Below, piece after piece: positions 1-64,000 of a stretch of DNA of 64,000 nt (position 1 is its first letter; each line of letters starts with the position of its first letter). A model generated the notes under the pieces. The model was given only the letters and a program-made list of their open reading frames with translations. It was not told where the DNA came from and ran no database searches. The DNA is from Cohaesibacter gelatinilyticus (lineage in GTDB: Bacteria > Pseudomonadota > Alphaproteobacteria > Rhizobiales > Cohaesibacteraceae), in the NCBI RefSeq assembly GCF_900215605.1, contig NZ_OBEL01000003.1:62001-126000 (forward strand), in the 5' to 3' direction. Both the position numbers and the translations under genes were made by a program.

Positions 1-266
1 CAGCCTTGAGCGGCAATCTTTGGAGACCATTCCTTGGACAGGGAACCACCAGCAGACATCAGACAGAAATCGGTGTCAGAAAAATCATAATGATCCAGAA
101 CCTGACATTTCAGCGTGGAATCGCCAAAGGACACTTCCTTGCCCTTGGAGCGAGAGGAGGCCAACGCCACCACTTCATCTGCCGGAAAACCGCGCTCAGA
201 CAGAATATCAAGCATCTCCCGGCCCACATTACCCGTGGCACCGACGATTGCAATTTTATAACCCAT
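1..266 (-). CDS. asd: Aspartate-semialdehyde dehydrogenase, N-terminal part
   Basis: The enzyme makes aspartate semialdehyde from aspartyl phosphate with NADPH, the branch step to lysine/diaminopimelate, threonine and methionine. Only about 88 N-terminal residues are inside the window; the gene runs off the left edge. The start MGYKIAIVGATGNVGREML carries the GATGxVG dinucleotide-binding loop, followed by the family segment LASSRSKGK and then LMSAGGSLSKEW. The start is the ATG whose complement lies at 264-266. It is divergent from argC and leuD, which fits a local amino-acid biosynthesis cluster. Family assignment is secure; the catalytic Cys lies outside the window. Confidence 0.95.
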   Translation of the reverse strand, partial: MGYKIAIVGATGNVGREMLDILSERGFPADEVVALASSRSKGKEVSFGDSTLKCQVLDHYDFSDTDFCLMSAGGSLSKEWSPKIAAQG

Positions 267-379
267 AACAAATGATCTCCTGATCCCGGCTCCCCCAAAG
301 TCTCCTGCCGGGCCGAAACGGCGCAGGCAGAATGGCTCCCCTCACATCCCCGGGAGAGCCTGAAGGGAGCGAGAGGCGC

Positions 380-490
380 TTAAACCTTGGTGGTAGTGGT
401 AGTTGTGCGTTTGAGCATGTCAGCAGCAATCGCACCGGCAGTCATCTTGCCAGTGGTCATGGTTGCAATTTTGATAAGGGAGATAGACAT
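380..490 (-). CDS. Possible 36-residue small protein upstream of asd
   Basis: An open frame reads MSISLIKIATMTTGKMTAGA and ends in a Thr-rich tail, TTTTTTKV. An AGAAGG Shine-Dalgarno-like stretch lies about 10 nt before the ATG. It is on the asd strand and stops 113 nt before the asd start, so it would sit in the asd leader. I recognise no family. The good ribosome site and position support it; its short length and low-complexity end argue for caution. It may instead be a leader peptide or a chance frame. Confidence 0.35.
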   Translation of the reverse strand: MSISLIKIATMTTGKMTAGAIAADMLKRTTTTTTKV

Positions 491-670
491 CCCAATCAGA
501 CCTTCTCAAACTCAGCCCGCAAATTCGCGGACCCTCTCGGTTTCAGATGTGCTTTTTGCCCAACACATGCCGTGAAGTCAAGTAACAATCATCATAGCAG
601 GGATTGTTATACGAAAGAATAATGCGATAAAAGCCGAGACAGTGTCAAAAAAACAGGTTAAAACACCAGC

Positions 671-943
671 ATGACAACAGACAAGACACCAAATCGCGAA
701 GAACGCCGCACCGCCAAGGAAGAAGAAGCCAAGCGGGCCCTTGCCCGTGTGGATGCGGAAGGCGAGACTCTGGGCACCTCTTCCTTTGCCCGGACGGCCA
801 ATAAGGCACGCGATCATTTCAACGCGACTGACAGCGATCAAGATGATCCGATGGAAGTCTGGGGCACTCGCATTGGCCGCATTGGCGGCGCAATCTTTGC
901 CATTTTCCTTGTCCTTTGGCTCCTCAATCATTTCACCCGATGA
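671..943 (+). CDS. Small single-pass membrane protein of unknown function
   Basis: This 90-residue protein begins with a charged segment (MTTDKTPNREERRTAKEEEA) rich in Glu, Arg and Lys. It ends with one hydrophobic helix at about residues 70-86 (GGAIFAIFLVLWLLNHF). The expected topology is a cytoplasmic charged N-terminus anchored by a C-terminal helix. It sits alone between the divergent asd and argC genes. I do not recognise a named domain; the composition looks like a genuine short membrane protein and not a chance frame. Function unknown. Confidence 0.7.
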   Translation: MTTDKTPNREERRTAKEEEAKRALARVDAEGETLGTSSFARTANKARDHFNATDSDQDDPMEVWGTRIGRIGGAIFAIFLVLWLLNHFTR

Positions 944-1088
944 CAAAATCCTTGGCTAATCCATCCAACTGGTGTAGGGGATTGGCCTGAAACCCGACAT
1001 TTACCTGTGAAGTCCATATTGGGAACTGACAGGATCGGATACCTGCTCCTCAACACAAAACGAAACACGAGAAGAACGAGACAGAATT

Positions 1089-2045
1089 ATGAGCGCGAAA
1101 GTCTTTATCGATGGCGAAGTTGGCACGACCGGATTGCAGATCCGTGAGCGCCTGTCCGGCCGCAGCGATATCGAATTTCTGCGACTAGGCGAAGACAAGC
1201 GGAAAGATCGCGATGCACGGGCAGAAATGCTCAATGCCGCTGACATTGCCATTCTTTGCCTTCCTGATGCTGCCTCGATTGAAGCTGTCAGCTTGATCGA
1301 CAATGACACCACTCGTGTGATTGATGCTTCCTCTGCCCATCGTGTAGCAGATGGCTGGGTCTATGGCTTTGCCGAAATGCTGCCGGATCAGCGGGCGAAA
1401 ATCGCATCCGCCAAACGGGTCACCAATCCGGGCTGTTATCCGCAGGGCTATATCGCAATGATGCGTCCTCTGGTCGATGCCGGTCTGGTGCCAAGCAACT
1501 TCCCGGCCACCATGAATGCCATTTCTGGCTATAGCGGTGGTGGCAAGGGCATGATTGCGGATTATGAGACAGCAGATCAACCGGTTGAAACCCCATACTG
1601 GCCTTACGGTCTGACACTGGCGCACAAACATGTGCCGGAAATGGAGACTTATGCAGGTCTCGACCATGCACCGATTTTCCAGCCAGCCGTTGGCCGCTAT
1701 GCACAAGGCATGATTGATGCCCTGCCACTCAATCTCTGGGCTTTGAACCAAAAGCTCACATTGACAGATTTGCATCAATGCCTCTCTGCACGCTATGAAG
1801 GGGAAACCTTCGTCAAAGTAGCACCTATGAACGCAGCTGGCCGTCTGGAAGAAATCACACCAGAACATCTGAACGGAACCAACAGTCTGCATATCCATGT
1901 GCATGGCAATGATGAGACCGGTCAGGCCCTGCTATTGGCGGTTTATGACAATCTTGGCAAAGGCGCATCCGGCGCCGCTGTACAGAACATGAATATCATG
2001 CTGGGACTGGATGAGGCGACAAGCCTGCCTGTTGCACCGCTCTAG
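1089..2045 (+). CDS. argC: N-acetyl-gamma-glutamyl-phosphate reductase (short, type 2)
   Basis: ArgC reduces N-acetylglutamyl phosphate to the semialdehyde with NADPH in arginine synthesis. At 318 residues this is the short type-2 form. It starts with a dinucleotide-binding segment, [17 protein letters not shown]. The catalytic Cys is C116 in TNPGCYPQG, and the catalytic His lies in LAHKHVPEM (H179/H181). [11 protein letters not shown] around residues 145-155 is also typical of the family. The ATG follows a purine-rich GAAGAACGAGA stretch. leuD follows within 85 nt, so co-transcription is possible. argG, another arginine gene, is about 38 kb away. Confidence 0.96.
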
Positions 2046-2127
2046 GCACATCCCCCGCACTCAAATCAAGACGCCGGCTTGCAGACCAACTGCGAACCGG
2101 CACGACGACAACAAGGACCGAGCTGAA

Positions 2128-2733
2128 ATGGACAAGTTCACCACGCTGACCGCAGTCGCTGCCCCAATGCCGCTGATCAACATCGACACCGATATGATCA
2201 TCCCGAAGCAGTTTCTGAAAACCATCAAACGGACCGGCCTTGGTGCCAACGTGTTCCATGAGATGCGTTTCAACGAAGATGGCAGCGAGAATGCGGATTT
2301 TGTTCTGAACAATGACGCCTATCGCAAGGCAGAAATCATTGTGGCTGGCGACAATTTCGGCTGCGGCTCTTCCCGTGAGCATGCGCCTTGGGCTCTGCTG
2401 GATTACGGCATCAAATGCATCATCTCCACCAGCTTTGCTGATATCTTCTACAACAACAGCTTCAAGAACGGCATCCTGCCAATCGTGGTCAATGAAGACG
2501 ACCACAAGAAGCTGCTGGATGACGCATCTCGCGGTGCCAATGCAACCCTGACCATCGACCTCGAAAACCAGGTCATCAAAGGCCCTGATGGCGGCAAGAT
2601 CTCTTTCGAAATCGATCCGTTCAAAAAGAAATGCCTGCTCGAGGGTCTCGATGATATCGGTCTCTCCATGCAGAAGATCGATAACGTCGACAAATTCGAA
2701 GACACCATGACCAGTGAGCGTCCTTGGGTCTGA
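2128..2733 (+). CDS. leuD: 3-isopropylmalate dehydratase small subunit
   Basis: LeuD pairs with the iron-sulfur subunit LeuC to isomerise 2- to 3-isopropylmalate in leucine synthesis. The 201-residue length is normal. The swivelling-domain signature [17 protein letters not shown] is present near residues 70-86, as are [10 protein letters not shown] and the C-terminal NILPI-type segment GILPIVV. The reading frame is open further upstream, but ATG 2128 begins the family's usual N-terminus ([10 protein letters not shown]). leuC is not in the window. A terminator follows, so leuD is separated transcriptionally from the SUMF1-like gene. Confidence 0.96.
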
Positions 2734-2778
2734 TGAGTTGAGGATCCAAGGATCACAGCGCATATTCAAATCGATTAA

Positions 2779-2809
2779 GAGCCAGGCCCACCAAGGTCTG
2801 GCTTTTTGT
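2779..2809 (+). terminator. Rho-independent terminator after leuD
   Basis: An 8-bp stem, GCCAGGCC with GGTCTGGC (one G-T pair), closes a CACCAA-type loop and is followed directly by TTTTTG. It lies 46 nt after the leuD stop and only 16 nt before the next gene. Confidence 0.8.
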
Positions 2810-2825
2810 TTCTGAAATACATGAC

Positions 2826-3503
2826 ATGATTGCTCTGATAGACAACATCGAAGATCAACTTCAGCCCATCCCGGCGGGGACAATTCTGATGCAGGACAAC
2901 CGCATTAAGAAAAGCTGGTCTGCAACGATTGCCCCCTTCTTGATTGGCCAGTTTCAGGTTACATCGTCACTGTTCCAAGAAATAATGGGACCAACCGACA
3001 GCGATTTCAGCGGCGATACTGTTCCCGTCACATCTGTCTCCTGGCTTGAAGCAGTAGAATTTTGCAATCAACTTTCAAAAATGGCCAACCTCCAAGCTTG
3101 CTATATATTTTCAGCAGATCAGCAAGACGCCAAGCTCATCCCCGATAGCAACGGCTATCGCCTGCCATCAGAAGCCGAATGGGAATATGCCTGCCGGGCG
3201 GGAACTCACGGCCCTCGATATGGAGCGCTGGACGAAATCGCTTGGTACAAGATCAATTCAAACGAACATCCTCAGCCAGTGGGAACAAAACAGCCCAATG
3301 GATGGGGCCTGTATGACATGCTTGGCAATGTCTGGGAATGGTGTTCAGATGTCTATGACCCAGAAACATATGGCACCTATAGAATATTTCGAGGAGGCGG
3401 TTGGGCAGACGAAGCACGCGGATGTTTGGCCACAAATCGACGCCGCAGTCATCCCACTTTCTCCATAGATGATCTGGGTTTTCGGCTTGCAAGGTCACTT
3501 TAG
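2826..3503 (+). CDS. SUMF1/formylglycine-generating-enzyme-like protein, probably not a true FGE
   Basis: This 225-residue protein has the FGE-sulfatase (SUMF1) fold signatures: GYRLPSEAEWEYACRAG at 110-126, GLYDMLGNVWEWCSD at 161-175 and LGFRLARS at the C-terminus. The fold covers sulfatase-activating FGE, ergothioneine/ovothiol synthases and many uncharacterised proteins. True FGEs carry two active-site cysteines in a GGSYxCHxxxC segment. The aligned segment here is GGGWADEARGC: the first Cys is Asp195 and only the second, C200, remains. Sulfatase activation is therefore unlikely. No sulfatase gene is nearby. It sits between leuD and leuB, so its own role is unclear. Confidence 0.85.
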   Translation: MIALIDNIEDQLQPIPAGTILMQDNRIKKSWSATIAPFLIGQFQVTSSLFQEIMGPTDSDFSGDTVPVTSVSWLEAVEFCNQLSKMANLQACYIFSADQQDAKLIPDSNGYRLPSEAEWEYACRAGTHGPRYGALDEIAWYKINSNEHPQPVGTKQPNGWGLYDMLGNVWEWCSDVYDPETYGTYRIFRGGGWADEARGCLATNRRRSHPTFSIDDLGFRLARSL

Positions 3504-3643
3504 CCTCCCCCAACCAAGGAATATGCCCTTTCCCCTTGCATTCCATGTCTTCGGGTATTAATCGAAAACCCAACAGTTCGAACCTTTCCGATCCTTGCGC
3601 GCAAGCGGGGAGAACGGAACAACACTTTTAAGGAAGCATTCGC

Positions 3644-4753
3644 ATGTCCAACAAGCTTTTCCTCCTGCCCGGTGATGGCATCGGCCCTGAAATCATGGAT
3701 GAAGTGAAAAAGATCATCGAATGGATGAATGCCAATCTCGATGCTATTTCATTTGAGATCGACGAAGGCAAGGTAGGCGGATCTGCTTATGACGCGCATG
3801 GCGCTGCCATCTCTGAAGAAGACATGGAAAAAGCCATGACCGCTGACGCCGTTCTGTTCGGCGCTGTGGGCGGCCCAAAGTGGGCTGATGTTCCTTATGA
3901 AGTACGTCCGGAAGCTGGCCTGCTGCGTCTGCGCAAGGATCTGGGTCTGTTCGCAAACCTGCGCCCTGCCCTGTGCTACCCTGCTCTGGCTGATGCATCT
4001 TCCCTGAAAAAAGAGCTGGTCGAAGGCCTCGATATCCTGATCGTTCGTGAGCTGACTGGTGGTGTTTATTTCGGTGAACCAAAGGAAATCACCGATCTTC
4101 CAGATGGCCAGAAGCGCGCTGTCGACACCCAGCTTTACACCACATCCGAGATTGAGCGCATCACCCGCGTTGCTTTTGATCTGGCAAAAACCCGCTCCAA
4201 CCGCGTGTCATCTGCTGAAAAGCACAATGTGATGAAATCCGGTGTGCTCTGGAAAGAAGTCGTCACCCGCATCGGTGCCGAGGAATATAAAAACACGCCA
4301 CTTGAGCATGTTCTGGCCGACAACTGCGCCATGCAGCTGGTTCGCAATCCAAAGCAGTATGACGTGATTGTCTGTGACAACCTGTTCGGCGACATCCTCT
4401 CCGACGTTGCTGCAATGCTGACCGGTTCCCTCGGCATGCTGCCATCCGCATCCCTCGGTGCTCCGGATGCTGCCTCAGGCAAACGCAAGGCCCTGTATGA
4501 GCCAGTACACGGTTCTGCTCCAGATATTGCAGGCACCGGCGCTGCCAACCCGATCGCAATGGTTGCATCCTTCGGCATGGCACTGCGCTATTCCTTCGGC
4601 CTGATCAAGGAAGCTGAAATGGTTGACGCTGCTATCTCCAACGTTCTGGACAAAGGCCTGCGCACCCGCGATATCGCAACTGAAGGCGCAAATGTTGTCA
4701 CCACCTCTGAGATGGGCGATGCCATCATCGCCGAGCTGAAAGCTCTCGCATAA
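3644..4753 (+). CDS. leuB: 3-isopropylmalate dehydrogenase
   Basis: LeuB oxidatively decarboxylates 3-isopropylmalate with NAD in leucine synthesis. Its 369 residues match the family. Visible motifs are [12 protein letters not shown] at the N-terminus, [35 protein letters not shown] (metal-binding aspartates) and [12 protein letters not shown]. The ATG is preceded by AAGGAAGC. It is downstream of leuD but separated by the SUMF1-like gene and a terminator, so it probably has its own promoter. A strong terminator ends the unit. Confidence 0.97.
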
Positions 4754-4778
4754 TCCTCTCGCAGGTAAGTAAAAATTC

Positions 4779-4812
4779 AAAAGGCCGGATGATCCCTCAT
4801 CCGGCCTTTTTC
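4779..4812 (+). terminator. Terminator after leuB
   Basis: AAGGCCGGATG pairs with CATCCGGCCTT around a short loop, followed by TTTTTC. The arms are flanked by A and T runs, so it could also act for the convergent minus-strand gene that ends at 4856. Confidence 0.9.
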
Positions 4813-4855
4813 ATGATTTACAGCCCGTTTCTGAAAAATGCCTTTTAAATAATCT

Positions 4856-5458
4856 CTATCGATCCATACCGTGATAGTCATCATTGGGCATCATATCAGT
4901 CGCAATGGCCACACGGTTGGACATGTTGAAGAAGCCAACCACATTGGCGATGTCCCAGATATCATGTTCGGAAAAACCAGCATCCCGCAAAGCATCGCGA
5001 TCTTCATCAACGATCTCGGATGGCTTTTCCGTCAGTTTGGCCGAGAAATCCAGCATGGCGCGATGACGTTTGCTTAGCTTGGCCACACGATAATTTATGA
5101 CCATCATTTCACCCAATTGCGGATCACCTGATAAGTCCCGCACAGCCTGTCCATGAGCTACCAGACAATAGAAACAACGATTGACGGAACTGACCACCAC
5201 CGCAATCATTTCCCGCTCAAGCTTTGACAAGCCACTCTCGTCCAGCATCAAGCCATTGTAAAGGTCTGAGAAGACCCGAAACTTATCCTCAGAAAAAGTA
5301 TGCGCTTCCAATACATTCGGAACCAGTCCCAGCTTCTCCTTACATACCTTCAAATACTTATCGATATCGGCAGGTAGCGGGTCCATCCTTGGCAAATCGA
5401 GGGCAATCACCGGTCGATTACTCTGTTTTGCCGGACATTGGTCTTCATTTTGTTCCAT
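4856..5458 (-). CDS. AhpD/carboxymuconolactone-decarboxylase-like peroxidase-related protein
   Basis: The 200-residue protein belongs to the AhpD-like all-helical superfamily. The redox motif CFYCLVAHG gives C95, C98 and H102, as in peroxidase-related members that reduce hydroperoxides through a CxxC pair. The start is the ATG at 5458 because GGGGAGGA lies just upstream; two earlier in-frame ATGs have no such site, and one of them is part of it. It is convergent with leuB and divergent from the glutamate dehydrogenase gene. The physiological substrate is unknown; an antioxidant role is inferred. Confidence 0.85.
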   Translation of the reverse strand: MEQNEDQCPAKQSNRPVIALDLPRMDPLPADIDKYLKVCKEKLGLVPNVLEAHTFSEDKFRVFSDLYNGLMLDESGLSKLEREMIAVVVSSVNRCFYCLVAHGQAVRDLSGDPQLGEMMVINYRVAKLSKRHRAMLDFSAKLTEKPSEIVDEDRDALRDAGFSEHDIWDIANVVGFFNMSNRVAIATDMMPNDDYHGMDR

Positions 5459-5594
5459 GGTGTCAATTTCCTCCCCTGACATAACCGAAAGTTTATTCAA
5501 TTTGTATGGACTTCGCTTAACCAATTTTCACTATCCTTTAGTCTAGAACCTGATAAAAATGACGGTTAATCGCGACAATTGGTCTCAAAACGCG

Positions 5595-5644
5595 AAAGGG
5601 CACCTCTCCCAAACACATAAAAAAGCGATGGGTTTGGTCCCTTT
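5595..5644 (+). promoter_or_regulatory. Nested inverted repeat in the glutamate dehydrogenase leader
   Basis: An outer pair, AAAGGG (5595-5600) with CCCTTT (5639-5644), encloses an inner pair, CCAAAC (5609-5614) with GTTTGG (5632-5637). The structure ends just before the ribosome site GAGGAAA and 15 nt before the ATG of the next gene. It could be an operator or an RNA structure that affects initiation. The pairing is seen directly; the function is inferred. Confidence 0.4.
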
Positions 5645-5659
5645 ACAGAGGAAACAAAG

Positions 5660-8600
5660 ATGACTTTGGATCTTGATAGCGATCACACAAAGCATATAGC
5701 CGATGCACAGAAACTGATCGCCAAGGCTGGCCCCCTCCATCAAACATACCTGAAACATCTTTTTTATCAGTCGGATAAAGAGGATCTCGCACGCTACAGC
5801 GCTGCTGAACTGGCTCAATTGGCGTCTTGGTCGATGGACAATTTCGCCAAAAGCTTTGATGGGCATCACCAGATCCATATCTCAGATCTGACATTCAAGG
5901 ATGATGCAGACGCTCTGATCAATCAGGTCACGGTCATCGAACTGCACAATGTCAACAAGCCATTTCTGGTTGATTCGGTTATGGGTGTCTTGCAAAATGC
6001 CGGCCATGACATTCATCTCGTCCTGCATCCGATCATAACCGCAGAACGTGATGACAATCAGGCCCTGTCCGACCTGCATGAACGTGCAGCAGCCCAGACC
6101 AATCCAAAACTGCGTCGTGAAAGTCTCATCCACGTCCATGTCTCACGCCTTGGCAGCAAAAAACAACGTGAAGAGCTGCATAATGCCCTGAACGACATCC
6201 TCAATGATGTCAGCTCCGTGGTGGAAGACTGGAAAGCCATGCTGCTGCGCCTTGAAGAAACCATCGCCATCTTCAAGATCACCCCTCCACCTCTCCCACA
6301 GGAAGACATTGACGAGACCGTGGAATTCCTGCGCTGGCTGGTGAATAACAATTTCACACTGCTCGGCATGCGCGAATATGCCATCAACGCCGATTCCGAT
6401 GGAGGCGAACTGGCCCGCACCGACCGACCCGGCCTCGGTGTATTGCGCAATCCTGAAGTCCGAGTGCTGCGTCGTGGCAACGAGCTGGTGACCATGACTC
6501 CGGAAATCAAGGAATTCCTGATGAAACCGGAACCCTTGATCATCACCAAAACCAATGTGAAGACCGGGGTCCATCGTCGTGCCTACATGGATTATATCGG
6601 CATCAAACTATATGATGATCACGGCACATTGACCGGCGAGTTGCGCATCGTTGGTCTCTTCACCTCCACTACTTATAATCGCTCGGCTACCCATATTCCT
6701 TTCTTGCGCCGCAAGGTAACCCAAACTCTGGAAAAAGCCGCCGTTGATCCGTCCGGCCATTCCGGCAAGGCATTGCTGAACGTGCTGGAAGGCTATCCAC
6801 GCGATGAGCTGTTCCAGATCGACCAGGAAATTCTCCTGAGCTTCAGTCAGGAAATTCTACGCCTTCATGAGCGCCCACGCATCCGGGTTCTTTCCCGCGT
6901 TGACAAATTCGATCGCTTCGTCTCGGTGCTGGTTTTCGTTCCGCGTGATCGCTACAACACGTCAATCCGTCTGAAAATCGGAGAATTTCTGAAAGGTGCC
7001 TATGACGGCCGTCTTTCCGCCGTCTATCCGGATTTCCCTGACGGACCTCTGGCCCGTGTCCACTTCATCATCGGCCGTTCCTCCGGCAAGACACCGACCC
7101 CAAGCCGCAATGAACTGGAAGAAAGCGTTCAGAAAATTGTGCGCACCTGGGCTGACGGATTGGCAGAAGCCGTGAAAGAAACCTGCCCGTTGGCCAAGGC
7201 CGCCCAGCTGATCAATCTCTATTGCGACGCATTTTCTGACGCCTATCGCGATACCTTCGAGCCGGAAATAGCGGTCAAGGATATCCGTGTCATGGAAGGC
7301 ATGAATGGCGATGTTGATACCGCCATCCAGCTCTATCGCAAACCTGAAGATCCAAACAATCGAATTGCTTTGAAGATCTTCCATCAGGAAACCCCGATCC
7401 CGCTGTCAGAGCGTGTTCCAATCCTCGAGAATATGGGCTTTCGCGTCATCGACGAGCGCTCCTATGACATCAAACCGGTGAAAAGTGAGAAGCTTTTCTG
7501 GATGCATGACATGGAACTGGAACATGCAGACGGTCAGGATATTGATATCAACGAAATCCGTGACAATCTGCAGGCCTGTTTCCTTGCCATCTGGCATGAT
7601 GAAGCCGAGAATGATGGCTATAATGCGCTTGTTCTGCATGCCAACCTGCCTTGGCGCGATATCACGATCCTTCGCACCATTTCTCGCTATCTGCGTCAGG
7701 TTCGCATTCCTTATTCCCAGGATTATATGTGGCAGACGCTGAACAGCTATCCTGAATTGTCAGCACTGATCGTGGATCTGTTCCATACCCGCTTCAACCC
7801 GGATCAGAAAAACCGTGTCTCCGAGGCCGCACGTCTGGCCGGTGGCATTGACACCGCTCTGGAAGCCGTGGCCAATCTTGATCATGATCGCATCATGCGT
7901 CGCTTTGTTGACGTCATTCAGGCAACCCTGCGCACCAATTTCTACCAGCGTGATGGGGCTGGCAACAACAAGCCGACCCTTGCCTTCAAACTCAACCCAC
8001 GCGCCATGGAAGAAATGCCGGAGCCACGTCCGTTCCGGGAAATTTTCGTCTACAGCACCCGCGTCGAAGGCCTGCATTTGCGCTTTGGCAAGGTTGCCCG
8101 TGGTGGACTTCGCTGGTCGGATCGTCCGCAGGATTTCCGCACCGAGGTTCTGGGTCTGGTAAAAGCCCAGCAGGTTAAAAATGCCGTCATCGTACCAGTG
8201 GGCTCCAAAGGTGGCTTCGTGCCAAAGCAATTGCCAACCAGCGGTGATCGCGAAGCCTTCATGGCAGAAGGCATCGCATCCTACAAACTCTTCATTTCGT
8301 CCCTGCTGGATGTAACCGACAATCTGGATGGTCAGAAAATTCTGCCACCAACCAAGGTCATCCGTCACGATGAAGATGATCCATATCTGGTGGTCGCAGC
8401 CGATAAAGGCACCGCAACCTTCTCCGATATTGCCAATGGCATATCTGAAGGAAAGGACTTCTGGCTGGGTGACGCTTTCGCTTCCGGCGGATCCGTAGGC
8501 TATGACCACAAGAAAATGGGCATCACCGCTCGGGGTGGCTGGGAAGCGGTAAAACGCCACTTCCGCGAAATGGACCGCGATATCCAGACCCAACCCTTCA

Positions 8601-10486
8601 CCACTGTTGGTGTAGGCGACATGTCCGGCGATGTCTTTGGCAATGGCATGCTGCTATCCAAGGAAACCAAGTTGATTGCCGCTTTCGATCACCGCGATAT
8701 CTTCATTGATCCGGATCCGGATACCGACAAAAGCTGGAAGGAGCGCAAACGCGTCTTCGATCTTGGCCGTTCTTCCTGGCGCGATTACAACGAGAAGCTG
8801 ATCTCCAAGGGAGGTGGCATCTTCTCCCGCTCTGAGAAATCCATCACCCTGTCCAAGGAAGCACAAACCGCCATTGGTCTGGATCAGGACAAGGCCACCC
8901 CTCAGGAAATCATGCAGGCCATCCTCAAGGCTCCCGTTGACCTTCTGTGGTTCGGTGGTATCGGCACCTATATCCGCGCCTCTGACGAGACAAATGCGGA
9001 CGCCGATGATCGCGCCAATGATGCCATCCGCATCATTCCAAGCGATCTCCGTGTCAAGGTCATTGGCGAGGGCGCAAATCTTGGTGTGACCCAGAAGGCT
9101 CGTATCGAGTTCAACCAGCTGGGCGGTCGCTGCAACTCTGATGCCATTGATAATTCGGCTGGTGTGAACAGTTCCGATATGGAAGTCAACATCAAGATTG
9201 CCCTTGGCGCAGCTGTGCGTGCTGGCAAGATGGATGTCGAAGCCCGCAACACCCTGCTGGCTTCCATGACCGACAATGTGGCCGATCTGGTTCTGCGCAA
9301 CAACTATCTGCAGACCCTCTCCATCTCGCTCACCCAATTGCGCGGCATGGAAGATTTCGGCTATCAGAAACGTCTGATGGAAATGCTCGAAGAGATGGGC
9401 GAATTGGACCGTGACGTCGAATTCCTGCCAGACAACGAAGCCTTGAGCGAGCATGTCAAAAAAGCTCTGCCTCTGTCTCGTGCAGAAATCGGTGTTCTGT
9501 TGGCCTATGCCAAAAACACGCTCTATGACGAATTGCTGGAAAGTTCCATTCCTGACGAAGATTACATGGACAAGGAACTGGTGCGCTACTTCCCGGATAA
9601 GATGCAAAAAACACATGCAATCGAGATCGCCGAGCACCGACTGCGCCGCGAAATCATCTCTACCGGAATCACCAATTCCATGATCAACCGTGGTGGAGCG
9701 ACCCTGATTCCACGCATCAAGGACAAAACCGGTGCCAGTTCCGCTGACATTGCCCGGGCCTTCATCGCCGTGCGGGACAGCTTCGAAATGCGTGAATTGA
9801 ACGACGCTATCGATGCCTTGGATAACAAGGTTTCCGGCGACACCCAGCTTTCGCTGTATGCAGAAATCCAGAAGCTGCTTCTCTCTCAGATCCTGTGGTT
9901 CATGCGCAATGTTCCCTCTTCCATGAGCATCGCTGATGCCGTGAAGCATTATGGCTCCGGCATTGCAAAGGTTGCCAAGGAATTGAACAGCCACCTACCG
10001 CCCTATCTGGCCACCAAGCTGGAACGGGAAATCAACCGTTTCATGGACGAAGGAGTGCCAAAAGCTTTGGCCAGCCGCATCGCACATCTGTCCCTGCTCT
10101 CCCGTATTCCGGATATCATTCTGGTGGCGGACCGCACCGGCAAATCCCTGTCCAAGGCAGCGGCAGCGTACTTTGCTGTCGCCGGTCACTTCAAAATCGG
10201 TCGCATCGATGCATTGGCCCTCAACCTTGATGTATCCGACTATTATGAAGCGCTGGCCCTTGACCGTGTTCGCGACAATCTGTCCGAAGCTCACAACCAG
10301 ATGACAGCCAATGTACTTGATCTGGCAACCACCAAGAAGGACGGTCTGACCATCTGGCTGGAAAATCAGGGTGAAGCCATCGAACGCACGGTGAAGGCCG
10401 TCAATGCCATCACTGACAGCGATGACCTCACGGTCTCCAAATTTGCTGTCGCGGCAGGCCTGTTATCCGATCTGTCCAAAAACTAG
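5660..10486 (+). CDS. gdhB: NAD-specific glutamate dehydrogenase, large (about 180 kDa) type
   Basis: This 1608-residue protein matches the large NAD-dependent glutamate dehydrogenases, which oxidise glutamate to 2-oxoglutarate and ammonium, usually for catabolism. A long N-terminal regulatory region (about 1-720, with ACT-like parts) precedes the catalytic core. The core is recognisable by GLHLRFGKVARGGLRWSDR, VIVPVGSKGGFVPK, VVAADKGTATFSDIAN and GVGDMSGDVFGNGM, followed by the Rossmann part with VIGEGANLGVT and GGRCNSDAIDNSAGVN. The start follows GAGGAAACAAAG. It is monocistronic, with a structured leader and its own terminator. Identity is certain; the symbol varies between species. Confidence 0.97.
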   Translation: MTLDLDSDHTKHIADAQKLIAKAGPLHQTYLKHLFYQSDKEDLARYSAAELAQLASWSMDNFAKSFDGHHQIHISDLTFKDDADALINQVTVIELHNVNKPFLVDSVMGVLQNAGHDIHLVLHPIITAERDDNQALSDLHERAAAQTNPKLRRESLIHVHVSRLGSKKQREELHNALNDILNDVSSVVEDWKAMLLRLEETIAIFKITPPPLPQEDIDETVEFLRWLVNNNFTLLGMREYAINADSDGGELARTDRPGLGVLRNPEVRVLRRGNELVTMTPEIKEFLMKPEPLIITKTNVKTGVHRRAYMDYIGIKLYDDHGTLTGELRIVGLFTSTTYNRSATHIPFLRRKVTQTLEKAAVDPSGHSGKALLNVLEGYPRDELFQIDQEILLSFSQEILRLHERPRIRVLSRVDKFDRFVSVLVFVPRDRYNTSIRLKIGEFLKGAYDGRLSAVYPDFPDGPLARVHFIIGRSSGKTPTPSRNELEESVQKIVRTWADGLAEAVKETCPLAKAAQLINLYCDAFSDAYRDTFEPEIAVKDIRVMEGMNGDVDTAIQLYRKPEDPNNRIALKIFHQETPIPLSERVPILENMGFRVIDERSYDIKPVKSEKLFWMHDMELEHADGQDIDINEIRDNLQACFLAIWHDEAENDGYNALVLHANLPWRDITILRTISRYLRQVRIPYSQDYMWQTLNSYPELSALIVDLFHTRFNPDQKNRVSEAARLAGGIDTALEAVANLDHDRIMRRFVDVIQATLRTNFYQRDGAGNNKPTLAFKLNPRAMEEMPEPRPFREIFVYSTRVEGLHLRFGKVARGGLRWSDRPQDFRTEVLGLVKAQQVKNAVIVPVGSKGGFVPKQLPTSGDREAFMAEGIASYKLFISSLLDVTDNLDGQKILPPTKVIRHDEDDPYLVVAADKGTATFSDIANGISEGKDFWLGDAFASGGSVGYDHKKMGITARGGWEAVKRHFREMDRDIQTQPFTTVGVGDMSGDVFGNGMLLSKETKLIAAFDHRDIFIDPDPDTDKSWKERKRVFDLGRSSWRDYNEKLISKGGGIFSRSEKSITLSKEAQTAIGLDQDKATPQEIMQAILKAPVDLLWFGGIGTYIRASDETNADADDRANDAIRIIPSDLRVKVIGEGANLGVTQKARIEFNQLGGRCNSDAIDNSAGVNSSDMEVNIKIALGAAVRAGKMDVEARNTLLASMTDNVADLVLRNNYLQTLSISLTQLRGMEDFGYQKRLMEMLEEMGELDRDVEFLPDNEALSEHVKKALPLSRAEIGVLLAYAKNTLYDELLESSIPDEDYMDKELVRYFPDKMQKTHAIEIAEHRLRREIISTGITNSMINRGGATLIPRIKDKTGASSADIARAFIAVRDSFEMRELNDAIDALDNKVSGDTQLSLYAEIQKLLLSQILWFMRNVPSSMSIADAVKHYGSGIAKVAKELNSHLPPYLATKLEREINRFMDEGVPKALASRIAHLSLLSRIPDIILVADRTGKSLSKAAAAYFAVAGHFKIGRIDALALNLDVSDYYEALALDRVRDNLSEAHNQMTANVLDLATTKKDGLTIWLENQGEAIERTVKAVNAITDSDDLTVSKFAVAAGLLSDLSKN

Positions 10487-10500
10487 TTCGGCATTTGTCC

Positions 10501-10537
10501 AAAAAAACGCGCCTCGAAAATCCGGGGCGCGTTTTTT
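10501..10537 (+). terminator. Terminator after glutamate dehydrogenase
   Basis: AAAACGCGCC pairs with GGCGCGTTTT, with further pairing of the flanking A and T runs, and the helix runs into TTTTTT. It begins about 15 nt after the stop codon. Confidence 0.9.
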
Positions 10538-10887
10538 ATTGGCAATATCAAGGGTGTAATAATGATCCATAGGATGTTTCTCACTGGTCTGCTGACAAGG
10601 CAGCTTTCGACGGACAATGCAGGGAAAATTTTCCTAAAAAGATAACGAAGCTCAACAGGCCAGTGAGAAACATCGAAGGCCAGATCTCCAAGTACTTCGT
10701 AATCAACCAGACTTTCACAGCTCTAGCTCTTCGTCATATACCCCGAGAAATCCAATCATAGGGATTATGCTTTCGCACCGTTGGTACTACTTACACTCTT
10801 GCACAATGCGAAAAGTTAAAGCTGCCTTAACCAAGCCTTCCTTACAATTGCCTCAACCGAATCCGTAAAAAAGGCAGTAAAGACCCA
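10538..10887. other. Gene-free stretch holding repeat element copy A
   Basis: No convincing coding frame is seen. Its first half holds the covarying 126-nt element (10567-10692). The remainder (10693-10887) is AT-richer and shows weak, gapped similarity to the sequence beside the second copy (CTTCGT after the element, TCATA.GG further on). It presumably also contains the promoter of the aminotransferase gene, for which I see no clear boxes. Confidence 0.6.
10567..10692 (+). repeat. Covarying 126-nt structured element, copy A
   Basis: This sequence aligns without a gap to the reverse complement of 33876-34001. In copy A, 10573-10591 pairs with 10656-10674, a 19-bp helix with one G-T pair, around a 64-nt loop. 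The loop begins in a 30-nt block (10591-10620, starting GCTGACAAGGCAGC) that is identical in both copies, and AAGATAACGA (10639-10648) is also identical. The helix sequence differs between the copies but pairing is kept in the same register, with six double compensatory changes. This is the pattern of a conserved structure in RNA or single-stranded DNA. I recognise no known family. Confidence 0.8.
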
Positions 10888-12081
10888 ATGCAGCAAGAAC
10901 GCTCTCCGTTCCAACAGCTCGCAGATCTTCTGGAAGGCGTTGAGCCGGGCCAAAGCCCGATCAATCTCACTCTGGGTGAGCCAAAGCATGCCATGCCTGC
11001 CTTTATCGGAGATATCATCCGCGAAAATGAAACCGGTTTTCGCCCTTATCCACCTATCCGAGGAACGGATGACTTCCGCGAAACTGTGGCCAGCTGGATA
11101 GAGAACCGTTACCAAACCGGCGACCTGATCACCGCCGAGAAGCATATTCTGCCCCTGAACGGCACCCGCGAGGGCCTGTTTCATGCAGCCATTGGCGCAC
11201 GCGACTGGGCAAAAACCCAGCCCGGCAAACCAACTGAAAATCCTGCCATCTTACTGCCCAATCCCTTCTATCATTCCTATGCTGCTGGCGCTCATGCCAT
11301 GGATGCGGAAGCTGTATTCCTGAACGGAACCAACGAGAGCAATTTCCTGCCGGATCTGGATGAGTTGGCAACTGAGACTCATTTGCTGGATCGTACCATT
11401 GCCTTCTTCTATGCATCACCCGCCAATCCGCAAGGCAGCATTGCAAGCCTGCAAGACTGGCAGAAGCTGATCGCATTGGCCCGCAAGCATAAATTCATGA
11501 TTTTTGCCGACGAATGCTACTCGGAAATATATCGAACAACTCCGCCACCGGGCATTTTGCAAGCATGCGAAGGCAATGTGTCAAACATCATCACATTTCA
11601 TTCGCTTTCCAAACGTTCCAATCTCGCAGGCTTGCGCTGCGGATTTGCTGCAGGTGACGCCGATTTTCTCACCCAATGGACAAAATATCGCAACATGGCG
11701 GCCCCACAGGTGCCATTGCCATTGCTGGCCGCAGGCGCTGCTGCTTATCGCGATGAGGCACATGTTGAAGAAAATCGCCGACTATATAATGAGAAATATG
11801 AGGCAGCACGCCGCATTTTGGGCACGGATCTGGATTATCAGCAACCGGAAGGCGGCTTCTTCCTCTGGCTCAATATCCGCGCTTTTGGCACGGATATAGC
11901 TGTAACCAAAAAATTATGGAAGCAGGCAGGTGTAAGGGTCATACCCGGATCCTTTCTTGCCCGTCGCGACCGGCAGAATATCAATCCGGGCGAAGACTTC
12001 ATCCGATTGGCTCTGGTCGCCCCATTGGATGAAACTTCCACAGCTTTGAGCAGACTGAAATCCTGTCTGCTTGACCAATAG
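10888..12081 (+). CDS. PLP-dependent class I/II aminotransferase (DapC-like)
   Basis: A 397-residue fold-type I aminotransferase. Visible parts are the N-terminal LTLGEPKH, PLNGTREGLFHA, the substrate-loop segment PNPFYHSYAAG, ASPANPQG (Asn contacting PLP), FADECYSEIY (the Asp that pairs with the pyridine nitrogen) and SLSKRSNLAGLRCGF, whose Lys242 should form the Schiff base. Related rhizobial proteins are often annotated as succinyldiaminopimelate aminotransferase (DapC), but sequence alone does not fix the substrate. It lies upstream of ftsK on the same strand, as in several relatives. Confidence 0.88.
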   Translation: MQQERSPFQQLADLLEGVEPGQSPINLTLGEPKHAMPAFIGDIIRENETGFRPYPPIRGTDDFRETVASWIENRYQTGDLITAEKHILPLNGTREGLFHAAIGARDWAKTQPGKPTENPAILLPNPFYHSYAAGAHAMDAEAVFLNGTNESNFLPDLDELATETHLLDRTIAFFYASPANPQGSIASLQDWQKLIALARKHKFMIFADECYSEIYRTTPPPGILQACEGNVSNIITFHSLSKRSNLAGLRCGFAAGDADFLTQWTKYRNMAAPQVPLPLLAAGAAAYRDEAHVEENRRLYNEKYEAARRILGTDLDYQQPEGGFFLWLNIRAFGTDIAVTKKLWKQAGVRVIPGSFLARRDRQNINPGEDFIRLALVAPLDETSTALSRLKSCLLDQ

Positions 12082-12086
12082 AAGCA

Positions 12087-12116
12087 AAAGGCTCGCCATG
12101 GGTGCGCAGAGCCTTT
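12087..12116 (+). terminator. Weak terminator-like hairpin between aminotransferase and ftsK
   Basis: AAAGGCTC pairs with GAGCCTTT around a 14-nt loop just after the aminotransferase stop. The downstream T run is only three bases, so termination would be partial at best. Confidence 0.4.
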
Positions 12117-12190
12117 GATGACCGTAATTCACAGGAGGGTGGGATCTCCTGACTGGCTATGAACTTGAGACAACTTTGAGACTGACCAAT

Positions 12191-15181
12191 ATGTCTGCAA
12201 CGCAACCTTTTGAAACACTTCACAAGGACCGGGATAGCGCTCTGCGCCGTGCCCTGCGCCGCAATGCCTTTGCGGCAACCGGCCTGTTTGGTCTGGCTCT
12301 CTGCGCCATGATTGCCGGAGCATTGGCCACCTGGCATGTCGCAGATCCGTCGCTATCCAATGCAACAGAAATTGCACCACGCAACTTCCTTGGCCTTCCC
12401 GGTGCCATGATCTCGGATCTGATGATTCAGACCTTCGGCCTTGGTTCGGCCTTCCTCCTTATCCCGCCCGTCATCTGGTTCTGGCGTTTGGTGCGTATTC
12501 ATCCTATGCGTATCACCCGTATACGATCCTTGGCCTGGCTTGGTGGCCTAGCAGCAATTGCTATTGCATTTTCGACAATCCCTGCTCCTAACAGTTGGCC
12601 TCTTCCCATCAGTCTTGGTGGCATGATCGGTGATGGTTTCCTCGCCGTCATTTCCATGATCGATCCTCATTTCATCAATGGGTTGGGCGCAATAATCATC
12701 GGCACGGCTTTCTGCGCCGGAGGTATTCTATTGCTGCTCAATTCTGTCGACACCACCTGGCGTCAACTTCTGTCGCGCCGACGGGCACCCGTGCAAATTG
12801 TCGAAGAAGAAGAAGATTATTTCGAAGATGATAATGAGTATGGTCAGTCATATGAGCAACCTGATCCAGCTTATGCGGAACAATCTCATGCATCAGATGA
12901 TCAAGTTCTGGATCGCACCCAAAATCAACCAAGAAAACTAGGCCCTCTGGCAATCGCCCGTGGTGCTATTGGCCACTGGTTACTGGCACGAAAGGCACAG
13001 AAACAGCGCCCGGCGTCACAAACATCAGAACAAATGCCAGTAGCAGAGCCTCATCCAGCTCCCATGCAGGACCCGGCCACACAATACAATCATATGCCTG
13101 CAACCCATCAACAACCATCACGCCCGTTAGGTCTCTGGGCCGCGATCAAAGCACAGTTGGCTGGCGAGGAAGATGATGGTCTGCAAACATTGGCCAATCG
13201 TCAGGAACCCCATATGGGTGCCGCCCCCTATGGGCAACATCCTGCCATGGGCATGGGTCAGGCCCCTACGCACGCCGTCCATCCCACCGCTCATGGTCAC
13301 ATGACGCAAAATAGCCAGACCATGCAGGCCCCTTTGGGATATCAAGAACAACCAATGGCTCAGCATGATCAGGGGCAGAATCAGGGCCGGAATTTTCATC
13401 AATACGATCAAAATACCGGATATCCCAATGCAGGGCATGAGCAAGATCCTGCCATGATGCCAGATCAAGGCGCGGCACCCTGGGAAGATGCATCTACCGA
13501 GCAAACCGGCCCGGTCGGCATGGCACCTCCATCCCAACTCGCCCGCGAGACGCAGGCTCCGGTACAACAAGCTGTAACCAACGAGCAAGTTCAGTCGAAA
13601 ACAATGCGTGAAGGCGTTGGCAAGCGCATGGTCCGCGCAGCCAAAAACAACACCTTCATTCGCAAGCAGGAATTCCAGTTCCCGCCCATGTCTTTTCTGG
13701 AAGAACCAAAGAGCCTTGGTCCCAATGCGGGCCTGACCGCTGATCAGCTGGAGCATAATGCTCGTCTTCTGGAAGGTGTCTTGTCCGACTTCGGCATTCG
13801 CGGCGAAATCATCAAGGTACGCCCGGGCCCGGTTGTGACATTGTATGAGCTGGAACCGGCTCCAGGCATCAAATCTTCTCGTGTCATTGGTCTGGCGGAC
13901 GATATCGCCCGTTCCATGAGTGCAATCTCCGCTCGTGTTGCGGTGGTTCCCGGTCGCAACGCCATTGGTATCGAGCTGCCAAATGCCCGCCGCGAGACCG
14001 TTTATTTGCGCGAATTGCTATCAAGCTCTGACTTTGAGAAATCCAAAGCCAAACTGCCAATCTGCCTCGGCAAAAATATTGGTGGTGATCCGGTTATTGC
14101 CGATCTGGCCCGTATGCCGCACGTGCTGGTCGCCGGTACCACCGGTTCCGGTAAGTCGGTTTCGATCAACACCACGATCATGTCCCTGCTCTATCGTCAT
14201 ACACCAGAGCAGTGCCGCCTGATCATGATCGACCCGAAAATGCTGGAATTGTCCATCTATGACGGCATTCCGCATTTGCTGACCCCGGTCGTGACCGATC
14301 CATCCAAGGCAGTAGTTGCCTTGAAATGGGCCGTGCGGGAAATGGAGCAGCGCTACAAACACATGTCCAAGATGGGCGTGCGTAATATCGATGGCTTCAA
14401 CAATCGTGTGCGCCAGTCCTTGGCCAAAGGCGAAGCCGTAACACGCACCGTGCAAACCGGTTTTGATCCGGAAACCGGCGATCCGATCTATGAACAGGAA
14501 GAGCTGAACCTGGAGCCGATGCCATATATCGTCATCATCGTTGACGAGATGGCCGATTTGATGATGGTTGCAGGCAAGGATATCGAGGGCGCCATTCAGC
14601 GCCTTGCCCAGATGGCCCGCGCCGCCGGCATTCACCTGATCATGGCAACACAGCGTCCATCGGTCGATGTGATCACTGGTACCATCAAGGCGAACTTCCC
14701 GACCCGCATGTCCTTCCAGGTGACCTCGAAAATTGATTCCCGCACCATTCTTGGCGAGATGGGAGCCGAACAATTGCTTGGCATGGGTGATATGCTCTAT
14801 ATGGCTGGCGGCGGTCGCACACAGCGTGTTCATGGTCCGTTTGTAGCGGACGAGGAAGTCGAAGAAATCGTCAAGCACCTCAAACTGCAAGGCGTACCGG
14901 ACTATCTGGAAGCTGTAACCGAAGACACTGAGGAAGAGCAAAGTTCTGGTGATGGCTCTGGCTCCAGTTCTGGCGGAGAAGGCACACTCTATGACAAGGC
15001 GGTCGATATCGTGCTGCGGGATCGCAAGGCCTCAACCTCCTATATCCAGCGTCGCCTCTCCATCGGCTATAACCGCGCTGCAACACTGATTGAGCAAATG
15101 GAGCAGGAAGGCGTCATCAGCGCGGCCAACCATGCGGGCAAACGCGAAATTCTGGTACCAGAAGAGGGAGCGACCATGTAG
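12191..15181 (+). CDS. ftsK: DNA translocase FtsK
   Basis: FtsK anchors at the division septum and pumps chromosomal DNA toward XerCD/dif during segregation. In this 996-residue protein the N-terminal third-of-a-kilobase region holds four membrane helices (to about residue 185). It is followed by an acidic patch ([13 protein letters not shown]) and a long linker (about 225-470) rich in Gln, His, Met and Pro. Then come the motor with Walker [10 protein letters not shown] (about 649) and Walker [14 protein letters not shown] (about 780), and a C-terminal winged-helix gamma domain ([17 protein letters not shown]) that reads KOPS-type signals. ATG 12191 is chosen over an upstream in-frame TTG. 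lolA and xthA follow. Confidence 0.97.
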
Positions 15182-15192
15182 GTCACATCACC

Positions 15193-15260
15193 AGCCCTCT
15201 CCCCCTCCCAAACCGCCCACAAGGGTACCATATCGGGTGGTTTGGGAGGGGGAGAGGGCT
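15193..15260. repeat. 68-nt palindromic repeat (family P), copy 1
   Basis: The first 22 nt, beginning AGCCCTCTCCCCCTCCCAAA, are the exact reverse complement of the last 22 nt. The loop contains the palindrome GGTACC. The same 68-nt unit recurs at 54297-54364 and inverted at 17087-17154, with a diverged version at 46913-46991. It lies 12 nt after the ftsK stop and may act as a transcript end or mRNA-stabilising structure. Confidence 0.92.
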
Positions 15261-15411
15261 AGGCCAGAACTTTTAAATCAGGATCTGGCAACAAACCGCA
15301 AGAAAACCATATTTGTTCCTGTTTTTGGCCTCATTGATCGACTAGGTTGAAATCAGATTTGATTTGCTGGCCTGCAAAGGCACCCAAAATAATACGAAGG
15401 AACGCCAATTC

Positions 15412-16071
15412 ATGTTTCGTCCCTCTCGCCCACTGAAATCCCGTCGTTCATTTCTTGGTCTTGTCATGGCAACCGGGCTGGCATTGACACTTCCCATGGT
15501 CTCAAGTGCCCAAGCAATGACCAATGAAGCTACCAAGGCACTCACCATCATTTCCAAGGCCTTCAACGCCAACACGACCATGAATGGTGAATTCATCCAG
15601 ACAGCGGGCAGTGGCGATACTTTGCAAGGTTATTTCTTCATTCAACGCCCGGGCAAGATCCGCTTCTATTATTCGGCCCCGTCCTATACCGACATCATTG
15701 CCGATGGCAAAACCCTGTCCATCGAAGACCGAAAACTCAAAACCCAGGACATCTATCCTCTGTCAAAAACACCGTTGAAAGTGTTGTTGTCGGAAAGGCT
15801 TGATCTGGCAAGGGACAAGCGCGTCAAGAAGGTCGATCTGGCTCAGGATATCGTCTCGGTGGTGGTTGAACAGGAAAGTCTGTTTGGCGATGGCACCCTG
15901 ACCCTCGTCTTTGAGCGCGAAAGCAGCTTGTTGCGGCAATGGACCATTCAGGACGCACAAGGCAATGACACGACGGTTACCGTCTTCAACATTGAAACCG
16001 GCAAACCGATCAAGCAATCTCTCTTCAAGATCAAACGCGATCTGATGCCCGAACGCAGAGAAGAAAACTAG
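15412..16071 (+). CDS. lolA: Outer-membrane lipoprotein carrier-like protein (LolA family)
   Basis: LolA-type proteins chaperone lipoproteins across the periplasm from LolCDE to the outer membrane. This 219-residue protein has an N-terminal export signal ending near VSSAQA (about residue 35). After it come MNGEFIQTAGSGDTLQGYFF, RPGKIRFYYSAP and VVEQESLFGDGTLTLVFE, typical of LolA beta-barrel strands. The signal includes SRRSFLG, which resembles a twin-arginine motif. ATG 15412 with AAGGAA upstream is preferred to an earlier in-frame start. The position after ftsK and before xthA is the usual one in this order. Confidence 0.88.
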   Translation: MFRPSRPLKSRRSFLGLVMATGLALTLPMVSSAQAMTNEATKALTIISKAFNANTTMNGEFIQTAGSGDTLQGYFFIQRPGKIRFYYSAPSYTDIIADGKTLSIEDRKLKTQDIYPLSKTPLKVLLSERLDLARDKRVKKVDLAQDIVSVVVEQESLFGDGTLTLVFERESSLLRQWTIQDAQGNDTTVTVFNIETGKPIKQSLFKIKRDLMPERREEN

Positions 16072-16123
16072 CTCACATGATGTCCTGATCGTCAGGGCGA
16101 ATTTACCCAATAGACAAGAATTG

Positions 16124-16155
16124 AAGGCGTCCATTCAGACCGGACGCCTTTTTGC
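16124..16155 (+). terminator. Terminator after lolA
   Basis: AAGGCGTCC pairs with GGACGCCTT around ATTCAGACC, followed by TTTG. It lies about 50 nt after the lolA stop. Confidence 0.82.
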
Positions 16156-16242
16156 ATTTTGGCTCTGGATATCCGCTCTGCGCACGCTACATTATCTGTC
16201 ACAGATTCGAATCCCTTCCCCGGCCATCGACGGAGCAACATC

Positions 16243-17061
16243 GTGACACTGACCATTGCCACCTGGAATATCAATTCTGTGCGCTCACGCATCAAACTGG
16301 TTGAGCAATTCGAAAGTGACCGGGCTCCGGATATCCTGTGTCTTCAGGAAACCAAATGCATGAATGACCAATTCCCGTCTGCAGCCCTGAAGAAACTGGG
16401 TTACGAGCATTTGGCAATCAATGGTCAGAAAAGCTATCACGGCGTTGCCACCCTTTCCCGCGTGCCTTTCACGGACGTCGAGATCCGCGAGTTCTGCAAC
16501 AAGGGCGATGCCCGCCATATCGCAGTGACAGTCGACACCGACAAAGGCCCCATCAAGATCCATAACTTCTATGTGCCTGCAGGCGGAGATGTGCCAGATC
16601 CGGAAGTGAATGATAAATTCCGACACAAACTGGATTTTCTGAATGAGATGACAGAGTGGTTGCAGGGTGAAGAAACCAATTGCAACGCCATTCTGGTTGG
16701 CGATCTAAATATCGCTCCCCATGAGAACGACGTCTGGTCCCACAAACAATTGCTGAAAGTCGTCAGCCATACCCCGATTGAAGTCGAGCAACTTGCCAAG
16801 GTTCAAAATGCAGGCAACTGGGTGGATTCCGTTCGCAACCATATCCCGACTTCCGAACGTGTTTACAGCTGGTGGTCCTATCGCTCACCCAATTGGGCAA
16901 AGTCCGATAAAGGCCGTCGCCTTGATCACATCTGGGCAACCCCGCATATTGCCGATCAGGTGAGCGCCATCGAAGTTTACAAAACCGCTCGTGCTTGGGA
17001 AAAACCATCAGATCACGCGCCAATCATCGCCAAACTGGACGTGGAATGGCGCAATCTCTAA
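16243..17061 (+). CDS. xthA: Exodeoxyribonuclease III
   Basis: XthA is the AP endonuclease and 3'-5' exonuclease of base-excision repair. The 272-residue protein begins VTLTIATWNINSVRSR; it contains LCLQETK (metal-binding Glu), YHGVATLSR, LVGDLNIAPHENDVW (catalytic Asp and Asn), RLDHIWATP and the C-terminal SDHAPI (catalytic His). The start is the GTG at 16243, placed 8 nt after GGAG; upstream in-frame codons encode no family sequence and overlap the lolA terminator. Confidence 0.96.
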   Translation: MTLTIATWNINSVRSRIKLVEQFESDRAPDILCLQETKCMNDQFPSAALKKLGYEHLAINGQKSYHGVATLSRVPFTDVEIREFCNKGDARHIAVTVDTDKGPIKIHNFYVPAGGDVPDPEVNDKFRHKLDFLNEMTEWLQGEETNCNAILVGDLNIAPHENDVWSHKQLLKVVSHTPIEVEQLAKVQNAGNWVDSVRNHIPTSERVYSWWSYRSPNWAKSDKGRRLDHIWATPHIADQVSAIEVYKTARAWEKPSDHAPIIAKLDVEWRNL

Positions 17062-17063
17062 GA

Positions 17064-17203
17064 GCCTGACTTAAAAGTCTTGACCAAGCCCTCTCCCCCC
17101 TGCATCCCACCCGATATGGTACCCTTGTGGGCGGGGTGAAGGGGGGAGAGGGCTGGTGATGCGGCCTAAAAGTCTCAACTTGAGACTTTTAAATCGGGCA
17201 CTC
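17064..17203. repeat. Composite intergenic repeat: family P palindrome plus AGTCTC hairpin
   Basis: Directly after xthA, a 68-nt family P palindrome lies at 17087-17154 in the opposite orientation to the copies at 15193 and 54297. It is followed by a hairpin, TAAAAGTCTCA with TGAGACTTTTA, and GATTT/AAATC-type edges ending in CGGGCACT. The same hairpin occurs in the composites at 46815 and 54198. No coding sequence is seen up to rsmB at 17323. Confidence 0.88.
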
Positions 17204-17322
17204 AATAAGGGACTTACCCTTGGAGTTTTCTATAGGTATTTTCACAAGGATCGGAAACAAGCTGAAAAATCTGACAGAACAAGGCTTGAACCCTTACCGC
17301 CAGTGTGGTCTAAGGCGCGGCT

Positions 17323-18666
17323 ATGACTGATCCAATTTCCTTTTCGTCCCGCAAAGCCGGTATGGCCGCCCGTGAGGGTGCGTTACGTCTGACCCATGCC
17401 GTGCTGAATGACAAGAAAATGCTCGATGAAGCCTATCAGGCCGAACTCGAAAATGGCCCTTTGCGCAAACTACCCGGCAATGATCGGGCATTTGCCAAGC
17501 GCATTGTCATCACCTTGCTCCAGCATCTGGGCGAAATTGATCAGATTTTGGCAAGCTTCATGGATCGGGGCATCCCAAAGAAGTCCGGTCCATTGCGCAA
17601 CATCCTGCGCCTTGGCGTAGCGGAACTGCTTTTCCTGCAAGTCCCATCTCACGCTGTAGTCGATAGCGCTGTCACGCATTTCCGCACATGGAAAAAATAT
17701 GCCGGATTCAAAGGCCTGACAAATGCTGTCCTTCGCCAAGTCAGCCAGAAAGGCGCCGAGCGCCTTAAGGAAATTGACACCGCCAAGGCCAATCTTCCAG
17801 ATTGGCTTTATCAGGACTGGTTGAAGTCTTATGGCAAGGATGAGGTTGATCAAATGGTCGAGGTCAGCAATGCCCCTTCCACACCATTGGATCTTAGCTT
17901 CAAAGCCAATGACGAGAATGCCCAAAAGCTGGCTGAAGTCCTGGAAGGACAATGGCTGGAAACCGGCAGCTTACGCCTCGCCTCTCATGGCAAGGTGGAT
18001 GAGCTCGAAGGCTTCGAGTCTGGTGAATGGTGGGTTCAGGACACCGCAGCTTCCTTGCCAGTCAAGCTATTGGGCGATGTGAAAGACACCGAGGTACTGG
18101 ATCTTTGTGCTGCTCCTGGCGGCAAGACCATGCAGTTGGCGGCCCTTGGTGCCGATGTCACTGCATTGGATCTTTCCGGAAAGCGCCTGCAGCGCATTCA
18201 GAAAAATCTCGATCGCACCAAACTGGAAGCGAAATTGGTGCAAGGTGATGCGCTGAAACACAAGTTCGGCAAGCTCTTTCCTGCCATTCTGCTCGATGCG
18301 CCCTGTTCTGCCACCGGCACAATGCGCCGCCATCCGGAACTGATCCATCAACGATCTCCGGCTGACATTGCCCATTTTGCAAAATTGCAAGCAAGGATGC
18401 TCCGCCGGGCAGCTGATCTTCTGGACGATAATGGCGTTCTGGTCTTTTGCACCTGCTCCTTGCAAGCAGCCGAAGGCCCTGATCTGATCCCGGATTTCCT
18501 GATGGAATATCCCGATTTCGGCATCGACCCGGTCGAGGAAAAAAACCATCCGGAATTTGCTCCTTTCATCCAATCAGACGGATCATTGCGAACACGACCG
18601 GATCAAATGGCAGAGCTGGGCGGACTGGACGGCTTCTATATCATTCGCTTCCGCAAATATGCGTAA
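17323..18666 (+). CDS. rsmB: 16S rRNA (cytosine-5) methyltransferase, RsmB/Sun family
   Basis: This 447-residue protein has an N-terminal NusB-like RNA-binding domain (about 20-150) and a C-terminal Rossmann methyltransferase. SAM binding is seen in LDLCAAPGGKTMQLA near residue 259. The m5C signature is complete: DAPCSATGTMRRHPE (about 324) and VFCTCSLQAAEG, whose Cys is the nucleophile (about 375). By family it methylates C967 of 16S rRNA. It is followed by the heparinase-like gene and purH, a known conserved order in Hyphomicrobiales. Confidence 0.93.
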   Translation: MTDPISFSSRKAGMAAREGALRLTHAVLNDKKMLDEAYQAELENGPLRKLPGNDRAFAKRIVITLLQHLGEIDQILASFMDRGIPKKSGPLRNILRLGVAELLFLQVPSHAVVDSAVTHFRTWKKYAGFKGLTNAVLRQVSQKGAERLKEIDTAKANLPDWLYQDWLKSYGKDEVDQMVEVSNAPSTPLDLSFKANDENAQKLAEVLEGQWLETGSLRLASHGKVDELEGFESGEWWVQDTAASLPVKLLGDVKDTEVLDLCAAPGGKTMQLAALGADVTALDLSGKRLQRIQKNLDRTKLEAKLVQGDALKHKFGKLFPAILLDAPCSATGTMRRHPELIHQRSPADIAHFAKLQARMLRRAADLLDDNGVLVFCTCSLQAAEGPDLIPDFLMEYPDFGIDPVEEKNHPEFAPFIQSDGSLRTRPDQMAELGGLDGFYIIRFRKYA

Positions 18667-18770
18667 TCTTACAAATGCAGCGGTTTGTTAACCCTATTTT
18701 GATAGATTGCTAACCATCAACTAACCATTTTTTTAAAAGGCAGGCATCACTTTAACCTCTCTTGTCTAAA

Positions 18771-18862
18771 GCACGTTCCCCAAAAGTTACAGCACTTTTC
18801 GGGTAAGAACCCGCTTCGGAACAAAGGTTTATGAGAGCTGAACACGAATCAATCCGCTCATA
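18771..18862 (+). repeat. REP-like unit with trailing hairpin, copy 1
   Basis: The core reads like CCGAAAAGTTGAAGCACTTT..GGATAAGAACTCGCTTC elsewhere in the window; this copy (18771-18817) is diverged. It is followed by a second hairpin, TATGAG (18830-18835) with CTCATA (18857-18862), whose loop contains CGAATCAA. It fills the gap between rsmB and the heparinase-like gene. Confidence 0.75.
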
Positions 18863-18894
18863 CCGGCAACAGTGAAAACAAAGACAAGACGAGA

Positions 18895-20592
18895 ATGGCG
18901 AGTGGCTTTCGAAAATTGAAGATGCAATTGGCAGCCCTGTCCAGACGATTTGGCAGTGCGCGCGTTCGCAAGCCCAATTGTCAGGCACGCTATGTGGCAG
19001 GCTGTCCGGACCGCTTGCTCATCGCTCCGCAGGATTTACGAACCACAGATCCCACATTGGCAGATGATATCTATGCCGGTCTTTTCGTCTTTGCGGGTCA
19101 GGTCGAGAATTGTGATGGCCATTCTCCCTTCGCTCACATTTCCCGTTCGCAAGATTGGACTCGCGAATTGCATGGCTTTCGTTGGCTTCGCCATTTGCGC
19201 GCCTCCAGCACCCCCTTGACCAAGTCCAATGCCCAGATTTTAGTCGATGACTGGATCAAACGAAGCCGCCAACATGCCCCACAAGCCTGGGAGCTGGATG
19301 TGACGGCTCATCGCGTCATGGCATGGCTAAACAATTCACCGCTGATCCTTCAAAATGCAGATCATGATTTCTATCGGCAATTCATCCGGGCGCTCTACCT
19401 TCAAATCCGTTATTTACGCGCCAGTTTCCAGAGCAGCCCCAAAAATGAAATCCGTCTGTTTATCCTGATGGCAGAGCTTGCTGGTTGGCTTGCACTTTCC
19501 GGTAAGGAAAGATATGTCAAAGCCACCGCAAAGCGGCTGGTTAGCGAGTTGGAAGACCAGATCCTGCCGGATGGTGGTCATGTTTCGCGCAATTCCATGG
19601 TGTTGATCCAGTGCCTTCTCGAGTTGCTGCCACTGCGCCAGGCATTTCTGGCACGCGATATGGTGCCACCCGATGGTTTGCTGGACGCAATTGAACGCAT
19701 GATGCCAATGTTGCGCTTCTTCCGTCATCCAAGCGGCGAAATGGCCCATTTCAATGGGGCTGGTGCAACACCGGCCGATCTTCTGGCCACCATTCTCGCC
19801 TATGATGAAACACGTGGCGCACCGGTCGCCAATGCTTCCTTCTCCGGTTATCATCGGCTGGAAGCAGGGCCCATGCTAGCCCTGTTTGACTATGGTGATC
19901 GCCCACCGTTGGAGCAATCAGTGCAAGCTCATGCTGGAACCTTCGCTTTTGAGCTGAGCATCGGTCAATCTCCGCTCGTTGTGAATTGTGGTGCACCATC
20001 CAATCGTCATGAAAACTGGCGCGAGCTGGCACGCAGTACAGCGGCACATTCAACCATGATTGTTCAGGATACCAATACCTGCGAGTTTGGAACCAGAATT
20101 GCCGATCTTCACGGTCGGCCCATCCTCGTCGGTCCTGGAAGCATTTATTGCGAACGCACTCTTGAGCACGGTCAGGAAACCATTACAGCGCATCATGATG
20201 CCTATGCTGCACAATTCGGCATCCGCCATAATCGCAAACTCTGGATGGCGATTGATGGACGTCGTCTGGATGGGCAGGACGCATTGCTCCCTCGTGGAAG
20301 CGGCATCAAACGAGGACAAGATGCCTATGCCATTCGCTTCCATCTACATCCATCTGTTCATGTTGAACTGAACGCAGAAGAAGACCGCGCCTATTTCGCT
20401 CTTTCCAATGGTGAGATCTGGCATTTTGTCTGTCAGGACAGCCATATCGTGCTCGAAGAGAGTGTCTTCCTGTCCGATATCCATGGCATTCGCCCAACCA
20501 AACAATTGGTCCTTCACGGCCATGCCAGCCACATTTCCTCAATCCATTGGTATTTTGAACGGGTCTCATTTGCTCAGCCAAACGCCGAATGA
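18895..20592 (+). CDS. Heparinase II/III-like protein
   Basis: The 565 residues have an N-terminal alpha-helical part with the toroid-like fold expected of alginate/heparinase lyases. A C-terminal heparinase II/III beta-sandwich (from about 300) follows, with HAGTFAFELSIGQSPLVVNCG, RELARSTAAHSTMIVQD and the His-rich ITAHHDAYAAQFGIRHNRKLW. No signal peptide is evident, unlike secreted lyases, so a cytoplasmic role is likely. Homologues sit between rsmB and purH in many Hyphomicrobiales and are not known to degrade heparin. Substrate unknown. The ATG has only a weak ribosome site. Confidence 0.85.
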   Translation: MASGFRKLKMQLAALSRRFGSARVRKPNCQARYVAGCPDRLLIAPQDLRTTDPTLADDIYAGLFVFAGQVENCDGHSPFAHISRSQDWTRELHGFRWLRHLRASSTPLTKSNAQILVDDWIKRSRQHAPQAWELDVTAHRVMAWLNNSPLILQNADHDFYRQFIRALYLQIRYLRASFQSSPKNEIRLFILMAELAGWLALSGKERYVKATAKRLVSELEDQILPDGGHVSRNSMVLIQCLLELLPLRQAFLARDMVPPDGLLDAIERMMPMLRFFRHPSGEMAHFNGAGATPADLLATILAYDETRGAPVANASFSGYHRLEAGPMLALFDYGDRPPLEQSVQAHAGTFAFELSIGQSPLVVNCGAPSNRHENWRELARSTAAHSTMIVQDTNTCEFGTRIADLHGRPILVGPGSIYCERTLEHGQETITAHHDAYAAQFGIRHNRKLWMAIDGRRLDGQDALLPRGSGIKRGQDAYAIRFHLHPSVHVELNAEEDRAYFALSNGEIWHFVCQDSHIVLEESVFLSDIHGIRPTKQLVLHGHASHISSIHWYFERVSFAQPNAE

Positions 20593-20784
20593 TCACATTC
20601 ATTCAAGCCAATGATGCCAATTCGCGAACATTAACTTTGCAATTTCTGCAAAAAGGATTGTTTCAACGCGGGCCAAAACATGATATCGGGCAGCATCTCC
20701 ATTCTTGAACGGGTTTGAACGGCCAAATTCATGGCCTGATCCCCTGTTCCAGAACCTGCATATTCGCACATTTCGGGATCCATT

Positions 20785-22398
20785 ATGGCTGTTGCACCGC
20801 TATCCGTCACTGCGCCAGAGGTTGTTACCATCAAGCGCGCACTTCTTTCCGTCTCTGACAAAACCGGCATCATCGATTTTGCCAAGGCGCTTGCCGACAA
20901 AGGTGTTGAGCTGGTCTCCACCGGTGGCACCCGCAAAGCTATTGCAGATGCCGGAATTGCGGTCAAAGATATCTCTGAAATCACCGATTTCCCGGAAATC
21001 ATGGACGGTCGCGTCAAAACCTTGCATCCGCGCGTCCATGGCGGTCTGCTCGGCGCCCGCTCCGTAGAGAGCCATGCAAATGCGATGGCAGAGCACAATA
21101 TCCCGGAAATCGATCTGGTCGTGGTCAATCTCTATCCATTCGAAGAAACAGTCAAAGCAGGCAAGGACTACGCCACCACCGTTGAGAATGTGGACATTGG
21201 TGGCCCAGCCATGATCCGTGCATCCGCTAAAAACCACGCCTTCCTGACCACTCTGGTCGATCCATCCGATTATGCACAGGTATTGGAATTGATCGGCAAA
21301 CATGGTGGCGTGCCATATGAGCAACGCAAGCGTTTTGCCGCCAAGGCTTTCTCCCGTACCGCCGCTTATGATGCGGCTATCTCCGGTTGGTTCGCGCAAG
21401 AGTTGGAAATCGAAGCACCGACCTACCGCGCATTCGGCGGTGAACTGTCAGAAGTCATGCGGTATGGTGAGAACCCGCACCAAAAAGCAGGCTTCTACAA
21501 GAATGCTTCCACCCGTCCTGGCGTTGCAACCGCTGTTCAGGTGCAGGGAAAGCAGCTTTCCTACAACAATATCAACGACACCGATGCAGCTTACGAGCTG
21601 GTCAGTGAGTTTGATCCTGAAAAAAGCGCAGCTGTTGCCATCATCAAGCATGCCAATCCATGTGGCGTTGCAACCGGTGCATCCCTGAAGGAAGCCTACG
21701 GGAAAGCCCTGCAGTGCGATCCAGTCTCCGCCTTTGGCGGCATTGTGGCTCTGAACCGCACCTTGGATGAGGAAGCCGCAACCGAGATCATCAAGATCTT
21801 CACCGAAGTCATCATTGCCCCAGCCGCAACCGATGAAGCCAAAGCACTGATCGCTTCCAAGAAAAACCTGCGCCTGTTGCTGGCTGGCGATTTGGCCGAT
21901 CCACGTGAAGAAGGCGTGATGGTGAAATCCGTTGCTGGCGGTCTGCTGGTTCAATCTCGCGACAATGGCGTGGTCGATGATCTGGATCTGAAAGTCGTCA
22001 CCAAGCGTCAGCCAACCGAGCAGGAAATGGCTGATCTGAAATTTGCCTTCAAGGTTGGCAAACATGTCAAATCCAATGCCATCGTCTATGTCAAAGACGG
22101 CGCAACCGTTGGCGTTGGCGCTGGCCAAATGAGCCGTGTCGACTCCGCTCGTATCGCAGCCCGCAAGGCGGAAGATGCAGCCGAAGCCGCAGGTCTCTCC
22201 GAGCCACTGACCAAAGGCTGCGTGGTGGCTTCCGACGCCTTCTTCCCATTCGCTGATGGTCTGCTGGCCGCTGCTGCTGCTGGTGCAACCGCAGTCATCC
22301 AGCCAGGTGGGTCCATGCGTGATGATGAAGTGATCAAAGCCGCTGATGAGGCTGGCCTTGCCATGGTCATGACTGGCATGCGCCACTTCCGCCACTAA
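20785..22398 (+). CDS. purH: Bifunctional AICAR transformylase/IMP cyclohydrolase
   Basis: PurH carries out the last two steps of IMP synthesis. In 537 residues, the N-terminal IMP cyclohydrolase domain (about 15-210) shows [35 protein letters not shown] and [15 protein letters not shown]. The transformylase domain has [27 protein letters not shown] (catalytic Lys/His) and [14 protein letters not shown]. It ends at a strong terminator. No ZTP-type riboswitch is seen in the 190-nt upstream gap. Confidence 0.98.
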
Positions 22399-22418
22399 TT
22401 TGGCCTTCTAACAAGACA

Positions 22419-22456
22419 AAAAAGCCCTGTCAGCCTCAAACTGACAGGGCTTTTTA
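22419..22456. terminator. Bidirectional terminator between purH and the SDR gene
   Basis: AAAGCCCTGTCAG (22421-22433) pairs exactly with CTGACAGGGCTTT (22441-22453) around a 7-nt loop, with A and T runs on the two sides. It serves convergent genes. Confidence 0.94.
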
Positions 22457-22476
22457 GTATCTGAATTTGCCGAACC

Positions 22477-23262
22477 TTATTTAGGCTCAAGACGAATGGC
22501 GCCATCCAGACGGATCGCTTCACCATTCAGCATGTCATTCTCGATGATATGCTGTGCAAGCTGTGCATATTCATCGCCTTTACCCAAACGCGGTGGGAAT
22601 GGTGTCTTTGCACCAAGGCTGTCGACAACGTCCTGAGGAAGGCTGTCGAACATCGGGGTATGGAACAGACCTGGCATGATGGTGCAAATCCGAATACCTT
22701 CCTTGGCCAGATCACGAGCAATTGGCAAGGTCAGCCCCAGCACCCCACCTTTGGATGCGGAATAGGCAACCTGCCCCATCTGACCATCAGTAGCAGCAAT
22801 GGAAGAGGTGTTGATGATCACACCTTTGGTGCCGTTATCATCCAGTGCCTCGCCAGAAGCCATGCCCGCAGCAGATTTGGCGATCATATGGAAGGTGCCG
22901 ATCAGGTTCACATTGATCACCTTGGCAAACAGGCTCAAATCATGGGCTTTCGTCTCACCGGTTTCACGATCCCGGCTAACAGTCTTTTTCCCGACCACGA
23001 TACCGGCACAATTGACCAGCACGGCTTCCTGACCATGGGCTTCGCGCGCCTTGGCAAGCGCTGCATCCACACTCGCTTCATCCGTCACATCAACAGAGCA
23101 GAAAATGCCACCGATCTCCTCGGCAACTTTCTCACCGCGCTCGGCATTCATATCAAACAGAGCCACTTTCATGCCTTGAGATGCCAGACGGCGTGCTGTT
23201 GCCTCACCCAGACCAGACGCTCCGCCGGTCACAATCGCGGCCATACCTGCTTTGATTTCCAT
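22477..23262 (-). CDS. Short-chain dehydrogenase/reductase, 3-hydroxyacyl-CoA dehydrogenase type 2-like
   Basis: A 261-residue classical SDR. It has the NAD-binding loop TGGASGLGEA (about 12-21), the acidic FDMNAER at the end of beta-2 (predicting NAD rather than NADP), NCAG, the catalytic Ser in NTSSIAA, and YSASK with the catalytic Tyr and Lys. The spacing and the segment FHTPMFDSLPQDVVDSLG resemble 17beta-HSD10/3-hydroxyacyl-CoA dehydrogenase type 2 enzymes of branched-chain or fatty acid breakdown. That substrate is inferred from similarity only. It is convergent with purH. Confidence 0.88.
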   Translation of the reverse strand: MEIKAGMAAIVTGGASGLGEATARRLASQGMKVALFDMNAERGEKVAEEIGGIFCSVDVTDEASVDAALAKAREAHGQEAVLVNCAGIVVGKKTVSRDRETGETKAHDLSLFAKVINVNLIGTFHMIAKSAAGMASGEALDDNGTKGVIINTSSIAATDGQMGQVAYSASKGGVLGLTLPIARDLAKEGIRICTIMPGLFHTPMFDSLPQDVVDSLGAKTPFPPRLGKGDEYAQLAQHIIENDMLNGEAIRLDGAIRLEPK

Positions 23263-23448
23263 GTCTTAATCCCTTATCTCGACCATTGGTCGGACGCTGC
23301 CTTAAATATTCTTTGCCCAAGATCTAACGGAAATTGACGTAAACGTCCACTTATACCTAATAGCAACGTAAATACAGATAGATAGAAGATATAGATTAAG
23401 TTATATTCAGTCTATCATTCTGATTTTTTGAAAATAATTGCGCTTGTC

Positions 23449-23475
23449 TGTCACAAATCCGAGTGAACAGACGTC
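23449..23475 (+). promoter_or_regulatory. ECF41-type sigma promoter
   Basis: TGTCACA (23449-23455), a 16-nt spacer and CGTC (23472-23475) match the -35/-10 pair described for ECF41 sigma factors. It lies just upstream of the carboxymuconolactone-decarboxylase-like gene and one gene before the ECF41 gene. Transcription would begin near 23482, which rules out in-frame starts before that point. Confidence 0.75.
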
Positions 23476-23511
23476 TTGTTCATGACCTTCAATTATTTGA
23501 AAGACATATAC

Positions 23512-23940
23512 ATGACACAGACAAACCCGATCAACTTCCATCAGGAAGCCCAAGCAATCAGCCCTCTCTTGATCTCCATTGAGGAAGAACTGGCAAAAAG
23601 CGAGAATAGAAATCTCTTCCATCTGGTTGCCCTTCGCGCATCCCAAATCAATCAATGTGCATTCTGTGTGAAAATGCATATCCGCGAGGCTCTTGAAGAT
23701 GGAGAGACGCAGGAACGAATTGACCGTCTGATCGTATGGCGCCATGTCTCAGACTTCACCGAAAAGGAAAAAGTTGCTTTTACATGGGTTGAAGCCCTTA
23801 CCAGTTTGAAAAATGATGGTGATAATGCGTCACTAAGATCAGACCTGCGCCAATTCTTCAGTGAAAAGGAACTGGCATTGCTGACAGCAAAAGTCGCCAT
23901 GATCAATTTGTGGAATCGAATTCAGGTCGCCAATCATTAG
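23512..23940 (+). CDS. Carboxymuconolactone-decarboxylase/AhpD-like protein, ECF41 partner
   Basis: A 142-residue CMD/AhpD-family protein with the redox motif CAFCVKMH (C49, C52, H56) and the helix KLRASQIN-like segment LRASQINQ before it. ECF41 sigma factors are typically encoded next to a carboxymuconolactone decarboxylase, oxidoreductase or epimerase gene that they transcribe. Here the ECF41 gene lies just downstream and a matching promoter just upstream. ATG 23512 is used because earlier in-frame starts precede the predicted transcription start. The physiological substrate is unknown; a detoxifying or antioxidant role is plausible. Confidence 0.88.
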   Translation: MTQTNPINFHQEAQAISPLLISIEEELAKSENRNLFHLVALRASQINQCAFCVKMHIREALEDGETQERIDRLIVWRHVSDFTEKEKVAFTWVEALTSLKNDGDNASLRSDLRQFFSEKELALLTAKVAMINLWNRIQVANH

Positions 23941-24038
23941 AGCCCGTTCCCGAAAAGTTGAAGCACTTTTCGGACAAGAACTCGCTTCAAGAAGGAGCCA
24001 GATCCAGTAAGATGCACTGAATTCATCTTGCTGGATCT
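23941..24038 (+). repeat. REP-like unit with trailing hairpin, copy 2
   Basis: The REP core (23941-23987, containing CCCGAAAAGTTGAAGCACTT) begins immediately after the TAG of the CMD gene. Its second hairpin is 15 bp, 24000-24014 with 24024-24038 (AGATCCAG... with ...CTGGATCT, one G-T pair). It ends directly before the AGGAAAG ribosome site of the sigma-factor gene. It therefore lies inside the presumed CMD-ECF41 operon. Confidence 0.88.
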
Positions 24039-24048
24039 AGGAAAGCTC

Positions 24049-24963
24049 ATGTCCACCATCCAATCAAAGTCAGGTCTGGATGCAATCTTCGATGAAACCA
24101 GACCCAAATTATTGGGTCTGGCTTATCGATTGCTGGGCTCACATCATGATGCCGAAGACATCGTACAGGATGTGTATCTCACCTGGCTCAAAAGTGATCC
24201 CCAGACGATAGAAAAGCCGGCAAACTGGCTTGCCGTAACCTGTACACGCAAGGCAATCGATCGTCTGCGCGCCCGCAAACGCATGCAGGAAAGCTATTAT
24301 GGGGAATGGTTGCCAGAACCGGTGAACACCGAAGCACCACCCAATGCAGAACAACAGATCCTGCTCTCCGAAGATCTGACCATGGCTTTTCTGATGCTCA
24401 TGGAAAATCTATCGCCAAAAGAACGGGCAGCCTATCTGTTGCGAGAAATCTTCAGCTCGGACTATGGCGAGATTGCCCTGAGCCTTGATCTATCCGAGGA
24501 CAATTGCCGTCAGCTGGTTTCGCGGGCACGGAAAAGACTGAACAAGTGCAAAAAGAAACAATCCCCCAACCATCAGCATCAAACCAAGATGGTTGATGCC
24601 TTTTATATCGCCTTGCAAGACGGCAACCTGAACACGTTAACCGGGCTATTGGCAGACGATATCGTCCTGACCGCAGATTCGGGTGGTAAGGCAACCGCAA
24701 TCAGCAAACCGATCTTTGGTTCCAAGGCTGTTTTGAAATTCTTCGACAAGGCTCTATTCCCCGCCTGGCGAGATCGCCTCGTCTCCTGCAAGAAGCAGAC
24801 TTTGAATGGACAACCTGCGCTTTTGATCATGGAAGGGGACGAAATCGCAGCGACACTTTCCCTTGGTTACAATTCAGATCAGCAGACCAATGCCATCTAT
24901 ATCATGAGGAACCCGGACAAGCTCAATCGCCTTGATCGTATCTTTCCAAATCTTCAGCCATAA
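24049..24963 (+). CDS. ECF41-family RNA polymerase sigma factor with fused C-terminal regulatory domain
   Basis: In 304 residues, sigma region 2 (LLGLAYRLLGSHHDAEDIVQDVYLTW, split here as LAYRLLGSHHDAEDIVQ) and region 4 (LSPKERAAYLLREIF) are followed by a SnoaL-like domain from about 178. All three ECF41 hallmarks are visible: WLPEP (87-91) in the linker, a DGGGK-type motif as DSGGK (210-214), and NPDKL (288-292). In studied members the C-terminal domain controls activity in place of a separate anti-sigma factor. The start is ATG 24049 after AGGAAAG. It probably controls the upstream CMD gene and, by read-through, itself. Confidence 0.93.
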   Translation: MSTIQSKSGLDAIFDETRPKLLGLAYRLLGSHHDAEDIVQDVYLTWLKSDPQTIEKPANWLAVTCTRKAIDRLRARKRMQESYYGEWLPEPVNTEAPPNAEQQILLSEDLTMAFLMLMENLSPKERAAYLLREIFSSDYGEIALSLDLSEDNCRQLVSRARKRLNKCKKKQSPNHQHQTKMVDAFYIALQDGNLNTLTGLLADDIVLTADSGGKATAISKPIFGSKAVLKFFDKALFPAWRDRLVSCKKQTLNGQPALLIMEGDEIAATLSLGYNSDQQTNAIYIMRNPDKLNRLDRIFPNLQP

Positions 24964-25025
24964 CTTGCGAATGCATGATTTGACCCCATATCAAAAGGGA
25001 AGCAGGTACAGGACGGGGGAGAGAA

Positions 25026-25463
25026 ATGACAAAGCCGATCAAGCATTATGACGAAGACGAACTGGAGCTATTGCCGCCAGAACAGGCAGCAATGGACGAG
25101 GAAGGTCATGCGTCTGCCAAAGATCAGAAAAAGGCCCAGTCCGTTCGACAGAAATTCTGGAAAGTGGTCAAAAAGGCCGCCCGCCAAATCCCGATCATGG
25201 AAGATGTCGTGGCGGGATATTATTGCGCTTTTGACAGAAACACCCCGTCCAAGGTTCGCCTGACCCTGATCGGTGCCTTGGCTTACTTCGTCTTACCGCT
25301 GGATTTTATACCCGATTTCATCCTCGGTCTTGGCTTTGGAGACGACCTGGCAGTGCTGACTTTGGCCATCCGCAGCGTCGCCAGTCATATTTCTGACGAG
25401 CATCGCCGCAAGGCCAAACAAGCCCTGCATGATCACCTGATGGATGATGAAGGCGCCAACTGA
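25026..25463 (+). CDS. YkvA-like DUF1232 membrane protein
   Basis: A 145-residue protein with the DUF1232 signature at about 78-115 (KVRLTLIGALAYFVLPLDFI, then PDFILGLGFGDDLAVL). The Asp-Pro-rich PxDxIPD segment lies between two short hydrophobic helices. The N-terminal half is charged and probably cytoplasmic. The ATG follows GGGGGAGAGA. It is convergent with the oxidoreductase gene 13 nt downstream. The biochemical function of the family is unknown. Confidence 0.85.
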   Translation: MTKPIKHYDEDELELLPPEQAAMDEEGHASAKDQKKAQSVRQKFWKVVKKAARQIPIMEDVVAGYYCAFDRNTPSKVRLTLIGALAYFVLPLDFIPDFILGLGFGDDLAVLTLAIRSVASHISDEHRRKAKQALHDHLMDDEGAN

Positions 25464-25476
25464 TCCGCGCAACCGG

Positions 25477-26454
25477 TTACGGAGTGATGATGACCTTGCC
25501 TTTGACCTCACGATTGGCAATCGCAACCAAAGCCCTTGGCGTCTCTTCCAAAGAATAAGTCTGGTGAATATGCGGCACCAGATCTCCATTGGCGACCCAA
25601 TCCAGCAATTGCCGCACATTGGCAGCATGCTCTTCCGGTTCGCGGATAACAGCCTCGCCCCAGAAGACGCCCAAGACATCAACGCCTTTCAGCATCACCA
25701 GATTGAGCGGCATCTTGGTGATGGTGCCAGAAGCAAATCCAACCACCAAAAAACGACCATACCATGTGGTAGCCCTCAGCGCCGCCTCGGCCAAATCCCC
25801 ACCAACCGGATCATAGACAACATCCACACCACGCCCATTGGTCAGCTCTTTCAACGCCGGTTTCAAATCTTGAGCCAGGTAATTGACGCGCTCGTCCGCA
25901 CCAAACTGCTCACAAAAGTCCAGCTTTTCTTCCGATGAGGCACAGGCAATCACCCGCGCACCCATCAATTTGCCGATCTCAATGGCAGCCTGCCCGACTC
26001 CACCTGCAGCCCCCAAAACAGCCAATGTGTCACCGGGCTGCAAATTGGCGCGATTCTTCAGAGCATAAATCGTGGTGCCATAGGTCACCATCAAACCGGC
26101 AGCTTTCTCGAACGCCACACCATCGGGCATCAAAATGGCTTCTTCTTCCGCTACCACCACATAATCGCGGCAACCGCCCCAACGCAAATAGGCGACAACC
26201 TTATCGCCGGGCTTCAAGGTCTCACAGCCTTCACCAACAGCTTCTACGACACCGGCAATCTCGGCCGACGGAGAAAAAGGCAAGGCAGGTTTATACTGAT
26301 ATTTATTACGAATGATGAGTGTATCGAAAAAATTCAACGCTGCGGCTTTTACTGCGATCAGCACCTCACCAGGACCAGCAATTGGCTTGGCAACTTCCTC
26401 AACCACCAATTCTTCCGGTCCGCCATAGCTCTTGCACAATACGGCACGCATCAT
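25477..26454 (-). CDS. NADPH:quinone oxidoreductase, zinc-independent MDR family
   Basis: A 325-residue medium-chain dehydrogenase/reductase. The N-terminal GroES-like part shows VLCKSYGGPEELVVEEV and GPGEVLIAVKAAALNFFDTL, and the Rossmann part shows VLGAAGGVGQAAIEIGK. Zinc-ligating cysteines of alcohol dehydrogenases are absent, as in quinone reductases and crotonyl-CoA-type relatives. The start is one of two adjacent ATGs at 26454/26451, right after GGGGGGAAT; the open frame upstream has no family sequence. It is divergent from the TrmH-like gene. Substrate not determined. Confidence 0.87.
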   Translation of the reverse strand: MMRAVLCKSYGGPEELVVEEVAKPIAGPGEVLIAVKAAALNFFDTLIIRNKYQYKPALPFSPSAEIAGVVEAVGEGCETLKPGDKVVAYLRWGGCRDYVVVAEEEAILMPDGVAFEKAAGLMVTYGTTIYALKNRANLQPGDTLAVLGAAGGVGQAAIEIGKLMGARVIACASSEEKLDFCEQFGADERVNYLAQDLKPALKELTNGRGVDVVYDPVGGDLAEAALRATTWYGRFLVVGFASGTITKMPLNLVMLKGVDVLGVFWGEAVIREPEEHAANVRQLLDWVANGDLVPHIHQTYSLEETPRALVAIANREVKGKVIITP

Positions 26455-26661
26455 ATTCCCCCCATGATTGATTCGCCCCAACCACAATAGGGCTAGCATG
26501 GCATTTGAAAGAGCGGAAGATAACTTTCTTGGCCCCTCGGACTGGAAAAGCATGTCTTTGAACCGCTCATAATCAGCAAAAGATGGACAATTCACGTACA
26601 AATGCCTATTGCAAGGAACATATTTACAACACCCCTTGGCGACGCAGCAACGAGGATCAGA

Positions 26662-27204
26662 ATGCGCGGATATTTTGCAATCGGAGTGGAAGGCTTATCC
26701 AAACAGGGCAATTTCGGCAATCTCGTCAGAACCGCCCATGCCTTTGGAGCCAGCTTCTTTTTCACGGTCTCCGCCGAGAAAATTTTCTCTCGTCAAGGAA
26801 CCGACACCTCACGCACATCTGATCATATTCCCTACTATCCATGGGCCAATGCCGACGAGATGATGCTGCCGAAGGATTGCCGCCTGGTTGGCGTGGAGCT
26901 GACCGATGATGCTGTTACCTTGCCTAGCTTTCGCCATCCCACAAAAGCAGCCTATATACTTGGCCCGGAAGCAGGAAGCCTCACGCAGAACATGCAGGAT
27001 CGTTGCGAATTCATCATCAAGATCCCAACAAAGTTCTGTCTCAATGTCGCGACGGCCGGCTCTATCATCATGTATGACCGCGTTCAATCCATGGGCGGGT
27101 TTTCCGAACGTCCGGTGCGCGCTGGCGGGCCCGCGGAAGAGAGAATTCACAAACATGGTCAGCCCAAATTTCGCTCAGGTGTGCCAGATGCTCTGAAAGG
27201 CTAG
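26662..27204 (+). CDS. SpoU/TrmH-type RNA methyltransferase
   Basis: A 180-residue SPOUT-fold methyltransferase. All three motifs are present: motif 1 GNFGNLVRTAHAFGA (catalytic Arg23), motif 2 YILGPEAGSL, and motif 3 IPTKFCLNVATAGSIIMYD, which form the knotted SAM site. It lacks an N-terminal RNA-binding extension, so it resembles TrmL-like minimal enzymes acting on tRNA or rRNA ribose 2'-OH; the target cannot be told. ATG 26662 follows CGAGGATC; an open frame continues upstream without family sequence. Confidence 0.88.
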   Translation: MRGYFAIGVEGLSKQGNFGNLVRTAHAFGASFFFTVSAEKIFSRQGTDTSRTSDHIPYYPWANADEMMLPKDCRLVGVELTDDAVTLPSFRHPTKAAYILGPEAGSLTQNMQDRCEFIIKIPTKFCLNVATAGSIIMYDRVQSMGGFSERPVRAGGPAEERIHKHGQPKFRSGVPDALKG

Positions 27205-27557
27205 AACCGAAATGTCATCCTTGGCCAAAAGAAGGGTTGGAGTTGCCAAGTTTGTCAATCTCTTGCCGCATTCTGCAACCAAGGTAAATTTGGAACGCGT
27301 CTTCGAAAAACTGAAGCACTTTTCGGATCAGGGCCCGTTTTAAAGAATAAAAGCCTGAAGCAAGTCTCGCGATTCACCAATTACTGGACATGCTTTAAGC
27401 GCAAAAAATGCTCTTGCAGGTGTCCTCCCGAACATTAAAGACAATTTTTTGCAAATGCTTCACGGTTTGGTAACCCCATTTTGGGTAAACCTAATATGAA
27501 TGAGTGGGCATTGCGCTCCACACGAATCCCAGTCGAACGAACGCACGACAGGTCGAT
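27205..27557. other. Gene-free stretch between TrmH-like and IalB-like genes
   Basis: It holds a diverged REP-like unit (27294-27399) and, downstream, an AT-rich segment with GGTTTGGTAACCCC and TGGGTAAACC that presumably includes the promoter of the next gene. I see no coding frame, RNA gene or strong terminator here. Confidence 0.55.
27294..27399 (+). repeat. REP-like unit with trailing hairpin, copy 3 (diverged)
   Basis: The core (27294-27340) contains GAAAAACTGAAGCACTTTTC and degraded edges. The trailing hairpin is imperfect, AAGCA.GTC with GAC.TGCTT, with a loop containing GCGATTCACC. It shares the ATTCA-type loop and the TGCTTTAA end with copies 4 and 5. Confidence 0.7.
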
Positions 27558-28070
27558 ATGAAAAGCTTGAAAATCCTTGGTGTAGCCACCCTATTCGCTC
27601 TTGCCTCCTCTGCCTCTTTTGCGCAGGGTTCTGCATCCCGTATCCAGCAGTTCAAGGACTGGGGCACCTATGTTCTGAATGACAGTCAGCGCGGCAAAAT
27701 GTGTTTTGCAGCCAGTCAGCCAAAAGATATGGAACCAAAGAATGTGAACCGTGACCCGGTTTACTTCTTCATCACCACCCGCCCTCGCGAAGGCGTCCGT
27801 GAAGAAGTCAATGTGATCACTGGCTATCCTTATAAGGAAGGCTCCAAGACCACCATTCAGATTGGCTCTGACAGTTTCTCCCTCTACACCTCCGGTGATG
27901 GGGCATGGCTGGAAAATGCCGCTGATGAGGCACGCTTGGTCAATGCTATGCGCCGTGGTTCCACCATGGTTGTCCGTGGCACGTCTCGCCGCGGCACTCT
28001 GACCATCGATACCTATTCTCTGGCTGGCATTACGGCTGCCACCAAGAAAGCACTGGAATCCTGCCAATAA
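27558..28070 (+). CDS. Invasion-associated locus B (IalB) family periplasmic protein
   Basis: A 170-residue exported protein. The signal peptide MKSLKILGVATLFALASSAS ends near SFAQG. The mature part begins with FKDWGTYVLNDSQRGKMCFA and contains PVYFFITTRPREGV, IGSDSFSLYTSGDGAWL and MVVRGTSRRGTLTIDTYSL, the pattern of the IalB family. IalB was named for red-cell invasion by Bartonella, but homologues are general in free-living Hyphomicrobiales and have no settled function. ATG 27558 is the only start that gives a normal signal peptide. Confidence 0.88.
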   Translation: MKSLKILGVATLFALASSASFAQGSASRIQQFKDWGTYVLNDSQRGKMCFAASQPKDMEPKNVNRDPVYFFITTRPREGVREEVNVITGYPYKEGSKTTIQIGSDSFSLYTSGDGAWLENAADEARLVNAMRRGSTMVVRGTSRRGTLTIDTYSLAGITAATKKALESCQ

Positions 28071-28409
28071 GTGGCAACCAGAGCGGAAATTTCGCCAAGA
28101 AAGAAGCTGACAAAGCAACCTTTCTGGCCTATAAGGCACAACAAGCGGCGTAAAACCATTGATGGTTTGCGCCGTTTTGCTATTGAAGCAGACCAAGAAC
28201 GACCTAATTAATCACACTTATTCACCCCCTGAATGATAATAAACTGTCACCAAGGGCAAAGCTGAGGTCCTTCCCTGCCCGGCTCACCGGCAAAGGATCC
28301 GTCTGGAATGGTGAATACATGGATTGAGCATACGCATTCCTGAACGGGACACCTGATTTGCGCTGCCAATCAACCTTGAAAAGAGGCCCTCAAATTGGGG
28401 GAGAGCCAG
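28071..28409. other. Gene-free stretch between IalB-like gene and rlmN
   Basis: After the IalB-like stop there is an imperfect hairpin (GCCAAGAAAG with CTTTCTGGCC, about 28095-28130) and then a terminator. The remaining 220 nt contain no coding frame I would support and presumably the rlmN promoter; no clear boxes are seen. Confidence 0.5.
28145..28182 (+). terminator. Terminator after the IalB-like gene
   Basis: CGGCG.AAAACCAT pairs with ATGGTTT.CGCCG around a 2-4 nt loop, with one or two interior mismatches, followed by TTTTGC. Confidence 0.7.
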
Positions 28410-29723
28410 ATGAGTGCAGAAGCAGCCGTAAACATTCAAGACACCACTTCCGATACCACAATTGTGGCAATCGAAACCCCTGCCCGTCCCGGAAATTGGG
28501 AAATTGCAGATCCTGCCAAAACCAATCTGGTAGGTATGGATCGCGATGATCTCGGCCAGGTTCTGGAAAGCATTGGCGTCAAACCAAAGCAGATTCGCAT
28601 GCGGGTCAATCAGCTTTGGCACTGGATTTATTTGCGTGGTGCAGCCAGCTTTGACGAAATGACCAATGTCTCCAAGGATCTGCGTGCCAAACTGGATGAA
28701 CAACACACCATTGCTCATCCGGAACTGGTTGCCGAACAGATTTCCGTTGATGGCACTCGCAAATGGCTGATTCGTTTTCCAGCCCGTGGTGCAGGCAAAC
28801 CGGTGGAAGTGGAAACCGTCTATATTCCAGATCAAAGCCGTGGCACGCTCTGCGTATCCAGTCAGGTCGGCTGCACCCTCAATTGCACATTCTGTCATAC
28901 CGGAACCCAAAAACTGGTTCGCAACCTCACCTCAGAAGAAATTATTGCCCAGCTGCGTATCGCGCGGGAAATGCTCAACGACTTCCCGGAGCGTGAACCC
29001 GAGACCGGTGCCATCGTACCAAAAACCGGTCGCTTTGTTTCCAATATCGTGATGATGGGCATGGGCGAGCCGCTCTACAATTATGATCATGTCAAAAAAG
29101 CATTGTTGATCATGTGTGATGGAGAAGGTCTTTCCATCTCCCGCCGCCGCATCACGCTGTCCACCTCCGGCCATGTGCCAAATATTGAACGTATCGGGGC
29201 AGAGACAGGCTGTGCATTGGCCATCTCCTTGCATGCCACCAATGATGAGCTGCGCGATGAATTGGTGCCGATCAACAAGAAATGGCCCTTGAGGGATCTG
29301 TTGGAAGCTTGCCGTACCTATCCCGGCGTATCGAACGCCAAACGTATCACCTTTGAATATGTGATGCTGAAAGGCGTGAACGATTCCCTGCATGATGCAG
29401 CAAAGCTGGTCAAATTGCTCAAAGGCATTCCCGCCAAAATCAACCTGATCCCGTTCAATCCCTGGCCCGGAACCCGATATGAATGCTCAGATTGGGACCA
29501 GATTGAAGAATTTGCCGATTTCATCAACAAGGCTGGCTACGCTTCCCCTGTCCGCACCCCACGCGGTCGCGATATCTTTGCTGCCTGCGGTCAGCTGAAA
29601 TCCGAGACCGAACGCTTGCGCAAAGTCGAGCGTGAGAAGCTCGAACTGGAAGCCTTGGAAAGAATGCGCCTTTCCAACCTTGCAGGAGACGGCTCCAGTG
29701 ACAATATGGAGGACGAGGAATAG
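28410..29723 (+). CDS. rlmN: Dual-specificity 23S rRNA/tRNA adenine-C2 methyltransferase
   Basis: RlmN is a radical-SAM enzyme that methylates A2503 of 23S rRNA and A37 of some tRNAs. The 437-residue protein has the RlmN N-terminal domain ([20 protein letters not shown]) and the iron-sulfur motif CTLNCTFC (C155, C159, C162). Also visible are [37 protein letters not shown] and the C-terminal [14 protein letters not shown] with its catalytic Cys. ATG 28410 follows GGGGGAGAG; an upstream TTG in frame is less likely. Confidence 0.96.
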
Positions 29724-29785
29724 TCCTTGTCCCATAATTGCCAACGGCAAGACAGACCTGCATTTGCATCAAGATTGGAGAGAGT

Positions 29786-30238
29786 GTGAGCTTTTCCCGC
29801 ATAATTGCCCGCCTGATGATGGTACCAATCGGCCTTTTTTGTGCGATTCTCGCAACTGGCATCTTTCTGGCCTTCGCCTTGCTCACCATGGATCCTCATC
29901 AGGCATCCGATCCGGAAATTCAGTCCATTTTCACCCTGTTCTGGGGTGTCGTTATTGCCGCAATGCTTGGTCCGCTGTCAGCAACCCCGACATTGGCATT
30001 CCTGCTGGTGGCTGAATTGCTATCCTGGCGTAGCCTCTATATCTATCTCGGCTTCGGTCTCGCCTTGTCCCTCTTTGCCTTCCATCTGCCACAAGAAGCC
30101 CAGGATCAGGTTGCAACCGCCCTAGATATGCGAGCCATGGCTTCAGGTCTTGTCGGAGGTTTTGTCTATTGGCTGATTGCCGGTCGTGGAGCCGGCGTGG
30201 TCAAACGCAATGCAGCCAACAAGCCAAAATCTTTCTGA
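29786..30238 (+). CDS. Polytopic small membrane protein, unknown function
   Basis: A 150-residue protein with about four hydrophobic helices: IARLMMVPIGLFCAILATGI, IFTLFWGVVIAAMLGP, a third at about 75-105 (SLYIYLGFGLALSLFAF) and ASGLVGGFVYWLIAG. The start is inferred as GTG 29786, which follows TTGGAGAGA closely; upstream in-frame sequence is not membrane-like. It follows rlmN by 62 nt on the same strand and may be co-transcribed. No family name is evident. Confidence 0.7.
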   Translation: MSFSRIIARLMMVPIGLFCAILATGIFLAFALLTMDPHQASDPEIQSIFTLFWGVVIAAMLGPLSATPTLAFLLVAELLSWRSLYIYLGFGLALSLFAFHLPQEAQDQVATALDMRAMASGLVGGFVYWLIAGRGAGVVKRNAANKPKSF

Positions 30239-30272
30239 CGCCTGACCCTGCTCTATCGCTTGCCAGGCAATA

Positions 30273-30379
30273 AGAGCGTGTTCCCGAAAAGTTGAAGCAC
30301 TTTTCGGATAAGAACTCGCTTTGGATCAAAGAGTTAAAGCACTACTCACGATTCAACGATTGTGAGAAGTGCTTTAAAC
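30273..30379 (+). repeat. REP-like unit with trailing hairpin, copy 4
   Basis: The best-preserved copy. The core (30273-30322) is GAGCGTGTTCCCGAAAAGTT..GAAGCACTTTTCGGATAAG followed by AACTCGCTT. The second hairpin (30334-30378) has a long stem, TTAAAGCACT.CTCAC with GTGAG.AGTGCTTTAA, with one A-A mismatch and loop GATTCAACGATT. It separates the rlmN unit from dctB. Confidence 0.92.
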
Positions 30380-30427
30380 TTGGCTTTTCAAACCAGATCG
30401 TAATAATAGCCCCATCTTGTCACCCTC

Positions 30428-32317
30428 ATGCAGTGCCCAAAGATGGATCAATCCACCAAAACAATCCGCCATCACAACAAACCGCGGGATCAGCGCGCCC
30501 TTTGGGTCGTCGGACTGATGCTGGTCGGGGCTATTTTGGTGGCATCTTATGTTTATTTACGCACTCACTATAGCCAGGTTGCAACCGATCTTGCAGCGGA
30601 GCGTCTGGCTCTGCACCGCGCATTTCTCTCCGCCGAATTGGAGAAATACAAATATCTTCCCTTTGTTTTGGCAAAGGATTCCACCGTCCAGACATTACTG
30701 GTACAACATCAGCAAAAAAGCCCACATGCAAAACAGCAAGGAGATCTGGTCAATCGACGCTTCGCCAGTTTTGTCAAACAATCCGGAGCGGCAGCACTGT
30801 ACCTGATGGATCCATCAGGCCTGACCATCGCCTCCTCCAATTTCAGGGATTCAACCTCCTTTATCGGCAATAATTATTCCTTCCGCCCCTATTTCAAGGA
30901 CGCCTTGAACAGCAGGGATGGTGCATTTTTCGCCGTAGGTGTCACCACCAGAACCAGAGGCATGTTCTATTCCAGTCCGGTTCGACAAAATGGCAAAGTG
31001 ATTGGTGTCATGGCGGTCAAGGTCGATTTCAGTCCGCTTGAGCAAAGCTGGCAGGAAGCCCGGGAAACAGTCTTTGTCACCGATCAACGAGGCATCGTCG
31101 TTCTATCCAGCGATAGACAATATCTCTACCATGTGGTCGGACCTCTATCCGATGGGGATCTGCAGACAATTCGCAAGGAACGCCAATTCGCCGAAAATGA
31201 CCTTCCCCCTCTGCATCACGGGGCCAGATCACTATATGATGCCAGTGAGATTTCTCTCGATGGTACAGCTTTCATCCATCAATCGCGCAAGATGGCCAGC
31301 CAGACCTGGACCTTGCACTATCTCACCCCGGCATCCGAGGTCGAAAAACGCAGCCTGTCTGCACTGGCGTTGGAAGGATTGGCGCTCTCATCCCTGTTGG
31401 TTCTGTTTCTCTATTTGCGTGGCACGAATCTGAAACGTCAATCCCTGCGTGCCCAGGCTGACGCCAAAATGCAACGCCGGCTCAATCAACGTCTCGAACG
31501 TGAGATCGAAGAACGCAAACGGACAGAGGAAGAATTGCGTGCCACCCAGGGCAATCTCATCCATGCATCAAAAATGGCCTCGCTGGGTCATATGTCAGCA
31601 ACCATTTCTCACGAAATCAACCAGCATATTGCCGCCGCAACCACCTTCATTGCAGGCATGAAGATGTTGATGAAACAATCCCGTCTGGATGAAGCAAGCG
31701 GCACGTTGGAACGAATCGATAGCCTGATGAAACGCATGACGGCCATCACACGCCAGTTGAAGGCTTTTTCCCGCAAATCAGACCAGCATCAAAGTCCACT
31801 CAATCTGCAGGATGCGGTGACGAGCGCCTTGGCCGTTGCCGAGCCGCGTCTCAAAACACTGGATGTTCACCTCACCATCAAACCTTTCCATACTCCTTTG
31901 ATGATCATGGGGGATCGTGGCCAAATGGAGCAGGTTTTCCTCAATATCCTGCAAAATGCCATCGATGCGGTGTCTGATCAATCGGTCCGCAAAATCATCC
32001 TGACCATGACCAATATGGACGAAATGGCCAAAATCAGCATCCACGATTCAGGGCCGGGATTGTCACAGGATATCGAGACCACTTTGTTTGATCCGTTCGT
32101 TACAACGAAACCTCATGGCGATGGTCTGGGTCTGGGACTTGCCATCTCCACCAAAATTGTCGAGAGTTTTGGCGGCGGCCTGAGTGCACAAAACAGCAAC
32201 CAGCAGGGCATGGGTGCCATTTTCACGGTCCAATTGCCACTTCTGCCCGCAAAATCAAAAAAACAGAGCCAAACCAGTCTTTCTGTCACGAAACTTGAAG
32301 AAACAGGGGCCTCATGA
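30428..32317 (+). CDS. dctB: C4-dicarboxylate-type sensor histidine kinase (DctB-like)
   Basis: The 629-residue kinase has two membrane helices (about 25-44 and 312-330) around a periplasmic Cache-type sensor domain with FIGNNYSFRPYFKDAL and the GAFFAVGVTTRTRG binding segment, as in DctB. A coiled coil (340-375) precedes the dimerisation domain with phospho-accepting H395 in ISHEINQ. The ATPase boxes are QVFLNILQNAIDAV, IHDSGPGL and GDGLGLGLAIS. The H-box has NQH where family members usually have NQP. The stop overlaps the dctD start by ATGA. An alternative start is ATG 30443; neither has a clear ribosome site. Confidence 0.92.
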   Translation: MQCPKMDQSTKTIRHHNKPRDQRALWVVGLMLVGAILVASYVYLRTHYSQVATDLAAERLALHRAFLSAELEKYKYLPFVLAKDSTVQTLLVQHQQKSPHAKQQGDLVNRRFASFVKQSGAAALYLMDPSGLTIASSNFRDSTSFIGNNYSFRPYFKDALNSRDGAFFAVGVTTRTRGMFYSSPVRQNGKVIGVMAVKVDFSPLEQSWQEARETVFVTDQRGIVVLSSDRQYLYHVVGPLSDGDLQTIRKERQFAENDLPPLHHGARSLYDASEISLDGTAFIHQSRKMASQTWTLHYLTPASEVEKRSLSALALEGLALSSLLVLFLYLRGTNLKRQSLRAQADAKMQRRLNQRLEREIEERKRTEEELRATQGNLIHASKMASLGHMSATISHEINQHIAAATTFIAGMKMLMKQSRLDEASGTLERIDSLMKRMTAITRQLKAFSRKSDQHQSPLNLQDAVTSALAVAEPRLKTLDVHLTIKPFHTPLMIMGDRGQMEQVFLNILQNAIDAVSDQSVRKIILTMTNMDEMAKISIHDSGPGLSQDIETTLFDPFVTTKPHGDGLGLGLAISTKIVESFGGGLSAQNSNQQGMGAIFTVQLPLLPAKSKKQSQTSLSVTKLEETGAS

Positions 32318-33702
32318 ATATTGCACCCACCACGCCCAAAGGTCCCGTCATTCTTGTTGATGATCAGAGCGATATGCGTGCATCCATCGCTCAATTCTTT
32401 GGCCTCGCAGGCTATCAGGTACAGGAATATTCACGCGCACAAGATGCTCTTGCCCACATCACCAAGGAATTTGAAGGCATCATATTGAGCGATATCAAGA
32501 TGCCCGACATGGATGGTCATGATCTTCTCTCTCATTGCCAGAAGATAGACAGGGAATTGCCGGTCATTCTGATCACAGGCCATGGCGATGTGCCAATGGC
32601 AGTTTCTGCCATGCGCGCGGGAGCTTATGACTTCATCGAAAAGCCATTCGACCCGGAACTTCTTGTCGATATCGTCGCCCGTGCATGTGACAAGCGCAAT
32701 CTCGTTATGGAAAACAGACGCTTGCGCCACAATCTGGATGAGGCCGGACAATTGGGCGGACGCCTGGTCGGAACATCCGAAGTCATGCATCGTTTGCGTG
32801 AGGATATTCTGACCTTTGCACAGACGGATGCCTCCATTCTGATCGTAGGCGAGACGGGCACCGGCAAGGAATTGGTCGCCCGCGCTCTGCATGATCAATC
32901 CTCGCGCAAGGACCATGACTTCGCCGCCATCAATTGTGCCGCCATTCCGGAAAGCATGTTCGAAAGCGAAGTCTTTGGCCATGAAGCAGGAGCCTTCACT
33001 GGAGCCAATAACCAGCGCGCAGGCTGGTTCGAACAGGCGGACAAGGGAACCCTCTTTTTGGATGAATTGTCAGCATTACCAGTAGGATTACAGCCCAAGC
33101 TCCTCCGTGCCCTGCAAGAAAGAGAGATCACACGGCTTGGTGGTTCAAAGCTTCTGCCTGTCGATATCCGTGTGATTTCCGCAACCAATCTGGACTTGGA
33201 AAAGGCTGCCAATGAGGGGGACTTCCGGTCAGATCTTCTCTATCGCCTCAACAGCGTGGAGCTGCATATTCCGCCTTTAAGAGAGCGTGGAGAAGATGTT
33301 CTGATCCTGTTTGATCTTTTCACATACCGTTTTGGACAACGATATAATCGGTCCAGCCCGACACCGGACGCAACCGATCGTCTGGCGTTGTTATCCTATA
33401 CATGGCCAGGCAATGTGCGCCAGCTCATCAATATTGCCGAACGCTATGTGTTGCGAAATATCCGAAAGACCACAAGCGTAGAGGAGTTGCTCAATGGCTC
33501 TGCCAGTTCTGAAAACACACTGAGCGATTCCCCCATTTCCTTGAAAGAGCGCATGGAAGCCTTTGAGGCAGCCTTGATCCGTCAAACACTGAACGAGACA
33601 TCAGGCAACATTGCCAAAGCCATGGAAAGACTGGATTTGCCGCGGCGAACCTTGAATGAAAAGATGGCCAAATATGCCATTGAACGTTCGGATTTCTTAT
33701 AA
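32314..33702 (+). CDS. dctD: Sigma-54-dependent response regulator (DctD-like)
   Basis: This 462-residue NtrC-type activator has a receiver domain with phospho-acceptor D60 (ILSDIKMPDMDG), an AAA+ domain with Walker A GETGTGKE, the sigma-54 contact loop GAFTGA and LFLDELSALP, and a C-terminal Fis-type helix-turn-helix (GNIAKAMERLDLPRRTL). It is translationally coupled to dctB. The only sigma-54 promoter seen nearby is before dctP, so DctBD very probably controls the TRAP transporter that follows. Confidence 0.95.
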   Translation: MNIAPTTPKGPVILVDDQSDMRASIAQFFGLAGYQVQEYSRAQDALAHITKEFEGIILSDIKMPDMDGHDLLSHCQKIDRELPVILITGHGDVPMAVSAMRAGAYDFIEKPFDPELLVDIVARACDKRNLVMENRRLRHNLDEAGQLGGRLVGTSEVMHRLREDILTFAQTDASILIVGETGTGKELVARALHDQSSRKDHDFAAINCAAIPESMFESEVFGHEAGAFTGANNQRAGWFEQADKGTLFLDELSALPVGLQPKLLRALQEREITRLGGSKLLPVDIRVISATNLDLEKAANEGDFRSDLLYRLNSVELHIPPLRERGEDVLILFDLFTYRFGQRYNRSSPTPDATDRLALLSYTWPGNVRQLINIAERYVLRNIRKTTSVEELLNGSASSENTLSDSPISLKERMEAFEAALIRQTLNETSGNIAKAMERLDLPRRTLNEKMAKYAIERSDFL

Positions 33703-33875
33703 GTTCGTTCCAAAGCAATATTTGCAGCAATCTGGGCTAAGGGTCCATATTTTGATATTATATCAACGAAGGGAAAGAATGCCCCATATGACCGAACTTT
33801 TCGGGCTTTGTGGCAAGGAGCGGGTGCCGTCTTGGTCTGACTGACCACAAGGCAGCGGCGACGCAGTCCACGAAG

Positions 33876-34001
33876 CTTGAAAATCCGGCCTTTGGTGTTT
33901 TTCGATTGCTCGCTGAACATCGTTATCTTTCTTCCGAAAATGCCCCGGCATTGTCCGTCGAAAGCTGCCTTGTCAGCGAGCAATCGAAAAGCATCCTATG
34001 G
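33876..34001 (-). repeat. Covarying 126-nt structured element, copy B
   Basis: The reverse complement of this stretch aligns gap-free to 10567-10692. Here 33974-33990 pairs perfectly with 33899-33915 (17 bp). The 30-nt core (33948-33977) and TCGTTATCTT (33920-33929) are identical to copy A, as is the outer flank CCATAGGATG; the other flank matches 14 of 17. The helix uses different bases than copy A but the same pairing register. An open minus-strand frame crosses it (ADKAAFDGQCR shared with copy A), but that frame in copy A stops soon after and lacks a start. Confidence 0.8.
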
Positions 34002-34177
34002 GTTATTGTTCCCCCTCGTTGGTATTACCTGCTTTTGCGAAACATGGAAGGGGCATCAATGGTGGCACGCCTTTTGCTCTTCAACGGGCCATCCACCAAA
34101 ATGCCATCACAAGAGCAATCGCCATGGTCGATATATCTGGCTCGAAGAATCAGCCCGCCAATACCGAAATCTCTATT

Positions 34178-34213
34178 AGGACGTAGGCTCATAAATGAAC
34201 TGGATTTGGCGTC
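34178..34213 (+). repeat. Solitary end of the 265-nt inverted-repeat element
   Basis: It matches 32 of 36 positions with 42782-42817, starting AGGACGTAGGCTCATAAATG and ending GGATTTGGCGTC. No matching second end is seen downstream before dctP, so it looks like a truncated or solo copy of that element or of a parent insertion sequence. Confidence 0.75.
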
Positions 34214-34277
34214 CTGGAATATAAGATCAATCAGATTACCCATAGGCGGGTTTTTGCTCGACCACATCTCGACATAG

Positions 34278-34321
34278 GCGAAAATCCGCTCACATTATCC
34301 TCAATGCGGCAATAAATTCGC
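34278..34321 (+). promoter_or_regulatory. Candidate DctD binding sites upstream of dctP
   Basis: Two similar half-palindromes, GCGAAAATCCGC (34278-34289) and GCGGCAATAAATTCGC (34306-34321), lie about 65-100 nt before the predicted transcription start. They resemble the GCGnAAnnCCGC-like sites reported for rhizobial DctD and sit at a usual distance for a sigma-54 enhancer. Function is inferred. Confidence 0.5.
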
Positions 34322-34352
34322 TTCTTTGCCTTGCATCTTTGCAAAATTCAAG

Positions 34353-34370
34353 TTGGCATGGTGTTTGCTA
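34353..34370 (+). promoter_or_regulatory. Sigma-54 (-24/-12) promoter of dctP
   Basis: TTGGCATGGTGTTTGCTA has GG at 34555-type position -24 (34355-34356) and GC at -12 (34367-34368) with the correct spacing and the consensus TGGCAnG..TTGC. It lies 84 nt before the dctP start. Together with the adjacent DctD-like activator this is a convincing regulatory pair. Confidence 0.88.
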
Positions 34371-34453
34371 CAATGCTGATCAAGACCTTCTGGACATTAC
34401 TCGAGGCAATGACCAGACGAAAGAAAAACAACAAGTGACATAGGGAGGAAAAC

Positions 34454-35467
34454 ATGTCCTTGAAGAAACTGCTTACCACCACCACCGTCATTGGCATGGC
34501 TGCTCTGTTTGTAGGCGAAGCTGCCGCTGCAGATGTAACCTGGAACGTATCCCTCTGGGGCAAACGTCGCGCCTTTACCGAGCATGTTGAGAAACTGGCT
34601 GAATTGGTCAATGCAAAGACCAATGGTACATTCGAGATCAAGCTTCATTATGGTGCAGCTCTCTCCAAATCTCGTGAAAATCTTGACGGCATTTCCATCG
34701 GTGCATTCGAGATGGCTCAGTTCTGCGCCTCCTATCATGCAGACAAGAACCCATCCATCACCGTTCTGGAACTGCCATTCCTGGGCGTGCCAGATCTGGA
34801 AACCCAGATCAAACTGGACAAGCTGGTCTATGCAACCGATGCCGTGAAAAAAGATCTGGGCCGTTGGAATGCAGAAATCCTGATGTCTTCCCCAATGCCA
34901 CAATATAACTTTGTGGGTCGTGGCGATGCTCCAAAAAGCCTGAAAGACTTTGAAGGTATGCGCGTTCGCGCTCTTGGTGGCGTTGGCGCTGCCATGAAGA
35001 CAATCGGTGCTGTTCCAACCACCGTGACCGCGTCTGAAACCTATCAGGCAATCGAATCCGGCACTGTTCAGGCAGCATCCTTTGCTCCACATGCTCACTT
35101 GGCCTTCAAGACAGTCGAAGCTGGCAAATGGTACACCACCAACCTCAATCCAGGCACCGTGAACTGCCCGGTTGTCGCCAACACCGATGCGCTGGCAGCT
35201 CTGTCCGATGACCATAAGAAAGCTCTGATGGATTCCATCGATGAAGCCTATGCTCATTACGTTGCCAATTATGCCAAGCTGAACGAAAAGTTTGCAGCTG
35301 AGCTGGATAAGCTGGGCATCGAAAAAGTGACTTTCAATGCAGACGAGCTGGCGGCCTTCAAAGCTGCGGCGGGCAAGCCAAACTGGGATAAATGGCTGGC
35401 TGACATGAAGGCAAAAGGCGTTCCGGGCGATGACTTGTTCAAGCTCGTTCAGGACAACTTGAAATAA
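34454..35467 (+). CDS. dctP: TRAP transporter substrate-binding protein
   Basis: A 337-residue periplasmic binding protein of the DctP family. It has a signal peptide (MSLKKLLTTTTVIGMAALFV) cleaved near EAAAA. The mature protein contains RVRALGGVGAAMKTIGAVPTT (split: RVRALGG, then GAVPTTVTASETYQAIESG), the conserved carboxylate-binding Arg region and quasi-repeat seen in TRAP receptors. The ribosome site GGGAGGAA is strong, fitting the high dose of binding protein. Regulation by a DctB-like sensor suggests an organic acid ligand, but the exact substrate cannot be told. Confidence 0.95.
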   Translation: MSLKKLLTTTTVIGMAALFVGEAAAADVTWNVSLWGKRRAFTEHVEKLAELVNAKTNGTFEIKLHYGAALSKSRENLDGISIGAFEMAQFCASYHADKNPSITVLELPFLGVPDLETQIKLDKLVYATDAVKKDLGRWNAEILMSSPMPQYNFVGRGDAPKSLKDFEGMRVRALGGVGAAMKTIGAVPTTVTASETYQAIESGTVQAASFAPHAHLAFKTVEAGKWYTTNLNPGTVNCPVVANTDALAALSDDHKKALMDSIDEAYAHYVANYAKLNEKFAAELDKLGIEKVTFNADELAAFKAAAGKPNWDKWLADMKAKGVPGDDLFKLVQDNLK

Positions 35468-35506
35468 GACCGCTCCTTGCGAGTAGATCCTGAATTTGGA
35501 TTACAT

Positions 35507-35573
35507 GTCAGAGGTTTCCAACAGCAACCTCTGACCATTGCCTTCCACGCCCTCGCTGCCGGTGGGCGTGGAA
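35507..35573 (+). promoter_or_regulatory. Two tandem hairpins between dctP and dctQ
   Basis: GTCAGAGGTT (35507-35516) pairs with AACCTCTGAC (35526-35535), and TTCCACGCCC (35543-35552) pairs with GGGCGTGGAA (35564-35573). Both stems are perfect 10-bp. Neither has a T run. They probably protect the dctP mRNA 3' end or partly terminate, giving more binding protein than permease. Confidence 0.7.
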
Positions 35574-35686
35574 TCGCACCAAGCCCCAAACAAAATCAAT
35601 ATCTCATGCCTGTCGATCAGGCGTAATGTCTCCATGAGAGACTTTGGGGCATCTGGTCACCGACCTTCCTTGCGGAGCGATATATC

Positions 35687-36367
35687 ATGCCTGGATCATC
35701 GACATCGATACATCCAGACCCACACACTCCCCATCAAGACGCACCAACCTTGCGTCTTTGGGATGGATGGGTTGCAAAAATCGAAGACAGTTTCAACGCC
35801 TTGGCGGGGCTGTCCATTCTCTTTCTCATTCTTCTGGCGGTTGTTCAGGTCGTTGGCCGAGCCGTCTTTAATACACCAGTTCCTGGTTTCATCGACTTTG
35901 TCGAGCAATCCATGGCCCTTTTTGCCTTTTTGGGCATAGCCTATACCCAGCGTCTGGGCGGCCATATTCGAATGGAACTCATATTATCCGGTCTCAGCGG
36001 TCGTGTTCTCTGGTTTGCAGAAGCTTTCGCCACACTGCTGGTTCTGGTTCTGATTGCAGCCTTGATCAATGGCTCCTTCGATCATTTCCTGCGCTCCTGG
36101 AATCTTGGTGATTCCACAATTGATATCCGCTTGCCAACCTGGCCATCAAAACTGGTTGTTCCAATCGCCCTGTCCCTTCTGTGGCTGCGTTTGATCATCC
36201 AGTTTGCAGGCTATGCACGTTTGTTGCTTGCCCCGGACAAAGCACCGGTTGCAGTGCCTCTGATCGAGTCTATCAAGGAACATGCCCAGCATGAAATTGA
36301 AGACGCATTGGGTGATGAAACAGGTGATATCTCCAATAAGAGCCAATCCAGGGAGAACGTCCAATGA
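35687..36367 (+). CDS. dctQ: TRAP transporter small permease
   Basis: A 226-residue DctQ-type membrane subunit with about four helices. The first begins near residue 38 (ALAGLSILFLILLAVVQVVG) and is followed by RAVFNTPVPGFIDFVEQSM, AYTQRLGGHIRMELIL (the usual HIxVD-like region after helix 2) and later helices around 110-130 and 160-180. The N-terminal 25 residues are Pro/His-rich, longer than usual. The stop overlaps the dctM start (ATGA), so translation is coupled. Confidence 0.92.
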   Translation: MPGSSTSIHPDPHTPHQDAPTLRLWDGWVAKIEDSFNALAGLSILFLILLAVVQVVGRAVFNTPVPGFIDFVEQSMALFAFLGIAYTQRLGGHIRMELILSGLSGRVLWFAEAFATLLVLVLIAALINGSFDHFLRSWNLGDSTIDIRLPTWPSKLVVPIALSLLWLRLIIQFAGYARLLLAPDKAPVAVPLIESIKEHAQHEIEDALGDETGDISNKSQSRENVQ

Positions 36368-37689
36368 CCCCGTTTGATATTGGCCTTCTCTATACCGGTC
36401 TGCTTCTCGTTTTTGTTCTGATGGGCATGCGTGTTGCTTTTGCTGCTGGCCTGATCGGTTTTCTGGGCCTTGCCACCATCTTCACCATGAAACTGGGCTT
36501 TGACAAAGGTATCTGGGTCGCCATCAAGATGGCGGGCACCATACCCCATTCCAAGTCCGTCACCTATGCTCTGTCGCTTCTGCCAACTTTCATCCTGATC
36601 GGCTTCCTCGCATTCCATGCAGGTCTGACCAAGAAATTGTTCGAAGCCTCCAAACGCTGGCTTGGCTGGCTGCCGGGCGGTATGGGTGTTGCGACCATTT
36701 TCGCAACAGCTGGCTTTGCTGCCGTCTCTGGCGCATCCGTTGCCACCGCTGCTGTCTTCTCACGCGTTGCCATTCCGGAAATGCTCAAGGAAGGCTATTC
36801 CAAGCCTTTGGCCGCAGGTGTCGTCGCCGCAGGCGGAACTCTGGCAACCTTGATCCCGCCCTCAACGATCTTGGTCATCTATGCCATCATCGTGGAACAA
36901 TCGGTCGGTCAGCTACTGATTGCCGGTTTCATTCCCGGCATGGTTTCAGCCCTCATCTATGGTGGTATCGTCATTGGCCTTGCGATGTGGAAGAAGGACA
37001 TGGCGCCTTCCACTCGCACTTATAGTTGGGTTGAGAAATTCTCCGCCGTTCCCGGTACCTTCCCGATCCTGATCGTGGTTGGCATCATTTTCGGCAGCCT
37101 CTATCTCGGTCTGGCAACCCCAACCGAGGCTGGTTCTCTTGGCGCTTTTGTCATTCTCGTGATTGCACTTTGGAAAGGCATGAGATGGAAGCAACTCAGC
37201 CAGGCCCTGCATGAAACCGCCAAACTGACTGCAATGATCTTCACGATCATCTGGGGTGTGCTGCTCTATGTACGGTTCCTTGGTTTTGCCGGCCTTCCCG
37301 AAGCCTTCAAGAATTTCATCACATCTCTTGATCAACCAGCGATCGTCACCTTGCTGCTGATCCTGCTGGCCTATGCAATCCTTGGCATGTTCATGGACGC
37401 CATCGGCATGCTGTTGCTCACTCTGCCTGTGGTCTATCCAGCCGTCATTGCCCTTGGTTACGACCCGATCTGGTTCGGTATCATTGTGGTGAAAATGGCT
37501 GAGCTTTGCCTGATCACCCCTCCGATTGGCCTCAATTGCTTTGTGGTCAGCGGGGTCAGGCCGGATATACCGGTTCAAGATGTGTTCAAAGGGGCAACGC
37601 CTTTCTTCTTTGCTGATGTGCTGACAGTCGGCGTGCTGATCGCCTTCCCTTCCATCGTATTGTGGCTCCCACAACAGATGTTCAATTAG
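36364..37689 (+). CDS. dctM: TRAP transporter large permease
   Basis: The 441-residue DctM subunit forms the sodium-coupled transport channel. A hydrophobic pattern of about twelve helices is visible, with LLPTFILIGFLAFHAGLT, GMGVATIFATAGFAAVSGAS (the SGxS-type motif), GGTLATLIPPSTILVIYA (PPS motif), LATPTEAGSLGAF and GLNCFVVSGV, all typical. It completes the dctPQM operon. Confidence 0.96.
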   Translation: MTPFDIGLLYTGLLLVFVLMGMRVAFAAGLIGFLGLATIFTMKLGFDKGIWVAIKMAGTIPHSKSVTYALSLLPTFILIGFLAFHAGLTKKLFEASKRWLGWLPGGMGVATIFATAGFAAVSGASVATAAVFSRVAIPEMLKEGYSKPLAAGVVAAGGTLATLIPPSTILVIYAIIVEQSVGQLLIAGFIPGMVSALIYGGIVIGLAMWKKDMAPSTRTYSWVEKFSAVPGTFPILIVVGIIFGSLYLGLATPTEAGSLGAFVILVIALWKGMRWKQLSQALHETAKLTAMIFTIIWGVLLYVRFLGFAGLPEAFKNFITSLDQPAIVTLLLILLAYAILGMFMDAIGMLLLTLPVVYPAVIALGYDPIWFGIIVVKMAELCLITPPIGLNCFVVSGVRPDIPVQDVFKGATPFFFADVLTVGVLIAFPSIVLWLPQQMFN

Positions 37690-37749
37690 TGCGCGTCTCG
37701 TTGGATTGACTTCACAATCCAGCGTAAAAGATTCGCATCAGAAAAGTGT

Positions 37750-37790
37750 TAGTGCTTGTGCGATGATTGCCATTCATCGCACAAGCACTA
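37750..37790 (+). repeat. Perfect 17-bp inverted repeat downstream of dctM
   Basis: TAGTGCTTGTGCGATGA (37750-37766) and TCATCGCACAAGCACTA (37774-37790) are exact reverse complements with a 7-nt loop. No T run follows, so it is not a classical terminator. It lies 60 nt after dctM and before a bidirectional terminator. It may stabilise mRNA or bind a protein. Confidence 0.9.
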
Positions 37791-37811
37791 GCAAAGACAA
37801 ATCAGAACAAC

Positions 37812-37844
37812 AAAAAAGGCGCTGGAAATTCCGGCGCCTTTTTT
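37812..37844. terminator. Bidirectional terminator between dctM and the Lys-rich gene
   Basis: AAAAAAGGCGC pairs with GCGCCTTTTTT around an 11-nt loop, giving a T run on either strand for the two convergent units. Confidence 0.93.
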
Positions 37845-37872
37845 CATTCAAGCTTTGAAGCGAGCAGAAAGA

Positions 37873-38322
37873 TCAGTTCTTCTTGGTGCTTTTCTTTTTG
37901 GTCGTCTTCTTCTTTTTTACGACAGGCTTTTTCTTGGTAGCCTTCTTCGCATCAGACTTCTTGGCTTCAGCTTTCTTGGTCGCTTTTTTAGCATCTGCTT
38001 TCTTCGCATCTGCTTTTTTGTCAGCAGATTTCTTTGCGTCAGCCTTCTTATCGTCTACGGCCTTCTTGGCAGAAGAGGTTTTCTTGGACGTGCTCTTCTT
38101 GGTTTGGCCACCTTTTTTGCGGCAATAGCCATCTACCTTCTTGCCCGTCTTGGTCTTGTAAGAATTCACATAGGTACAGGAATTGTCCGAACCACAAGCG
38201 CTCTTGGATTTGCCTTTACATTCCGCAGCTTCCGCCGAACCGACGCCAAGAGCTACAGATCCGAGCAAACCAATTGTCAGTGCCAGAGCCAATGCCCCAC
38301 TTTTCGCAAATCTTGCTTTCAT
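37873..38322 (-). CDS. Secreted Cys-containing protein with Lys/Ala-rich histone-like tail
   Basis: A 149-residue protein. The signal peptide (about 1-33, ending GSAEAA) leads to a short domain with four cysteines (C35, C43, C49, C67; pattern ECKGKSKSACGSDNSC and GYCRKK). From residue 68 to the end is a tail of Lys/Ala repeats such as KKADAKK and KKATKK, similar in composition to histone H1 C-termini. A mature protein this basic outside the cytoplasm might bind DNA, polyanions or cell-surface polymers. I recognise the composition but not a functional family. Confidence 0.82.
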   Translation of the reverse strand: MKARFAKSGALALALTIGLLGSVALGVGSAEAAECKGKSKSACGSDNSCTYVNSYKTKTGKKVDGYCRKKGGQTKKSTSKKTSSAKKAVDDKKADAKKSADKKADAKKADAKKATKKAEAKKSDAKKATKKKPVVKKKKTTKKKSTKKN

Positions 38323-38525
38323 TTTCTCTCACCTTGCCCATTGGGCTTTGCGCAGCATCACCCGACTGCGCTTAGAAACATCTGTGATTCCCCAAGAACC
38401 AGTGGCCAACTGGTGCAACAGATCGATGCAGTTTGCAACCGAGCCAATCGTCTTTCTTTCTGATCCGAAATGGCCTAAATAGTGCCTACGAAATATCATC
38501 TGAATGAGCGGTGAACAGCATTTCC

Positions 38526-39305
38526 ATGTTTGTGAAATTGAAAGACCAGTTCCGGTCCCGACCCTTGCGAGCCATCCTCGCCCTTGGGGGCCTCCTATCG
38601 TTGATATTCCTGCTCTTCCCTCAAATCGATCTTTGGGCAGCCAATCTCTTCTATGATGGCAAGGGTTCCTTCCCCATGCGCGTCCTTGATGGACCACGTC
38701 TTTTGCGTCGGATCGGTATATTGGTGCCGCGTCTGGCCATTCTGGGATTGGTCCTGTTCCTGTTCGCAAGACTGATCTGGCCGAAACTCAACAAACATCT
38801 AAGTATCAAGAATGCTTTGTTCCTGCTCGGATCCGCCATCATTGGCCCTGGCATCATTGTCAATCTCATCCTGAAAAGCCATTGGGGTCGCGCTCGCCCG
38901 GCTCAGACCGATCTCTTTGGTGGCGAATGGCCTTATAGCGAAGTGTGGGTCATCGCAGGCAATTGCCAATCCAATTGCTCCTTTGTTTCAGGCGAAGGCG
39001 CCATGGGCTTCTGGTTCCTGGGGCTTGCCTTGCTGGTCCCCGTCACTCATCGCGTCAGCGCACTTTGGTGCCTTGGCTGGTTCGGCGCAATCATCTCCGT
39101 CAATCGCATGGCTTTCGGAGGCCATTATCTCTCCGATATCCTGCTCTCCTGGGTGATCACGGCCTTTGTCATGGTGGCCTTTTGGAAGTTCCTTTCCAAC
39201 CATCCGCCTCACTGGCTGCGTGAGGAAAGACTCGAAGCAAGCTGGGATAGAGCAGCAGACAGGGTTGGAGCGTATTGCCGAAAAGTTGCAGCACTTTTCG
39301 GATAA
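38526..39305 (+). CDS. PAP2-superfamily membrane phosphatase
   Basis: The 259-residue protein has about six membrane helices and the three PAP2 phosphatase motifs. The first is ILKSHWGRARP (KxxxxxxRP), the second NCSFVSGEGA (the PSGH-like motif, with SGE in place of SGH), and the third NRMAFGGHYLSD (SRxxxxxHxxxD-like, Asn for Ser). The second motif resembles lipid A and phosphatidylglycerophosphate phosphatases of rhizobia. The substrate may be lipid A or a lipid phosphate. The last dozen codons (ending RKVAALFG) come from a REP unit. ATG 38526 is preferred over in-frame GTG 38511; neither has a strong ribosome site. Confidence 0.86.
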   Translation: MFVKLKDQFRSRPLRAILALGGLLSLIFLLFPQIDLWAANLFYDGKGSFPMRVLDGPRLLRRIGILVPRLAILGLVLFLFARLIWPKLNKHLSIKNALFLLGSAIIGPGIIVNLILKSHWGRARPAQTDLFGGEWPYSEVWVIAGNCQSNCSFVSGEGAMGFWFLGLALLVPVTHRVSALWCLGWFGAIISVNRMAFGGHYLSDILLSWVITAFVMVAFWKFLSNHPPHWLREERLEASWDRAADRVGAYCRKVAALFG

Positions 39306-39369
39306 GAACTCGCTTCAAAAAGAAGTTAAAGCTCAGCTTTCGAATCAAAAATCGCTAACTGAGCTTTAA
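39268..39369 (+). repeat. REP-like unit with trailing hairpin, copy 5, overlapping the PAP2 gene end
   Basis: The core (39268-39316) contains CCGAAAAGTTGCAGCACTTT followed by TCGGATAAGAACTCGCTTC. Its TAA is the stop codon of the PAP2 gene. The trailing hairpin is TTAAAGCTCAG (39326-39336) with CTGAGCTTTAA (39359-39369), and the loop contains CGAATCAAAAATCG. Confidence 0.92.
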
Positions 39370-39566
39370 AAACCGCTTCAAAGGGTAGCAATGACGCAAA
39401 ACAGCATAAAATTTGGCGTCTTTTCCCTTGCGCAGAGCTTTCTAGTGCCTATAGTGCGCCAGAATTGAAAATACGGGCTGATCATACAGCCTATTGACGA
39501 CCCTCCCGGCCAGTGGTGGCATCCTGCCCATCCCGTGCTGGCCTTACTGAAAATGGATGAAGTCGC

Positions 39567-40793
39567 ATGGCTAAAAAAGGCGATATCAAGAAAGTCGTAT
39601 TGGCTTATTCCGGTGGTCTGGATACCTCCATCATTCTGAAATGGCTGCAGACCGAATATGAATGCGAAGTGGTAACCTTCACCGCCGACCTTGGTCAGGG
39701 TGAAGAGCTGGAACCAGCACGCAAGAAAGCCGAGATGATGGGCATCAAGGACATCTATATCGAAGATGTCCGCGAAGAATTCGTCCGCGACTTCGTGTTC
39801 CCGATGTTCCGCGCCAACACCCTCTATGAAGGTGTTTACCTGCTTGGCACATCCATTGCCCGCCCGCTCATCTCCAAGCGTCTTGTCGAGATTGCTGAAG
39901 AAGTCGGTGCTGACGCAATTGCTCATGGCGCAACAGGCAAAGGCAACGACCAGGTGCGCTTCGAGCTAGCCGCTCGCGCTCTGAACCCGGACATCAAATG
40001 CATCGCTCCATGGCGCGAATGGGATCTGTCCTCTCGCACCAAGCTGATCGACTTTGCTGAAAAGAACCAGATTCCAATCGCAAAGGACAAGCGCGGCGAA
40101 GCTCCTTTCTCCGTCGATGCCAACCTGCTGCATACCTCTTCCGAAGGCAAGGCACTGGAAGATCCGGCAGTCCCTGCGGAAGAATATGTCTATTCCCGCA
40201 CCATCAGCCCTGAAGATGCACCAGACAAAGCCACCATCATCGAAGTCGGTTTTGAAAAAGGTGACGCAATTTCCATTGATGGCGTTGCCATGTCTCCTGC
40301 TGAGATCCTGACCAAGCTGAATGAGCTGGGTCGTGACAACGGCATCGGTCGCCTCGATCTGGTTGAAAACCGTTTCGTTGGCATGAAGTCTCGCGGTATC
40401 TATGAGACCCCAGGCGGCACCATCCTGATCGAAGCACACCGTGGCATCGAATCCATCACTCTGGATGGTGGCGCTGCACACCTGAAAGACAGCATCATGC
40501 CTCGCTATGCCGAGCTGATCTATAACGGTTTCTGGTACAGCCCGGAGCGTGAAATGCTACAGGCCCTGATCGACAAGTCTCAGGAACATGTCACCGGCAC
40601 CGTGAAGTTGAAGCTCTACAAAGGCAATTGCGATGTGATTGCCCGTGATAGCGAGCATAGCCTCTATTCCGAAGATCTTGTGACCTTCGAGGAAGGCGCA
40701 GTCGATTACGATCACAACGATGCAGCTGGCTTCATTGAGCTGAATGCTCTGCGTCTGCGTACCGTCGCTTACCGCAATCGCAAGCTAAAATAA
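39567..40793 (+). CDS. argG: Argininosuccinate synthase
   Basis: ArgG joins citrulline and aspartate with ATP hydrolysis in arginine synthesis. Length 408 is typical. Motifs are the P-loop-like [57 protein letters not shown], and [12 protein letters not shown]. It is monocistronic with a terminator 28 nt after the stop. Confidence 0.98.
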
Positions 40794-40820
40794 GAAGCTT
40801 TAGAACCTGATCAAACATTC

Positions 40821-40849
40821 AGATGGCGGGGCTTGGCTCCGCCATTTTT
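40821..40849 (+). terminator. Terminator after argG
   Basis: ATGGCGG pairs with CCGCCAT around GGCTTGGCT, followed by TTTTG. Confidence 0.86.
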
Positions 40850-40872
40850 GTCTCAATCAAGAGAATTACTCC

Positions 40873-41391
40873 ATGTCTCTGATCATCCGGACCCATAGCG
40901 AAGATGGCAAAGTCTCAAAGGCGCTCTATTCGCCCTGCCAGCGCTATCGCTATGCCTTGAGCCGGGAATGGGATGCCACAGGCAAGAAGCTGCTCTTCAT
41001 CATGCTTAATCCGTCCAAGGCGACGGAGTTGAAGAATGATCCTACCATCGAACGCTGCGAGCGACGTGCTCTAGCCCTTGGCTATGGTGCTTTCACCGCC
41101 TGCAATCTCTTTGCCTTTTGCGCCACCGACCCCCGCGATCTGAAAAAAGAAAAAGAGCCCATCGGCCCGGACAATCTGGTCGAAATTCTAAAGGCCGCTG
41201 ATTGGGCAGATGATATTCTATGCGCATGGGGAACCCACGGCGCCCATATGGGAATAGGCCCGGCAATCGGCGCACTCTTGCGCCATAATGGCTATAATCT
41301 ATTGCATCTGGGGCTGAGCAAGGATGGTCACCCAAAACATCCGCTCTATATCGGCTATCAGGAACAACCCCGACATTGGGAAGTGACTTAG
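40873..41391 (+). CDS. DUF1643 family protein
   Basis: A 172-residue protein of the DUF1643 family, recognised by the beginning YSPCQRYRYALSREWD, then FIMLNPSKATELKNDPTIERC, GYGAFTACNLFAFCATDPRDL, and a C-terminal LGLSKDGHPKHPLY. The family is widespread in bacteria and has no established function. It follows argG after a terminator and is probably its own unit. Confidence 0.87.
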   Translation: MSLIIRTHSEDGKVSKALYSPCQRYRYALSREWDATGKKLLFIMLNPSKATELKNDPTIERCERRALALGYGAFTACNLFAFCATDPRDLKKEKEPIGPDNLVEILKAADWADDILCAWGTHGAHMGIGPAIGALLRHNGYNLLHLGLSKDGHPKHPLYIGYQEQPRHWEVT

Positions 41392-41850
41392 ATTCAGGAT
41401 GCAAACGCAGAAATGAGGCCACCAAGGACCCCATCCCCACTTTTACTGGAAGGCAACCCTGGAGAGAAACCTACCAGAAAATCCTGATTTCGTTTATTTC
41501 TTGCTTCAACAAGAATATCCATGAAGCATCCTTGATGGTCCGCAGTCATCAGTTCAAAGAGCGTACGGAACTGAGAGTAACCGTCATTGCCTTCTCAGTG
41601 ATCATGGCGGTCCGCAACCCCTGAGAGATCAAACGTAAGCTCAGCCACTGATTAATTGTCTTTTGGACCGTCAAAACGATTGGGCTCACAACAGGCTCTC
41701 CTTTGATTGGGGTACGGGCAAAATGGCTCCATTGGTCCTCGTCGAAGTTGATCATTCACATGACCTGCACCCACAATGATAAAAAACTTCCATAGGATCC
41801 AATATTATGTTTTTCTCAGTTCAATAATTTTTTCTTATTGGAAAACCTCC
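41392..41850. other. Gene-poor stretch before oxyR
   Basis: It carries a possible 68-residue minus-strand gene (41549-41755) and, from about 41790, an AT-rich segment leading to oxyR that probably holds its promoter and autoregulatory site. No repeat of the families found elsewhere in the window is seen. Confidence 0.5.
41549..41755 (-). CDS. Possible 68-residue protein divergent from oxyR
   Basis: The frame begins MINFDEDQWSHFARTPIKGE and ends SVRSLN. Amino-acid composition and codon choice look protein-like, but the ribosome site is weak (AGG about 12 nt before ATG) and no family is recognised. Its divergent position to a LysR-type gene is the usual place for a regulated target. It could also be a remnant of a longer gene. 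Confidence 0.3.
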   Translation of the reverse strand: MINFDEDQWSHFARTPIKGEPVVSPIVLTVQKTINQWLSLRLISQGLRTAMITEKAMTVTLSSVRSLN

Positions 41851-42726
41851 ATGCTCACTCTGCGCCAACTTCAATATTTCGAAGCCCTTGCCAAGGAAGG
41901 CCATTTCGGTCGTGCAGCCGAACGTGCCTCCGTCTCACAACCCGCCCTTTCCGTCCAGATCAAGGATCTGGAAGCCCATCTCGGCCTTACATTGGTGGAA
42001 CGGTATTCCGGGGGTGCGCGTCTGACCGATGTTGGCGAGGAGGTTCTCGAAAAAAGCCGACAGATCCTGCTGGCAGTACAAGATCTGCAAGCCTTTGGCC
42101 AAACCCGGCAAGGTCCGCTTACCGGGCCCTTCCGACTGGGTGTCATTCCATCCATCGGTCCTTATGTGTTACCAGATATTCTACCGCGCCTTCGCCAAAC
42201 CTATCCCGATCTGGAATTGATCCTGCGCGAAAGTCGCACCAATAATCTGATCAGCGAGTTGGAAGAAGGTCAATTGGATGCAGCAATAGTGGCGTTGCCG
42301 CTTGCCGAAGAAAGTTTGCACTGCCTGCCGTTGTTTGAAGATCCCTTCTATCTTGCCGCTCCCAAAAAGAAGCTCGAACCCAGCGCTATTTCAGCCTCCT
42401 CAATTCCCATGGACGATCTGTTGCTGCTGGAAGAAGGCCATTGTCTGCGCGATCAAGCCTTGCAGGTTTGTAGTCTAGCGACCAATCCGCTGATGAAAAG
42501 CTTTGGTGCTTCCAGCCTCACCACGCTTATCCAGCTCATCACCAATGGCTATGCCAGCACACTATTGCCGCAAATGTGCATCGAGAAAGAAGCCGGGCTG
42601 GACCATATCAGTCTGATCCCATTCCTGGATCCAGCCCCCAGCCGCACAATCGGGATGGTCTGGCGCAAAAGCTCACCCAGAAGCAAAGATTTCGAAGCAC
42701 TGGCCGAGATCATCAAGTTGCGATAG
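41851..42726 (+). CDS. oxyR: LysR-type hydrogen-peroxide sensor OxyR
   Basis: A 291-residue LysR-family regulator. The N-terminal winged helix-turn-helix reads MLTLRQLQYFEALAKEGHFG and then RAAERASVSQPALSVQIKDL. The effector domain contains LLLLEEGHCLRDQALQVC, which matches the redox centre of OxyR (C198 and C207 here, nine residues apart). Peroxide sensing by disulfide formation is therefore expected. ATG 41851 is chosen because it begins the conserved domain. No catalase or ahpC gene is adjacent. Confidence 0.92.
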   Translation: MLTLRQLQYFEALAKEGHFGRAAERASVSQPALSVQIKDLEAHLGLTLVERYSGGARLTDVGEEVLEKSRQILLAVQDLQAFGQTRQGPLTGPFRLGVIPSIGPYVLPDILPRLRQTYPDLELILRESRTNNLISELEEGQLDAAIVALPLAEESLHCLPLFEDPFYLAAPKKKLEPSAISASSIPMDDLLLLEEGHCLRDQALQVCSLATNPLMKSFGASSLTTLIQLITNGYASTLLPQMCIEKEAGLDHISLIPFLDPAPSRTIGMVWRKSSPRSKDFEALAEIIKLR

Positions 42727-42781
42727 GTCCAAGGCCCCGGATTCAACTTCATGATCCTGTCACGAGAAGTCGATAAGCAAC

Positions 42782-43046
42782 AGGACGTAGTCTCATAGAT
42801 GAGATGGATTTGGCGTCAAAATGGTCTGATATGGCTAGAAAAAGAGTGAAGGATGGGCTGGTTGCCCATTCAAACTCTTTATCGACGCCAGATCTTGACC
42901 ATTTTGTCGTCCGAAGGATAGGGCGATTTTTTCTGCTCATCGCGTCACAAGAGCTAGAAAATAGACCATATTGTCTGCACTCTTGCTTCTAGTGAGCAGA
43001 AAAACTTGCCTCTACCAAATCTACCGCATCTATGAGACTACGTCCT
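42782..43046. repeat. 265-nt element with 20-bp perfect terminal inverted repeats and internal hairpins
   Basis: AGGACGTAGTCTCATAGATG (42782-42801) is exactly complementary to 43027-43046. Similarity of the two ends continues into GATTTGG. Inside are GATTTGGCGTC (42807-42817) with GACGCCAGATC (42884-42894), enclosing AAAGAGT...ATGGGC with GCCCAT...ACTCTTT (42841-42880), and TTTTTCTGCTCA (42928-42939) with TGAGCAGAAAAA (42993-43004). No transposase is encoded. It looks like a MITE derived from an insertion sequence, or a structured RNA. One end recurs at 34178. It occupies the gap between oxyR and typA. Confidence 0.88.
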
Positions 43047-43223
43047 AACCCTAATCGGGCCTTGTGGCGCAAATCTGCGCATTTACGCGCAATGAAGGCT
43101 TTTCAAATCATGCGCAATAGTATAGAGCTTGCGCCAATTCCATAGACAAGGCGGGTCGAACACGGTTCCCCGGTCGCAACCGGGCGCATTTTCTGTGCCC
43201 TATCGATTAAGAGATCAAACCTC

Positions 43224-45044
43224 ATGAACTTGCGTAACATCGCGATCATTGCCCATGTTGACCATGGCAAGACCACTCTTATTGACGAACTGCTGAAAGC
43301 CTCCGGCATGTTCCGTGAAAACCAGCAGACCGAAGAGCGCATGATGGACAGCAACGATATCGAGCGTGAGCGCGGTATCACCATTCTCGCCAAGGTCACT
43401 TCGCTGGAGCATAACGACACTCGCATCAACATCGTGGATACCCCGGGCCACGCCGACTTCGGCGGTGAGGTTGAGCGTATTCTGCACATGGTTGACGGTG
43501 TGATCGTTCTCGTTGACGCGGCTGAAGGCCCAATGCCACAGACCAAATTCGTGGTCTCCAAGGCCCTGAAACTCGGCCTGCGTCCGATTGTTGCCATCAA
43601 CAAGATCGACAAGCCTGAGCAACGCGCTGACGAAGTTCTGGACGAAGTCTTCGATCTGTTCGCCAACCTGGACGCCAACGAAGAGCAGCTCGATTTCCCT
43701 GTTCTTTATGGTTCTGCCAAGAACGGCTGGATGGCAACCGAGCCAGAAGGCCCACAGGATAGCCTCGAGCCTCTGTTTGACATGGTCATCGATCATGTGC
43801 CTGCGCCACAGGTTGAAGAAGGTGAATTCCGCCTGCTGGCGACCACCATTCAGTCCGACAACTTCCTTGGTCGTATCCTGACCGGTCGCGTCATTGCTGG
43901 TGAAGTGACACCAAACATGACCGTCAAGGCATTGGCCCGTGATGGCTCTGTGGTTGAGAATGGCCGTGTCTCCAAGGTTCTCGCCTTCCGTGGTCTGGAG
44001 CGTCAGGCCATCGACAAAGGCGAAGCCGGCGATATCGTTTCCATTGCTGGCCTGCAAAAAGCTACTGTTGCTGACACCATTTGCGCGCCTTCAATCAAGG
44101 ATGCCGTCGAAGCGCAGCCTATCGATCCACCAACCCTGTCCATGACCTTCCGCGTCAATGACAGCCCGCTGGCCGGTACCGAAGGCGACAAGGTTCAGTC
44201 CCGTGTGATCCGTGCTCGTCTGCTGTCAGAAGCCGAAGGCAACGTGGCCCTGAAGGTTCGCGAAGCTGACGATGCCGACGCGTTCATCGTATCCGGCCGT
44301 GGCGAATTGCTGCTCTCCATCCTGATTGAGAATATGCGCCGCGAAGGCTTCGAACTCGGCATTGGCCGTCCTCAGGTCGTGATGCAAAAAGACGATGCAG
44401 GCAACGTTCTGGAGCCAATTGAAGAAGTCATCATCGACGTTGATGACGAATATTCAGGTGCTGTCGTGCAGAAAATGGCTGAGCGCAAAGGCGAAATGAT
44501 CGAAATGCGCCCATCCGGCGGCGGTCGTACCCGCCTGGTTTTCTACGCGCCAACCCGTGGCCTGATCGGTTACCAGTCAGAGCTGCTGTCCGATACGCGC
44601 GGCACCGCCATCATGAACCGCATCTTCCACGAATATGCTCCGCATAAAGGCGATATCGCATCCCGTCACACCGGTGTGTTGCTGTCCAACGGCAATGGTG
44701 AAGCAGTGGCTTATGCTCTGTGGCAGCTGGAAGATCGTGGCCCAATGATGGTTGATCCGGGCACCAAGGTCTATCAGGGCATGATCGTGGGCGAACATAC
44801 CCGCGGCAATGATCTGGAAGTCAACATCCTGAAAGGCAAGCAGCTGACCAACATCCGCTCTTCCGGCAAGGATGATGCGGTCAAGCTCACCACCCCGATC
44901 AAGCTGAGCCTGGAAGAAGCCCTGTCTTACATCTCCAATGATGAGCTGGTGGAAGTCACTCCAGCTTCCATTCGCCTGCGCAAAATCCTGCTGGATCCAA
45001 ATGATCGTAAAAAAGCAGAACGCGCAGCGAAAAAAGCCAGCTAA
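43224..45044 (+). CDS. typA: Ribosome-associated GTPase TypA/BipA
   Basis: BipA is a translational GTPase involved in ribosome assembly and stress or cold adaptation. In 606 residues, the G domain shows IIAHVDHGKTTLIDELL, the switch/G2 region RERGITILAK, DTPGHADFGGEVER and NKIDKPEQR. EF-G-like domains II, III and V and the BipA-specific C-terminal domain follow. RNIAIIAHVDHGKTT right after the start supports ATG 43224. It is monocistronic with its own terminator. Confidence 0.97.
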   Translation: MNLRNIAIIAHVDHGKTTLIDELLKASGMFRENQQTEERMMDSNDIERERGITILAKVTSLEHNDTRINIVDTPGHADFGGEVERILHMVDGVIVLVDAAEGPMPQTKFVVSKALKLGLRPIVAINKIDKPEQRADEVLDEVFDLFANLDANEEQLDFPVLYGSAKNGWMATEPEGPQDSLEPLFDMVIDHVPAPQVEEGEFRLLATTIQSDNFLGRILTGRVIAGEVTPNMTVKALARDGSVVENGRVSKVLAFRGLERQAIDKGEAGDIVSIAGLQKATVADTICAPSIKDAVEAQPIDPPTLSMTFRVNDSPLAGTEGDKVQSRVIRARLLSEAEGNVALKVREADDADAFIVSGRGELLLSILIENMRREGFELGIGRPQVVMQKDDAGNVLEPIEEVIIDVDDEYSGAVVQKMAERKGEMIEMRPSGGGRTRLVFYAPTRGLIGYQSELLSDTRGTAIMNRIFHEYAPHKGDIASRHTGVLLSNGNGEAVAYALWQLEDRGPMMVDPGTKVYQGMIVGEHTRGNDLEVNILKGKQLTNIRSSGKDDAVKLTTPIKLSLEEALSYISNDELVEVTPASIRLRKILLDPNDRKKAERAAKKAS

Positions 45045-45068
45045 TCTTCGCTAGCTTCCAAATTTTAG

Positions 45069-45103
45069 AAAAGCCGCTTTGGACATCCAGAGCGGCTTTT
45101 TTG
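45069..45103 (+). terminator. Terminator after typA
   Basis: AAAAGCCGCT pairs with AGCGGCTTTT around a 12-nt loop, followed by TTG. Confidence 0.9.
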
Positions 45104-45167
45104 TTGCATTCCCAAGTCAACAAAGCTATGACCCGCGTCCCACCTTTTCATATTTCAGGTATTTCCC

Positions 45168-45686
45168 ATGAAGCGTATTGTCATTGTTGGCTGTGCAGGC
45201 GCTGGTAAGTCGACCCTTGCCAGCAGGCTTGGTCAGATCTTCAATCTTCCGATCATTCATATGGACAAACATTTCTGGCTGCCCGGATGGGTGCAGAAAG
45301 AGAAGGCTGAATTTCAGGCGGAGATCTTCAAGCTTGCCGAAGATGAGTGCTGGATCATGGAAGGCAATTACAAGGAAACATTGCCGAACCGTCTGGAGCG
45401 GGCCGATCTCTTCATTTATCTCGACTTCCCGCGCTGGCTTTGCCTCTATCGCGTGTTCAAACGCATTGCGCTCAGCTTTGGTAAAACGCGACCCGATATG
45501 GCGAAAGGTTGCCCAGAACAAATTGACTGGGAATTTGTCAAATGGATCTGGAATTTCGAAAAGCGCTCCGGCCCCGGCCTGCAGAAACGATTTGATGACT
45601 TCAAAGGACCCAAGCATCAGCTGAAAAGCCCGACAGAAGTGCGTCATTTTCTGAAATCACTCAGCCAGATTGATAGACTTTCGTAA
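45168..45686 (+). CDS. Small P-loop kinase-like ATPase (FlaR/topology-modulation type)
   Basis: A 172-residue P-loop protein with Walker A VGCAGAGKSTLASRL at residues 7-21, IHMDKHFWLPGW and IMEGNYKETLPNRLERAD. This is the pattern of the adenylate-kinase-like proteins annotated as DNA topology modulation protein FlaR. The name comes from a Gram-positive study and may not describe this one. A nucleotide or small-molecule kinase activity is plausible. Its 3' end overlaps the end of the convergent tetR gene by 26 nt. Confidence 0.82.
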   Translation: MKRIVIVGCAGAGKSTLASRLGQIFNLPIIHMDKHFWLPGWVQKEKAEFQAEIFKLAEDECWIMEGNYKETLPNRLERADLFIYLDFPRWLCLYRVFKRIALSFGKTRPDMAKGCPEQIDWEFVKWIWNFEKRSGPGLQKRFDDFKGPKHQLKSPTEVRHFLKSLSQIDRLS

Positions 45687-46245
45687 ATTTGCCGGCAGCA
45701 GAGCGAAGTTCATCAGCAAGGGCACTGTCCTCGACAGTACGCGATAATATCATTGTGCCAACGCACACAGAGGCCAGCACGAGCGCTTTTTCGCGGGTGT
45801 CCCCTTCCGTATCCATATTATGCTGGAACAAGCCCACCATGGCCCTCAGAAGACTTTCGTAGGAAGAGCGGACCTCTGGCGTTGCCCGTGCTACATCTGA
45901 CGGCAATGCAATCATTGGGCAATGCCCATCGAGATCGTTCAGATGACCGGAAGACAGATAACTGCGGATCATGGCTTGTACCGTTTGCGGTCCACCATTC
46001 ATGGGATCGACACCCGCTTCATCCCGCCAGATTTTGCCACGACCATGAAGAAAGCTGGAAACAGCCTCGGAATAAAGCTCTTCCTTGTTGCGAAAATGAT
46101 TGTAGAAACCACCGCGGGTCAGGCCTGCTTCCGCCATGATCTGATCAATGGAAACCCCTTCAAAACCATGACGATTGAACAATATGCGCGCTTTCTCGAC
46201 AATACGCTTTCGCACCTCAGCTTTATGTTCCGCAGAATAGGGCAT
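45661..46245 (-). CDS. TetR-family transcriptional repressor
   Basis: A 194-residue TetR regulator. The N-terminal helix-turn-helix reads IVEKARILFNRHGFEGVSID and continues QIMAEAGLTRGGFYNHFRNK. The C-terminal ligand domain (LSSGHLNDLDGHCPMIALPSD) resembles the AcrR/NemR-like subgroup in which a Cys lies in GHCP. ATG 46245 follows AGGAGAAA; earlier in-frame codons lie in the operator region. A perfect palindrome lies 39 nt upstream, between it and the divergent MAPEG gene, so it probably represses both. Confidence 0.92.
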   Translation of the reverse strand: MPYSAEHKAEVRKRIVEKARILFNRHGFEGVSIDQIMAEAGLTRGGFYNHFRNKEELYSEAVSSFLHGRGKIWRDEAGVDPMNGGPQTVQAMIRSYLSSGHLNDLDGHCPMIALPSDVARATPEVRSSYESLLRAMVGLFQHNMDTEGDTREKALVLASVCVGTMILSRTVEDSALADELRSAAGKFTKVYQSG

Positions 46246-46283
46246 GGCTTTCTCCTGATTACACATCACCATAGCAAAAAATC

Positions 46284-46307
46284 TAAATATGTTCTTGAAC
46301 ATATTTA
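46284..46307. promoter_or_regulatory. Palindromic operator between tetR and the MAPEG gene
   Basis: TAAATATGTTC-TT-GAACATATTTA is a perfect 11-bp inverted repeat with a 2-nt centre. Its size and position between two divergent start codons are those of a TetR-family operator. Confidence 0.82.
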
Positions 46308-46355
46308 AGCTTCCTTCAATATGGCAAGCAGTTTAAATCGATAGTGAGGCGTTTT

Positions 46356-46736
46356 ATGCCGTCCCTTCCCGTTACAGCAGTTTTTGTGACCTTCTATGCC
46401 ATTGCTCTCTTCATCATGGTTGCCCGTGTCGGCTTACGCAGAAAAGCCGTCCTTGCTCTACATGGAGACAAACAGGACACAGAATTGCACAAACGCATTC
46501 GCATCCATGGCAATTTGACGGAAACCACGCCTGCTTTTGCACTAACCCTGTTGATCGCCGAGTTACTCGACCTTGGCACTTTATGGCTTTGGCTTGCAGT
46601 CGCTATATTTCTGTTTGGTCGGGTTTGGCACTACCACCATTTCAACAGCTCCAAACGTGGCATAGGCATGGTCTTCACGCTCCTTCCCGGTATCCTTCTG
46701 GGGGCATGGAGCATCTATGCTTCGCTTCTTGGCTAG
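46356..46736 (+). CDS. MAPEG-family membrane protein
   Basis: A 126-residue protein with about four membrane helices and the MAPEG motif RIHGNLTETTP (RxxxNxxE type). Eukaryotic members conjugate glutathione or make eicosanoids; bacterial ones are little studied and may act in detoxification. ATG 46356 begins a normal first helix (PVTAVFVTFYAIALFIMV). Divergence from a TetR gene with a GHCP ligand-domain motif fits inducible detoxification of electrophiles, which is inference. Confidence 0.87.
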   Translation: MPSLPVTAVFVTFYAIALFIMVARVGLRRKAVLALHGDKQDTELHKRIRIHGNLTETTPAFALTLLIAELLDLGTLWLWLAVAIFLFGRVWHYHHFNSSKRGIGMVFTLLPGILLGAWSIYASLLG

Positions 46737-46758
46737 AGTTTTCCAAAAGACCCAAAGA

Positions 46759-46797
46759 AAAAGGCGCTTCCCTAATCCAGGAGAAGCGCCTTTCTTT
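46759..46797 (+). terminator. Terminator after the MAPEG gene
   Basis: AAAGGCGCTTC (46760-46770) pairs with GAAGCGCCTTT (46783-46793) around a 12-nt loop, followed by CTTTC. Confidence 0.87.
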
Positions 46798-46814
46798 CAC
46801 AGAGTTGAAACTCT

Positions 46815-46991
46815 TAGTGCCCGATCTAAAAGTCTCTGAATGAGACTTTTAAGAGCGAGTTCTTATCCGAAAAGTCTGCAACTTTTCGGGAACGCGCTGT
46901 AGGCCGCATCACCAGCCCTCTCCCCCTTCCAACCGCCCCTGAAAGTACCAAGAGGGTACGATGACGGGTGGTTTGGGAGGGGGAGAGGGCC
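46815..46991. repeat. Composite repeat: AGTCTC hairpin + REP core + family P palindrome
   Basis: From left: AGTGCCCGAT with the hairpin TAAAAGTCTC...GAGACTTTTA, a REP core in reverse orientation (46852-46903, TTATCCGAAAAGTCTGCAAC...), and a diverged family P palindrome (46913-46991) whose outer arms AGCCCTCTCCCCC and GGGGGAGAGGGC remain. The same order of parts occurs at 54198-54364. It separates the MAPEG and htpX genes, which converge. Confidence 0.9.
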
Positions 46992-47017
46992 CGGTTCAGG
47001 ATTTTTAAATCAACCTC

Positions 47018-48016
47018 TTAGCCCCACGGGCCACCATGATCATCATGGGCCTGCGAGGAAGAAGAACCGCCAGCCCAGGGACCATCATCCTGATCCATCT
47101 GGCTGCGACGCTGATTGGCACCAAGCGACCCACCGGAGCTCACCCGCAGGGCATCTTCCTGCCCATACCAGTCCTGATGCAGGCTCTGCAGAGCATCAAT
47201 ACGGTTTTGGGTATCCGGGTGGGTAGAGAAGAGATTGTCCATCCGCTGGCCGGACAGTGGATTGATAATAAACATATGCGCCGTTGCCGGATTGCGCTCG
47301 GCGGCATAATTCACTTCACGACCCGCAGCATTGGCGATTTTTGCCAAGGCGGACGCCAACCAAAGCGGCTGACCACAAATCTGCGCACCAATTTTGTCAG
47401 CCTGATATTCGCGTGTCCGGCTCACAGCCATCTGCACGATGGAGGCTGCCATTGGCGCAAGGAACATCAGCGCGATTGTACCGATGAAGCCAAGATCACC
47501 ACCTTCTTCGTCATCATTGGAGCCAGAGAAGAAAAAGGCAAAGTTGGCAAGCATGGAGATGGCACCGGCCAGCGTTGCTGTCACCGTCATGGTCAGGATG
47601 TCATAATTCTTGATATGCGCGAGCTCGTGCGCCATCACGCCCGCCACTTCTTCGTAAGACAGGCGGTTCAGCAAGCCGGTTGATGCAGCAACGGCAGCAT
47701 TTTCGGGGTTACGACCCGTCGCAAAGGCATTGGGTTGATCACTATCAATCACATAAACCTTTGGCATGGGCAGCTCGGCGGCTTCGGCCAGCCGGCGCAC
47801 AATCTCATAATATTCCGGGGCATCGCGCTCATCCACTTCATGAGCGTTATGCATCTTCAGAACCATCTTGTCCGAATTCCAGTAGGAAAAGACATTCATG
47901 CCAAGCGCAATGATGAAGGCAATCATCATGCCGCCAGATCCGCCCAGCAAATAGCCGATTCCCATGAAAAGACCGGTCATCCCGGCCAAGAGCATTGCGG
48001 TACGGAAGAAGTTCAT
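47018..48016 (-). CDS. htpX: Membrane zinc metalloprotease HtpX
   Basis: HtpX degrades damaged inner-membrane proteins. In the 332-residue protein, two N-terminal helices ([36 protein letters not shown]) precede the zinc motif [10 protein letters not shown]. Then come two more hydrophobic segments and [13 protein letters not shown] with the third ligand Glu region. The C-terminal tail ([11 protein letters not shown]...) is Gly/Ser-rich and longer than in E. coli, as in other alphaproteobacteria. It is divergent from the DUF1674 gene. Confidence 0.96.
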
Positions 48017-48128
48017 CGAAAAGCGGTCCTTTCACTCATCATTATCAAATGCGACCCGTATCACTGGTCTGTTGTTTCTCTATATGGTAGACAGCACCAT
48101 CCTTTTTCAAGAGCGAAGAGGCGCAACC

Positions 48129-48428
48129 ATGGTTGAAGACAGCAAAAAGCCGCAAGCAGACAAGAGCCAAAGTGCCGAGATTCTGCAATTCAAGCAAACC
48201 GATTGGGAACCGCCAAAACCCGCCGAGGAAGAAGAGCCAAAGCGCCGCCGCTTTGAAGATCTGCCACCAGCAGCCCAACGCGCTCTGAAGGAAGCCGAAG
48301 AGCGCCGCAAACAGCGCGATGTGGTCAAGGAATCTGAAAAGCTGCCAACCGAAGTTGGTGGGCGTGGTGGCCTCGATCCCACCCGATATGATGATTGGGA
48401 AATCGATGGTCGTGTCATCGATTTCTAA
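48129..48428 (+). CDS. DUF1674/SDHAF4-like protein
   Basis: A 99-residue protein, acidic and Lys-rich in the middle (EEEEPKRRRFEDLPPAAQRA), with the C-terminal signature GGRGGLDPTRYDDWEIDGRV and IDF. This signature is shared with mitochondrial SDHAF4, which helps assemble succinate dehydrogenase flavoprotein. A similar role in this bacterium is inference. ATG 48129 follows AGAGG at normal spacing; the longer open frame upstream overlaps the htpX promoter region. Confidence 0.88.
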   Translation: MVEDSKKPQADKSQSAEILQFKQTDWEPPKPAEEEEPKRRRFEDLPPAAQRALKEAEERRKQRDVVKESEKLPTEVGGRGGLDPTRYDDWEIDGRVIDF

Positions 48429-48498
48429 CTGGATGGCATCACAATCTTAAAGCCGATCTGCTTGGATTTGCTTAAGAATCATTCTATATGTTCATGGA

Positions 48499-48981
48499 AT
48501 GTTCTTTATAAAAATCCAAACCATGCTGATTCGCACCCTGTCCATAGTTTGTCTAACACTTTTATATCATGGAGCTTTTTCAAAGCTCGCATGGTCAAAG
48601 GCAAATTATCTGGCTGGCCCGGTAGAAGCAGAACTTGTTGAAGTCTTGGATGGTGATACGATCCGCGTCCGAGCCAAGATCTGGCTTCATCAGAGCATTT
48701 CAATTCTGGTGCGCCTCAATGGTATCGATGCCCCGGAACTCCGCCGTCCCAAATGTGCTGCCGAGAAAGAACTTGCAATCCAATCCAGACAATATCTGGC
48801 ATCCTTGCTCAGTGATCAGAGTTTGCAACTCACATCCATTCAGGGCGGTAAATATTTCGGCAGGGTTGTGGCAATCGTTCAAACTGATCAGTCAGAGAAC
48901 CTCTCCCAGGACATGCTCCGATCCGGCCTCGCCCGCCTCTACAAAAAAGGCAAACGCAAGAGCTGGTGCAAACCTGTCTAA
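48499..48981 (+). CDS. Exported thermonuclease-family (SNase) protein
   Basis: A 160-residue staphylococcal-nuclease-fold protein with VLDGDTIRVRA, VRLNGIDAPELRRPKC and YFGRVVAIV, covering the calcium- and phosphate-binding residues. A hydrophobic N-terminus (MLIRTLSIVCLTLLYHGAFS) looks like a signal peptide, so it may act in the periplasm or outside. Two starts are possible: ATG 48499 (used here) and ATG 48523, which gives a more typical signal. Neither has a strong ribosome site. Confidence 0.82.
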   Translation: MFFIKIQTMLIRTLSIVCLTLLYHGAFSKLAWSKANYLAGPVEAELVEVLDGDTIRVRAKIWLHQSISILVRLNGIDAPELRRPKCAAEKELAIQSRQYLASLLSDQSLQLTSIQGGKYFGRVVAIVQTDQSENLSQDMLRSGLARLYKKGKRKSWCKPV

Positions 48982-49078
48982 AACACGGAAATCTTTATAA
49001 TCGAAACTGGTGTATTGAAAATTACAACACTACCATAGAGAGAATATTCAAATTCAACTCTCACTTGATTGCCCCAAT

Positions 49079-49867
49079 ATGGAACAAGAACCAAGACATT
49101 TCTGGCGACGCGGATTCGCCTTCATTCTTGATTGCCTCTATATGGGCATCTTAGCATTTATGATCAGCTACCCGCTCACTGTAATTCAACCAAACTATTT
49201 CGTTATTCTGGATGCTCCCGTCAACGGATATAGCTGCCTTCCAAGGCAAGAACCAACAGACGCATTTCGAAAGAAAATACCTACTGATTATTTCAAACCT
49301 GATGCAAAAGTGAACTATAGAGTTTGTACTATTTATGCGTTCTTTCTCGAGTCAGGAACCGTTGGTATTGCCTTTTCAGAAACAGAGAGCACTGACGAAG
49401 ATGGGAACTCAAGCACCTTCAGAAAATCATATTCATCAACGATAGACAAGCATGGCAATCCGACCCCAGCAACCGATATCTACACTCTCTTCTTTTGGAC
49501 ATTCCTGGTTTTTTTGATCGCATATATTCTTATGAAAAATAGGGGCCAAACCATAGCAAAAGAGCATCTCGGCTTAAAGTTGATCAATGATCAAAAGCCG
49601 ACCTATAGTCGCTATGTCAAAAGAGAATTCCTTAAATACCTGCCTACAGTCATTCTAATCGCCAATGGCCTAATTGTTTGGATCGCTGCTTTAACAAACC
49701 AAGAATCCAAGGTCATAAACTTCCTAGCCAGTAATCTTTGGATCGCAATCATCATTGGCATAATGACATTTGCTCTCGGCTTTTTCTGGTACATCCTCCC
49801 TCTCATTCGTTGGCAGGGCCAAATGCCTTATGATCGACTGACCGGTTTCAAGGTGATCAAAGATTAA
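49079..49867 (+). CDS. RDD-family membrane protein
   Basis: A 262-residue protein with the RDD motif HFWRRGFAFILDCLY at residues 7-21 inside the first helix. A long soluble loop (about 45-135, rich in Ser/Thr and with two or three Cys) follows, and then three helices (LFFWTFLVFLIAYILM; LPTVILIANGLIVWIAAL; IAIIIGIMTFALGFFWYI). HLGLKLIND is the family's conserved segment after helix 2. The gene is visibly AT-richer than its neighbours, suggesting acquisition. RDD proteins are of unknown or transport-related function. Confidence 0.8.
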   Translation: MEQEPRHFWRRGFAFILDCLYMGILAFMISYPLTVIQPNYFVILDAPVNGYSCLPRQEPTDAFRKKIPTDYFKPDAKVNYRVCTIYAFFLESGTVGIAFSETESTDEDGNSSTFRKSYSSTIDKHGNPTPATDIYTLFFWTFLVFLIAYILMKNRGQTIAKEHLGLKLINDQKPTYSRYVKREFLKYLPTVILIANGLIVWIAALTNQESKVINFLASNLWIAIIIGIMTFALGFFWYILPLIRWQGQMPYDRLTGFKVIKD

Positions 49868-49876
49868 GCCAAACAC

Positions 49877-49908
49877 AAAAGCCCCGAAGTGAAAACTCCG
49901 GGGCTTTC
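49877..49908. terminator. Terminator between RDD gene and acnA
   Basis: AAAGCCCCG (49878-49886) pairs with CGGGGCTTT (49899-49907), with extra pairing of AGT and ACT inside. It lies between convergent genes and may act in both directions, though the T runs are short. Confidence 0.82.
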
Positions 49909-49930
49909 ATCAATTTGAATTGGGCTGAAG

Positions 49931-52606
49931 TTACGCAGCCAGTCCACGCAGCACATAATGCAGGATGCCGCCATTCTTGAAGTAATCCAGCTCATCTTCG
50001 GTATCGATCCGGCATAGGGTCTGGATGGTCTTCTCTGATCCGTCTGCAAATTTGATCTGAACCGCTACATCCTGACGAGGGTGCAGGCTCTCGAGGCCGA
50101 GAATCGTGATTTCCTCATCCCCTTTGATGCCGATGGATTGCCAGCTTTGCCCATCTTTGAACTGAAGCGGCAGGACGCCCATGCCAACCAGATTGGAGCG
50201 ATGAATGCGTTCAAAGCTCTCGACGATCACGGCACGCACACCAAGAAGATTGGTGCCTTTTGCCGCCCAGTCACGGGAAGAGCCCGTGCCATATTCCTTG
50301 CCACCGAAGACAACCAGTGGCGTGTCTTCAGCCTTATAAGCCATGGCCACATCATACATAGGCTGAACCGAGCCATCCTTGACGGAGAAGCCCCCTTCCG
50401 TGCCAGGAGCCAGCTGGTTCTTGATCCGGATATTGGCAAAGGTACCGCGCATCATGATTTCATGATTGCCACGACGAGACCCATAAGAATTGAAATCCCT
50501 GGCTGCCACTTGCCGATCCGTCAGATATTTGCCCGCAGGGGTATCTTTCTTGAACGCACCTGCGGGAGAGATATGATCTGTGGTGATGGAATCCAGGAAG
50601 AGCGATAGAATACGCGCGCCCTTCACATCTTCCACCGGCTTTGGCTGCATGCTCATACCCTCAAAATAGGGCGGGTTCTGCACATAGGTTGAACCGGAAT
50701 TCCATTTATAGGTTTGACCTGGCTCTATCTCGATAGATTGCCACTCGGCATCGCCTTTGAAGACATCGCCATAGCGCGAGACAAACATATCCCTGCTGAC
50801 GGCTTCCCGCATCAGAGCCGCAATCTCGGCATTGCTCGGCCAAATGTCTTTCAAATAAACCGGATTGCCTTCCTTATCCTCACCAAGCGGATCCTTGGTC
50901 AGGTCCACATACAGCGAGCCAGCCAAGGCATAAGCAACCACAAGCGGGGGCGAGGCCAGGAAATTGGCCTGCACATCGGGGTTCACGCGGCCTTCAAAAT
51001 TGCGGTTGCCGGAAAGAACCGAGCAAGCCACAAGATCATGATCCTGAACCGCCTTTGAGATTTCAGGCGGCAATGGACCGGAATTGCCGATACAAGTGGT
51101 ACAGCCATAACCAACCAAATTGAAGCCCAAGGCATCCAGATCATCCTGAACCCCGGCTTTCTCCAGATAGTCGGTCACGACCTGAGATCCCGGTGCCAAG
51201 GAAGGCTTCACCCATGGCTTGATGGAAAGACCTTTCTCGCGTGCCTTTCGCGCCACAAGCCCTGCCCCGATCAGAACCGACGGGTTGGACGTATTGGTGC
51301 AAGAGGTGATGGCTGCAATGACCACATCCCCATGGCCAAGATCATGGTCCTTTCCATCAACATCACCACGCTTTTGGAGCTCACCAGCTTTGCCAAATTC
51401 ACTATCCATGACGGACGTGAAAGTTTGCGCCGCTGCATCCAGAGTGATGCGATCCTGTGGGCGCTTCGGGCCTGAAATGCAGGGCACGACCTCAGACAGA
51501 TCAAGCTCCAGGCCATCGGTAAAGACAGGATCTTCACTTCCGCTTTCACGGAACATGCCTTGCGCCTTGGCATAGCTTTCGACCAAGGCTATTCGATCCT
51601 GATCACGCCCGGTGACGTCCAGATAGTTCAATGTATCGCTATCAATGGGGAAGAAACCGCAAGTCGCGCCATATTCCGGCGCCATATTGGCAATGGTTGC
51701 CTGATCTTCCAATGTGAGATGATCAAGACCGGGACCATAAAATTCAACAAACTTCCCAACCACGCCTTTTTGACGCAGCATTTCCACGATGGTGAGAACC
51801 AGATCGGTAGCTGTTGTCCCTTCCACCATGGAGCCGGTCAGTTTGAACCCGATCACTTCGGGGATCAGCATACTGATCGGTTGACCCAGCATCGCCGCTT
51901 CCGCCTCGATACCACCGACACCCCAGCCAAGAACGGACAGACCATTGACCATGGTGGTGTGGGAGTCAGTTCCAACCAATGTATCAGGATAGGCAATTGT
52001 CTCGCCATCTTCATCCCGCGTCCAAACAGTTTGGGCCAGATATTCCAGATTGACCTGATGGCAGATACCGGTCCCGGGAGGCACAACGCGGAAATTATCA
52101 AAAGCTTGCTGTCCCCAGCGCAGGAATTCATAGCGCTCGCCATTGCGCTCATATTCCAGTTCAACATTGCGACCAAAAGCACGCTCATTGCCAAAATGAT
52201 CCACCATGACCGAGTGATCAATCACCAGATCCACCGGCACCTGCGGATTGATGGCTTGCGGATCCGCCCCAAGATCGGAAGCTGCATCACGCATGGCAGC
52301 CAGATCCACTACGGCCGGTACACCGGTAAAGTCCTGCATCAAGACGCGAGCTGGACGATAGGAAATCTCGGCACTGGAGCGGCGCTCCTTCAGCCAATCG
52401 GCACAGGCACGGATATCATCGGCCGTCACGGATCGGCCATCCTCAAACCGCAAGAGATTTTCCAACACCACCTTCAGAGAGTAAGGCAATTTCGAAATGC
52501 CGGGCAAGCCATTCTTCTCGGCCTCAATCAGGCTGAAATAATGATAGGTCTTGCCATTCACTTCAAGACTTTGCTTGGCGTTGAAACTATTCAGGGATTT
52601 AGTCAT
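49931..52606 (-). CDS. acnA: Aconitate hydratase A
   Basis: Aconitase interconverts citrate and isocitrate in the TCA cycle using a 4Fe-4S cluster. The 891-residue length matches AcnA. Cluster cysteines are seen in [10 protein letters not shown] and [32 protein letters not shown] and [19 protein letters not shown] are the other signatures. The start follows AAGGACC. It is divergent from ccmA, a known conserved arrangement in Hyphomicrobiales. Confidence 0.98.
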
Positions 52607-52841
52607 GATGGTCGGTCCTTAGGCTTGGTCTGGCAAAAGGGGCAATATATAAGTATGAGGTCTCTTCTATCATGCCACAGATGAAGGAAATTTGTCCCTT
52701 CACACCTGCGTGCACTTATGAAATAGGCATTGATACTTAGAATTGAAGATCATGCGTCTTGCCAGATGATAAAAATCAAGGCAAAAGCGAGCCAAGCCGC
52801 TAAAAACCAGATGACCCAAGCGCCAACCGACAAGGATGACC

Positions 52842-53510
52842 ATGCAATTAATCGTAAATGGCCTGAGCTGCATTCGCGGGGGGCGTCCGGTTTTGGAAAA
52901 TGTCAGTTTTACGCTGGAACAGGGCAAAGCCCTTGTCGTCACAGGCCCCAATGGCATCGGGAAATCCTCTCTGTTGCGTACGCTTGCAGGTCTTGTTCAC
53001 GCCAATGCTGGCACGGTTAAGCTGGAAGGTGGCGACGAGGAACTAAGCGTTGGTCAGCAAGCGCATTATTTCGGTCATGCCGATGCCATCAAACCAGCGC
53101 TGACCCTGAAAGAAAATCTCGATTTCTGGCAGAGCTTTTATGGCTCCCCTACCCGCACGGCTTATGAAGCTTTGCTGGAAGTGGATCTTGGTGATCTCAT
53201 CGATATGCCAGCGGCATATCTCTCGGCTGGTCAACGTCGTCGATTGTCCCTATCCCGCTTGCTTGTTTGCCACCGTCCGCTCTGGCTGCTGGATGAGCCA
53301 ACCTCTGCTCTTGATGCGGCTTCCGAGCGCAAACTCGAAATCCTGATGGCAGAGCATCTGGAAAAAGGCGGCCTCATCATAGCAGCCACTCACGCCCCGC
53401 TGGGATTACTCAATCCTGACCGGTTGGAGCTGGGTCGCGAACAAATTGCCGATCCGTTTGCCGATGACGAATTATTTGAGCAGGACCAGCTGCAGGAGAG
53501 CCAACAATGA
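52842..53510 (+). CDS. ccmA: Heme exporter ATP-binding subunit CcmA
   Basis: CcmA is the ABC ATPase that works with CcmB, CcmC and CcmD to release holo-CcmE in cytochrome c maturation. The 222 residues show Walker A GPNGIGKSSLL, the signature LSAGQRRRLSLSRLL and Walker B LWLLDEPTSALD. ATG 52842 is preferred over ATG 52836 because AAGGA then sits at a workable distance. It overlaps ccmB by ATGA. Confidence 0.95.
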   Translation: MQLIVNGLSCIRGGRPVLENVSFTLEQGKALVVTGPNGIGKSSLLRTLAGLVHANAGTVKLEGGDEELSVGQQAHYFGHADAIKPALTLKENLDFWQSFYGSPTRTAYEALLEVDLGDLIDMPAAYLSAGQRRRLSLSRLLVCHRPLWLLDEPTSALDAASERKLEILMAEHLEKGGLIIAATHAPLGLLNPDRLELGREQIADPFADDELFEQDQLQESQQ

Positions 53511-54175
53511 GTGCCATGGGTGCCTTGTTCAAACGCGAAATCCAACTCTCCGTGCGCGTTGGCGGCGGAGCCTTGATGGGCGTTTTGTTCTTTCTCATCG
53601 TTGTAACGGTCTTTCCTTTTGCCGTCGGACCGGATCTGAACCTTCTGGCTCGTCTTGGCCCTGCAGTGCTCTGGATCGGCGCACTTCTGGCAACACTTTT
53701 GGGGCTGGATCGGCTTTATCAGGCAGATCAGGATGATGGCTCACTCGATCTTTTGCTGCTGACCGATCATCCTCTGGAATTGATCGTCCTGATCAAATGT
53801 ACGGCGCAATGGGTCGCAACAGGCCTGCCGCTTGTTTTGGCAGCTCCCCTGCTATCGCTTTTTCTCAATTTGGAACCTGTCGGCATTGCGGCAGTCACAG
53901 CGACCTTGTTGGTTGGAACTCCTGCGTTGACCCTGATTGGGTCCGTCGGCGCTGCTCTTACCGTAATCCTGCGCCGTGGTGGTTTGCTGCTCTCAATTCT
54001 GATTCTGCCGCTGACCATCCCAATCCTGATTTTCGGTGTCAGTGCCTCCGTTGGTGCAGTGACTGAGCCCGCTCCCTTCACCACGCCATTTTACATTCTT
54101 TGCGCAATTTCGCTGCTGATGCTGATCATCGGACCGATTGCATCTGCGGCGGCTCTTCGCACTGCTCAAGAATAG
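53507..54175 (+). CDS. ccmB: Heme exporter membrane subunit CcmB
   Basis: A 222-residue protein with six membrane helices: FKREIQLSVRVGGGALMGVL, PAVLWIGALLATLLGLDRL with the following DDGSLDLLLLTDHPLELIVL, and later helices. These match CcmB. Translation is coupled to ccmA. It is separated from ccmC by 465 nt containing a composite repeat, whereas ccmB and ccmC are usually adjacent. Confidence 0.95.
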   Translation: MSAMGALFKREIQLSVRVGGGALMGVLFFLIVVTVFPFAVGPDLNLLARLGPAVLWIGALLATLLGLDRLYQADQDDGSLDLLLLTDHPLELIVLIKCTAQWVATGLPLVLAAPLLSLFLNLEPVGIAAVTATLLVGTPALTLIGSVGAALTVILRRGGLLLSILILPLTIPILIFGVSASVGAVTEPAPFTTPFYILCAISLLMLIIGPIASAAALRTAQE

Positions 54176-54197
54176 CCATATTCGATCAGTATAAATC

Positions 54198-54364
54198 TTA
54201 GTGCCTGATTTTAAGACTCTAACAGAGACTTTTAAGAGCGAATTCATATCCGAAAAGTCTGCAACTTTTCGGGAACGCGCTATAGGCAGAATATCCAGCC
54301 CTCTCCCCCTCCCAAACCGCCCACGAGGGTACCATATCGGGTGGTTTGGGAGGGGGAGAGGGCT
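54198..54364. repeat. Composite repeat between ccmB and ccmC
   Basis: It has the same part order as 46815-46991: AGTGCCTGAT, a hairpin with AGACTC...GAGACT, a reverse REP core (54236-54287), then a near-identical copy of the 68-nt family P palindrome (54297-54364; 22-bp arms). The following 276 nt up to ccmC hold no coding frame I support and may contain a separate ccmC promoter. Confidence 0.92.
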
Positions 54365-54640
54365 TGGCTCAGGACTACTCTTAGGCGCATCGCGATCAAC
54401 CTTACGAAATCGTAATACGCGCTGACTGCGAGACATGATATTGATCAAGGCAGAAATGTCGTGGCAGCCATAAGTTTTGGCATGGGATCGGACCAAGCAT
54501 AAATCCAAGCCGATCTGACAACCATGTAAGCATGGCCCGTCTGGCAGTGACTGGTGACAGGACCAACTGGAAACAGACCAACGAACCAGACCGGTGGCTT
54601 TGCCGCATGATAGGACCATCAAGACAAAAGGTGATCAGGC

Positions 54641-55414
54641 ATGACTGCCACCGCCAAAAAATCTTTCAGCATTTGGGATCTGGCCAATCCGACCCGCTTT
54701 CTGTCATTCGCTGACAAACTGATGCCCTGGCTTTTTGGCCTGACAATCATTTCCTTTGCCATTGGCCTATACATGACCTTTTTCGTCGCGCCAGACGATT
54801 ACCAGCAGGGCGCAACGGTCAAGATCATGTTCATCCATGTGCCTGCCGCCTGGCTCGCCATGGGCGCCTATACCATGATGGCAATGTCATCCATCGGCAC
54901 GCTTGTCTGGAAACATCCTCTGGCCGACGTCTCCGCCAAAGCTGCAGCCCCGCTGGGCGCGGTATTCACCTTCTTGTCCCTTGTGACCGGAAGCCTCTGG
55001 GGCAAGCCGATGTGGGGCACTTGGTGGGTTTGGGATGCACGCCTCACCTCCATGCTGGTCCTGTTGATCATCTATCTCGGCCTGATCTCTCTGTGGCGCA
55101 CCATCGAAGATCCAATCCGTGCTGGTAAAGCGGCCGCCATTCTGACCCTCGTTGGCTTCATCATCATCCCGATCATCAAATTCTCGGTTGATTGGTGGTC
55201 CACCTTGCATCAGCCAGCAGGCGTCATCACCATGGATGGTTCCAAGGTCCATAGCTCCATTCTCATTCCTCTACTGGTCATGGCTCTCGCTTTCACCGCC
55301 ATGTTCGTCATGATGCATCTGAAGGTGATGAAAAACGAGATCATGCGCCGTCGTATCCGCACCATGCAGATGCAAGCCGCAAGACGCGCTGCATCTTCCC
55401 AGGCTACTAACTAG
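54641..55414 (+). CDS. ccmC: Heme exporter/handling protein CcmC
   Basis: CcmC presents heme to CcmE. The 257 residues form six helices, with the tryptophan-rich heme site WGTWWVWDARLTSMLVL and flanking His residues (IMFIHVPAAWLAMGAY; WWSTLHQPAG). The start follows an AAAAGGTGATC stretch. ccmD follows in 16 nt. Confidence 0.96.
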   Translation: MTATAKKSFSIWDLANPTRFLSFADKLMPWLFGLTIISFAIGLYMTFFVAPDDYQQGATVKIMFIHVPAAWLAMGAYTMMAMSSIGTLVWKHPLADVSAKAAAPLGAVFTFLSLVTGSLWGKPMWGTWWVWDARLTSMLVLLIIYLGLISLWRTIEDPIRAGKAAAILTLVGFIIIPIIKFSVDWWSTLHQPAGVITMDGSKVHSSILIPLLVMALAFTAMFVMMHLKVMKNEIMRRRIRTMQMQAARRAASSQATN

Positions 55415-55430
55415 GAAAAGGAAACAGATC

Positions 55431-55598
55431 ATGCTCGGACCCTATACCGGTTTCATCACTGCTTCCTATGGCGTTGTCATTCTCACCATTGCCATCCTTG
55501 TTGTCTGGATCGTGATTGATGGACGCACTCAGAGCAAAGCTCTGGCAGAGCTGGAAGCCCGTGGCGTTACCCGCCGCTCCGCCCGCAAGAAACAATAG
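55431..55598 (+). CDS. ccmD: Heme exporter protein CcmD
   Basis: A 55-residue protein: one membrane helix (FITASYGVVILTIAILVVWI) followed by a basic cytoplasmic tail (VTRRSARKKQ). The size, topology and place between ccmC and ccmG identify it as CcmD, which links the CcmABC complex and holo-CcmE. The ribosome site is AGGAAAAGGAAAC. Confidence 0.9.
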   Translation: MLGPYTGFITASYGVVILTIAILVVWIVIDGRTQSKALAELEARGVTRRSARKKQ

Positions 55599-55636
55599 AT
55601 TCAGCAAGCGTTTGAACAATCCATACCGCACGAAAA

Positions 55637-56263
55637 ATGAGCACCCAGATGAGCACAGAGCCAGCTACTACAGACACGACCGACGGCAAGAAGAAAGGCG
55701 GGATCAACCTGCTGATCATTCTGCCTCTCGTGATTTTCCTTGGCCTCGCAACCTTGTTCCTGCTGCAAATGGCAAAAGGCGGTGATCCATCACAAATCCC
55801 ATCTGTCCTGATCAACAAGCCCGCTCCTGACTTTGACCTGCCTGCTTTGGAGGGCTTTGAGGCCAATGGCGCACCAATGCCCGGCTTCAAGACATCCGAT
55901 CTGATGGGTCAGGTCACTTTGGTCAATATCTGGGGCTCCTGGTGCCCGGCTTGTCGTGACGAACATCCAATGCTGCTGGAGATGAACAAGGACAATCGCT
56001 ACCGTCTGGTTGGCATTGCCTACAAGGATGAGCCACAGAATGCAGCGCGGTTCCTGAACAATCACGGCAATGCCTTTGATGCCGTGGGTCTGGACCTGAG
56101 CGGCCGTACCGGCATTGACTGGGGCGTCTATGGCGCACCGGAAACCTTCATTGTCGATCGCAAGGGTGTCATCCGGTACAAGCATATCGGGCCACTGACC
56201 CCGACCAATCTGCGCGACAGCTTCATGCCTATTCTGGAAAAGATCCTCGCAGAAAAAGGCTGA
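55637..56263 (+). CDS. ccmG: Cytochrome c biogenesis thiol:disulfide oxidoreductase CcmG/DsbE
   Basis: CcmG keeps apocytochrome c cysteines reduced. The 208-residue protein has one N-terminal membrane anchor (NLLIILPLVIFLGLATLFLL) and a periplasmic thioredoxin domain with WGSWCPAC (C103, C106). APDFDLPAL and YGAPETFIVDRKGVI carry the cis-Pro typical of the family. It ends the ccm set here at a terminator; ccmE, ccmF and ccmH are not in the window. Confidence 0.95.
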   Translation: MSTQMSTEPATTDTTDGKKKGGINLLIILPLVIFLGLATLFLLQMAKGGDPSQIPSVLINKPAPDFDLPALEGFEANGAPMPGFKTSDLMGQVTLVNIWGSWCPACRDEHPMLLEMNKDNRYRLVGIAYKDEPQNAARFLNNHGNAFDAVGLDLSGRTGIDWGVYGAPETFIVDRKGVIRYKHIGPLTPTNLRDSFMPILEKILAEKG

Positions 56264-56287
56264 TAAAGCTCTTCAATCTTCCTAAAG

Positions 56288-56324
56288 AAAAAGGCCGTGC
56301 CCAGATATGGGACGCGGCCTTTTT
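56288..56324. terminator. Terminator between ccmG and yciB
   Basis: AAAAAGGCCG (56288-56297) pairs with CGGCCTTTTT (56315-56324), with CCCA/TGGG pairing inside. The A and T runs allow action in both directions for convergent genes. Confidence 0.9.
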
Positions 56325-56346
56325 CATGGAAGCTATAATCCAAGGA

Positions 56347-56997
56347 TTACTCCCCAGCATTGGGTCCATATTTGTTCAGCAAAGGCATCTGCATGGCACC
56401 GAACACCATGGTGATCGGCATCACGCCAAAAACCTTGAAATTGACCCACATGTCAGTTGAGAAGTTCCGCCAAACCACTTCATTGACCACAGCAAGGAAG
56501 AAGAAGAAAACGCCCCAACGGAAGGTCAGGATCCGCCAACCCGTGGCGTTAAGCTGGAAAACGCTATCAAATACATAGCCAAGCAAGCTTTTGCCAAACA
56601 ACAGCCCGACCAGCAGAATAGTCCCGAACAGGGTATTCACGATGGTCGGCTTCATCTTGATGAAAGTATCATCCTGCAAATAGAGCGTCAGGCCACCAAA
56701 AACAAAAACCACGAAACCGGAAATCAACGGCATCACAGGCAGTTTGCCGAACTTGATCCGCGAGAGCGTCAGAGAAATGATGGTCGCAACCATGAATGCA
56801 GCCGTCGCAATGAAGATGGACTGCATACCCGACAGGAATGGAAACCAATTGGCCAGCGCGTCCCCTTTGGCATTGGCGAAGAAGAAAACAACCAAAGGCC
56901 CCAGTTCCAGTGCCATTTTCAGCAGCTGGCCCTCTTCCAGTTGCGGCTCATCAGCCTTCTCTGGTGATTGACCCGTCGGGATGTTTGAATTGCTCAT
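56347..56997 (-). CDS. yciB: Inner-membrane septation protein YciB/IspZ
   Basis: A 216-residue YciB-family protein with five or six helices. It is recognised by [40 protein letters not shown] and [20 protein letters not shown] with EVVWRN. In Shigella and E. coli it is linked to septation and envelope integrity. The first 25 residues are a variable charged extension. It follows ftsY by 31 nt on the same strand, probably in one operon with dapF, mtaB and ftsY. Confidence 0.95.
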
Positions 56998-57028
56998 TGT
57001 CTACTCCAAAGGCACGAAGCCCGATTAC

Positions 57029-58354
57029 TTATTCTGCAAGGCCTGCGATTGCACGCGCAAAGTCTTCTGACTTGAACGGCTCCAGATCTTCAACACCCTC
57101 ACCAACGCCGATGAAGTGAACCGGCATTTTATGCTTGGCTGAGATGGCCACAAGGATACCACCACGCGCCGTGCCATCCAGCTTGGTCATGACAAGACCT
57201 GTTACGCCGGCAATCTTGGAGAAGATCTCCACCTGATTGAGCGCATTCTGACCGGTTGTTGCATCCAGCACCAAAAGCACACTATGCGGCGCGCTTTCGT
57301 CATGCTTCTTGATCACGCGAACGATCTTTTCCAGCTCGGCCATCAATTCGGTGCGGTTCTGCAAACGACCAGCCGTATCGATCATCAGGATATCACGGCC
57401 CTGCTCTTTCGCCTCGGTCATCGCATCAAAGGCCAGACCTGCCGCATCCGAGCCAACCTCACGGGCAACCACCGGAGAATTGGTGCGTTGCCCCCAAACT
57501 TTCAGCTGGTCAATGGCGGCAGCTCGGAAAGTATCCCCCGCGGCCAGCATTACGGATTTGCCTTCAGCATTGAATTTCTGAGCCAGTTTGCCAATCGTGG
57601 TGGTTTTGCCGGCACCATTGACGCCAATCATCAGGATAACATGCGGACTGCCATCGTCTCGGCTGGAGATTTCCAAAGGTTTGGCCACTGGTTCCAGAAC
57701 CGCATTGACCTCATCAGCCAGAATTTTCTGAACTTCCTCGCCGGACACTTCCTTATTATAGCGCCCGTCAGCCAAACGCTCGGTGATGGTCATGGCCGTC
57801 TCGACGCCCAAATCAGCCTGAATGAGGATATCTTCCAGATCTTGAAGGGTGTCATCATCCAGCTTGCGCTTGGTGAAGATGGACGAAATGCTTTCGCCTA
57901 GAGCACCAGAGGATCGGGCCAGACCGCGTTTGAGGCGCTCAAACCAGCTTAGTTTTTTTTCAGGCTCAGCTGGCTTTGGCTCTTCAACAACAGGCTCATC
58001 TTCGACGACAGCTTCCACAACTTCAGGAGCATCGTCCTCAACACTCTCTTCCACCACCTCGGAAGCTTCAATTGGCTCCTCTGAGGTCTCAACCTCATCA
58101 ATGGATGGCTCTTCCTCAGAAGTGATGTCATCTTCGATAGGCTCTGGTTCTGAAGGCTCAGCCTGTTCCTCAGCCTCAATTGAGGCCTCTTCTTGGGCAA
58201 CCTCTTCAACTATCTCAGGTGTTGCCTCGCCTTCTTCAGGCGCAACAACCTCTTCCTCAGCAACTTCTTTTTCTTCAACGGCATCAGGAGCGCTTTCAGC
58301 CGCATCTTTGCCAGAGCCAAACAAACGGGAAAACAGGCCAGGCTTCTTGCTCAT
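57029..58354 (-). CDS. ftsY: Signal recognition particle receptor FtsY
   Basis: FtsY is the GTPase that receives SRP-ribosome complexes at the membrane. The 441 residues begin with a long acidic A region (about 15-140, mostly Glu, Ser and Val) followed by the NG domains. G-motifs are GVNGAGKTTTIGKLA, DTFRAAAIDQL, DTAGRLQNR and TKLDGTARGG. It is preceded by mtaB (34 nt gap). Confidence 0.97.
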   Translation of the reverse strand: MSKKPGLFSRLFGSGKDAAESAPDAVEEKEVAEEEVVAPEEGEATPEIVEEVAQEEASIEAEEQAEPSEPEPIEDDITSEEEPSIDEVETSEEPIEASEVVEESVEDDAPEVVEAVVEDEPVVEEPKPAEPEKKLSWFERLKRGLARSSGALGESISSIFTKRKLDDDTLQDLEDILIQADLGVETAMTITERLADGRYNKEVSGEEVQKILADEVNAVLEPVAKPLEISSRDDGSPHVILMIGVNGAGKTTTIGKLAQKFNAEGKSVMLAAGDTFRAAAIDQLKVWGQRTNSPVVAREVGSDAAGLAFDAMTEAKEQGRDILMIDTAGRLQNRTELMAELEKIVRVIKKHDESAPHSVLLVLDATTGQNALNQVEIFSKIAGVTGLVMTKLDGTARGGILVAISAKHKMPVHFIGVGEGVEDLEPFKSEDFARAIAGLAE

Positions 58355-58388
58355 TCAATGCACTCCTCAAGACACAATAGCAAACTGA

Positions 58389-59648
58389 TCAGGAAATCTG
58401 CTCAGCCATCAGATGACGATGGGTTGCGCCCACAATCTTCGCTCTCACAATATCGCCCGGTTCACCATTTGCAATCTCGACGAGCGTGAATTGCTCGGTT
58501 CGTCCAAGGCCATTTCGTTCAACCAGAATATCGCATTCCCGGCCGATCTGACTTTGCAAATGACGATTGAGCGCCACTTCACCAACCTTGCGCAAACGCG
58601 CAGCACGATCCTTGATCACCGGTCCCTTCACTTGCGGCATTTTAGCCGCTGGTGTGCCAGGACGGGCAGAATAAGGAAAGACATGCAAATGGGTCAGATC
58701 GCATTCCTCGACGATATCAAGGCTCTTTAGGAACATCTCTTCGGTCTCGGTCGGAAAACCGGCAATGATGTCCGCGCCAAAGACCATATCCGGACGAAGC
58801 CTGCGCACTTCCTGACAGAAGGCAATGGTGTCGTCGCGCTGATGACGGCGCTTCATGCGCTTCAGCACCATGTTATCACCGGCCTGCAAGGACAGATGCA
58901 AATGCGGCATCAAGCGTTCTTCATTGGCGATGCACTCCATCAGATCCGGATCTGCTTCAATGGAGTCGATGGAAGAAATACGAAGACGCTTCAGATCCGG
59001 CACATGTTTCAGCACAGATCTGACCAATGTGCCAAACTTTGGTGCGCCCGGCAGATCGGCGCCATACGAGGTGATATCTACCCCGGTCAGCACCACTTCG
59101 TTATAGCCATTCTCTACCAGAGCACGGATCTGATCGATGATCGGACCCATGGCAACAGAGCGGCTATTACCGCGGCCATAAGGAATGATGCAGAAGGTGC
59201 AGCGATGATCGCAGCCATTTTGAACCTGCACGAAGGCACGGGCGCGGCCTTCCAGCCCTTCAATCAAATGCAGCGCGGTTTCGCGCACGCTCATGATATC
59301 GTTGACCTTGACCTTTTCCTCAATGGGAACGCCAAAGCTTGGAACGCTTTTGTAGCTCTCGGCTTTCAGCTTGTCGTCATTGCCAAGAACCAGATCCACT
59401 TCGCCCATCTCGGCAAAGGACATGCTTTCAGTCTGCGCCGCACAGCCGGTCACAATGATCTGGGCATCGGGATTATCACGCTTGGCACGGCGGATCTGCT
59501 GGCGGGCCTGACGCACTGCCTCATTGGTCACCGCGCAGGTATTGACCAAAATGGCATTCTCAAGCCCGGCTTCCTGAGCCTGCTTTTTCATCACCTCGGA
59601 TTCATAGCTGTTCAGCCGACATCCAAAGGTTAAAACCTTGATGCTCAT
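58389..59648 (-). CDS. mtaB: tRNA t6A37 methylthiotransferase MtaB
   Basis: MtaB converts t6A37 to ms2t6A in tRNAs. The 419 residues show the N-terminal cluster-binding Cys in [21 protein letters not shown] and VTGCAAQ. The radical-SAM motif is [20 protein letters not shown], and [17 protein letters not shown] and a C-terminal TRAM-like part follow. It overlaps the dapF stop by 4 nt. Confidence 0.95.
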
Positions 59649-60565
59649 AGGGACGATTGCTCCGTGCCCTGATCAGACTTCTGCTGTATCAGGGACATTT
59701 TTTGCCAAGACAGATCAGATAGATCGATCTCTCCGGCATATTCCAGTTCAGTCCCCCCGGACATCAGAATGTGATCGTCGGCCTCACGCCATTCGATCAC
59801 GATATCGCCTCCCGGCAAATGCACCAGTACCTTGCGCTCAGTCAGACGGTTGCGATGCGCTGCCACCGCCGCCGCACAGGCTGCCGTGCCACAAGCTTGC
59901 GTCAAACCAACCCCACGCTCCCAGACTTTCAGGGTCAGTTCGCCATCATTGTGAACTTGCGCCAACGAAATATTGGCCCGCTCAGGGAAGATCATATGAT
60001 TTTCAAGCATGGGTCCGTTGACTTCCAGACCATAGCTTTCAACATCATTCTGCACCCAAAAAATGGCGTGCGGATTGCCGATATTGACGACAGATGGCGT
60101 ATGCAGGATCGGATCATCAATCGGGCCGATCTGCAGCTCGATGGCGCGAGTATCATCAAACTCTTCAGCCAGCGGAATATCCTGCCAGCCAAACTTCGGC
60201 ACACCCATATCCACCGTGACCATTTCAAGCGCATCACCGCGATAGGAAATCAGCTTACCGACAACGGTCTCAATGACCGCTTTGTCAGCGCCAAGCTCGG
60301 TCATGATCAATCGACCAACGCAACGCGTGGCATTGCCACAAGCTTCGACTTCACCACCATCGGCATTGTGAATGCGCATGAACACATCCCCGCCTGACTG
60401 AGGTACTTCCAGCGTAATGAACTGGTCGCATCCAGGCCCGCTCGCATGATCGGAAAGCGCGCGCACTGCATCTGGCCCCAATTGGGGCATGGTCTTTCGG
60501 GCATCAATGACGATAAATTCATTGCCCAGACCATTCATTTTCAAAAATTGCAGTTGCTCGCTCAT
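59645..60565 (-). CDS. dapF: Diaminopimelate epimerase
   Basis: DapF makes meso-diaminopimelate for lysine and peptidoglycan. In 306 residues, the N-terminal half has [15 protein letters not shown] and [11 protein letters not shown] with catalytic C76, and the C-terminal half has [13 protein letters not shown] with the second catalytic Cys. [12 protein letters not shown] is also conserved. dapF heads an operon with mtaB, ftsY and yciB. Confidence 0.97.
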
Positions 60566-60717
60566 CGGCGCGGGTCACCCTAAATCATGACAACACAAAA
60601 CTCTCCGGTGCGACAGCCATCACACCAGTCCGCTCTATATGGCGAAAAATGAGTGAAATTTCCACCCCAAAGGCGGGACACAAAGGGCCTAAACGCGCAA
60701 AATCATGCCCAAAATAG

Positions 60718-60747
60718 CAAAAGCCGCGAGAGTTTGACCCTCGCGGC
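60718..60747 (-). terminator. Terminator after htpG
   Basis: On the minus strand GCCGCGAG pairs with CTCGCGGC around a 9-nt loop and is followed by TTTTGC. It lies 40 nt past the htpG stop. Confidence 0.82.
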
Positions 60748-60786
60748 AATTCTAGATCGGCATTCAAGTAGATGAGCCGACCGGGC

Positions 60787-62706
60787 TTAGCCCATCGCTG
60801 ACATCATCACTTTGGACAAGCGAGCCGCAAATTCGGCTGGATTGGCAGGCTGTTCCCCATCCAGAATAAGCGCCTGATCAAGAAGCAAACGAGCACCATC
60901 GGTGACCTCTGCCTTGTCCGCAGCGCTTGATAGCTGCGATGCCAAAGCCAGGATCAAAGCGTGATCGGGATTGATCTCCAGAACCGGCTTCAAACCCGCC
61001 TGCGCACCCTGCTGACCACGCATCAGTTTTTCCATCTGACGATCCGGGCCATATTCCGGGGCAACAATACAAACTGGGCTGGTGGCGAGACGAGAAGAAA
61101 TGCGAACTTCACTGACATCATCGATCAAAGTCTCTTTCACGAAGGAAACCAGATCGGCTACGGATGTCTTGTCCTTGGCCTTTTCTTCATCAGACTTGTC
61201 ATCAACGTCCTGGGCAACTTTCTCGATGGCATCAAGATCCGCACCACCCTGTGAGATGGATTTGAAGCTCTTGCCATCAAAGCCAAGGGCGGTCTGAACC
61301 CAGAATGCATCCACGGCATCAGCCAGCAGAAGAACTTCGACTTCACGTGCTTCATAGCCTTCCAGATGTGGGCTGGCCAGAATGGCGTCCTTGCTGTCAC
61401 CAAGCGCATAATAGATGGATGTCTGGTTCTCTTTCAGATCCTCGACATATTGCGCCAGAGTGCGGTTCTCACCTTTGGTGGTGTTGAAACGCACCAGTTT
61501 GAAGAGCTGGTCGCGGCGCTCCGGATCTTCATAAAGGCCTTCCTTGATCACCGTACCGAAGGCTTCCCAGATGGAGAGGAACTTCTCTTCATCCTTGCGG
61601 GAAAGCTTTTCCAGCTCGGAGAGAACCTTGTTGGTCACACCTTTTTTGATGGCTGTCAGGATCGGATTGTCCTGCAACATCTCACGAGAGATGTTGAGCG
61701 GGATATCTTCGCTATCGACCACACCACGCACGAAGCGCAAATAAGCTGGTACCAATTCGGCATCATCGGTGATGAAGACGCGGCGCACATACAGTTTCAT
61801 GCGGCCCTTGCGGGATGGATCGAACAGATCGAACGGCTTGTGATCAGGAATGAAGGCCAGAACATTATATTCGGTACGACCTTCAGCACGGTAATGGATG
61901 GTCACGGCCGGATCATCAAACTGGCCGGAGCTATATTGATAGAATTCCTTATATTGCTCTTCCGTGATCTCGCTCTTGGACTTGGTCCAAAGCGCAGTAC
62001 CATCGGTCAGCTTTTCTTCGTCAATCGCATCCGCTTCTTCATTCTTGGTCAGCATGCGAATGGGAACAGGCACGTGAGAGCTGTAATCACGCACGATCCG
62101 GCGAATGGTCACAGCATCGGCGAAGGTCTTTTCATCATCTTTCAGATGCATCACAATCTTGGTGCCACGTGGCAGGGCTTCCTCTTCGCTGGCAACGCTC
62201 AGCTCATAAGCCCCTTCGCCGTTGGAAGACCATTTCCAGGCCTCAGCTTCACCAGCACGACGAGAGATCACATCCACACGATCTGCCACCATGAAAGCAG
62301 AATAGAAACCGATACCGAACTGCCCGATCAGAGCAGAGCCATCGCCCTCTTCCTTGGCCAACTGATCCAGAAATGCACGGGTGCCGGACTTTGCAATGGT
62401 GCCAAGATTTTCGATCAACTCGGCCTTGCTCATGCCGATACCATTATCAAGCACGCTCAAGGTGCCGTCAGCACCGTCAGCGCTCAAGGTGATCTGGAAA
62501 GTCGGGTCATCCTTGACCAGATCGGAGTTGGTCAGAGATTCATGACGCAGCTTCTCACATGCATCGGCAGCGTTGGAAACCAGTTCGCGAAGGAAAATTT
62601 CCTTGTTGGAGTAAACGGCATGCACCATCAGATGCAATAGACGGGAGACTTCCGCTTCAAACGAATGGGTCTCGGAACCGCCTTTGATATCGGCTTGATC
62701 AGACAT
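60787..62706 (-). CDS. htpG: Chaperone HtpG (Hsp90)
   Basis: A 639-residue bacterial Hsp90. The GHKL ATPase domain shows EIFLRELVSNAADACEKLR, LDNGIGMSKAELIENLGTIA and GQFGIGFYSAFMVAD. The middle domain has RVFITDDAELVPAYLRFVRG and VDSEDIPLNISREMLQ, and a C-terminal dimerisation domain follows. ATG 62706 begins the family N-terminus; the frame continues upstream across the promoter region. A heat-shock-type promoter candidate lies just upstream. Confidence 0.97.
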   Translation of the reverse strand: MSDQADIKGGSETHSFEAEVSRLLHLMVHAVYSNKEIFLRELVSNAADACEKLRHESLTNSDLVKDDPTFQITLSADGADGTLSVLDNGIGMSKAELIENLGTIAKSGTRAFLDQLAKEEGDGSALIGQFGIGFYSAFMVADRVDVISRRAGEAEAWKWSSNGEGAYELSVASEEEALPRGTKIVMHLKDDEKTFADAVTIRRIVRDYSSHVPVPIRMLTKNEEADAIDEEKLTDGTALWTKSKSEITEEQYKEFYQYSSGQFDDPAVTIHYRAEGRTEYNVLAFIPDHKPFDLFDPSRKGRMKLYVRRVFITDDAELVPAYLRFVRGVVDSEDIPLNISREMLQDNPILTAIKKGVTNKVLSELEKLSRKDEEKFLSIWEAFGTVIKEGLYEDPERRDQLFKLVRFNTTKGENRTLAQYVEDLKENQTSIYYALGDSKDAILASPHLEGYEAREVEVLLLADAVDAFWVQTALGFDGKSFKSISQGGADLDAIEKVAQDVDDKSDEEKAKDKTSVADLVSFVKETLIDDVSEVRISSRLATSPVCIVAPEYGPDRQMEKLMRGQQGAQAGLKPVLEINPDHALILALASQLSSAADKAEVTDGARLLLDQALILDGEQPANPAEFAARLSKVMMSAMG

Positions 62707-62745
62707 AACACTCAGCCCTTGTTTGCAAAATATTTTCTGGGGCTG

Positions 62746-62774
62746 ATCTAGCAATCCGTGCCCATGCTTTCAAG
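62746..62774 (-). promoter_or_regulatory. Candidate RpoH (heat-shock) promoter of htpG
   Basis: On the minus strand CTTGAAA (62768-62774) is followed after 16 nt by CTAGAT (62746-62751), about 40 nt before the htpG start. CTTGAAA is the sigma-32 -35 consensus. The -10 part is weaker than the CCCCAT/CTATAT forms. Confidence 0.5.
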
Positions 62775-62799
62775 GGGCATTCTCCCAAAGAAAGCAGGA

Positions 62800-62832
62800 C
62801 AAAAAAAAGGGATGCCACGAAGACATCCCTTA
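62800..62832 (-). terminator. Orphan minus-strand terminator upstream of htpG
   Basis: Read on the minus strand, AAGGGATG pairs with CATCCCTT around a 9-nt loop and is followed by eight T residues. It precedes the htpG promoter, so it must end a transcript that begins to its right (see findings). Confidence 0.85.
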
Positions 62833-62917
62833 AGGAGCTGTTGGGATGTTGACACGCAAAAACAGGATCGGTCTGAATGGGCTCTTAAGGGGGGCAGAGG
62901 CAAGACACCCATTCAAT

Positions 62918-62946
62918 TGATTTTCAAGCATGATGATTGAAAATCA
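62918..62946. promoter_or_regulatory. 10-bp perfect inverted repeat
   Basis: TGATTTTCAA (62918-62927) and TTGAAAATCA (62937-62946) are exact reverse complements with a 9-nt centre. It may be an operator for DUF2794, htpG or the putative small RNA, or a stem within that RNA. Confidence 0.6.
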
Positions 62947-63166
62947 TGACCGATTACCACGAGGCAACATGATAGATATTGGGCGTAGGCCATGGCTTTC
63001 CAAGGGCCGAAATAAGGCCATTTCAAGGTAAATTTATGTCCAAGGTCTATTCACTCGCCTTATTGGACACTTCCCTTCACTTTAACGCGCGAGTTACACC
63101 AAGTCGGATCTTCCTTGCCAAATCAGCCATTTCCGGCGATCATAAGATGAGAAAAGGAGGTGGCGC

Positions 63167-63562
63167 TTGCTAGACAATCCCCCAGATCACTACCAAGAGC
63201 AGCGGAAAGAAGGCTCTGACAAGGTAACAAACTTTCTACCCGGAAAACCTTTTATCCCGACGCAGATATCCTTTAATCGGACGGAATTGATGACCATTCT
63301 CAATATTTACGGCCGCATGGTGGCCGCAGGAGAATGGCGGGACTATGCCATCGATAGTCTCAAGGAGAAGGCAGTTTTCTCCATCTTTCGCCGCACCAGC
63401 GAAATGCCTCTCTATCGTATCGAAAAAAATCCCAAACTGGCCCGCAAGCAAGGAGCCTATGCTCTTGTCTCTCAGCAAGGACAGATCCTGAAGCGCGGAC
63501 AAGACCTGTCTCCCATCATCAAGCTGCTGAACCAGAAGCTGCTCAAGCTGGTCGAGAAATAA
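63167..63562 (+). CDS. DUF2794 family protein
   Basis: A 131-residue protein of the alphaproteobacterial DUF2794 family, recognised by ISFNRTELMTILNIYGRMVA, AAGEWRDYAIDSLKEKAVFS and PLYRIEKNPKLARKQGAYAL. It starts with TTG, supported by a near-ideal ribosome site (AAAGGAGGTGG, 7 nt spacing). The function is unknown. It is convergent with the BI-1 gene. Confidence 0.88.
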   Translation: MLDNPPDHYQEQRKEGSDKVTNFLPGKPFIPTQISFNRTELMTILNIYGRMVAAGEWRDYAIDSLKEKAVFSIFRRTSEMPLYRIEKNPKLARKQGAYALVSQQGQILKRGQDLSPIIKLLNQKLLKLVEK

Positions 63563-63588
63563 TAGTTCTAAAAAGATATCAGATACAA

Positions 63589-63619
63589 AAAACCCGGCAT
63601 CCAGAAAATGCCGGGTTTT
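63589..63619. terminator. Bidirectional terminator between DUF2794 and BI-1 genes
   Basis: AAAACCCGGCAT (63589-63600) pairs exactly with ATGCCGGGTTTT (63608-63619) around a 7-nt loop. Confidence 0.93.
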
Positions 63620-63640
63620 CATTTGAAAAAGGCTCAAGCC

Positions 63641-64000
63641 CTATTCGCGGTTGCCAAACAAGCTCAGCAGCATCAGGAACAGGTTCAGGAAGTCCATATA
63701 CAGGCTCAGAGCGCCCATGATGGCTTTCTTGCCGGCAACTGCGGTGCTGTCGCTCAGCAGGTACATTTCCTTGATCTTCTGAGTGTCATATGCGGTCAGA
63801 CCAGCAAAGACCAGAACACCAATTACGGAAATGGCAAAACCAAGCGCGCTGGACGCCAGGAAGATATTGACGATGGACGCGATGATGATGCCGATCAGAC
63901 CCATCATCAGGAAAGAGCCCATACCGGTCAGGCTACGCTTGGTGGTGTAACCATAGAGGCTGAGACCGGCGAAAGAAGCTGCAGTGATGAAGAAGACCTG
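63641..64000 (-). CDS. Bax inhibitor-1/YccA family membrane protein, C-terminal part
   Basis: The last 119 residues of a BI-1/TMBIM protein are inside the window; the gene begins beyond the right edge. Helices are visible in FFITAASFAGLSLYGY, MMGLIGIIIASIVNIF and AISVIGVLVFAGLTAYDTQ, followed by the conserved acidic-pore segment AYDTQKIKE and C-terminal LYMDFLNLFLMLLSLFGNRE. The family forms calcium-leak-type channels or protects against protease action at the membrane. Confidence 0.93.
   Translation of the reverse strand, partial: QVFFITAASFAGLSLYGYTTKRSLTGMGSFLMMGLIGIIIASIVNIFLASSALGFAISVIGVLVFAGLTAYDTQKIKEMYLLSDSTAVAGKKAIMGALSLYMDFLNLFLMLLSLFGNRE

What the first reader, a model, noticed from the sequence alone, without database searches (positions are those of the whole stretch)
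10567..10692. Two-copy 126-nt element with a covarying long helix around an identical core
10567-10692 aligns gap-free to the reverse complement of 33876-34001. Number both 1-126. The core 25-54 is identical (30/30), 73-82 identical, 1-10 identical and 110-126 matches 14 of 17. Blocks 11-24 and 83-109 differ strongly, yet in both copies base i pairs with base 115-i. Over the 14 pairs common to both helices (12-25 with 90-103), six pairs change on both sides and stay Watson-Crick (14, 17, 18, 20, 23, 24), one changes between C-G and T-G, and seven are unchanged. Chance or simple divergence would not keep the register. This indicates selection for, or a mechanism that regenerates, a helix of locus-specific sequence around a fixed loop. 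I know of no named family with this core. It could be a regulatory RNA, a mobile single-strand hairpin (integron attC- or IS200-like logic), or a retron/guide-like RNA with variable arms.
Basis: seen in the sequence. Interest (0 to 1): 0.87.

Follow-up and report, generated by a model that had tools for sequence, protein, structure and literature searches.

The report
Shape-conserved twin-hairpin mobile element
The two matching stretches are copies of a small jumping DNA element that is spread through many alphaproteobacteria and whose folded shape is kept even though the letters of its stems change from copy to copy, so it lets one study how DNA copying and selection keep a hairpin intact.

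Summary
The 126 nt is one part of a larger thing: a non-autonomous (MITE-like) mobile element of about 265 bp. It has inverted-repeat ends (TACCAACGAGGGG...), a 3-bp TNA target duplication, and two inverted copies of one ~113-nt hairpin inside, making a Y-shaped three-stem fold. The genome (Cohaesibacter) has at least nine long copies plus deletion derivatives. The window holds three: 10546-10786, 33761-34024 and a third, unreported one at ~42781-43047. A covariance model finds the hairpin in 66 of 397 genomes of the order and 41 of 385 sampled across the class. Stem sequences differ widely, yet 90.7% of pairs are kept (861 double-changed cells; shuffled 234; register-shifted 118-191). The internal loops GGCAAGGC / AACGC and the central CCGAAGG are strongly conserved. 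Rfam has no match. Near-identical siblings show arms being copied onto each other (perfect palindrome 8, 18, 34 bp), so template switching supplies many double changes. Kept loops and wobble pairs argue that selection on the fold also acts. The transposase and any RNA function are not shown. Known kind (ERIC/RIME-like palindromic MITEs), new and unusually widespread variant.

The parts
10546..10786 (+). Copy A: old, decayed element (241 bp). Left end TATCAAGGGTG, right end CCGTTGGTA; flanks CAA/CTA (degenerate TNA duplication). Hairpin A intact, hairpin B decayed.
10577..10670 (+). Copy A hairpin A: arms 10577-10595 / 10652-10670 around the fixed core; CM match 10566-10680 (77.4 bits)
33761..34024 (-). 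Copy B: complete 264-bp element, ends TATCAACGAAGGG / TACCAACGAGGGG, 3-bp duplication TTA/TTA
33888..34002 (-). Copy B hairpin A (87.2 bits); arms 33973-33991 / 33898-33916
33783..33896 (+). Copy B hairpin B: inverted second copy of the same hairpin model (59.7 bits)
42781..43047 (.).
42805..42918 (+). Copy C first hairpin (36.7 bits)
42911..43023 (-). Copy C second, inverted hairpin (39.6 bits)
34177..34213 (+). Fragment resembling the left end of copy C (TAGGACGTAGGCTCATAAATGAACTGGATTTGGCGTC), next to copy B
   Evidence: read from sequence

Best explanation
It is a non-autonomous transposable element (MITE-like) with a dyad-symmetric, three-stem fold. SHOWN: ~265 bp; outer stem formed by the two ~30-nt inverted-repeat ends; two inner hairpins that are inverted copies of one ~113-nt module, each with a conserved asymmetric internal loop (GGCAAGGC / AACGC) and a variable but complementary stem; a conserved CCGAAGG joint between them; dispersed intergenic copies; 3-bp TNA target duplications for TACCA-type ends, and CTAG-like flanks for the AGAGC/AGACC-type ends of relatives; shortened derivatives. 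INFERRED: a DDE transposase acting in trans on the terminal bases moves the element, and the short CTAG/TNA targets suggest an IS5-family-like enzyme (none was matched to these ends). The stems drift in sequence but stay paired for two reasons. First, replication template switching copies one arm onto the other, which makes several compensatory changes in one event. Second, over-correction that destroys the internal loops is selected against in lineages that go on spreading, because the folded form (extruded DNA hairpin or transcript) is needed for movement, for host tolerance, or as a protein-binding site.
For: Nine long copies in the genome, in intergenic regions. Clean element edges and end inverted repeats. 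TNA duplications identical on both sides in most copies, with all four middle bases represented: TAA, TTA, TGA, TCA. At the GDH-aminotransferase spacer, same-genus relatives that keep the gene pair lack the element, e.g. G005. Deletion derivatives and TIR-only palindromes. 427 end-motif hits against 1 control in G009. Covariation. Own ends match each other 84% on average, other elements' ends 54%. Twin inverted hairpins found by one model at ~104-nt offset in many species. Wide, patchy distribution: order 66/397 genomes, class 41/385. Arm copying: siblings L036g, L037g, L101g have 8, 18 and 34 bp of exact inner palindrome; L008 has an 18-bp exact run after two T.G to C-G changes; 159-161-bp variants have exactly identical inverted ends with copy-specific variants.
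Against: No transposase with matching ends was found in the own genome or three relatives, so the mover is inferred. Selection on the fold is not separated cleanly from regeneration by template switching plus selection on the loop sequences alone. No transcript data. Two different end types suggest more than one mobilising enzyme. CM E-values are rough.
Confidence: 0.78

Rival explanations
1. A multicopy regulatory or housekeeping RNA gene family: the Y-shaped transcript is the functional product, and copies are duplicated RNA genes or UTR elements.
For: Strong covariation with conserved internal loops; excess of G.U over A.C (214 to 69) on the strand read for each hairpin; copy A keeps its helix although its ends and second hairpin have decayed.
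Against: Inverted-repeat ends and target duplications at each copy; presence/absence between close relatives, 15 of 18 genus genomes lack it; hundreds of end motifs in one genome; the two hairpins are inverted, so one strand never gives both in the same polarity; the G.U count is partly a detection bias of the model.
Confidence: 0.12
2. Pure mutational regeneration: quasi-palindrome correction by template switching alone keeps the stems paired, without selection on folding (the element itself is still a MITE).
For: Progressive arm copying in siblings; L007 right end carries the left-end variant; short variants with exactly copied ends; the mechanism is established (PMC8794818).
Against: Internal loops and the conserved U.G pairs (64 and 41 of 97 sequences) persist across families although correction would remove them; the joint CCGAAGG is conserved.
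Confidence: 0.2
3. A single-strand-DNA mobile hairpin of the attC or IS200/REPIN type, moved by a tyrosine-recombinase or HUH enzyme that reads the folded strand.
For: Two inverted polar hairpins with conserved mismatches resemble the layout of REP pairs (BIME/REPIN; own knowledge).
Against: Terminal inverted repeats and 3-bp target duplications, which HUH and integron mobility do not make.
Confidence: 0.06
4. A member of the rhizobial RIME/ABC mosaic elements.
For: Relatives with AGAGC ends share CTAGAGC...GCTCTAG termini and an ATTTGAT motif with ~110-nt double-palindrome repeats seen in pSymB of Sinorhizobium meliloti.
Against: The hairpin model finds nothing in 450 kb of pSymB even at E=1; the anatomy there is two hairpins without an outer stem; RIME sequences themselves could not be fetched by name.
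Confidence: 0.08

Closest known systems
Bacterial MITEs with strong folds (ERIC, RUP, Correia/NEMIS, QMITE)
   Same: Short, no ORF, inverted-repeat ends, short target duplication, intergenic, stable predicted stem-loop (PMC2229807, PMC10969869)
   Different: TNA or CTAG-like target rather than the usual TA; two inverted polar hairpins inside; fold conserved across a bacterial class while stem sequence turns over
RIME / ABC mosaic elements of rhizobia (Osteras 1995, cited in PMC2573895)
   Same: Hyphomicrobiales, palindromic, intergenic, many copies; AGAGC-type relatives seem to share CTAGAGC ends with repeats in pSymB
   Different: No match to the hairpin model; smaller, no three-stem layout
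BIME/REPIN (paired inverted REP hairpins)
   Same: Two inverted polar hairpins with conserved mismatches
   Different: Hairpins are several times longer; inverted-repeat ends and target duplications present
Template-switch maintenance of RNA hairpins (Monttinen and Loytynoja 2022, PMC8794818)
   Same: Same signature: multi-base compensatory change by copying one arm
   Different: Here in a multicopy mobile element, with a visible series of intermediates among siblings

Membership tests
MITE (non-autonomous DDE-type element) | Terminal inverted repeats at both ends of each copy | tested here: met
MITE (non-autonomous DDE-type element) | Target-site duplication of fixed length | tested here: met
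   3-bp TNA, identical both sides in most copies
MITE (non-autonomous DDE-type element) | No transposase gene inside, dispersed copies | tested here: met
MITE (non-autonomous DDE-type element) | Ends shared with an autonomous element (usual but not required) | tested here: inconclusive
   none found in four genomes; only two transposase families searched and several assemblies are drafts, so absence is weak
IS630/Tc1-mariner-derived MITE | TA duplication and IS630 transposase in genome | tested here: not met
   duplication is TNA; no DDE_3 hit in own genome
IS5-family-derived MITE | TNA or CTAG target and matching IS5 ends | tested here: inconclusive
   targets fit from own knowledge of the family; DDE_Tnp_1 transposases present but their ends do not match
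Any Rfam family | Score above gathering threshold | tested here: not met
RIME/ABC elements | Homologous sequence/structure to S. meliloti repeats | tested here: not met
   0 hits in 450 kb pSymB; only termini resemble. Caveat: which pSymB repeats are the annotated RIMEs was not verified
Integron attC | R'/R'' box motifs and integrase | not tested
   not scanned; target duplications argue against
IS200/IS605 or REPIN | No target duplication | tested here: not met
   target duplications present; HUH gene search not run

The most novel reading that the evidence does not exclude
A class-wide lineage of mobile elements in which the heritable unit is a fold rather than a sequence: a Y of two inverted polar hairpins recognised by a protein through its internal loops, whose stems are continually rewritten by template switching and whose ends have been exchanged between at least two transposition systems.
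Probability: 0.3. Interest if true: 0.82.

Novelty: new variant of a known kind. Interest (0 to 1): 0.62.

Why it matters
Compensatory change is normally read as proof of a functional RNA. Here is a dispersed repeat family, present in roughly a tenth of sampled alphaproteobacteria, in which arm copying is visible between siblings and yet loops stay conserved. It gives a natural system with many independent copies to measure how much of such covariation comes from mutation and how much from selection, and it is a source of false or real 'structured RNA' calls in alphaproteobacterial genomes. It also asks what protein reads the twin hairpin.

Tried and rejected
IS630 origin (first guess from the TA at the ends): rejected, the duplication is TNA and no DDE_3 gene was found in the genome. 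Autonomous partner by end motif: a 719-bp pair at G000 C7:35861-36579 looks like chance plus a broken end. DDE_Tnp_1 transposase loci in four genomes: no matching ends. blastn against plasmids: no match, since conserved blocks are too short for it. Viral contigs with the exact core: none. RIME identity: not supported by the model. Literature searches found no description of a twin-hairpin element in alphaproteobacteria, but subscription papers are not held.

Full report
CHECK. The two stretches align without gaps at 95/126 identity, and every pair statement in the finding is reproduced. Neither is a protein gene: copy A lies between the stop and terminator of an NAD-glutamate dehydrogenase gene on one side and an aminotransferase on the other; copy B lies between a sigma-54 response regulator and a DctP gene.

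MORE COPIES AND TRUE EXTENT. The own genome holds nine copies at E below 1e-18. Aligned with flanks, identity begins at TACCAACGAGGGG and ends at CCCCTCGTTGGTA, about 265 bp, with unrelated sequence outside. The 126 nt are therefore the inner left part of a larger element. Both sides of each copy carry the same 3 bp of the form TNA (TAA/TAA, TTA/TTA, TGA/TGA, TCA/TCA) in most copies of several genomes. Deletion forms occur: TIR-only palindromes of 52-55 bp and copies lacking hairpin A. In the genus, 3 of 18 genomes carry it. One of them, G009, has 427 end-motif hits against 1 in the reversed control.

EMPTY SITE. The gene pair around copy A is found in several same-genus genomes and none of the loci fetched has the element there. 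In G005 the terminator is followed directly by the promoter-proximal sequence that in the own genome lies beyond the element. Spacers are too diverged for a base-exact empty site.

ANATOMY. Folded as one strand the element is a Y: an outer stem made of the two ends, and two inner hairpins. One covariance model, built from hairpin A only, hits both inner hairpins in opposite orientation, offset by about 104 nt, in many species. So the two hairpins are inverted copies of one module. The consensus of a hairpin is TTTGATGg-arm-GGCAAGGC-inner hairpin-AACGC-arm'-cCACCGAAGGC. In the window the refined model yields hairpin B of copy B (33783-33896) and a third element at ~42781-43047 with quite different ends.

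COVARIATION. Over 20 copies (19 from the genus, one from another genus): 96.5% paired, 15 pairs doubly changed, 0 of 500 shuffles as high. Over 97 hairpins from many families: 90.7% paired, 37 of 38 pairs doubly changed somewhere, 861 cells against 234 shuffled and 118-191 slid. That alignment is fitted to the model, so the paired percentage leans upward; the slid controls share the relatedness. Sampled arm columns are 45% identical between sequences, loop columns 79%. The outer stem behaves likewise: an element's two ends match each other at 84%, other elements' ends at 54%.

DISTRIBUTION. Model R2 hits 66 of 397 genomes of the order, in 42 of 141 genera, and 41 of 385 genomes sampled over the class. 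At most nine candidates per genome were scored, so copy numbers are lower bounds. Named carriers include Roseibium marinum, Labrenzia sp. R4_2, and Cohaesibacter, Devosia, Aurantimonadaceae and Pelagibius MAGs. Most relatives have AGAGC/AGACC ends flanked by CTAG-like sites instead of TACCA ends with TNA. Rfam has nothing.

HOW THE STEMS STAY PAIRED. Siblings L036g, L037g and L101g show an exact inner palindrome of 8, 18 and 34 bp: first one strand of the internal loop, then the two T.G pairs, have been replaced by the exact complement of the other arm. Copy B of the window has two T to C changes that turn T.G pairs into C-G relative to its siblings, giving an 18-bp exact run. Short G009 variants have ends that are exact inverted copies including copy-specific letters, and L007's right end carries the left-end variant. 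This is the signature of template switching (PMC8794818). But across families the internal loops, the joint and two U.G pairs persist, which unchecked copying would erase. I therefore infer copying plus selection on the folded form. The balance is not measured. An excess of G.U over A.C mismatches (214 to 69) fits folding as a single strand but is partly a detection bias of the model.

WHAT MOVES IT. Fixed end bases with short target duplications point to a DDE transposase in trans; TNA and CTAG targets are known to me from IS5-family subgroups (own knowledge). No partner with these ends was found. This step is inference.

VERDICT. Real, significant, and larger than reported: a new, class-wide variant of the bacterial palindromic MITE kind. 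Not filed under RIME, attC, IS200 or any Rfam family.

Noticed in passing
   Followed up: yes
G009 (genus relative), whole genome; L116-L135: 427 matches to the end motif against 1 in the control: a massive expansion, with 159-161, 179-182, ~263 and ~320-bp size classes.
   Followed up: partly
L328 (G009:C40, GDH-aminotransferase spacer): CTAGAGCATATTTGTTGAAAAGTGTGTGCGGTTTTCGGAC..., resembling the repeat CTAGAGCGGGATGAGGAAAAGTGTGTGCGGTTTTCCGCC found several times in S. meliloti pSymB (L278:30041, L285:25541).
   Followed up: no
L106 (G000:C2:154132) and L107 (G000:C2:324215): 52-55-bp palindromes made of little more than the two element ends.
   Followed up: partly
window 10509-10540: Clear intrinsic terminator of the glutamate dehydrogenase gene; copy A sits directly after it.
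   Followed up: no
L138 (G000:C6) and L137 (G018): Insertion sequences with a DDE_Tnp_1 transposase whose inverted repeats begin CTAGGTTCTGTTGACAAACTG / CTCTAGGTTCAATCGACATTCA; ends unlike the TACCAACG ends.
   Followed up: partly
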